In this document: positions 1 to 32,611 of the stretch, piece by piece | Position numbering within the stretch: the stretch's first letter is position 1 | How the letters are laid out: the number at the start of each line of letters is the position of its first letter | Source of the DNA: Methylococcaceae bacterium | GTDB lineage: Bacteria; Pseudomonadota; Gammaproteobacteria; Methylococcales; Methylomonadaceae | DNA: 32,611 nucleotides | Assembly (NCBI GenBank): GCA_006844585.1 | Contig: SPJM01000032.1 | Span: 1-32,611 of the forward strand | Direction: 5' to 3' | Position numbers and translations under genes: made by a program | Notes under the pieces: generated by a model | The model's database searches: none | Told to the model about the DNA's origin: nothing | What the model saw: only the letters and a program-made list of their open reading frames with translations

Positions 1-127
1 GATGAAAAACTATCAAATCGGCGGCGACCGACTATTTGAAAACGGCATGGGCGAAAGCCAACCGTTGCCGGGTGAAAACCCCTATGCTGCGGTTAACAGA
101 CGTGTGCAGTTTTATCGGGCGCCTTAA
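1..127 (+). CDS. OmpA-family C-terminal domain protein, 3' end only
   Basis: Only the last ~41 codons are in the window, read in the frame that begins at base 2 and ends with TAA at 125-127. The tail GMGESQPLPGENPYAAVNRR is typical of the end of an OmpA-like peptidoglycan-binding domain, which ties outer membrane or lipoprotein parts to the cell wall. The downstream minus-strand protein at 735-1268 ends in a very similar way (GQGENQPLPG, then INRRVEFYR), so the two are paralogues in opposite orientation. The in-frame ATG at base 2 lies inside the domain and is not taken as the start; the gene begins upstream of the window. A hairpin terminator follows the stop. Confidence 0.85.
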   Translation, partial: MKNYQIGGDRLFENGMGESQPLPGENPYAAVNRRVQFYRAP

Positions 128-136
128 TGGATTAAT

Positions 137-172
137 GCGGAGCGGATATGCTAAGTCCGCTCCGCGTTATTA
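137..172 (+). terminator. Hairpin terminator after the OmpA-family gene
   Basis: A perfect 10-bp inverted repeat (GCGGAGCGGA at 137-146 and TCCGCTCCGC at 156-165) encloses a 9-base loop and is followed by a T/A-rich stretch. It lies 10 bases after the stop codon. The T-tract is interrupted, so strength is uncertain. Confidence 0.65.
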
Positions 173-202
173 TAATTTACGAAATGACGGTAAGGTGACA
201 AT

Positions 203-553
203 ATGAAAATTTTTGTTTTATTTTGCTTGATCGCTTTTGGGTTTCATGGCCTTGCATATAGCGCGGTCAATATGGTTGAAAAAGAACCTGCGACGGACTC
301 AATGCAAAAAGCTAAGCCTAAGCCGAAGAAAAAAATTGTCGTGTCGCCGAAACCGATCGTTCAATTGCATATTGATGGCTATTTAGATCAAAAGTACGTT
401 CGGTTGGTGCTGGATGTGGAAAATGATAAAGATGTCAGCGGCTATATCTTTTTTGAGGATGGCTCTCATAAATATATTTATGGCGATAAAGAAGGTAATG
501 CCTTTCACATTTATAATCCGGGCGGTGGGTATATCAATGTGATTTTGGATTAA
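203..553 (+). CDS. Small secreted protein of unknown function
   Basis: A 116-residue protein that I do not recognise. The start is supported by AAGGTG five bases upstream. Residues 1-21 form a classic signal peptide (MKIF, a hydrophobic core, then AYSA), so the protein is exported to the periplasm or beyond. A lysine/proline-rich linker follows at about residues 36-50 (KPKPKKKIVVSPKP). The rest is a short domain rich in Tyr, Gly and Asp that looks beta-structured, with aromatic and glycine clusters near the end. There are no cysteines in the mature part and no lipobox. It sits between two OmpA-family genes, which suggests an envelope role but does not show one. Confidence 0.75.
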   Translation: MKIFVLFCLIAFGFHGLAYSAVNMVEKEPATDSMQKAKPKPKKKIVVSPKPIVQLHIDGYLDQKYVRLVLDVENDKDVSGYIFFEDGSHKYIYGDKEGNAFHIYNPGGGYINVILD

Positions 554-734
554 TAATCTTGTGATATTAGAATTTCCCTGAAATAATTTTTGTAAATGGA
601 AAAGTGACTCAATTACAAAACCACTGTGAATAGCTGACTTTATGAAGCTAAGAAACGATTTATACTATAGTTAAGCTTTACAGAAACAGGTAAGGCGAAA
701 TAGACAGTCTCAGGCTATCCGGTTGGGTGTTGGG

Positions 735-1268
735 TTAATTTACCCGGTAAAATTCAACCCGTCTATTGATGGCGTCATAAGGCTTTGATCCGGGAAGCGG
801 TTGATTTTCACCTTGGCCTAAAGTCTTTATCCTATTAGGGTGAATTTGAAAGTGATAGGTGAGAAAATTTTTGACTGCGGTCGCGCGTTGTTTAGATAAA
901 CGATAATTATAAAAATCCGAACCGCTGGCGTCAGTATGGCCCACCAGTACAATATTGATTTTGGACATTTTTTCGAGCTTTAACAGGATGCCCATTTCAT
1001 TCAGGTAAGGTTTAGACCCAGGCTTGATCATACTGGAATTAAAGGCGAACTGAATAGGTAAGCCTATGCGGTCAGATGAAAAATGTTGTTTGGGATTCAT
1101 GTGTATGGAACGGGATTTGGGGGTTGATGGTTTCAACAAAATTTCCGCCATTTCATGGGCGGAGGGTACGCGATCCAAAAACATTCTCACTTCGGCCGAG
1201 CAGTTTGAAGATGATATTAAAAAGGCGGAACAGAGAGAGGCAATGACAGAAAAATGTTGTTTAGACAT
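735..1268 (-). CDS. OmpA-family peptidoglycan-binding protein
   Basis: A 177-residue exported protein. Residues 1-25 form a signal peptide ending near NCSA. Residues ~68-175 form an OmpA C-terminal domain: the F-x-F-x-S strand (QFAFNSS), then the meso-DAP-binding signature GHTDASGS at 110-117 with Asp113, and LSKQRA with Arg128, then GQGENQPLPG and INRRVEF. The family binds the diaminopimelate of peptidoglycan without covalent linkage. There is no beta-barrel domain and no lipobox, so this is a soluble periplasmic form. AGGA lies upstream of the ATG at a workable distance. It is divergent from the gene at 1400, and its C-terminus closely resembles that of the partial gene at 1-127. Confidence 0.88.
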   Translation of the reverse strand: MSKQHFSVIASLCSAFLISSSNCSAEVRMFLDRVPSAHEMAEILLKPSTPKSRSIHMNPKQHFSSDRIGLPIQFAFNSSMIKPGSKPYLNEMGILLKLEKMSKINIVLVGHTDASGSDFYNYRLSKQRATAVKNFLTYHFQIHPNRIKTLGQGENQPLPGSKPYDAINRRVEFYRVN

Positions 1269-1399
1269 GATGAAAATTCCTAATGCTGAATATTCATAAG
1301 TTACGATGTTTTTTAATGATAGTTGATGTTATCAAAGTTGTGCTGAAATTTTTACTTAATGGTTTAAGAGTTTTTTATCAGGGCGTTCGGGAGAACATT

Positions 1400-2155
1400 A
1401 TGAACACAAGGTTATTAGAAAGAAAATTGTTATTGCTTTTTAGCATGTCGTTTTGGATGAGCTCGCCTTTAAAGGCGGATGATTGCGGGGTTTTGATTCT
1501 GGAAGAAAATAAGAGTTCAGCCGTAAGCATCAATAAAAACACCTGTATGCGTAAAGAGAATCTTGCCAAAGGCAGTTCGCTAACCGTTAAGGCGAATGGA
1601 AGGTTGTGGCTGAAATCCAGTCCTTCCGCAACCAGTGGTTTTGCTTTTCAAATAATTTGTCAAAACATTTCTGCCAGGCCGGTGACAACGCATATTGATG
1701 GTTTTTTGCCGCCTTGGCTGCGTGTATCCGGTTCTGAGCAATGTACGCCCTGGGGCGTCAACAATAATCTAAGTTGCAGCAATAAAGCATCTCCAGGTAG
1801 AAAAAGCTTTTTTTGCTCATTGGCTCGGGAAGACAAAAGCAAAGTGGCTTTTGCGGGGACATCTCAAGAAAAGTCAGTGAAGGTTCGAGGCAACTGGAAA
1901 GCCCGGTCAGTGGAGCCTTATGCGAAATTTCAAAAACATGTCTCAAGCGATATGGCTTTATGTAAACAAGTTAACAATATCACCAGCAACATTCAAATGA
2001 CATGGAAAGTTAAAGGCAGCGAAAATGAGAAGTATGTCGATATTGTGTCCCCATTGGGACTGGATGAACATTTTGTCGATTGTGCGCTGGCTGTGTTGAG
2101 TAGTTATGACTTTGATACCCATGAGCTTGGCAAGTCTTTTAAAGATAAATTTTAA
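1400..2155 (+). CDS. Exported cysteine-containing protein of unknown function, first gene of the cyclase-caspase operon
   Basis: The reading frame opens at 1283, but I place the start at the ATG at 1400. It has GGGAGA just upstream and begins a clean signal peptide (residues 1-26, ending SPLKA). The mature protein (~225 residues) has several cysteines, which suits an oxidising periplasm. I do not recognise the main part. The last ~65 residues have a pattern faintly like TonB/AgmX-PglI C-terminal domains: a TWKV strand, then a Cys-Ala-Leu helix and a final hydrophobic-aromatic strand. That resemblance is weak. The stop is 12 bases before the CHASE2-cyclase start, so the two are probably co-transcribed. 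Confidence 0.75.
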   Translation: MNTRLLERKLLLLFSMSFWMSSPLKADDCGVLILEENKSSAVSINKNTCMRKENLAKGSSLTVKANGRLWLKSSPSATSGFAFQIICQNISARPVTTHIDGFLPPWLRVSGSEQCTPWGVNNNLSCSNKASPGRKSFFCSLAREDKSKVAFAGTSQEKSVKVRGNWKARSVEPYAKFQKHVSSDMALCKQVNNITSNIQMTWKVKGSENEKYVDIVSPLGLDEHFVDCALAVLSSYDFDTHELGKSFKDKF

Positions 2156-2167
2156 GTCATCGAGACT

Positions 2168-4291
2168 ATGCGCTTGATGTCATTGACGACGCGTTATATC
2201 AATATCGTCTATGCGATTATGGCGGTGCTGTGCGGCATGGTGATAGATGTATATGTAAAAGATAGAATGGATTACTGGATCCATGATTCGGCCATGCTGT
2301 ACCAAGTCAGAACCGAGTGGTTACATTCCGTGATTGTCGTATTGGATGATGATGTGCCTTATAGCGTAGGCCGAAAACAAGCTTTGCCGCTTTTTGCATT
2401 GGCTACTGACCGTATGGTCAAGGCCGGCGCTAAAGGCGTTTTTTTAGATGCCAGAATCAGCAAACAAATGGCGGCAAAAATGCCTTATGCGCAATGCATG
2501 CAAGAGGCTAAGCAGGTCGTTTGGTCTGAACCCCAATGTATTAGTGCTGATCAGCAGCAATGTTTAGTTGTTAATAGCGAAGCAGGCAATGCGCCTTTGA
2601 AGATGAGTGCGAAAGCCATACAGCATTTTAGCATTGCGCCTTATTTCGACGCCCAGGCCAATTTACCGGATTTTTTGCTCTATGGTTGGGAATCAGCCAT
2701 GTCGATTCCTGAAACAGGCTTGCAAGTCAGCGATCGGGTGGTAACGCGAGATAATCCTGTCGCGCGTTGGCTGGACTTAAGCAAAGACAGTGCGGTGCAT
2801 CGAATGGTGACGCAATTAGCGCCGGATAATCAGGATGCCTTATATAGCAGCGATCAGGATAAAATTTGTAATCAGCGTTTTCCTTGTCGCCGGGTGCGGC
2901 TGAGTCTGCCGATTTCTCAAGTGCAGACGGAAGGCAAACAATTGCTGTTGCCGGTGAGTAAATTGGCGGCTTGTGACCAACAAACAGCTTTGGAAACGGC
3001 GGCGTTGGCGAAAGATCGAGTGGTCATATTACAAACCACTTCGCCTACTGAGCAAACAGATCGATTAATTACCCCGATGACAACGGCTTTATTCAGTCCG
3101 GGGCAGTTAACCCCTGGGTCGCAATTTATCGCGGATGAAATCGAAACGATTTTAAACCAAGATCATCCAAGAGCGCCGAATCTATGGGTGAAATTAGCAT
3201 TATTCATTTTTCTGGCCGCGTTAAGCGTCTATTTAACGGTCAGAAAACCAGCGTTATTAGGCTTGGTCGCCATTGTGGTTTTTTTGGCTTTATTGGCGCT
3301 GTGCCTGCTTAATCCATTAATTCAATTATGGCCGGTTTTCGCCGGGATGATGGTTTTTTTAACTGCGGCCGGTCAATCAATGACGGTTAATTTATTGATC
3401 GGTTTGAAAGAGGGGCGCTTGATCAAGCAGTACATGCCCAAACAAATTCATAACCTGTTATTTTCTCTCAAAGCCAGCGATTCTTTTCGCAACAAACGTT
3501 GTTATTCCATTGTATTGATGAGCGACCTGGCGGGTTATACGACCTTAACCGGGCTGCTGAAAGAACCGGATTTAATTTTGGATTTGATGAATGACTATCT
3601 CAGCGAAACAGCCTTTGTCGTACAAGATAAATACAATGGCTGGTTTGAGTCTTATATCGGCGATATGGTTTGCTATTACTGGCCGTTTGATGAAAAAGAC
3701 GAGAAATCCTTTGCCAATGCAGTAAAAGGCGCGTTAGAGTTGTCCAGATTACAAGATAAGTTTTTTGCTGAACTGCCGCATCGTTATGAGCAGAAGTTGG
3801 ATGATTCGGTGTTGGGAGAGATCAAAAAAATCATAGATGCGGGGATTGGGCTTTCCGTCGGTGAAGTGGTGATGGGGAATTTAGGCCCGAAAAACGGCGT
3901 GCAGAAATTCGGTATTTTGGGCGACCCGTTGAATTTGGTTTCCAGAGTTGAAAGCCTGACCCGGTTTTTTAATACCGATATTATCGTCACCAAAGAATTT
4001 TTACCGACCATAGAGAATAATGGTTTTGTGGTTCGGCGTTTGGGCTTGATGAAGGTTAAAGGCAGAATTGAGCCTGAAATGTTGTATGCTTTAGGCGAGG
4101 ATGACGGCAATGACGAAAGGTTTATGCCTGAGCATATTGCCGTCTGGGAAAAATATTTGCTGGCGGTAGAGGAAGAACGCGAGGAGTTGCCGGTATGCCC
4201 TGCGATTTATGAGCAGGATAGAAAAGCATTAGCCGGTTGGTTGAGTCGTAATCTATTAGAAGATAAGGTGTGGAAGCTCGATGAAAAATAA
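2168..4291 (+). CDS. CHASE2-domain membrane class III adenylate/guanylate cyclase
   Basis: A 707-residue inner-membrane signalling protein. Transmembrane helix 1 is at ~11-30. A periplasmic CHASE2 sensor follows (~35-335), then three helices (~340-358, 362-382, 386-408) and a cytoplasmic class III nucleotide cyclase domain (~443-642). The metal aspartates are Asp453 (SDLAGYT) and Asp499 (YIGD). The transition-state pair Asn589 and Arg593 is in GDPLNLVSR, with the purine-contacting Asp586. The position that is usually the base-selecting Lys (K-x-I-G-D) is Ser495, so substrate or activity may be altered. It would make cAMP, cGMP or a related nucleotide in response to an envelope signal. The ribosome-binding site is weak, which suits translation coupled to the gene 12 bases upstream. 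The 3' end overlaps the caspase gene by 11 bases. Confidence 0.93.
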   Translation: MRLMSLTTRYINIVYAIMAVLCGMVIDVYVKDRMDYWIHDSAMLYQVRTEWLHSVIVVLDDDVPYSVGRKQALPLFALATDRMVKAGAKGVFLDARISKQMAAKMPYAQCMQEAKQVVWSEPQCISADQQQCLVVNSEAGNAPLKMSAKAIQHFSIAPYFDAQANLPDFLLYGWESAMSIPETGLQVSDRVVTRDNPVARWLDLSKDSAVHRMVTQLAPDNQDALYSSDQDKICNQRFPCRRVRLSLPISQVQTEGKQLLLPVSKLAACDQQTALETAALAKDRVVILQTTSPTEQTDRLITPMTTALFSPGQLTPGSQFIADEIETILNQDHPRAPNLWVKLALFIFLAALSVYLTVRKPALLGLVAIVVFLALLALCLLNPLIQLWPVFAGMMVFLTAAGQSMTVNLLIGLKEGRLIKQYMPKQIHNLLFSLKASDSFRNKRCYSIVLMSDLAGYTTLTGLLKEPDLILDLMNDYLSETAFVVQDKYNGWFESYIGDMVCYYWPFDEKDEKSFANAVKGALELSRLQDKFFAELPHRYEQKLDDSVLGEIKKIIDAGIGLSVGEVVMGNLGPKNGVQKFGILGDPLNLVSRVESLTRFFNTDIIVTKEFLPTIENNGFVVRRLGLMKVKGRIEPEMLYALGEDDGNDERFMPEHIAVWEKYLLAVEEEREELPVCPAIYEQDRKALAGWLSRNLLEDKVWKLDEK

Positions 4292-6926
4292 AAAAATATA
4301 CTTTATCAGTTGTTTAGTAACCGTTTTGTTTTCCGGTTGCGCTTCGCAGCCGTTGAATTTGACGGAACAAAGCGGCAACGCCGACGCCTTTTTGGTGGTG
4401 GATTGTTTATTGCCGGGCGAGCTGCGTCAACTGGGGCGCTTGACGACTTATATTACCGCGCGTAAGGCGATAAAGACAACCGCTAGCGATTGCGCGGTGC
4501 GCGGCGGCGAGTTTACCCCGTCGGCGATGGCGTCTTATCAAACTGCATTTAAAATCTGGATGCCCAAGGCGGAAGCCGGTGACCCTGAAGCGCAGGCTTA
4601 TGTCGGCGAAGTTTATGAAAAAGGTTACGGCAGAGAACCGGATTTTGAAATGGCGGCTTTGTGGTATCGAAAAGCTGCTCGACAGGGTAATTATCGCGCC
4701 CAGGTAAATTTGGGCTATTTATACGAAAAGGGGTTGGGGGTTGAAAAGGACAGACAAAAAGCCGCTGAGTGGTATGCAAAAAATGTCAGTCGTCAAAATG
4801 TCGAATTTACTTCGACGATCACGACTGCGGAAGATGGCGACCAGTCTTCCGAACAAATTCGTTTGTTAAAGACCGAATTAAAAAATAGTGAGGCGGAAAA
4901 AGCCTTATTAACGAAACAAATGCAGGATCAACGGCGGCAATTACAACAAAATAAACAAAATGTTGCTGAATTAGAGCAAGTTATTAACAGTATTCAGCAG
5001 AAAATGAGCCATAGCAGCGGGCGACAACAGACTGTTTTGGCTAATCAAATGCAAGAAAAACAAACCTTGTTAAAGCAAGCTCAGGATGAGACCCGTTTGT
5101 TGGATGAGAAGTATCAGCGACAATTGCTGGCATTGAGGGATAGTCTTGGCAATATGGAAAAACGCGCTCAGCAAATTGCTGAAGAGTTAAGTAAACAGCG
5201 CGACCAATCTGCTTTACTGCAAGTTAAGTTAGCGGGCAGCGCAGATGAAAAGCAGCGGCTAAAGCAAGGTTTGGAGACCAAGCGTCAGCAATTGCAGGCC
5301 AGTCAGCAGAATGTAGCGGATTTAAAAAAAGTGATTGCTGATATACGTCGGCAAATGGCGACATCCGATCATCAGCAACAGTCTAAATTGAGCCAACTAT
5401 TGTCGGAAAAGCAGAATTTATTAACCGGCGAACAACGAAAAAATCAGCAATTGGAGCAACGTTATCAGCAGCAATTGTTGGCCTTGAAAAGTAATATCAG
5501 CAATTTGCAGGCAAAAACTGAGCAAATTACCGGAGAACTGCAAAGTCAGCGAGATAAAGCCGGTCAATTACAAATTAAGTTAATGGAAGCGGAAGCTAAT
5601 CTGGCCAGTACGGAGCAACAATTATTGCTGCAGGAGACAGAGTTCCAGAAAAAAATTGATATGTTGTCGGCGGATCATCAGTTGCGGCAGGGTGAACAAC
5701 GGGAATCCTGGAAAGATGAGGTTGAGCAGCAAATGGCCGCGCAGCAACAATTAATTAAACAATTAGAAGAAGAGAAAGTCGCATTTCAACAAAAAATGGC
5801 GACTCTGGAAAAACAGCGGCAACAACAAATAACCCCGGAAAAGCCTAAAATTGAAATTATTGATCCTTCATTTATTTATAGCCGCGGAATAGCCACAGTA
5901 AAGCTAAGGTCTTTGGTGAAAGAACGTGAATTGATCGGAAAAGTGGATTCTCCGGCGGGCTTGATGACCTTGTTAATCAATGACCGAAAAACCAAGGTGG
6001 ATGAATATGGATTATTTCGGCTTAATATGAATTTGTCTAAGCAGGAAACGCCGGTTGAAATTGTCGCAGTTGATGAGCGAGGGCAACGCAGCAGTCTGAA
6101 TTTTGTGTTTTCAATGACCGGCGCCGAACAAATGGATGCGCAGCGCCCCGGCTTACCGGAAAACAATCCTTGGAGCGTATTAAATTTCGGTAATTATTAT
6201 GCGTTGATTATCGGCAATAATAAATATCAAAAAGTGCCGACTTTAGATACGCCTCGTGCCGATGCCAGAGCGATCGATGCTGTTTTAAAGGCTAAATATG
6301 GCTTTAAAACTCAGGTTTTGCTGGATGCAACGCGTTATGAGATTTTATCGGCGTTGAATAAATTAAGAAGTCAATTGACCGAAAATGACAATTTATTGGT
6401 GTATTACGCCGGTCATGGCGAGCTGGATAAAGTCAATATGCGCGGGCATTGGTTGCCGGTTGACGCTGATGCCGACAATACCGCAAATTGGATTTCCACA
6501 GTTGCCTTAACGGATATATTTAACGCTATGAATTCCAAACATATTCTGGTGGTTTCCGACTCTTGCTACTCCGGAGCGATGACCCGTTCCTCGCTAGCGC
6601 GTCTTGATGCCGGTATGAGCCGGGCGCAACAACATGATTGGCTGAAGGCGATGATCAAAACCAAGTCCAGAACGGTGTTGACATCGGGTGGATTAAAACC
6701 GGTGTTGGATGGCGGCGGCGGCGATCATTCGGTTTTCGCTCAAGCCTTTATTCGCGCTTTGGCGGATAATAAGGGTTTATTGGAAGGGCAAAGTCTTTAT
6801 CGCAAGGTTTCATCCGGGATTGTGACTATCGCCGCCGGTTATGGGTTTGAACAAGTGCCTGAATATGCGCCTATCCGGCATTCAGGGCATGAGTCGGGGG
6901 AGTTCTTTTTTGTTCCTAAGATTTAA
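4281..6926 (+). CDS. Lipoprotein with Sel1 repeats, long coiled coil and caspase-like (C14) protease domain
   Basis: An 881-residue protein. The lipoprotein signal peptide ends in FSGC, with Cys20 lipidated. The +2 residue is Ala, so sorting to the outer membrane is expected. Residues ~93-170 hold Sel1-type repeats (AEAGDPEAQ, GYLYEKGLGV). A Gln/Lys/Glu-rich coiled coil of some 330 residues follows (~190-520). Next comes a ~90-residue beta domain (~530-615). A caspase-like peptidase C14 domain fills ~638-880: ALIIGNNKY, YYAGHGE with catalytic His712, and SDSCYSG with Cys762. Both catalytic residues are present. Such caspase homologues (metacaspase/orthocaspase type) usually cleave after Arg or Lys. 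The start overlaps the cyclase gene, so the pair is translationally coupled. The protease would face the periplasm, as would the CHASE2 sensor. Confidence 0.92.
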   Translation: MKNKKIYFISCLVTVLFSGCASQPLNLTEQSGNADAFLVVDCLLPGELRQLGRLTTYITARKAIKTTASDCAVRGGEFTPSAMASYQTAFKIWMPKAEAGDPEAQAYVGEVYEKGYGREPDFEMAALWYRKAARQGNYRAQVNLGYLYEKGLGVEKDRQKAAEWYAKNVSRQNVEFTSTITTAEDGDQSSEQIRLLKTELKNSEAEKALLTKQMQDQRRQLQQNKQNVAELEQVINSIQQKMSHSSGRQQTVLANQMQEKQTLLKQAQDETRLLDEKYQRQLLALRDSLGNMEKRAQQIAEELSKQRDQSALLQVKLAGSADEKQRLKQGLETKRQQLQASQQNVADLKKVIADIRRQMATSDHQQQSKLSQLLSEKQNLLTGEQRKNQQLEQRYQQQLLALKSNISNLQAKTEQITGELQSQRDKAGQLQIKLMEAEANLASTEQQLLLQETEFQKKIDMLSADHQLRQGEQRESWKDEVEQQMAAQQQLIKQLEEEKVAFQQKMATLEKQRQQQITPEKPKIEIIDPSFIYSRGIATVKLRSLVKERELIGKVDSPAGLMTLLINDRKTKVDEYGLFRLNMNLSKQETPVEIVAVDERGQRSSLNFVFSMTGAEQMDAQRPGLPENNPWSVLNFGNYYALIIGNNKYQKVPTLDTPRADARAIDAVLKAKYGFKTQVLLDATRYEILSALNKLRSQLTENDNLLVYYAGHGELDKVNMRGHWLPVDADADNTANWISTVALTDIFNAMNSKHILVVSDSCYSGAMTRSSLARLDAGMSRAQQHDWLKAMIKTKSRTVLTSGGLKPVLDGGGGDHSVFAQAFIRALADNKGLLEGQSLYRKVSSGIVTIAAGYGFEQVPEYAPIRHSGHESGEFFFVPKI

Positions 6927-7057
6927 TTATTCTTGGAAAATAGATTATGTGTTAGGCTTGAACAAAAAATTATACCTATACTATTATTGTTTTTTGACTA
7001 TGGCCTAATTCATAAGTCATTGTAATAAAATTGAACGGGCATTCTGAGAAAGTAAGA

Positions 7058-8329
7058 ATGAGGAGTATGGCATTGAAAACAAAAAATGGTACAAAGTTTA
7101 TAGCTTTTGTTGGGGGGCTTGCCCCGGCTTTTATGGGTTCCGCCGTAGCCCAAGAAGTTGCTGATCCAACGGATAAAGTATTTTGGCAATCTGTTTGCGG
7201 GGTCAATGAAACTGACCCGCTGCGTTTAGCTATCGGCGGAGAATTACAAGAAACTTGTCGGTTGATTTTGAATACGCCGGGTTCAGCCGCCCACTCCACG
7301 GCTTCTTCAACAGGCAATAATTTAACCATTTCAGGCGGTTTGGCGCGCAGTACGTCGAGTAGTGATGAAGCGCGTAAGCAAAAAATTAAAGAACGCTTGA
7401 AAGAGTTGAAAGAGAAGCAGGAAAATAATCAAGGCGCTGGCGATATTTTGGATAGCGAACGTTTGGGCTTTTTTATTTCCGGTAAAACCACCCAGGTTGA
7501 TCGAAAAAATACCGATATTGAAACCGGTTATGATGCGGAAACATACGGCTTTGTGGCGGGGATGGATTATCAATTCAGCCGGGATTTCGCTGCCGGATTG
7601 GCGATCGGTTACGCCAATATCGATACTGAATATGATGGCGGCAGCGGCGTCCAGGATACCGATTCGGTATCGGTGATGCTTTATAATCATTTTTCGCCGA
7701 TGGACAATTTATCGCTCAATGCTTATGCAGCCTGGACCGGCTATGATTATGACTCAACCCGGAATATTTCCATCGATTCTTCAAATATTGATCCGGCGAC
7801 GGTGATGATTTTAAATGGGACGGCCAGAGGAAATACGGAAGGCGATCAGCTAATGGCCGGTATCGGCGCCAGTTATGATTTGAATATTAATAGCTTGACG
7901 ATCACGCCGAGGTTTAATTTCGATTATTCCGACACTTGGATTCAAGGTTATACGGAAACCGATAATGATGGTTTGGCGCTGATCTATGAAGATCAAGCCA
8001 TTCATTCGTATAAAACAACATCCGGTATCGATTTATCTTACGCCAGCAGTTTTTCCTGGGGGGTTTTATTGCCTAGGGCTAAAATTTATCATGTGCATGA
8101 ATTCAGCGATTCCAGTCGCATAATTCATGCATCATTTGCGCAGGACAATAAAGGCGTCGCCGTTGACAGCGTTACTGAATCGCCTGATCGAGACTATCTA
8201 GTATTCGGAGTAGGATTTTCTGCTGTTTTGCCTCATGCATTACAGCTTTTTGTCGATTTTGAAAAAATTGAAGAGCATCGCTATATCAACAGTTACACAG
8301 TGACCGGCGGTTTGAGAATGGGTTTCTAA
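7058..8329 (+). CDS. Short-passenger autotransporter-type outer membrane beta-barrel protein
   Basis: The frame opens at a TTG at 7031, but the ATG at 7058 (or 7067) is the more likely start, giving about 423 residues. A signal peptide runs to about SAVAQ. The N-terminal ~130 residues include a Cys pair (SVCG and ETC) and a charged helical stretch (KIKERLKELKEKQ) that may be the plug or linker helix. The remaining ~270 residues are an autotransporter beta-domain: alternating aromatic strands, repeated G-x-D/N turns, and a C-terminal strand ending in Phe (GGLRMGF) as the BAM signal. There is no long passenger, so this is a barrel with a small exposed region, or a barrel serving another protein. 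It lies 131 bases after the caspase gene on the same strand; co-transcription is possible but unproven. Confidence 0.85.
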   Translation: MRSMALKTKNGTKFIAFVGGLAPAFMGSAVAQEVADPTDKVFWQSVCGVNETDPLRLAIGGELQETCRLILNTPGSAAHSTASSTGNNLTISGGLARSTSSSDEARKQKIKERLKELKEKQENNQGAGDILDSERLGFFISGKTTQVDRKNTDIETGYDAETYGFVAGMDYQFSRDFAAGLAIGYANIDTEYDGGSGVQDTDSVSVMLYNHFSPMDNLSLNAYAAWTGYDYDSTRNISIDSSNIDPATVMILNGTARGNTEGDQLMAGIGASYDLNINSLTITPRFNFDYSDTWIQGYTETDNDGLALIYEDQAIHSYKTTSGIDLSYASSFSWGVLLPRAKIYHVHEFSDSSRIIHASFAQDNKGVAVDSVTESPDRDYLVFGVGFSAVLPHALQLFVDFEKIEEHRYINSYTVTGGLRMGF

Positions 8330-8403
8330 TGTAATTTCTGTGGGTAGACGATGGATAAAAAAACAATAAATGGGTATTGAGTTTACCCAAAAGATTACTG
8401 ACT

Positions 8404-9009
8404 ATGACTAAAGCCTCTATATTTAAACGCGAACATTTCGAGAAAAGCTGGCTACGCTTATTAATTCAAGGGGCTTTTTTGCTTATATTGGGCTTGCTGG
8501 TGGCCGCTTCAAGCTTATTGAACGCTGACGCCGTTGTGTTGGCGGCCAGGGAGTTTTCCTGGCTGCCCTTAAGCGGAATAATCTTTGTTTTGCTGGGCTT
8601 GGAAGAGTTATTGGAAGCCTACCTGGCTAAAGAACCGCGCGAGTTTCATCAAAACTTGCAAGTCGGCATTTTAGACACCGTCGTCGGAGGCTTAATCATC
8701 GCCAGCGTATCCGAAATGCCGGAACAATTAAAACTATTAATTGCTGCGTTTTTAATAGTGCGCGGGTCGGTCAGGGTCGTGTTAGTGCATGCGCTTAAGT
8801 TACCGCAAAAGCTGTTTACGACCCTTGCCGGCAGCGTATCTATGATTTTGGGAATATTGATCGCTAGTGATTACACCATTGGCGGCGCAGCGTTTTATTC
8901 GTTCAGCTTGAATTTGGAAATCGCTTTTAGGGGCTGGGCGATGATGACTTTCGCCTGGTGGTTGAGAAGCCGCAAAATGGCGGAAAAACAACAATCAAGC
9001 AAAGAATGA
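8404..9009 (+). CDS. HdeD/DUF308-like integral membrane protein
   Basis: About 201 residues from the ATG at 8404; an in-frame TTG at 8377 would add nine residues but lacks a ribosome-binding site. Roughly six hydrophobic helices are arranged as pairs, with the short-loop pattern of the HdeD family (for example IQGAFLLILGLLVAASS, then FVLLGLEELLEAYL, then LIVRGSVRVVLVHAL). HdeD in enteric bacteria is linked to acid resistance, but the biochemical role is not known. The gene ends at 9009 and the convergent soxZ stop starts at 9010, so there is no intergenic base between them. Confidence 0.8.
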   Translation: MTKASIFKREHFEKSWLRLLIQGAFLLILGLLVAASSLLNADAVVLAAREFSWLPLSGIIFVLLGLEELLEAYLAKEPREFHQNLQVGILDTVVGGLIIASVSEMPEQLKLLIAAFLIVRGSVRVVLVHALKLPQKLFTTLAGSVSMILGILIASDYTIGGAAFYSFSLNLEIAFRGWAMMTFAWWLRSRKMAEKQQSSKE

Positions 9010-9321
9010 TTACTTAATAAAGTGATCCTCACTATCGAACTGATTCAGATTATCCACCCAACTGATGGTGATCTTGTCGCCTGAATTCACATTGTTTAAC
9101 ATAAACACAAAATAAGGGTCTTTAGAAATGCTGCCGCTTAAATGACTGCTTATCACGGTCTTATCATTATGTTTAACAATGAGTTCCTGAATGAAATGAG
9201 CGGGAATGAGTTGGTCGCTATCCTTATCTCTCATTCGGCCGTTTTCCATTGGATGAGCGATTAAGGTTCTAATCTGCATTTTATCGCCCAAACGTTTACT
9301 TCTGATTTTTATGCTGGACAT
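9010..9321 (-). CDS. soxZ: SoxZ, thiosulfate-oxidation carrier subunit
   Basis: A 103-residue protein matching SoxZ from end to end: SSIKIRSKR near the start, LIAHPMENG, an internal segment around IPAHFIQE, then a final immunoglobulin-like strand set. SoxZ pairs with SoxY in the periplasm to form the carrier on which sulfur intermediates are held during oxidation of thiosulfate or sulfide. It has no signal peptide of its own, as is usual, and is exported bound to SoxY. Its ATG overlaps the soxY stop (TGATG), so the two are translationally coupled. Confidence 0.93.
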   Translation of the reverse strand: MSSIKIRSKRLGDKMQIRTLIAHPMENGRMRDKDSDQLIPAHFIQELIVKHNDKTVISSHLSGSISKDPYFVFMLNNVNSGDKITISWVDNLNQFDSEDHFIK

Positions 9322-9776
9322 CAGTTTCCGCAGCCTCCCTTGCTGACTTTAACAAACCTGCTGGCTTTATAAATGTTTTCATTATCCATTGCAATGATAA
9401 TCAATTGGCCGCTGGCAGCCATTTTTATACGGGCGGTGATGAAAAAATCGACATCGTTACTGAGATTAAACTCAGCCGATAACGGTTTGGGGTTATTATC
9501 GACTAAGATGTAGACTTTGCCGATATTGGGTAAATCACTTTGAATGGTCACCGGAACGACTGCGCCATTTTCGGCTGTTTTCGGCGCTTTTATTTTTATT
9601 TTATGGGTTTCAATGAGTTCGGCCTGATTGAACAACCGAGTTAGGGTATCTTGATAACTTTGTTCCTTGAAGTTATCCGATGGCCAAGCGGCATATGCGG
9701 CTTTGAACAGCCCTGAACCGGAAAGCCAGATTGAACCTGCAAATGTTGTTAAATGTTTTAGGAATCGTCTGCGCAT
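9321..9776 (-). CDS. soxY: SoxY, sulfur-carrier protein with Tat signal
   Basis: A 151-residue protein. The N-terminus MRRRFLKHL and its hydrophobic run to about AAYAA form a Tat-type signal, as expected for SoxY. The body is the SoxY beta-sandwich. The C-terminal swinging arm ends KGGCGN with Cys149, the residue to which sulfur intermediates attach. The usual ending is GGCGG, so the last Gly is Asn here. No soxA, soxX, soxB or soxCD is in the window, so partner enzymes must be elsewhere or the pair serves another sulfur carrier role. It is divergent from the acyltransferase gene at 9867. Confidence 0.93.
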   Translation of the reverse strand: MRRRFLKHLTTFAGSIWLSGSGLFKAAYAAWPSDNFKEQSYQDTLTRLFNQAELIETHKIKIKAPKTAENGAVVPVTIQSDLPNIGKVYILVDNNPKPLSAEFNLSNDVDFFITARIKMAASGQLIIIAMDNENIYKASRFVKVSKGGCGN

Positions 9777-9866
9777 GGCTCAAGTCGGGTGATTGCAATA
9801 GTCATTTATTATAAAAAAATTAATAGAAATTAATAGTAACAATCAGAAATCTAATCAAGGAAGGAA

Positions 9867-11048
9867 ATGCAACATTATAAATTAAAATTCAGACCGGATA
9901 TTGAAGGTTTAAGAGCTTTAGCCATTATTTTGGTGGTTTTGGAACATGCTGATAGTCGTTGGTTGCCTGGAGGGTTTATCGGCGTTGATATTTTTTTTGT
10001 TTTATCAGGTTTTTTGATTACCGGTTTGCTTTTACAAGAGATTGTGGAAAACGGGCGGATAAAATGGTTGGCGTTTTATAGTCGGCGTTTTAAACGGTTA
10101 TTGCCGGCGCTGATTTTTATGCTGCTGGGTTCGTGGTTGCTTGTGCTCCTATTTTTAGCGCCGTATGAACAATTTTTTCATGCTGATGCAATGCAATATG
10201 CATCTGTTTGGGCAAGTAATTTTTTCTTTGCTTTTTCAAAAATCGGCTATTTTGATGCGACCGCTCAGGAAAATATTTTTTTGCATACTTGGTCATTAGC
10301 GGTAGAAGAGCAGTTTTATATTGTCTGGCCTTTTTTGCTTTATTTTTTTCTCGGCGCATTCCAGTGGCAGGGTGGGAAAGCCGATTGGAAAAGGCTTGTT
10401 TGGGGGTTGTGCGGAACCTTGTTGATTTGTTTTATATTTGGCTTATTTTTATCTTATACACAGCCTGTATGGGGATTTTATCTTATGCCTGCAAGAGCGT
10501 GGCAATTTGCTGCAGGCGGTTTGACATTTATGTTGTCTCATAAACTAATATTTTTTCGAAAGGATAATGTGGGCAATCGATGGGTATCAATGCCATTTAT
10601 CGCTGTACTATTGGGCTGGGTTGCGATTGTCTCATTAGTTGTTGTGGCTGTATTGATGCCGGATAATGTGGTTTATCCGGGCTTTTGGGCTATTATTCCC
10701 TCTTTAGCGACTTGTTGTATCCTGTTGGTTGGAAGTATTGAGCCAAACTCTTCTATGGCTAAATGTTTGTCACTCAAGCCTATGCAAGGGATTGGGCGAC
10801 TGTCATATTCATGGTATCTATGGCATTGGCCGATATTGATAATATTATCAGAAAATGTTTTTCAATGGCTGGAACAAGCGGCGGCGGATTATCAAAATGT
10901 CAAAACGTTGGATTTCAATGACATTATTTGCCCTGAAAAACAATGTAATGCGATGCAAAACGGACAAATTGTTTTTAGAGATAATCAGCACCTTACTCAA
11001 GCCTATGTTTCGTCTTTATCTGAAAAAGTGATTGAACTTCTTGAATGA
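9867..11048 (+). CDS. Acyltransferase family 3 (OafA-type) with in-frame internal deletion
   Basis: A 393-residue product. The N-terminal ~325 residues are a normal acyltransferase-3 membrane domain: FRPDIEGLRA, a His in the first helix (VVLEHAD), GFIGVDIFFVLSGFLITG and HTWSLAVEEQFYIVWP, through LSYSWYLWHWP. The last ~50 residues (from about WLEQAAADY) match the end of an SGNH hydrolase domain, including the Asp-His block FRDNQHL (Asp372, His375). What should lie between is missing: the last membrane helices, the linker, and the SGNH blocks with the nucleophile Ser. Full-length relatives are usually 620-690 residues, so ~250-290 codons appear lost in frame around 10845-10875. The family O-acetylates surface sugars; this copy is probably inactive or altered. 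AAGGAAGG gives a strong ribosome-binding site. Confidence 0.85.
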   Translation: MQHYKLKFRPDIEGLRALAIILVVLEHADSRWLPGGFIGVDIFFVLSGFLITGLLLQEIVENGRIKWLAFYSRRFKRLLPALIFMLLGSWLLVLLFLAPYEQFFHADAMQYASVWASNFFFAFSKIGYFDATAQENIFLHTWSLAVEEQFYIVWPFLLYFFLGAFQWQGGKADWKRLVWGLCGTLLICFIFGLFLSYTQPVWGFYLMPARAWQFAAGGLTFMLSHKLIFFRKDNVGNRWVSMPFIAVLLGWVAIVSLVVVAVLMPDNVVYPGFWAIIPSLATCCILLVGSIEPNSSMAKCLSLKPMQGIGRLSYSWYLWHWPILIILSENVFQWLEQAAADYQNVKTLDFNDIICPEKQCNAMQNGQIVFRDNQHLTQAYVSSLSEKVIELLE

Positions 11049-11057
11049 ATAATCAAT

Positions 11058-13385
11058 TTATCCGACTGATTCCGCTTTCGGTCCATTAACATCTTCCGGG
11101 TCTCCCTCGTAAGGCGTTGCATATTTGCATTCTTTTTGCGGGCAGACCTTTTCAGGGCCTCGGCGCTTGGTGGTTTTCAGGGTTAGCACTGGCCAATTGC
11201 ATTCCGGGCAGCTTTCTTTGACTGGCGCATTCCATAAAGCATAATCGCAACTGGGGTATTCGGAACAGGAATAGAATACTTTGCCGTAGCGTGATTTCCG
11301 CTTTAGGATATTTCCTTTTTTACACTGCGGACATTCAACACCGGTATCTAAAGGTTTTTCCAGCGGTTCAATATGTTTACATTTCGGGTAGCCGCTACAG
11401 CCGATGAATTTGCCGTAACGACCGGTTTTTATGACTAAAGCCGAATCGCATTTCGGGCAAGTACGCCCTTCCACAACTTCCGGTTCATTGGATTGGGTGC
11501 CGTCATCATTCAGGTTGCGGGTATATGAGCATTCTGGATATTGGGTGCAACCGATAAAACGCCCGTTGCGGCCTAATCGGATCGATAATTGGCTGCCGCA
11601 ATCCGGACATTTTTCGTCTATTGCTTCCTGAGTCACATCGCTGCGTTGAACGGACTCATCCTTTTCGGTAATCAACTGAGTAAAAGGCTGCCAAAAATCA
11701 TTCATTAACGGCACCCAGTCTTTTTCACCGCGGGCGACGGCATCTAAGTTGTCTTCCAGATTAGCGGTAAAGCTGTAGTCAACATATTGGGTAAAATGCT
11801 CGGTCAAAAATTTATTGACGATACGACCGACATCTGTGGGGTGAAAACGTTTGCTGTCCAGAGTGACGTATTCTCGATTTTGCAATGTGGAGATAATCGA
11901 GGCATAAGTCGAAGGGCGGCCTATCCCGTGTTCTTCCAAGGCTTTTACCAGGCTGGCCTCGCTGTAGCGCGGCGGCGGCTCGGTGAAATGTTGATTGGCG
12001 TTGATTTCGTGTAAATCGACCGGGCGGCCTTCTTCCATAGGCGGTAGAAAGCTTTCTTTATCGTCGGTGTCTTTTTTATCGTCACGGCCTTCCAGGTAAA
12101 CCGCCATGAAACCCGGTTTGGCGATGGTTGAGCCGGTGGCGCGGAAAACATTTTGCTCGCTGCCGCAATGCAGATCGACGGCCACCAGATTTAAGGTTGC
12201 ATGGATCATTTGGCAGGCGACGGTGCGTTTCCAAATCAATTCATAAAGCTTGAACTGTTCAGCTGTCAGGCGATTTTTAACATCTTCAGGTAAACGTTTG
12301 GCTGAGGTGGGTCGTATTGCCTCATGCGCTTCCTGGGCGTTTTTGGATTTGGTTTTAAATGAACGCGGCGATTCCGGCACATTGTCGGCGCCGTATTTTT
12401 CGGCAATCAGTTCACGGATGTCGGCAATCGCTTCATCCGCCAGATTCACCGAGTCAGTACGCATATAAGTGATTAAACCGGCTGTTTCGCCGCCTAAATC
12501 AATGCCTTCATAAAGTTGTTGCGCCACCATCATGGTGCGTTTGGTGGTGAAGCCTAATTTACGGGCGGCTTCCTGTTGTAATGTTGAGGTGATGAATGGC
12601 GCAGCCGGATTGCGTTTGCGTTGTTTTTTTTCCAGTTTAGCGACGATCAGTTTGCCGTCAGCAACATCCAGTAAAGTTTGTTTAACTTCGGTCGCCGTTT
12701 TTTCATCGGTGATGCTGAATTGTGCGAGCTTTTCACCCTTGAAATGCGTCAGCTTGGCTTTAAAAGGTTGCTTATGCGCGCTGACATCAGCTGTATGAGA
12801 CCAATATTCGCGGGTTTTAAAGGCTTCAATTTCCAGCTCGCGTTCTACAATCATTCGCAAAGCCGGGCTTTGCACGCGACCTGCGGAGAGTCCTCTGCGA
12901 ATTTTTTTCCACAATAACGGCGATAAGTTAAAGCCGACCAGATAATCCAGAGCGCGACGAGCCTGTTGTGCGTTCACCAGCGTCGTTGACAGCTCAGTGG
13001 GGTGGGCAATCGCTTCGGAAACCGCTTTTTTAGTGATTTCATGGAATACCACCCGGTGTACGGTTTTTTCCTTTAATAGTTTTTTGCTTTGCAAGTATTC
13101 ATGCACATGCCAGGAAATGGCTTCTCCTTCCCGGTCGGGGTCGGTCGCCAGATACAAGTTATCGGCTTTTTTCATTTCCTTGCTGATTTCCTGCAAATGC
13201 TTCAGGTTCCTATCGATCACCTGGTATTTCATGGCGAAATTATTATTGGGATCAACTGCGCCTTCTTTGGGGACCAAGTCTCTGACATGACCAAACGAAG
13301 CGAGCACCCGATAGTCTTTACCCAGGTATTTCTCGATGGTTTTACATTTTGCCGGCGATTCTACGATGACTAAATTTTTACTCAT
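11058..13385 (-). CDS. topA: DNA topoisomerase I
   Basis: A 775-residue type IA topoisomerase that relaxes negative supercoils. The TOPRIM domain has the acidic residues (Glu9 in VIVESPAK; TDPDREGE at 81-88). The catalytic tyrosine is Tyr307 in GLITYMRTDS. The C-terminal ~190 residues hold four zinc ribbons starting at CPDCGS, CPKCDS, CPQCKK and CPECNW. Three or four such ribbons are normal for proteobacterial TopA. It is the last gene of the lysM-dprA-smg-topA block and starts 26 bases after smg with no clear Shine-Dalgarno. It converges on the acyltransferase with nine bases between stops. Confidence 0.98.
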   Translation of the reverse strand: MSKNLVIVESPAKCKTIEKYLGKDYRVLASFGHVRDLVPKEGAVDPNNNFAMKYQVIDRNLKHLQEISKEMKKADNLYLATDPDREGEAISWHVHEYLQSKKLLKEKTVHRVVFHEITKKAVSEAIAHPTELSTTLVNAQQARRALDYLVGFNLSPLLWKKIRRGLSAGRVQSPALRMIVERELEIEAFKTREYWSHTADVSAHKQPFKAKLTHFKGEKLAQFSITDEKTATEVKQTLLDVADGKLIVAKLEKKQRKRNPAAPFITSTLQQEAARKLGFTTKRTMMVAQQLYEGIDLGGETAGLITYMRTDSVNLADEAIADIRELIAEKYGADNVPESPRSFKTKSKNAQEAHEAIRPTSAKRLPEDVKNRLTAEQFKLYELIWKRTVACQMIHATLNLVAVDLHCGSEQNVFRATGSTIAKPGFMAVYLEGRDDKKDTDDKESFLPPMEEGRPVDLHEINANQHFTEPPPRYSEASLVKALEEHGIGRPSTYASIISTLQNREYVTLDSKRFHPTDVGRIVNKFLTEHFTQYVDYSFTANLEDNLDAVARGEKDWVPLMNDFWQPFTQLITEKDESVQRSDVTQEAIDEKCPDCGSQLSIRLGRNGRFIGCTQYPECSYTRNLNDDGTQSNEPEVVEGRTCPKCDSALVIKTGRYGKFIGCSGYPKCKHIEPLEKPLDTGVECPQCKKGNILKRKSRYGKVFYSCSEYPSCDYALWNAPVKESCPECNWPVLTLKTTKRRGPEKVCPQKECKYATPYEGDPEDVNGPKAESVG

Positions 13386-13411
13386 GAAGGTAAATGTATC
13401 TGAAAATTGAT

Positions 13412-13885
13412 TTAGTGCAAGGTGTCGGGGACCATATCGTAAACGATATCTTCCATACGGGAAAAAGCGTGATCGTCCTCAGACTGGCTTAATAAGATCA
13501 TTAATACAAGCCATTTAAGCTTTTCTAAGGTGAGATTTTCATTTTTTAAGGCCATGGCCCGGTCAATGACAATTTCACGGTTATCCGGCGTTAGAATTTG
13601 ATTGGTTTCCAAAAATAGTAATAAGTTTTGACATTCATAGTCCAATACGTTTTTTTCTTGATCATTGTAGATCCTGAAAGAGGTCGGTGAATTGGAAATG
13701 GGTGAATTGTCTTTGAAATCCGAAAGCGATTCCAGCCAGTCAAAAGCCTTATTGATTTCGTTTTGTTGAAAGCCGGCATTAATCAGTTCATTGGCGATAA
13801 CATTGGCGTCAGCATAGCTTTCAATTTCGTCGGCCAAGTAGTTTTCAAATAAGTAAATTAGAACATCAAAAATATCTTCTTTCAT
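13412..13885 (-). CDS. smg: Smg family protein (DUF494)
   Basis: A 157-residue acidic, soluble protein. The start (MKEDIFDVLIYLFENYL) and the adjoining A-N-E-L-x-x-A-G-F-x-x-x-E-I-x-x-A segment are typical of Smg. The function is unknown. Smg is nearly always found next to dprA in gammaproteobacteria, which is the arrangement here: it begins 12 bases after dprA and has little ribosome-binding sequence of its own, so translation is probably coupled. Confidence 0.95.
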   Translation of the reverse strand: MKEDIFDVLIYLFENYLADEIESYADANVIANELINAGFQQNEINKAFDWLESLSDFKDNSPISNSPTSFRIYNDQEKNVLDYECQNLLLFLETNQILTPDNREIVIDRAMALKNENLTLEKLKWLVLMILLSQSEDDHAFSRMEDIVYDMVPDTLH

Positions 13886-13897
13886 GATAATAATTTT

Positions 13898-14992
13898 TTA
13901 GTTAAGTCGCATATAGCTACCGCCGGCTAAGGACGTTATATAGCCTTCGAGTTCCAGCACCAGTAAAATTGAAGAGACAGACTCAACAGAAAGACCGCTT
14001 TTTTCCACCAGATAATCTACTGTTGTGGGGCTGAACAAGATTAAATTCAATAGATTTTGTTGTTCAAGGTCAAGCGTTGTTTGATTGTTTTCCGGTATTG
14101 CGTTGCTATCATATTGATAATATTGACCTAATTCTTCAAAAATATCTTCTGTGGTTTCTACTAGTTTAGCGCCTTCGCGGATTAAAGCATTGCAGCCGCG
14201 CGCTAAGGGGTTATGAATTGAGCCGGGGATGGCGAAAACTTCGCGGTTTTGTTCCAAGGCCATTCGCGCAGTAATTAATGATCCGCTCTGTTTGGCCGCT
14301 TCCACCACCAGCAAGCCGATGCAAAGCCCGCTGATAATGCGGTTGCGGCGCGGGAAATGATTGGCTTTTGCCGAGGTTCCGGGCGGGAACTCCGAGACGA
14401 TTGCGCCTTTTACCAAAATGTCTACGGCTAATTGTTTATGGCGCGCCGGATACACTCTGTCCAAGCCGGTGCCGGCAACGGCTATGGTGTGACCAGCGGC
14501 TTTTAATGCGCCTTGGTGGCTGGCGGCGTCTATGCCTAGCGCCATGCCGCTGGTGATGGTATAGCCGTGTTTTGCTAAATCTTCGGCAAATTCCAGTGCC
14601 GTCATGATGCCGTATTCAGATGGATTGCGGCTGCCGACAATAGCGATTTGCGGTTGTTTGAGCAGTTGTAGGTTGCCGCGCACGAATAACAGCGGCGGGG
14701 CGTTATCGATTTGTTTGAGTAGATCCGGATAATCCGGATCCTGTATCGTTAAGGCATAGTGGTGATCCTGTTCCAACCATTGCAAATCCTGATCAACTCT
14801 TTCCCAATCGACTTGTTGGATATTGTTGATTAATTTCTCTTTCAGGCCGAGTTTTGCCAGCTCGTTATGCGAAGACGAAAAAATTTGCTCAGGCTGTAGC
14901 TGTTCCAGTAGCGACAGGAATGTTTTGCCGCCTATGCCATGTGTGCGCAGCATGGCGAGCCAATATTTTAGATCCTGTTGTACGCTTTTCAA
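13898..14992 (-). CDS. dprA: DNA-processing protein DprA
   Basis: A 364-residue DprA/Smf. A helical SAM-like N-terminal part has YWLAMLRTHGIGG. The Rossmann core includes IAIVGSRNPSEYG, SGMALGIDAASHQGAL, AGTGLDRVYPARH, SEFPPGT, FPRRNRIISGL and VVEAAKQSGSLITAR. The last ~65 residues are the winged-helix domain. DprA protects incoming single-stranded DNA and loads RecA during natural transformation. The start is a TTG at 14990-14992: no in-frame ATG exists upstream before a stop, and starting at the internal Met14 would cut the conserved N-terminus. It is preceded by the LysM gene 59 bases upstream and followed by smg. Confidence 0.96.
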   Translation of the reverse strand: MKSVQQDLKYWLAMLRTHGIGGKTFLSLLEQLQPEQIFSSSHNELAKLGLKEKLINNIQQVDWERVDQDLQWLEQDHHYALTIQDPDYPDLLKQIDNAPPLLFVRGNLQLLKQPQIAIVGSRNPSEYGIMTALEFAEDLAKHGYTITSGMALGIDAASHQGALKAAGHTIAVAGTGLDRVYPARHKQLAVDILVKGAIVSEFPPGTSAKANHFPRRNRIISGLCIGLLVVEAAKQSGSLITARMALEQNREVFAIPGSIHNPLARGCNALIREGAKLVETTEDIFEELGQYYQYDSNAIPENNQTTLDLEQQNLLNLILFSPTTVDYLVEKSGLSVESVSSILLVLELEGYITSLAGGSYMRLN

Positions 14993-15051
14993 TTCGGCTT
15001 CTGCTGGTAACTGAACATGGAGCGAATAACCGCGACTGTGGAATGCTTAAT

Positions 15052-16083
15052 TTATGGCGTGCGAATTTTATCTAAAATATGAATCGGAGAATTAGCCTCC
15101 ATAATCACCGCATAGCTGACCCGTTCAAATGGGCGAAATACCATCAACATACCGGCAATCTCATCCGGTAATTTAACGGTAGTCGAAATATCGTCATGAT
15201 AAAACCTGTCGTTGATGGTTTTGCCTTTGCGGTATACATCAAACAAATGTCCGGTTTCGATGCCGTCGGTAATGCCTTTGTCAATAACGACGACATTAAA
15301 ACGACCGATTTGCGACACTCCGTTCAGGACGCTGATGATATTTCCCTCCAACTGGGTTTTAGGAACATGAGGGAAATAGTTAATAGCAAGCGGGTTACTT
15401 TCGCTGCTCATTAAACGGTCGCCGATTCGAATCTCACTGTCCGATTTATTGATGAATAAAGTTGCCGGGTCTCCCGCTCTTTGTATCCCGGCGTCTGCAA
15501 TATATTGCGCTTCGTAACCCAGAATTTCATCGTTATCCGGGCTGATAAAGGCATCGCCTTTTCGAAAAATAGTGTAATTGATGCTTTTGGGTTCTTCGAT
15601 AGTGCGCACATAGACTCTATCGCCGGCGCCGCCGATTAGATGCTCATCGGCAAAGTCGATCACATAAGGCGCGTCATCCAAATCGTTTTCATTAATAACT
15701 CGGGGCGAGGTTAGAAATTGGGAGATCGCTTCCGATGGAATCATTTTAATAGCCTCATCCTGAGATGAAGTTCTGATCGCCGGAGAAAGTTTGACATAAG
15801 CTGAGCGGGTCAGGCTAAGAGTGGGTTTACCGTCAACGTATGTCAATGAAAGAATATCGCCGGGATAAATTAAATGGGGGTTTTTAATGTGCTGGTTGTT
15901 TTCCCAAAGACGCGGCCATTGCCAAGGGTTTTGTAAAAACTTGCCGGAAATGTCCCAAAGCGTATCGCCTTTCACAACAGTGTAGCGGTCAGGATGATTT
16001 GGGTTTATTTTTAAGGTGTCGGCAAATAAAGAGGCGCTGAATAAAGCGGGTATTAAAAGTCGGCATAATGAGCGAAAAAACAT
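15052..16083 (-). CDS. LysM-domain periplasmic protein of the dprA locus
   Basis: A 343-residue exported protein. The signal peptide ends near SLFA (residue ~21). The LysM domain at ~32-82 begins YTVVKGDTLWDIS and ends YPGDILSL, and would bind peptidoglycan glycan chains. The remaining ~260 residues are the conserved, uncharacterised C-terminal part found in the LysM protein that precedes dprA across gammaproteobacteria. AGGA eight bases before the ATG supports the start. It is first in the minus-strand block that continues with dprA, smg and topA. Confidence 0.92.
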   Translation of the reverse strand: MFFRSLCRLLIPALFSASLFADTLKINPNHPDRYTVVKGDTLWDISGKFLQNPWQWPRLWENNQHIKNPHLIYPGDILSLTYVDGKPTLSLTRSAYVKLSPAIRTSSQDEAIKMIPSEAISQFLTSPRVINENDLDDAPYVIDFADEHLIGGAGDRVYVRTIEEPKSINYTIFRKGDAFISPDNDEILGYEAQYIADAGIQRAGDPATLFINKSDSEIRIGDRLMSSESNPLAINYFPHVPKTQLEGNIISVLNGVSQIGRFNVVVIDKGITDGIETGHLFDVYRKGKTINDRFYHDDISTTVKLPDEIAGMLMVFRPFERVSYAVIMEANSPIHILDKIRTP

Positions 16084-16310
16084 AATCAGATCCTGAAGTT
16101 GTTTATTTGGTATAACTTATAAATCCATGATTCCATCAAATTCTAGCTTATTTCAAGACGTTGTGGCTAAAAGTTATTACAATTTTTTTATACGCGCCTT
16201 AATAATCAATAAAATCATACGGAAGGTAAGATACAGCAATTATTCAGGTTTTATTGAGGACAAGTTGGGAAAATAACAAACCATAGATTTTATAAACAGG
16301 AAACGGAACA

Positions 16311-17774
16311 ATGCAGCAAATTTTATTGGGCGGTCATGAAAACGGGAAATTATTAATCAATGCGGCGATGGCTAATCGTCACGGGATGATCTCAGGGGCC
16401 ACAGGCACCGGTAAAACGGTGACTTTGCAAGTTTTGGCTGAAGGCTTTTCACAATTGGGCGTGCCGGTTTTTATGGCGGATATTAAGGGCGATTTGTCCG
16501 GAATCGCCAAGCCGGGAACAGCGCATGAAAAAATCAGTCAGCGCTTGCAGACTATCGCGGTCGAGGGTTTTCAATTTGGCGCAAAACCAGCGGTATTTTG
16601 GGATTTACTGGCCGAGAAAGGGCATCCGGTGCGGACTACCTTATCAGAGATAGGGCCGTTATTAATCAGTCATTTGTTGGAATTGAACGATACCCAAACC
16701 GGCATCCTCTACAGCTGCTTTAAAATAGCGGATGATCAAGGGATGTTGTTATTGGATCTGAAAGATTTACGGTCGTTATTGACCTGGATGGCCGATAACG
16801 CTAAGCAATTAAAATCAGAATATGGCAATATTTCTTCGGCCAGCGTCGGCGCTATACAGCGGCGTCTACTGGTGTTGGAGCAGCAAGGGGCGGAACAGTT
16901 TTTTGCGGAACCGGCCATTGATATCGCTGATTTTTGCCGCACTGATTTTTCCGGTAACGGGGTAGTCAGCATTTTGGACGCTACCCGGTTATCAACCCAT
17001 TCTCCGCGATTGTATGCGGCGTTTTTATTATGGTTGCTGGCCGAGTTGTTTGAAACCTTTCCGGAAGTCGGGGATAACGATAAACCGAAATTAGTGTTGT
17101 TTTTTGATGAAGCGCATTTACTGTTTGATCAAGCGCCTAAGCCCTTAATTGATAAAATTGAACAAATCGTCAGATTAATTCGTTCAAAAGGCGTTGGCGT
17201 TTATTTTATCAGCCAAAGTCCATTGGATATTCCCGAGTCGGTGTTGGGGCAATTAGGATTAAAAATTCAACACGCTTTACGCGCCTATACGCCAAAAGAT
17301 AAAAAAGTGATCAAAGCGGTTGCCGAAACTTTTCGCAGTAATCCCAAAATAGATACTGAGCAGGCGATTTCAAATTTAAAAACCGGCGAAGCATTAGTGT
17401 CATCTTTGAATTCAGACGGTAGTCCCAGTCCGGTCGAAAGAGTGTTGATCTGTCCGCCGGCTTCGCGGGTTGGGCCGCTAACCGAATCGGAACGCAAACA
17501 ACATATCGAACGCTCGCCTTATCAAGGGCGTTATGATCAGTTATTAGATCGGGAGTCGGCTTATGAGATGCTCAAACAGCAGGCTGAGAAAAAAACGGAA
17601 TTATTAGAGCAGCGGGAAGAAACGACAACGAGAAAACATTCCCGTCCCCGCTCATCTAACCGGCAGTCGGTCGGCGAGGCGTTCATTAAGAGTGCGGCGC
17701 GCAGTATCGGCAGCCAAATAGGACGACAAATAATTCGAGGCGTTTTGGGATCTTTGCTTGGGGGACGGCGTTAA
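16311..17774 (+). CDS. yjgR: HerA-like P-loop ATPase (DUF853/YjgR family)
   Basis: A 487-residue protein. Walker A is GATGTGKT at residues 29-36. Walker B is LVLFFDEAH near 260-268, followed by an arginine-containing [13 protein letters not shown] segment and a [12 protein letters not shown] motif typical of HerA/FtsK-type hexameric motors. The Lys/Arg/Glu-rich C-terminal 90 residues end in a Gly/Ile-rich amphipathic stretch ([12 protein letters not shown]). YjgR-family members are predicted DNA-translocating or packaging ATPases of unknown physiological role. No NurA nuclease or Sir2 partner is next to it, so a HerA-type defence system is not supported. A good AGGAAACGGA ribosome-binding site precedes the ATG. 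Confidence 0.93.
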
Positions 17775-17816
17775 TTCAGTGAATCTTTAATAAATAAACG
17801 GGAATAAATGATTGGA

Positions 17817-17871
17817 GTAGGGTGGGTGTTGCACAGCGCTAATGTCAGCTGATGATTGACCAATACCCTAC
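17817..17871. repeat. Degenerate palindromic repeat with 7-bp terminal inverted repeats
   Basis: GTAGGGT at 17817-17823 and ACCCTAC at 17865-17871 frame a 55-base unit holding GGTGGGTGTT and CAGCGCTAA. The layout recalls the dispersed GTAGGGTGGG-type palindromic elements found in many gammaproteobacterial genomes, here degenerate in the middle. It lies between the convergent ends of the YjgR and HvfA genes. Confidence 0.5.
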
Positions 17872-17890
17872 GCCAAATGATGTCAAACTG

Positions 17891-18238
17891 TTATTTATTT
17901 TTTGAGCCGCATTTGCCTTCGCCGCATTTTCCTTCACCGCAACTCGCTTCTTTGTCGCTTTTCGGCATCGGTTTATTCCCTGCGCAATTGCCTTCGACAT
18001 TTTTTTCTTCGCCGCCTTTAGCCATATTGCCGCCGCATTTGCCTTCGCCGCAAGACATTTCTTTGCTGTCTTTATCCGCTTCGGCTAAATGCATATAACC
18101 GGTATTCAGTTCGGTTAGCGCAAAAGGATTCTCAATAGTCTTGGTTTGCGATTCGGCCTGAGCGGGTTGTGAGGCCATTAGACCGGAAACTAATGATGTG
18201 CCTAATGCCAGTGCGAATGGGGTTGTATTTTTTTTCAT
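17891..18238 (-). CDS. hvfA: HvfA-family RiPP-type precursor (EGKC-repeat peptide), orphan
   Basis: A 115-residue protein from the ATG at 18238; an in-frame TTG lies four codons upstream. Residues 1-28 form a signal peptide ending QPAQA. A conserved-looking block NPFALTELNTGYMHLAEAD (~37-55) matches the leader segment of HvfA-like precursors. The tail carries EGKC at 65-68, 102-105 and 107-110, and EGNC at 82-85. In the HvfA family such motifs are substrates for MNIO (DUF692, HvfB) enzymes with an HvfC partner. These enzymes convert the Cys to oxazolone/thioamide groups that bind copper. No hvfB, hvfC or DoxX-like gene is adjacent, so the modifying enzymes must be elsewhere or the peptide acts unmodified. 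An ECF-type promoter precedes it. Confidence 0.85.
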   Translation of the reverse strand: MKKNTTPFALALGTSLVSGLMASQPAQAESQTKTIENPFALTELNTGYMHLAEADKDSKEMSCGEGKCGGNMAKGGEEKNVEGNCAGNKPMPKSDKEASCGEGKCGEGKCGSKNK

Positions 18239-18300
18239 AACTTCATCCAAAAAGGTTAATCAGTAAAAACTTTTATTGTTTGTTTTTTTAGCATGGGTGT

Positions 18301-18325
18301 GACTAAACCACAAGCGGGAAGTTCC
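18301..18325 (-). promoter_or_regulatory. ECF sigma-type promoter for the HvfA-family gene
   Basis: Read on the minus strand, GGAACTT (18319-18325) is followed by 15 bases and then GTC (18301-18303). This matches the RpoE/ECF consensus (GGAACTT, 15-17 bases, GTC). Transcription would start about 55 bases before the ATG at 18238. ECF control is known for related MNIO-peptide operons. Confidence 0.6.
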
Positions 18326-18414
18326 AAGCTATATGAGGTGTCTGAGAATTGAAGGCAGCGTTAGCTTAGAACAGCGTACACTGTTTTAATGAGATTGTTA
18401 GGAAAGGCGGGAGC

Positions 18415-18440
18415 AAAAACCCCCTGAAAAAACAGGGGGT
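18415..18440 (-). terminator. Rho-independent terminator of the small membrane protein gene
   Basis: On the minus strand, CCCCCTG, a six-T loop and CAGGGGG (arms at 18433-18439 and 18420-18426) are followed by five T residues. The stem is perfect. It lies 13 bases after the stop of the gene at 18453-18641. The A/T flanks may let it work weakly in the other direction too. Confidence 0.88.
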
Positions 18441-18452
18441 TTATTAGCTGAA

Positions 18453-18641
18453 TTATTCGAATACGTTATTGAAATCTTTACGACCTTCAAAACCTTTAGC
18501 TTCTTCTTCAACAGATTTGCTAGCTTGATAATTCAAATGTTCTGTTTCTCTGTCTTTTAATGTGACAACAAAGGCGACAGATAATACGATAGATGCGGCA
18601 ACAACAATGTTATAAGTATTGCTTTTCTTTTCTTCAGCCAT
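18453..18641 (-). CDS. 62-residue single-pass membrane protein, unknown
   Basis: A small protein (MAEEKKSNTY start) with one hydrophobic helix at about residues 11-27 (IVVAASIVLSVAFVVTL) and a charged tail with many Glu, Lys and Asp residues. I do not recognise a family. It looks like a real, well-expressed gene. AGAGGA stands at good spacing before the ATG. A near-consensus promoter (-35 TTGACA, extended -10) lies ~110 bases upstream and a strong intrinsic terminator follows. The N-terminus is probably cytoplasmic with the charged tail outside, but topology is not certain. Confidence 0.8.
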   Translation of the reverse strand: MAEEKKSNTYNIVVAASIVLSVAFVVTLKDRETEHLNYQASKSVEEEAKGFEGRKDFNNVFE

Positions 18642-18758
18642 TTTTTAATCCTCTTAAAAATTTTATTGTAGTAATTTTATACCCCTCACTTTATTTCAAC
18701 CAAGGGGGGCAACTCGAGTTGCTTGTCGATTGATTTGTAAGTTAAAGTCGACGGAGTA

Positions 18759-18788
18759 TTTGTATCATGGCATAGACTTTAATGTCAA
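18759..18788 (-). promoter_or_regulatory. Sigma-70 promoter of the 62-residue membrane protein
   Basis: On the minus strand, a perfect TTGACA (18783-18788) is followed by 18 bases and TACAAA (18759-18764), with TG one base before the -10 (extended -10). It implies an untranslated leader of ~110 bases. Confidence 0.6.
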
Positions 18789-19117
18789 AAAATTATTATA
18801 AAATATAGGTGTTTTCGTCTTGATTTAAGTCAGATAATTTCGAGAAAAACTAATTAACTATATTGATTATTAAGTTTTTTTTTAAACTTTGCCAACCAAT
18901 CAATAAAGCTGAAAAAAATTTTATCAGCTTTGATTACGTCTGCAAAAAAATCCTGTTTTTTTTGCGGCTAAACCATAAGTTATCCGGGAATGTATTGTAA
19001 AATTTTGATTTTATTGAGATTATTGCTTTTGTGCTTAATTGTCGCGTGTTGCGCTTAATTTTTATATTTTTATTAAAATCAAAGGGTTATGGGGTTGGTT
19101 TAAGTTGAAGGAAAATA

Positions 19118-19155
19118 CTTTTGAATATTCAAAAGGGTTTCCTATCAGCGATAAT
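19118..19155 (+). promoter_or_regulatory. Palindrome overlapping a possible pap promoter
   Basis: CTTTTGAATATTCAAAAG (19118-19135) is a perfect 18-base palindrome. Its right half overlaps a candidate -35 (TTCAAA, 19128-19133), which is followed after 16 bases by GATAAT (19150-19155). The arrangement is what a repressor operator would look like. The promoter match is moderate. Confidence 0.4.
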
Positions 19156-19212
19156 GTTATCTTTCAGCTAATTTTGATATGATTCGACAACCGTTTTAGG
19201 ATAAGGGCTGTT

Positions 19213-20706
19213 GTGACGAATAAGATCAATTTGGAAGAGCCGGTTTCTGAACCGCATCAAGAAATAAAACTTTCTTTATTGCGTTCGCGTTTATTACAGG
19301 CGCAACAGCAATTAGGCGACAAGCAATTTCCAGTTTTTATAATTATTTCCGGCGTTGATGCGGCTGGTAAAGGCGATTTGGTCAACCGGCTTAATGAGTG
19401 GATGGATGCCCGGTATATGCGCACTATCGCATTAGGCGAAGCTTCCGATGAAGAGCGGGAAAGACCAGATTTTTGGCGATTTTGGCGGACTTTTCCAGCG
19501 GATGGAACCAGCGCTATCTTTATAGGCGGATGGTATAGCGAAATTCTGGCGCAAACGGTTGCCGATGAGCGTAGCCGAAGTCATTATGAATGGCAATTAA
19601 CAAGAATATGTCAGTTAGAAGAAATGTTGGCCAATGACGGCGCATTAATCATTAAATGCTGGCTGCACCTAAGCCGTGAAGCGCAAAAGGAAAAATTAGA
19701 CAAATTATTCCAGAATCCGGATACCAAATGGCGGGTTACCGCGCGAGATTTGATGCATGTGCCCTATTATGATGCTTTCATTATGCAAGCTCAAAGAGTG
19801 CTGGAAGACACTCATAGTGAATTGGCGCCTTGGTTGATTGTTGATGGCCAGAATTTAGAGACTAGCAGTTATATTGTCGGCGAGCATATTTTAAATCGTT
19901 TACAGCAACATCTTGCTGAATCGGCTTTATCTGATAAAGAAGATCATTCGAAAACGATTGGAAATAAAAAAAACAAGTCGAAAAATCATTTAGCGAAACT
20001 GGATTTGTCCTTAGCGTTAGAGAAAAAAAACTATAAAAGGCAATTGGCGAAGTATCAGGAAAAAGCCAATATTTTGGTCAGACACGCTAATGAGTTAAAA
20101 AAATCCAGTGTCTTAGTCTTTGAAGGTTGGGACGCTGCGGGTAAAGGCGGGGCGATCCGACGCTTAACGCATTCTCTGGATGCGCGTAAATATCGTGTGA
20201 TTCCAATTGCTGCGCCCACTGATGAGGAAAAAGTTCATCATTATCTATGGCGGTTTTGGCGGCATATGCCGCGCGCCGGGCAAGTCACCATTTATGACCG
20301 AAGTTGGTACGGTAGAGTGTTGGTTGAGCGTGTTGAAGGTTTTGCCGATGAAGCGGAGTGGCGAAGAGCCTTTCAAGAAATTAATTGCTTTGAACAACAA
20401 ATTCAGGAAGACGGTAATTGTTTGATCAAATTTTGGCTGCATATTGATCGCGATGAACAATTACGACGTTTTCAGGAGCGTGAACAAAAACTCTATAAAC
20501 AACACAAGATAACCGAAGAAGATTATCGCAACCGTGAGCGTTGGGATGACTATGAAGATGCCGTCAATGAAATGATCGAGAAAACCCATTCTAAGCAAGC
20601 GCCGTGGGTTCTAGTTGAAGCCAATGACAAATTTTATGCGCGCATCAAAGTATTAAAATCATTCTGTAAAAATATGGAAAAAATGTTGGATAAATATCAT
20701 GATTAA
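19213..20706 (+). CDS. pap: Polyphosphate:AMP phosphotransferase (two-domain PPK2)
   Basis: A 497-residue protein made of two PPK2 domains in tandem (~15-235 and ~270-490), the class II PPK2 architecture. It phosphorylates AMP to ADP using polyphosphate. The second domain is catalytic: Walker A GWDAAGKGG (Lys311), then YDRSWYGR (~361-368), and a lid region rich in Arg. The first domain keeps a Walker A (GVDAAGKGD at 47-55), but the YDRSWYGR block is replaced by IFIGGWYSE, so it is degenerate, as is usual in this class. The start is a GTG with AAGGG upstream. The 3' end overlaps tatT by eight bases, so it heads an operon with TRAP transporter genes. Confidence 0.95.
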   Translation: MTNKINLEEPVSEPHQEIKLSLLRSRLLQAQQQLGDKQFPVFIIISGVDAAGKGDLVNRLNEWMDARYMRTIALGEASDEERERPDFWRFWRTFPADGTSAIFIGGWYSEILAQTVADERSRSHYEWQLTRICQLEEMLANDGALIIKCWLHLSREAQKEKLDKLFQNPDTKWRVTARDLMHVPYYDAFIMQAQRVLEDTHSELAPWLIVDGQNLETSSYIVGEHILNRLQQHLAESALSDKEDHSKTIGNKKNKSKNHLAKLDLSLALEKKNYKRQLAKYQEKANILVRHANELKKSSVLVFEGWDAAGKGGAIRRLTHSLDARKYRVIPIAAPTDEEKVHHYLWRFWRHMPRAGQVTIYDRSWYGRVLVERVEGFADEAEWRRAFQEINCFEQQIQEDGNCLIKFWLHIDRDEQLRRFQEREQKLYKQHKITEEDYRNRERWDDYEDAVNEMIEKTHSKQAPWVLVEANDKFYARIKVLKSFCKNMEKMLDKYHD

Positions 20707-21568
20707 AACCAGACTTTTATTCATGAGAATGCTGCTGACGGCCTGCCTGATTTCACTCGGCGGTTGTAGCCTGATGATCTCGTCAGCTACCGAAAATTTT
20801 GCGGCCAATTTAAAAAATGCCATTCTGCAGCAAAATGATCCGCAACTCGTTATCGATGCCTTTCCCGCCTATATTTTGATCCAAGACGCCTTATTATTGG
20901 AAAACCCTGATGATCCGGCGACTTTAGAAGCAAGCGCTCAACTCTATCAATCCTATCTGTCTTTGGCCGAGAATATGGCCGCGATGAGAAAACAAGCGTT
21001 ATCCGCAAAAGCTTTAAATATATCGTTGCATTTGGCCTGTGTTCATAAAGCGAAATATTGTGATATACAGCATCAGGAATTTGCCGTTTTTGAACAAACG
21101 ATTCAACAATCAAGCGAACAAGATGTCGATGTGTTGTTTTTACTGGCGACTAATTGGGCAAGCTGGATACAAGCGCGGAAAACTGATTGGCAAGCGGTGG
21201 CTCAATTGGCGCAAGTTAAAACCATCATTAAATATATTACCCAAAACCATGAAGCGTATAAACAAGGCGAGGCCTTTGTTTATCTGGGGGTTTTAGAAAG
21301 TTTGCTGCCGCCCGCCTTAGGCGGCGACCCGGAAGCGGCTAAAGCGGGTTTTGAGCAAGCTATGAAGCTGTCTAATAGGCAAAACTTGTTGATTCCCGTG
21401 TATTACGCCAAATTCTATGCCAGAATGATGTTTGATCGAGAACTTCATGATCGTCTACTCAATGAGGTGGTTAACAGCCAAGCAGATCATCAGGAACAGG
21501 TTTTAAAAAATGTTCTGGCTAAACGACAGGCTAAAGCATTGTTAAAAAGCGCGGACGACTACTTTTAA
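20699..21568 (+). CDS. TatT, TRAP-transporter-associated lipoprotein (T component)
   Basis: A 289-residue lipoprotein. The signal peptide ends ISLGGC with Cys23 lipidated, and the +2 residue is Ser. The body is all helical with TPR-like hairpins (for example the PDDPATLEASAQLYQSYL and GEAFVYLGVLESLLPP segments). This fits the TatT family, which forms a periplasmic ring with the solute-binding P subunit of certain TRAP transporters, as known from Treponema pallidum. It is encoded directly before dctP, 18 bases from its start, and its own start lies within the end of pap. Confidence 0.9.
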   Translation: MIKTRLLFMRMLLTACLISLGGCSLMISSATENFAANLKNAILQQNDPQLVIDAFPAYILIQDALLLENPDDPATLEASAQLYQSYLSLAENMAAMRKQALSAKALNISLHLACVHKAKYCDIQHQEFAVFEQTIQQSSEQDVDVLFLLATNWASWIQARKTDWQAVAQLAQVKTIIKYITQNHEAYKQGEAFVYLGVLESLLPPALGGDPEAAKAGFEQAMKLSNRQNLLIPVYYAKFYARMMFDRELHDRLLNEVVNSQADHQEQVLKNVLAKRQAKALLKSADDYF

Positions 21569-21586
21569 TCATTAAGGAATATTCAG

Positions 21587-22588
21587 GTGCGGAGCATACA
21601 ATTTATTATCATTACAGCGCTATTGAGCTTTAGCCAACAGAATTGGGCGGTGACTTTGAAAATCGCCACCTTATCGCCGGACGGCTCGTACTGGATGCAG
21701 CAAATGCGCGGAGCGGGCGCTGAAATTACCCAAAAAACCGAAGGTAGGGTGAAGTTTAAATTCTATCCCGGCGGGGTAATGGGCAATGATCAAACCGTGT
21801 TGAGAAAAATGCGGCTACGCCAATTACACGGCGCAGCGCTCACTAACGCTGCATTGAGTGGGATTTATCCGGATATTCAACTTTATAATCTAGTATTAAA
21901 GTTTCGTAATTTAGCCGAAGTTGATTTCGTCCGCAGCAAAATGGATCAGATGCTAATTGACGGCTTGGAAAACAAAGGGTATGTGGCAATGGGGTTTGCG
22001 GAAGTCGGCATGGCTTATGTGATGTCCACCGAACCCATTCAAGATCTGGATCAAATGCGGCGTTATAAAACGTGGGTGCCCAATAACAATAAAGTGGCGC
22101 TGGCGGCGATGGAGGCATTTTCTATTTCACCCGTGCCATTGCCGTTAAGAGATGTGTTGATGGGCTTGCAAACCGGCATGATAGAAGTGGTCGCCGGGTC
22201 GCCGATAGGCGCATTAGCCTTGCAATGGCATACCAAAGTCAAATATGTCTCTGACATTCCATTGCTTTATGTTTACGGCGCTTTGGTTTTCGATAACAAG
22301 GCCATGCGCAAAATTTCGCCGGAAGATCAGACTATTATTCGCCAAGTGATGACAAAAGCCAGTCAAAATGTAGATAAGCGCAGTCGCGAAGACAATATCA
22401 ACGCTGCTGCAGCGATGAAACAGCTAGGCATAAAGTTTCTTGAACCCACCGCAGCTGCGGCTGAAGAGTTACGCACCACAATTGTTTCAGCGAATGAAAA
22501 AATTGAAAGAGAGGGAAATTTATCCGCAGATAAGGTGAATCGATTAAATGCTTTATTAACTGAATATCGCAGCCAAGCGGAAAAATGA
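21587..22588 (+). CDS. dctP: TRAP transporter solute-binding protein DctP (TatT-associated type)
   Basis: A 333-residue periplasmic binding protein. The start is a GTG with AAGGA eight bases upstream. The signal peptide ends near NWAV. The DctP fold is recognisable from LKIATLSPDGSYW, FKFYPGGVMGND, PLPLRDVLMGLQTGMIE and the C-terminal long helix. In carboxylate-binding DctP proteins an Arg stands at the position held here by Trp163 (KTWVP) and forms a salt bridge with the ligand. Its absence points to a non-carboxylate or hydrophobic ligand, as proposed for TatT-type systems. The stop overlaps dctQ (ATGA). Confidence 0.92.
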   Translation: MRSIQFIIITALLSFSQQNWAVTLKIATLSPDGSYWMQQMRGAGAEITQKTEGRVKFKFYPGGVMGNDQTVLRKMRLRQLHGAALTNAALSGIYPDIQLYNLVLKFRNLAEVDFVRSKMDQMLIDGLENKGYVAMGFAEVGMAYVMSTEPIQDLDQMRRYKTWVPNNNKVALAAMEAFSISPVPLPLRDVLMGLQTGMIEVVAGSPIGALALQWHTKVKYVSDIPLLYVYGALVFDNKAMRKISPEDQTIIRQVMTKASQNVDKRSREDNINAAAAMKQLGIKFLEPTAAAAEELRTTIVSANEKIEREGNLSADKVNRLNALLTEYRSQAEK

Positions 22589-23058
22589 AATCCGTTTATA
22601 GGCTGTTGTGCAAAGCCGAAGATGCATTACTGATTAGTTTGTTTCTGATCATGTTGTTGATGCAGCTTTCACAAGTCATTATGCGAAATTTCGGGATGGG
22701 CGGGATTGTGTGGGCGGAATCTTTTATTCGAGTGTTAGTGTTATGGATTGCCCTACTGGGCGCAATCACGGCCAGTCGCGGCAATCACCATATCGCCATT
22801 GATGTGCTGGTGAATAAATGCCCCCAATACTTGAAAACGGCGATTCAGCGGATGACCCATTTTTTGACCGCCATTTGTTGTTTTCTGCTGTTTTGGTTCA
22901 GCTATCAATTCGTCAAAGAAGAGTATCAGTATGGCGATATCGCCTTTGCCCATATTCCGCATTGGGTTTGTGAAGCCATCATTCCGGCGGCTTTTTTGTT
23001 GATCGGTATCCGCTATGCTATAGCGACAATATATCTGTTTGAGGTTGAAAGGAAATAA
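22585..23058 (+). CDS. dctQ: TRAP transporter small permease DctQ
   Basis: A 157-residue inner-membrane protein with four hydrophobic helices (around residues 14-32, 48-64, 90-112 and 130-150). The segment following helix 2 (ASRGNHHIAIDVLV) matches the DctQ pattern. It docks on DctM and helps engage the loaded binding protein. Its ATG overlaps the dctP stop by four bases. Confidence 0.92.
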   Translation: MKSVYRLLCKAEDALLISLFLIMLLMQLSQVIMRNFGMGGIVWAESFIRVLVLWIALLGAITASRGNHHIAIDVLVNKCPQYLKTAIQRMTHFLTAICCFLLFWFSYQFVKEEYQYGDIAFAHIPHWVCEAIIPAAFLLIGIRYAIATIYLFEVERK

Positions 23059-23059
23059 C

Positions 23060-23124
23060 CCAGCTTTCGAATTTGAATTAATTTAATAATGAATAAAATA
23101 TTAGTCGCCACTTTCGAAAGCTGG
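23060..23124 (+). promoter_or_regulatory. 12-bp inverted repeat between dctQ and dctM
   Basis: CCAGCTTTCGAA (23060-23071) and TTCGAAAGCTGG (23113-23124) are perfect complements separated by 41 AT-rich bases. The first arm begins one base after the dctQ stop. The second arm ends inside the GGATAAAG that should serve as the dctM ribosome-binding site, so the hairpin could modulate dctM translation or stabilise the mRNA. Confidence 0.6.
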
Positions 23125-23139
23125 ATAAAGCCATGCTAA
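23089..23139 (+). CDS. Possible 16-codon leader reading frame overlapping the dctM start
   Basis: ATG at 23089 opens a frame reading MNKILVATFESWIKPC that stops at TAA 23137-23139, overlapping the start of dctM (ATG at 23133) in another frame. It has no clear ribosome-binding site of its own. It could couple translation across the hairpin or be chance. Confidence 0.25.
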   Translation: MNKILVATFESWIKPC

Positions 23140-24410
23140 CCGTGATCGCACTGTTGATCGTTTTAATGATGTTAACGGGCGCGCCGTTGTTTGTGGTGAT
23201 TTTGGCGGCGACTATGTTGGGTTTCTATTCTGCGGAAGTGGAATTTTCCATTATTGCCGCTGAATTGTATCGTTTGGTGGAAACGCCGTTATTACCGGCA
23301 TTGCCTTTCTTTACCTTTGCCGGCTATATTCTATCGGAAAGCAATACTTCGGAAAGATTGTTACGCTTAAGCAGCGTTTTTTTCGGTTGGCTACCTTCCG
23401 GCTTAGCGATTGTTTCCTTGGTATTGTGCGCCTTTTTTACCGCATTTACCGGCGCTTCCGGCATTACCATTGTCGCGATTGGCGCCTTGTTGTTTCCTAC
23501 CTTGCTGAAAGACGGCTATCCGGAAAAATTCAGTCTGGGTCTAATCACCACATCCGGGAGTCTGGGTTTACTGCTGCCGCCCTCCATTCCCTTAATATTG
23601 TACGGTGTTATTGTTCAACAAATGGACCTAGGCGTGGAGTTCAGCCTGACAGATTTGTTTATGGCCGGTTTATTGCCTGCCTGTTTAATGATATTAATGC
23701 TATCGCTATGGGCTGTTTTTTCTAACCGGAAAATGACTTTACACGCTAAGGATTTTTCATGGCATGAAGCCTTCGCGGCGCTCAAAGACGCAGCTTGGGA
23801 ATTGCCGTTGCCCGTTTTTATTGCCGCCGGAATCTTTGGCGGTTTTTTAGCAATATCCGATGTGGCGGCGGTGACGGCGCTTTATGTCACCCTTGTGGAA
23901 ATGTGGATTTATAAGGAAGTGAAGTTGAAAAGCCTAATCCGGGTGACTTCGGAATCCATGCAAATGGTCGGCGGCATTTTACTGATTCTGGCGGTTTCTC
24001 TGGCTTTCACCAATTATCTGGTCGATGCGCAAATCCCGATGCATTTGTTTGACTGGGTGAAATCGCATGTGGATGATCAACTGACGTTTTTACTGCTGCT
24101 GAATTTGTTTTTATTAGCGCTAGGCGCAATTCTGGATATTTTTTCAGCGCTGGTCATCGTCGTACCGCTGATTGCGCCGATTGCCATCAACTACGGCATT
24201 GATCCCATGCATTTAGGCGTTATCTTTTTGGCGAATATGCAAATCGGTTACTTTACTCCGCCAGTGGGAATGAACTTATTCATTGCCAGTTACCGTTTTG
24301 ATAAACCGATTACCGAGTTGTATCAGGCGACTATTCCGTTTATGTTGATTTTATTATCTACGGTGTTGCTTATTACTTATGTGCCTTGGTTGAGTTTGTG
24401 GTTTAGGTAA
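23133..24410 (+). CDS. dctM: TRAP transporter large permease DctM
   Basis: A 425-residue inner-membrane transporter with about 11-12 helices. It carries DctM family hallmarks: GAPLFVVILAATMLGFY near the start, PLLPALPFFTFAGYIL, TAFTGASGITIVAIGALLFP, GSLGLLLPPSIPLILYG, and the second-half repeat LGAILDIFSALVIVVPLIAPI with GYFTPPVGMNLF. It moves substrate inward driven by a sodium gradient in characterised members. It follows dctQ after 74 bases holding an inverted repeat. Confidence 0.95.
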   Translation: MLTVIALLIVLMMLTGAPLFVVILAATMLGFYSAEVEFSIIAAELYRLVETPLLPALPFFTFAGYILSESNTSERLLRLSSVFFGWLPSGLAIVSLVLCAFFTAFTGASGITIVAIGALLFPTLLKDGYPEKFSLGLITTSGSLGLLLPPSIPLILYGVIVQQMDLGVEFSLTDLFMAGLLPACLMILMLSLWAVFSNRKMTLHAKDFSWHEAFAALKDAAWELPLPVFIAAGIFGGFLAISDVAAVTALYVTLVEMWIYKEVKLKSLIRVTSESMQMVGGILLILAVSLAFTNYLVDAQIPMHLFDWVKSHVDDQLTFLLLLNLFLLALGAILDIFSALVIVVPLIAPIAINYGIDPMHLGVIFLANMQIGYFTPPVGMNLFIASYRFDKPITELYQATIPFMLILLSTVLLITYVPWLSLWFR

Positions 24411-24447
24411 CGCGCAATAAATAAACTACCCATATTGCGAGTTACCT
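24405..24447 (+). terminator. Hairpin at the end of dctM
   Basis: A 14-bp stem with one mismatch (AGGTAACGCGCAAT at 24405-24418 and ATTGCGAGTTACCT at 24434-24447) with a 15-base loop includes the dctM stop codon. There is no following T-tract, so it is either a Rho-dependent-type end or a 3' stabiliser. Confidence 0.4.
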
Positions 24448-24488
24448 TAGGTGAGGTTTGAGAAGTATAAACAAATTATGGGGTGCGT

Positions 24489-24674
24489 ATGAATATTGCT
24501 AAAGACGAAGTAAGATCGTTTCTTGATAAGTTACCTGATGAATATGCATTGGACGATATTCAATATCACTTTTATGTTGTTGAAAAAATACGAAAAGGTT
24601 TTGATAGAGCTAATGCTGAAGGGCTATTGAGTCAAAATGATGTGGAAAAGACATTTAGCAAGTGGACGACATAG
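24489..24674 (+). CDS. Antitoxin-like protein of a RelE/ParE-type module
   Basis: A 61-residue protein from the ATG at 24489; a GTG two codons upstream is the alternative. The pattern LDKLPDEYALDDIQYHFYVVEKI followed by a charged helix and SQNDVEKTFSKW resembles small antitoxins paired with RelE/ParE toxins. Its last codons overlap the GTG of a 32-codon toxin-like stub, which is the normal coupling in such operons. The toxin is cut short, so this is an orphan antitoxin. The family call is by pattern only. Confidence 0.55.
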   Translation: MNIAKDEVRSFLDKLPDEYALDDIQYHFYVVEKIRKGFDRANAEGLLSQNDVEKTFSKWTT

Positions 24675-24760
24675 TAAAATGGTCGACAGTGCTTACTGAG
24701 TTTTCACAATTGACAACAAATATCGATGGGGGCATCGTAATATTTTTGGTTAATCGATAG
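24662..24760 (+). pseudogene. Truncated RelE/ParE toxin remnant
   Basis: A 32-codon frame from a GTG at 24662 that overlaps the antitoxin stop. It reads VDDIVKWSTVLTEFSQ and so on, and ends at TAG 24758. ParE/RelE toxins often begin with a strand like I-V-W-S followed by a helix, and are ~90-100 residues long. Here the similarity fades after ~16 residues. The remnant call rests on position and this short match. Confidence 0.4.
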
Positions 24761-24771
24761 GGGCGCTGGCA

Positions 24772-24978
24772 ATGTTAAGTGTTAAAGTATCACCAAAGTA
24801 TCAAGTTGTTATCCCTAAAGAAATCAGGAAGTCGTTGGATGTAGCGCCGGGGCAAAGAATGCAGGTTATTCAATATGAAAATAGAATTGAGCTAATACCG
24901 GAAAGAGATATAGGGGAGCTTGAAGGTATTCTTAAGGGTATTGATACTTCATTCACTCGTGAAGAAGATAGATTGTGA
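24772..24978 (+). CDS. vapB: VapB antitoxin, AbrB/SpoVT-type DNA-binding protein
   Basis: A 68-residue protein with the swapped-hairpin AbrB fold: LSVKVSPKYQVVIPKEIRKS, then LDVAPGQRMQVIQY and IELIPE. The C-terminal ~20 residues (a helix with FTREEDRL) would wrap the toxin. It should bind its own promoter and neutralise VapC. It appears intact, and its stop overlaps the GTG start of vapC. Confidence 0.88.
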   Translation: MLSVKVSPKYQVVIPKEIRKSLDVAPGQRMQVIQYENRIELIPERDIGELEGILKGIDTSFTREEDRL

Positions 24979-25352
24979 ATGTTGTTGATACTTCAGGATG
25001 GCTAGAATACTTTGAAGGGGGACGGGGTGTTAAAGAATTCGCTGTTCCCATTAAGGAAACCAAAGAGTTAATCGTGCCAACGATATGTATTTACAAAATA
25101 ACAAAGATAATACTTCGAGAAAGGGACGAAAATCATTTGTTACAAGCGCTTGCAGCAATTCAGAAAGGGCGCGTTGTAGATCTCACCTCTTCAATATCCA
25201 GTGCGGCTGCTAAGATTAGCTTAAAGTACAAACTGCCCATGGCTGACAGTATAATATATGCCACAGCTAAATAATTTAAAGCAGCTGTATGGACACAGGA
25301 TATTGACTTTAAAAACCTGCCAAATGTTAATTACATACCAAAAGGCGGGTGA
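24975..25352 (+). pseudogene. vapC: VapC PIN-domain toxin, inactivated by a nonsense codon and an active-site change
   Basis: The start is a GTG overlapping vapB (GTGA). Reading gives VVDTSGWLEYF with catalytic Asp5, and PMADSIIYATAK with the third acidic Asp. A TAA at 25272-25274 then stops translation after residue 99. The same frame continues without a break as FKAAVWTQDIDFKNLP to a second stop at 25350-25352, giving the normal ~125-codon VapC with its last acidic motif (WTQDxDF). In addition, the conserved Glu expected after the aromatic residue in the IYE motif is Lys41 (IYKITK; codon AAA at 25095). Two independent hits on the metal site make an active RNase unlikely. Confidence 0.82.
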
Positions 25353-25355
25353 TGT

Positions 25356-25377
25356 AAGTAGGATTACTACTTTTCTT
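25356..25377 (+). terminator. Weak hairpin after vapC
   Basis: AAGTAG (25356-25361), a 5-base loop and CTACTT (25367-25372) are followed by TTCTTC. The stem is short and AT-rich, just after the original vapC stop; low strength. Confidence 0.3.
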
Positions 25378-25393
25378 CAAAAAACAAAAACAC

Positions 25394-26752
25394 TCACCTT
25401 TCCCTAAACGCATTGCTAAACCCCCGGTTTATCGGTTTCAACAAATAATCCAAAATACTTTTCGAGCCGGTGATAATGTTAACCTGTACGGTCATGCCGG
25501 GAATGACCCTCATACGTGTGGGATCCTCGCCGACGTAATTTTTTTCTAATTCGATCCGACCAAGGTAATAAGGATTCATTTTTTCATCCAGATAAGTCGA
25601 TGGCGAGATTTGCTTAACTACGCCGTTAATATGGCCGAATTTGGCGGCGTCGTAACTGTCGACTTTGACTTCGGCGTGATGGTCAACGTGAATATGGCCG
25701 ACTTCTTCCGGCATGATGCGGGTTTCGACAACCAGGTCTTTATCTACCGGCACAATTTGTAAAATCACTTCGCCGGGTTTGACCACCGCATTGATGCTGG
25801 TAATTGAAATGCCTTGCACGATTCCGGAGATGGGCGCGTAGAGGTTTAATCGCGTCACCCGGTCTTGGGCTTTGATGACGGATTTTTCAACTTCGGCCAA
25901 CTGCCCGGCGATTTCCGCCGCTTTAAATTCGATTTCTTTTTTATGCCGGTCAATGATTTCCTGGCGACGGTTTTTGGCTTCCTGCAAGGCCATGGTGGCT
26001 ACCGAAATGCCGTCCTGTACAGAGCGTATCTGGCTTTGGGTACCGGCCAGCTGGCTTTTGGTGGTTAACAAATCAGTTTGGGAAACAACATGCTTGGCGG
26101 TCAGTTTTTCCCGCATATCGACTTGTTTCTGCAATAAAGCGATTTCTTTTTGTAAAGCTTGAACTTGATTGCGTTGGCGTCTTAACTCGCTTTGCTTTTG
26201 CCGAGTTTGAGACTCCAGCACATTCAGTTCGCTTTCAAGACTCGCCCGGTAAGCATAATAACTGGCCATTTCCTTGGCAGCTAAATTCGGGTACTGGCGG
26301 CCGGTTTCGCCGAAATCAGGCTTGCGGTTTTCCTGAGTAGCTTGCAGTCTCGCCATCGTCAAGGTCAGCGTTGCTTTACGGATATGAAATTGTTCATAAT
26401 CCGCTTGCGATACCGGTTCGGCGAAGCGCACCAATAAATCACCGGGATTCACTTGATCGCCATCGCGTACGGCAATTTCGCTGACGATGCCGCCTTCCAA
26501 ATGCTGGATGTCATGGATATAACCGTTGGGCACCGCTTCGCCGCGAGTGATGCTGACTTCATTGACTTGGGTAAAGGCCGCCCAGATAAACAGGGCGATG
26601 AATAAGCACAAACTGAAATAAATCGCAGTTTTAATGACTTCCGGTACGCCGTGCTCTTCCAGTTGTATGGCTTGGTCTAGATAATGAGCGCGGGCGCGGG
26701 CTTGTTGTTTTTTCTCACCGGTTTGAGAGGTCATGATTTGGGCTTCGGTCAT
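25394..26752 (-). CDS. HlyD-family type I secretion periplasmic adaptor
   Basis: A 452-residue membrane fusion protein. It has a short cytoplasmic N-terminus and one transmembrane helix (~44-62). A lipoyl-like half-motif follows (HLEGGIVSEIAVRDGDQVNPGD). A long coiled-coil hairpin (~115-290, rich in Gln, Lys and Glu) comes next, then the second lipoyl half (LYAPISGIVQGI) and a C-terminal beta domain. It links the inner-membrane ABC transporter to a TolC-like outer membrane channel. Its ATG overlaps the upstream ABC gene stop by four bases. No TolC gene is in the window. Confidence 0.94.
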   Translation of the reverse strand: MTEAQIMTSQTGEKKQQARARAHYLDQAIQLEEHGVPEVIKTAIYFSLCLFIALFIWAAFTQVNEVSITRGEAVPNGYIHDIQHLEGGIVSEIAVRDGDQVNPGDLLVRFAEPVSQADYEQFHIRKATLTLTMARLQATQENRKPDFGETGRQYPNLAAKEMASYYAYRASLESELNVLESQTRQKQSELRRQRNQVQALQKEIALLQKQVDMREKLTAKHVVSQTDLLTTKSQLAGTQSQIRSVQDGISVATMALQEAKNRRQEIIDRHKKEIEFKAAEIAGQLAEVEKSVIKAQDRVTRLNLYAPISGIVQGISITSINAVVKPGEVILQIVPVDKDLVVETRIMPEEVGHIHVDHHAEVKVDSYDAAKFGHINGVVKQISPSTYLDEKMNPYYLGRIELEKNYVGEDPTRMRVIPGMTVQVNIITGSKSILDYLLKPINRGFSNAFRER

Positions 26753-28932
26753 GATTGCGTTTCCATTAAAATTGAAATGGCTTCATCGGGTTCGCCGCTG
26801 TATTGTACGGCGCCTTGTTGTAATAGTAAGACTTTGTCTGCCAAACGAATATGGCTGGGACGGTGGCTGACCATGATAATGGTGCAATGGCCTTTTAACA
26901 TTTGCAGTTGTCGCATAAAACGCACGTCGCTTTCATAGTCCAGGGATGCGCCAGGCTCATCAAACAGCACAATGTCGGTGGGGCTGACAAAGGCGCGGGC
27001 AATAGACAAGGAGCGTAAAAAACCGGGCGGGTATTTATCATTGGAATTATCACTGAGCCGGGTGTTAAAGCCTTCAGGTAAAGCGAGAATATCATCTAAA
27101 ATGCCCGCTTTTTCCGCCGCCAGTTGAATGTCTTCATCGGTCGCCAGACAATTGGCTAAGCGCATGTTTTGGGCGATGGTGCCGTGAAAAAGTTTGGATT
27201 CCTGTGGCACATAGGCGATGGAGCGGCGCAATTCCATCGCGTTAAGTTGGCGAATATCAATGCCGTCTAAAAAAATGGCTCCGCCCTGTGGTTTGTACAT
27301 GCCGGAAATCAGCTTTAGCAAGGTTGATTTTCCGGAACCGGTATAGCCGGCAATGGCGACTAGTTCGCCGGGTTTTACGTCGAAAGAAACCCCCAATAAG
27401 GCCGGGTTTTGTTCTGCGGAATAGCGGAAACTGACCCGGTCAATGTGGATATAGCCTTTTAAGTTTTTGATATTGATGCCGTTGTTAAAGTCGGCGCGTT
27501 CAATCGGCATGCGCATGAGTTGGTTGATTTGTTTCATCGACCGAAAAGTTTGTTGAAAACGCGACATCGATAAAAAAGTGCTTTGCAGCGGTGATAACAC
27601 CCGCCAGACTAAAGCCATGGTGGCGATTAATGCGCCGATTGTTAAATTACCTTCAATGACGGCTAAAGCGCCTGCCCCCATCACCGATACCGCAGTGACG
27701 GTCATCATTGCCTGCGCCACGCTGTTCATGATGGAATTGATCTTGAAGGTTTCATAGTTAGACATAATAGCTTCGCCGGAGATTTCCCGAAATCGCTCCC
27801 GCCAAACCGTTTCGCCGCCGATTGATTTTATTTCCTTACGTCCGGCGAAGGTTTGGATCAGCATGCGCTGCTTATTGTTGCGCGCTTTACCGGAACGGTT
27901 AATTTTACGATTCAAATTGGGGATCAGTAATAATCCGACAGCAATATAGCCGAAAACCATTAATAATGGGATCAAGGCGATGGGTCCGGTCAGCACTGCG
28001 ATAACGACTAGGAACAATAAAACAAACGGTAATTCCAATACGATGGAGGCATTGGCTCCAGTGAAAAAGTCGCGCACTGAATCGAATTGTTTTAATTGTG
28101 ATAGTTGCGCGGCGACTGTGGAGCGCTCAGTGTTCAACGGCGGTAAGGATAAAAGCTGTTTAAAGGTTTCAACGCCGATTAAATAATCCATTCGACCGGC
28201 AACCGCGCCTAAAACCTTGGCGCGTAGAAAACGCATCACCAGGTCGGCGATAATCATAATAGAGATGCCGGATAATAATAATGGCAAGCTTTCTAATGAT
28301 TTAGCGCCGATCACTTTGTCATAAATCACCATGATGAATAAGGGGACAATGAGAGCGACAATATTCACCACAAAGGTCATCGCAAAAAGATGGGTAATCA
28401 GTTTACGGAATCGTTCGGTTAAATCCCCAAACCAGTTTTGACTGACGTTATGAGCGCCCGGCGCGCCGTGCGTGGTATGTTTATCGGTAAAAACATAGAC
28501 CATGCCGACATGATTGAATTGGTTTTTTTCGATTGCCTGAGTGATTCGTTGTTGGGCATCGTAAACTACCATTACATCGTCGTTAGATTCAATCAACACG
28601 AAAACTTGATTGTCATCGCTGACTAAGATGCCGGGGTAGAGTTCGGCTTTTAATTCGTTAGCTTTTCCTTTTACCGGTGAACTTTCATAACCGATATGCA
28701 CTAGAATATTACGCAATGCCACTAAATCGATATGATCGGCAAAATGCGGTAAGGATTCGATTAATTCCCGGTCTACATCATGCCATCCCAATGCGGTTAA
28801 GATAGGCAATAAACAGGCGGAGTAAGGCGAACCCGGCTGATAGTTTTCAAAATCTTTATTGCGTAAAGCATCGGCCAATAGTTCTGATTCGCTGGGATTG
28901 AAAACTTTATTATCGGCAATTTTTGCATTCAT
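26749..28932 (-). CDS. Type I secretion ABC transporter with inactive C39-like domain
   Basis: A 727-residue transporter. Residues ~15-150 form a C39-peptidase-like domain. Where the protease has D-C-G this one has S-P-Y (before SACLLPIL), and the catalytic His position is also not conserved, so it should bind substrate rather than cut it. A six-helix ABC membrane domain follows (~180-460), then the nucleotide-binding domain: Walker A GYTGSGKST (529-537), Walker B with Asp658 and Glu659 (IVLFDEP), and His690 (VSHRPS). The LSGGQ signature is replaced by YPPGF (~634-638). It starts seven bases after the second ABC gene and overlaps hlyD, so all three form one operon. Confidence 0.93.
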   Translation of the reverse strand: MNAKIADNKVFNPSESELLADALRNKDFENYQPGSPYSACLLPILTALGWHDVDRELIESLPHFADHIDLVALRNILVHIGYESSPVKGKANELKAELYPGILVSDDNQVFVLIESNDDVMVVYDAQQRITQAIEKNQFNHVGMVYVFTDKHTTHGAPGAHNVSQNWFGDLTERFRKLITHLFAMTFVVNIVALIVPLFIMVIYDKVIGAKSLESLPLLLSGISIMIIADLVMRFLRAKVLGAVAGRMDYLIGVETFKQLLSLPPLNTERSTVAAQLSQLKQFDSVRDFFTGANASIVLELPFVLLFLVVIAVLTGPIALIPLLMVFGYIAVGLLLIPNLNRKINRSGKARNNKQRMLIQTFAGRKEIKSIGGETVWRERFREISGEAIMSNYETFKINSIMNSVAQAMMTVTAVSVMGAGALAVIEGNLTIGALIATMALVWRVLSPLQSTFLSMSRFQQTFRSMKQINQLMRMPIERADFNNGINIKNLKGYIHIDRVSFRYSAEQNPALLGVSFDVKPGELVAIAGYTGSGKSTLLKLISGMYKPQGGAIFLDGIDIRQLNAMELRRSIAYVPQESKLFHGTIAQNMRLANCLATDEDIQLAAEKAGILDDILALPEGFNTRLSDNSNDKYPPGFLRSLSIARAFVSPTDIVLFDEPGASLDYESDVRFMRQLQMLKGHCTIIMVSHRPSHIRLADKVLLLQQGAVQYSGEPDEAISILMETQS

Positions 28933-28939
28933 GCGTCAG

Positions 28940-30607
28940 TTACCCTTTTGGCGGTGGCGTGAAAACAGGCGCTTCAGACAATTGCGCATTCTCTATAACA
29001 TATTGTTTATCACATAGGCGTAAAAATGACGGTCTATGTGAAACAATAATCAGCGTTCTGTTTTGTTGTTGCATTAATTTAATTACTTCAACCAGCTTTT
29101 TATCGTTTTTGACATCAAAATTGGCATTGGCGTCATCAAATAAAATAATTTGCGGATGGCCGACTAATGAACGCACCATAATGATTTTTTGTTTGACGCC
29201 TTCAGGTAGGTTGTCCATGGCTGCGCCGCCGATAAAAGTATCCAATCCATTAGGCATGCGCGAGACGATTTCTTCCAGCCCTAGCAATTTGGAAAGTTCG
29301 GTAGCCTCCGCTTCCGCAGCGCCTTCGCGGTATAAAGTCATGTTTTCCAGAATGCTGCCCTCAACCAAAACGCCGTTTTGCGGCACAATACCGATTTGGC
29401 TGCGTAAAAACTCAGCGTTGTAATCGTCGATCGGCGCACCATCTATTTTAATCGTACCGCTTTCCGCTTCCAAAAAGCCGGAAATCAAATTGACCAAAGT
29501 GCTTTTGCCGACCCCGTTATTGCCGGATATACCAATCGATTCACCGGCTTGAATGGTCAGCGATAAATTGTCGAGGATATTTTTTTGTTGGTTAGGATAT
29601 TTAAAACAAATGTTTTCCAACTCAATTTTGCCCTGAATGGTTTGGTCTTTGTTTGTTAATGCGCCGCTTTTTTCATTTTCCAATTCAAAAAGTTCTGTGA
29701 CCTTACTGGTCGCCAGTCTGACTGATTGAAACTGAATCCAAATATTCATTGCTTTTAAACCAGGCTGTAAAACTCGGCTAGTGAGCATGGTGCCGGCCGC
29801 CAGGGCGCCCATTGTAATATCGCCGTGGACGACAAAAATACTGCCGATGCCGGCAAATGAAATAATCGCCAATTGAGAAAAAGTCGCCCCGATGCCCTGA
29901 ACGATGCTGTTGAGTCGGCTAAGGTCGTAAATACTTTCCGCCGATTGCAATTGCAATCTCTCATAGCGGCGCATCATAAACGGCTCCATGGCCATGGACT
30001 TTATGGTGTGAATGCCTTGCAAAGTTTCAATAATAAAATTTTGCCGCCGGTCTTCCATCGTTGAGCGATTGACCAGAGCCTTATGCAATTTACGTCCGGT
30101 GGAAATCGATACAAATAAAAAGATCAATAATAAGACTAATGGAATAGCGATTAAGGGGCCGGTGATCATACCGACTAAGACTAAAAAAATTATCGCGAAA
30201 GGAAAATCAATTAATAGCAGAATCGATTGTCCGGAATAAAATTCCTGTATTTTTTCCAAAGCGTAAATTTTATCGATGTAATATCCCGCCGGTTTAGTCT
30301 CGAAGCTCAGCGTATGGGTGTGCAAAATCTTATCCATCGCATCCAGACTGGTTTGGTGGTCAAACTTAGCGCTTTCCCAACTTAAGATTATGGAGCGCCA
30401 AATCTTCAGCAAACTGTCGAGGATGATGACAAACAACAAACCCAAAATTAACACTAAAAAGGTATCGGTGGCTTGGTTGGGAATGATGCGGTCGTAAACT
30501 TGCAAGATGACAAAAGGCAACGCCAAAGCCATTAAGTTAATCAAAACTGAAGAAACAATGACCTCAGGTCTACGCCAAGTATTGGGTAATGAAAATTTTC
30601 GCAACAC
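28940..30607 (-). CDS. Second type I secretion ABC transporter, degenerate ATPase motifs
   Basis: A 555-residue transporter that lacks a C39-like domain. It has six membrane helices in the first ~300 residues and a nucleotide-binding domain with Walker A GNNGVGKST (362-370) and His524 (VSHRPS). The signature is NLPEG (466-470) instead of LSGGQ. The Walker B catalytic Glu is Asp492 (IILFDDANANFD), which usually slows ATP hydrolysis strongly. It probably forms a heterodimer with the following ABC transporter. The start is a GTG at 30607 or a TTG at 30604, with AGGAG just upstream. It heads the minus-strand secretion operon and is divergent from the giant adhesin. Confidence 0.92.
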   Translation of the reverse strand: MLRKFSLPNTWRRPEVIVSSVLINLMALALPFVILQVYDRIIPNQATDTFLVLILGLLFVIILDSLLKIWRSIILSWESAKFDHQTSLDAMDKILHTHTLSFETKPAGYYIDKIYALEKIQEFYSGQSILLLIDFPFAIIFLVLVGMITGPLIAIPLVLLLIFLFVSISTGRKLHKALVNRSTMEDRRQNFIIETLQGIHTIKSMAMEPFMMRRYERLQLQSAESIYDLSRLNSIVQGIGATFSQLAIISFAGIGSIFVVHGDITMGALAAGTMLTSRVLQPGLKAMNIWIQFQSVRLATSKVTELFELENEKSGALTNKDQTIQGKIELENICFKYPNQQKNILDNLSLTIQAGESIGISGNNGVGKSTLVNLISGFLEAESGTIKIDGAPIDDYNAEFLRSQIGIVPQNGVLVEGSILENMTLYREGAAEAEATELSKLLGLEEIVSRMPNGLDTFIGGAAMDNLPEGVKQKIIMVRSLVGHPQIILFDDANANFDVKNDKKLVEVIKLMQQQNRTLIIVSHRPSFLRLCDKQYVIENAQLSEAPVFTPPPKG

Positions 30608-31142
30608 TAAACTCCTGTAAATGAAATCGCTGTTGAGCGTTATATTTCTAAAATCTTCAGTTTGTGAATGCCGGTGAAGATATTGATTGAATTAACTTAA
30701 CCCTTAGACATTACAAAATTTTTATAGGCATGAAATGAAATTGTTAGGGTGACAGCAAAGACAAACCGGGGATTTTGGTTAGCTAATCCACACACGCTTA
30801 AAGATAGCAGGATTAGAAAAAAAATTGTGTTTTGTTTGTGATTCAGGTCAATAAATAGCGGGATATGAATTGAAATTCAATATGTCAAAATATTCAGTGA
30901 GATAGCGCATTGAATTAAAAGTTTGGGTTGGCTGGTTTTGTAAATTGTCTAATTTTCAATAACTTATAAATGGCTGGTTTTTTTGTCGGAATGTGAAGCG
31001 GCTGGCATAATTTTTTTCGCAGAGCTGCTAAATTTTGTATAGCAAGAATATTGCTGAATGGATAGTTGTGCGTGAAGACTAACAATTCACTTATCAAGCA
31101 GACATAAATACCCCATTATAAAAGTCGAACAGGTGATTGGTT
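30608..31142. other. 535-base divergent intergenic region between secretion operon and adhesin
   Basis: An AT-rich region with no convincing gene. A short minus-strand frame (30915-31097) lacks a ribosome-binding site and a recognisable product. It should hold promoters for both the secretion genes and the adhesin, but I find no clear consensus. GGCTGG occurs three times in the same orientation (30930, 30972 and 31000), the first two followed by TTTT. Confidence 0.5.
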
Positions 31143-32611
31143 ATGGCCAAAAATGACGAGACGAATAAAAAAGCGGTTTCTAAGCAAGATGAGCTTTTTT
31201 CCGGAAACGTTGAAGATGAAAATTTAACCAAAAAGGATGAAACCCAAACGATTTCCGAAGGCAAAGTCGCGCCGGAAGAATTGTTTATGCAGAATATTTT
31301 CATAAAGTCCGACCAAACGCATGAGATCATCAAAGAAACCAAAGACGATGCTGATGGAGCGTTTACAGATGATTTGAAAATTGATCAGAAGCAAACAAAT
31401 TCAGAAAATGAGCAAGATTTAAACGCGACCATTCAACGTGAAGAAACCGGCGGCGGGTTGTGGGGGACGGTCAAATCAAAATTTAAACAGTTTTTCACGC
31501 AGAATGAAGAGGATATTATTTCGCCGGATGTTGTGGGAAAGACTCAACAAACCGAAAAACAAATTGATGCGGAAACGCCTTTATCTGATGCCGCCGAAAA
31601 AGACATTGTCGCCAAACAGTCTGAAAAGGGAGACCTCATACAAAAAGATTTTTCCGGTGTTAATGTTGAAGGCGATGCCCAAATTGATGACAGCGAAGTT
31701 CTTGCAGAGCCGGAATTAGTCTCGGTTAAAGAAGAAACTGTTGAAACTCAAGTTGAGCAATCTCCCTCGGAACCACAAAAATTTGAAAAAAGCATTCCGC
31801 AAACGCCTGAGCCGTTAGTCATTGGGGAAGTTGAAGAGCCGTCGCTTGAGCAAGCTGAAAATTTTGCCGACATTCAGAATAACGCGCCGGAAATAAACGA
31901 AAACGTAGATTTGGGTGATGTCTATGTGGGCAAGGCTTTTGTTTTTACCGACCAGGATTTATTGGCTCAAAGCGTTGATGTTGATGGAGATGATTTAAAA
32001 ATAACTTCGGTAACGGTTGCGCCTGAACAAGGTATTATCGAAAACTTGGGCGAAGGACAATATCGATTCCTGCCTGTCGATAGCGAATTAAGCGGAGAGG
32101 TGTCATTTAACATCAGCGTCAGCGATGGCCTGGAGACAGTGTTCGCCAACGCGTCTTTGGATGTATTGGCTTTGCCGGTTGTTGATATCGTCGGCGCCCC
32201 ATCAACGCCGGAAAATGCAACTGCGGGTATGGTTGTTGCCGAGTTATCTATGGCGGGGCGGGTTGTTAATGAAAATATAAGTTATAGCGTAACAGACAAC
32301 AACTATTTTATCGTGGCGGGCGATCAAATTCTGGTTAAGCCGGGCGTCACATTGGATTACGAAACTACGCCACAACATGAGTTAGAAATTGTCGCTGTAG
32401 ATGAATTAGGAAATCGCTTTAGCAGAACCATTGCCATCAATATTGAGGATATTAATGAAGCGCCGACTTCAATTGAATTGTCGGCGAATAATCTTGTTGA
32501 AAACAGCGAATCGGGAACCGTGGTTGCAACACTCTCTGCGGTGGATCAGGATTTAGGGGAAAGTTTTACATACAGCCTTTCCGATAACAACAATTTTGAA
32601 ATCGAAGACAA
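31143..32611 (+). CDS. Large repetitive type I-secreted adhesin with cadherin-like domains, 5' part
   Basis: An open frame from ATG 31143 to the window edge (489 codons and still open), with AGGTG seven bases upstream. There is no signal peptide, as expected for a type I substrate whose export signal is at the far C-terminus. Residues 1 to ~245 are very acidic and low in complexity, apart from a GGGLWGTVKSKFKQFF helix (~100-116). From ~246 come Ig-like domains. The first (VYVGKAFVFTDQDLL to SGEVSFNISVSDGLE) is a tandem cadherin-like type. The second and third carry cadherin motifs (PENATAGMVVAELS, LDYETTPQHELEIVAVDE, INEAPTSIELS) with D-x-D and DxNEAP calcium sites. The adjacent divergent ABC/HlyD operon is its likely exporter. 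Confidence 0.9.
   Translation, partial: MAKNDETNKKAVSKQDELFSGNVEDENLTKKDETQTISEGKVAPEELFMQNIFIKSDQTHEIIKETKDDADGAFTDDLKIDQKQTNSENEQDLNATIQREETGGGLWGTVKSKFKQFFTQNEEDIISPDVVGKTQQTEKQIDAETPLSDAAEKDIVAKQSEKGDLIQKDFSGVNVEGDAQIDDSEVLAEPELVSVKEETVETQVEQSPSEPQKFEKSIPQTPEPLVIGEVEEPSLEQAENFADIQNNAPEINENVDLGDVYVGKAFVFTDQDLLAQSVDVDGDDLKITSVTVAPEQGIIENLGEGQYRFLPVDSELSGEVSFNISVSDGLETVFANASLDVLALPVVDIVGAPSTPENATAGMVVAELSMAGRVVNENISYSVTDNNYFIVAGDQILVKPGVTLDYETTPQHELEIVAVDELGNRFSRTIAINIEDINEAPTSIELSANNLVENSESGTVVATLSAVDQDLGESFTYSLSDNNNFEIED

Follow-up and report, generated by a model that had tools for sequence, protein, structure and literature searches.

The window, by which we mean the whole stretch of DNA analyzed, spans 32,611 nucleotides of a Methylococcaceae bacterium. 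Its reverse strand carries a stand-alone gene for a precursor peptide of the HvfA family, which was delimited by open reading frame inspection, profile search, and comparison with relatives. The features of this locus are as follows.

17812..17876, no strand assigned: inverted repeat, possible two-way terminator, separating the precursor gene from the HerA-type gene that converges on it (fold of 17790-17893, arms by eye; not listed by the consensus scan)
17891..18238, reverse strand: stand-alone HvfA-family precursor gene, 115 amino acids plus stop (ATG at 18238, stop ending at 17891)
17909..18052, reverse strand: cysteine core with CGEGKCG, EGNCAG, and CGEGKCGEGKCG; six cysteines, each followed by Gly or Ala
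18083..18130, reverse strand: NPFALTELNTGYMHLA, a conserved stretch that follows the signal peptide and has a counterpart in the HvfA encoded beside the enzymes
18155..18238, reverse strand: signal-peptide-like N terminus of 28 residues ending in AQA (by eye)
18301..18325, reverse strand (read 18325-18301): predicted sigma-E-type promoter element GGAACTT-N15-GTC, GGAACTTCCCGCTTGTGGTTTAGTC; GAAC begins 86 bases before the ATG
18417..18439, reverse strand: hairpin with a T-run behind it, which probably terminates the upstream gene for a 62-residue protein (from folding; absent from the consensus-scan list)
18456-18641, reverse strand: gene for a 62-residue protein lacking a Pfam match, upstream of the precursor

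The peptide contains six cysteines. It has three EGKC motifs and one EGNC, just as the first-pass annotation had described. It matches the NCBIfam model for the HvfA-family domain, NF050137, with 32.6 bits against a cut-off of 19.5. The narrower HvfA equivalog model, NF050188, aligns over positions 1-96 of 96 and yields 31.3 bits against a cut-off of 95; because this score falls below the cut-off, we refer to the peptide as HvfA-family rather than HvfA. A Pfam search with E values up to 1 returned no match. Judged by its sequence, the peptide is a precursor of the HvfA family (EGKCG; Buf_EGKCG/oxazolin/captophorin). Its N terminus has, by eye, the appearance of a typical Sec signal peptide, and the chain, which is short and of low complexity, is probably disordered when no metal is bound. 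The ORF finder placed the start at a TTG at 18250, which we consider less likely than the ATG at 18238 because the proteins of relatives open at the equivalent ATG.

The precursor likely forms a one-gene transcription unit, since the hairpin with its T-run sits between the 62-residue protein gene and the precursor, setting them apart, and the inverted repeat lies on the other side toward the HerA-type gene. A consensus scan for terminators and sigma-70 promoters gave two promoter-like and one terminator-like match, with little contrast to the shuffled means of 2.1 and 1.5. In a comparison of stretches no longer than about 10 kb, the gene order (HerA-type gene, precursor, 62-residue protein gene, PPK2-like gene, TRAP genes) is whole in the relative G001 and partly kept in G002, G003, G004, G005, G007, and G034. 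Six relatives (G001, G003, G004, G005, G007, and G034) keep the 62-residue protein gene as a neighbor of the precursor. Elsewhere in the window, at 9867-11048 on the forward strand, an acyltransferase-3-like reading frame seems to be fused straight to an SGNH-type domain tail, its middle apparently missing (by eye).

Neither an MNIO (HvfB) nor a DUF2063 (HvfC) gene occurs in the window, which bears out the earlier statement that none lies beside the precursor. The genome (a draft of 376 contigs totaling 3.68 Mb, with a completeness of 97.35% and a contamination of 4.04%) encodes a single MNIO (C102:12616-13401) and a single DUF2063 partner (C102:12303-12557). These adjoin one another on contig C102 and stand behind a long, repeat-rich HvfA, making up an hvfABC operon. 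The operon HvfA (G000:C102, locus positions 5804-6776) is strongly repeat-expanded, and a stretch of N interrupts its assembled sequence. When the window peptide was searched against its own genome with E values up to 10, the only other matching place was this operon HvfA. Precursor and MNIO are therefore on different contigs here, and they lie about 467 kb apart in G001, a relative assembled as a single contig. The link between the window's contig and C102 rests on binning, with the fragmentation and contamination just given, and G001 has the same arrangement. The genome also includes a pmoA-family gene, on the basis of which we take the source to be a methanotroph.

Across 61 genomes, we found a precursor match in 51 and an MNIO in 58. 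Stand-alone precursors occur at 19 places in 15 genomes, a count in which contig breaks in fragmented drafts can fake the stand-alone state; 14 of these 15 genomes also have an MNIO, as read off the match tables. The window precursor had been introduced as an orphan, and this state is neither unique nor recent, given these 19 places, the clade described next, and the available sections of PMC12452194. We analyzed 17 of the 19 places (the second place at G018:C8:2407 and that at G032:C1:1900199 were left out) together with 34 MNIO-linked precursors, leaving aside about 18 others (for example, in G022, G023, G025, G035, and G036). In a tree of these 51 precursors, built from short sequences and with many weak forks, 12 stand-alone precursors including that of the window form one clade with support of 99/93 and zero MNIO-linked members, and the remaining five fall elsewhere. 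Our filter picked up no EGKC precursor next to the MNIO in G018 or G024, and the stand-alone copies of these two genomes may therefore be operon precursors that were displaced. Among the best 80 of 300 relatives, the closest named matches share 59% identity (a Methylococcales bacterium) and 51% (a Methyloprofundus sp.) with the window peptide, and the 6.3 kb retrieved for each of these two loci contains no MNIO. Of the 80 loci from named genomes, 67 have an MNIO within the retrieved flanks, and several of the other 13 end early.

Pairwise dN and dS were 0.033 and 0.351 for G004/G005 and 0.139 and 0.881 for G001/G003, the two least saturated pairs, corresponding to dN/dS of about 0.1-0.2; other pairs are near saturation. 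These ratios indicate that the clade is under purifying selection. Two clade members have only three cysteines and the G034 member lacks the C-terminal EGKC pair, as might be expected if the gene were a relic, that is, a duplicated hvfA drifting without function. The open frame, the kept locus, the well-supported clade, and the selection signal all argue against such drift, which we regard as very improbable. With its locus conserved in the genus and its membership in an old, always-separate clade, the window gene is, on these comparative grounds, no stray copy.

A peptide that is not modified at all would be exported as a plain thiol buffer for metals or oxidants, resembling metallothionein in the periplasm. 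Separation from the enzyme throughout the clade of 12 fits this idea, and PMC12452194, in its available sections, allows that precursors unlinked to MNIO genes may be acted on by an enzyme encoded elsewhere or may stay unmodified. The clade member of G011 could be cited too, as neither an MNIO nor a DUF2063 gene was detected in that genome. However, nth, which adjoins hvfA in G034 and G007, was likewise not detected in G011, so the absence of the enzymes there is likely an assembly gap, and we set G011 aside as an example of a precursor-bearing genome without enzyme. The presence of an MNIO in nearly all genomes with a stand-alone precursor also speaks against a plain thiol buffer, as do the sequences themselves. 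Gly or Ala follows all 57 of the 57 cysteines in the clade, compared with a fraction of 0.16-0.30 for the other residues of the same peptides; in the operon precursors, the count is 276 of 288. Among the 17 stand-alone precursors, 62 of 90 cysteines lie in EGKC-like contexts and 15 peptides contain the leader motif within NPFALTELNTGYMHLA; for the 34 MNIO-linked operon precursors, the figures are 89 of 288 cysteines and 32 peptides. We therefore consider export in unmodified form unlikely.

These features can be set beside what has been reported for the enzymes. HvfBC-type pairs turn the cysteines of EGKCG motifs into 5-thiooxazoles (PMC13097082; PMC13419390). The first-pass annotation held that HvfA-family peptides are modified at such cysteines, which stands with a correction of the chemistry, as the modification of HvfA is now assigned as 5-thiooxazole rather than oxazolone/thioamide in the accessible parts of the same two papers. 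FonBC modified a two-repeat substrate and left a one-repeat substrate unmodified, accepted only Ala besides Gly among the variants tested after the cysteine, and tolerated all single Ala changes before the core (PMC13097082, available sections). Because of this tolerance, a conserved leader is no proof of recognition. HvfA was a poor substrate when it lacked the signal sequence (PMC13419390, available sections). The window peptide, with paired EGKC motifs, Gly or Ala after each cysteine, and an operon-like signal and leader region, fits these FonBC/HvfBC rules, and because it does so, we favor a reading in which the distant HvfBC modifies it in trans and sigma-E controls both loci.

The case for shared control begins with the promoter element. 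The sequence GGAACTT, 15 bases, GTC that had been pointed out upstream of the precursor is present at 18325-18301. A similar element, GGAACAAATCGGTTTCTGTATAGTC (GGAACAA-N15-GTC, C102:14885-14909), precedes hvfABC with equal spacing, and GGAAC-N17-GTC is common to both upstream regions. A sigma-70/ECF profile has nine matches in the genome, six of them above the cut-off, and two of the nine can be read as ECF factors by size and neighbors. One is of the rpoE type (sigma-E/AlgU) and lies beside nadB, followed by rseA- and rseB-like genes (neighbors by eye). AGAACTT-N15-GTC stands upstream of this gene, and GAACTT-N15-GTC is thus shared by the window precursor and the genome's own rpoE, which makes the window element rpoE-like. 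The first-pass annotation had proposed looking in the genome for hvfB/hvfC and for an ECF factor with the same motif, and it had tied its reading to the presence of an MNIO enzyme; the search turned up hvfABC and the rpoE-type gene, both with the element, and an MNIO is at hand.

GAACTT-N15-GTC occurs seven times in the 3.68 Mb genome. Besides the two sites above, it is found 33 bases upstream of dsbD, 85 upstream of a MoxR-type ATPase gene, 107 upstream of hfq, and 183 upstream of a LysR gene, and one site lies inside a secA-like gene (by eye). The dsbD site (G000:C151, locus positions 1501-1524) is located, by eye, inside a cutA-like reading frame, and it may serve as a sigma-E promoter for periplasmic thiol reduction. 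Over the genome as a whole, the reversed control outnumbers the pattern, with 40 versus 7 occurrences for GAACTT-N15-GTC and 109 versus 46 for GGAAC-N17-GTC. The promoter case consequently rests on position, the signal not being a global one.

Among relatives, GAAC-N17-GTC precedes rpoE in 25 of the 30 genomes for which the locus was retrieved (of 33 matched), including all 19 from the window's own family. Because rpoE itself carries the element so widely, sigma-E of the RpoE/AlgU type is likely the ECF factor that acts at the window precursor and hvfABC. Upstream of the precursors, the core at spacing 17 occurs in 6 of the 17 stand-alone and 6 of the 34 MNIO-linked cases, compared with 0-1 at every other spacing between 10 and 25 and means of 0.14 and 0.30, respectively, in 500 first-order Markov resamples; one N19 match in G001, from a scan allowing spacings of 15-19, was left out of these counts. 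At hvfA loci from named genomes of Gammaproteobacteria, the core lies upstream in 19 of 79, with 0-3 at other spacings and a mean of 0.97 and maximum of 5 in 300 resamples. These 79 loci are the best 80 of 300 relatives minus one with fewer than 200 upstream bases, their upstream regions end at the start of the match rather than at a checked ATG, and they overlap the set of 17 and 34 precursors in some genomes. A chance match can be set aside, as the signal is specific to spacing 17 upstream of hvfA genes. Control of hvfA genes by a sigma-E-type factor may be widespread in Gammaproteobacteria, and the 79-locus count hints at a wider rule.

Within the genus, five of six copies at this locus have the core at -69 to -90 (G000, G001, G003, G004, and G005); as G001 is closely related to G003 and G004 to G005, this count amounts to about three lineages. 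No GAAC-N17-GTC core lies upstream of the precursor in G002, G007, or G034, where the neighborhood is partly kept, and in the clade of 12 stand-alone precursors only six have it, one of them at -284. Sigma-E control is for these reasons not universal.

Could another regulator, such as the sigma-F/NrsF pair, a different sigma factor, or a copper sensor, drive the same modification in trans, with GAAC-N17-GTC being minor or accidental? The second ECF candidate of the genome is a sigma-F-like gene with an NrsF gene (G000:C152, reading frames 132-794 and 830-2754 of the locus), near a weak multicopper-oxidase (cupredoxin-like) match and on a different contig from the genome's only MNIO. A pair of this kind drives bufferin operons in Caulobacter (PMC3511200, available sections), seven of the nine sigma-family profile matches lie beyond the two read as ECF, and the core is missing from half of the clade. 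A scan for the sigma-F element GTAACC-N16-CGAA gave matches with two mismatches in the upstream regions of all three loci concerned, the window gene, hvfABC, and the sigF operon. The places of these mismatches vary, however, whereas the window element deviates in neither box nor spacing and equals that of rpoE. We regard control by another regulator as quite unlikely.

Our preferred reading, which we think probable, is that the window peptide is a second substrate of the distant HvfBC, modified in trans to 5-thiooxazoles and secreted as a sigma-E-induced periplasmic Cu(I) sink. Under envelope stress, sigma-E of the RpoE/AlgU type would transcribe the stand-alone precursor as a one-gene unit along with hvfABC. 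HvfBC, the MNIO and DUF2063 pair from the other contig, would recognize the shared signal-peptide and leader region of the stand-alone peptide and convert its EGKC/EGNC-type cysteines to 5-thiooxazoles in the cytoplasm. Sec would then export the modified peptide to the periplasm, where it would sequester Cu(I). The gene, the motif, the synteny, the clade, the purifying selection, the single enzyme pair, and the shared promoter element are read from the DNA; from them, we infer that sigma-E uses the element and that this peptide is modified in trans, exported, and able to bind copper. Counting against the reading are the restriction of the core to 6 of 34 operon precursors and 6 of 12 clade members, the NF050188 score below its cut-off, the two clade members with three cysteines, and the genome-wide frequency of the pattern below its reversed control. 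The first-pass annotation had offered three options for a stand-alone copy. Two of them, that the peptide is modified in trans and that it adds a precursor to one ECF regulon, agree with a single hvfABC located elsewhere, a shared element, and an rpoE gene that carries it, and the third, an unmodified metal buffer, is disfavored by the leader motif and the rule of Gly or Ala after Cys.

More broadly, we consider a general arrangement in this methanotroph family about as likely as not. One HvfBC pair would serve two precursor classes, a repeat-expanded one in the operon and an old, permanently unlinked paralogue with strict EGKC-Gly/Ala contexts; sigma-E would command both in the genus, and thiooxazole copper sinks would form an envelope-stress arm in copper-dependent methane oxidizers. 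The particulate methane monooxygenase of methanotrophs requires copper. If the reading holds, periplasmic copper sequestration would be linked to envelope stress in methanotrophs, and the substrates of a peptide-modifying enzyme would be scattered over the genome, where mining of gene neighborhoods overlooks them. The question raised in PMC12452194, whether unlinked precursors are modified in trans or unmodified, has a clean test in this genome, with its one enzyme pair, two precursors, and one element.

Like the captophorins HvfA/oxazolin, fontiphorin, and gonophorin, the window peptide is predicted to be secreted, contains EGKCG motifs, matches NF050137 above its cut-off, and has an MNIO and a DUF2063 protein in the same genome. 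Unlike them, it is encoded outside the enzyme operon, has few and irregular EGKC motifs and one EGNC, and scores below the cut-off of NF050188. ECF control of an hvf-type cluster is also known for the doxX/DUF2063/COG3220 cluster of Haemophilus influenzae, where RpoE2 belongs to ECF group 13 and is paired with a small peptide anti-sigma factor (PMC7907618, available sections); the rpoE gene here instead has rseA- and rseB-like neighbors by eye. In Caulobacter, sigma-F/NrsF controls DUF2282-DUF692-DUF2063-DoxX operons under metal stress (PMC3511200, available sections), and a similar pair exists here, although the precursor family, DUF2282, and the promoter, GTAACC-N16-CGAA, both differ from those of the window gene. 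The closest counterparts are the stand-alone Buf_EGKCG/bufferin precursors of PMC12452194, which are likewise unlinked to MNIO genes, with an MNIO elsewhere, and match the likely single-gene unit seen here. The available sections of that paper present stand-alone precursor genes in a figure covering Buf1, Buf2, and Buf_EGKCG, some of them single-gene units, and list EGKCG precursors without MNIO in 67 of 2583 genomes (Table 3); they describe no always-separate clade, promoter, or regulator, unlike the present case. Our search of open-licence papers found neither an always-separate precursor clade in methanotrophs nor sigma-E/AlgU control of hvf genes. Stand-alone EGKCG precursors were thus known before, and what appears new here, judged by that search, is the always-separate clade together with its proposed sigma-E wiring.
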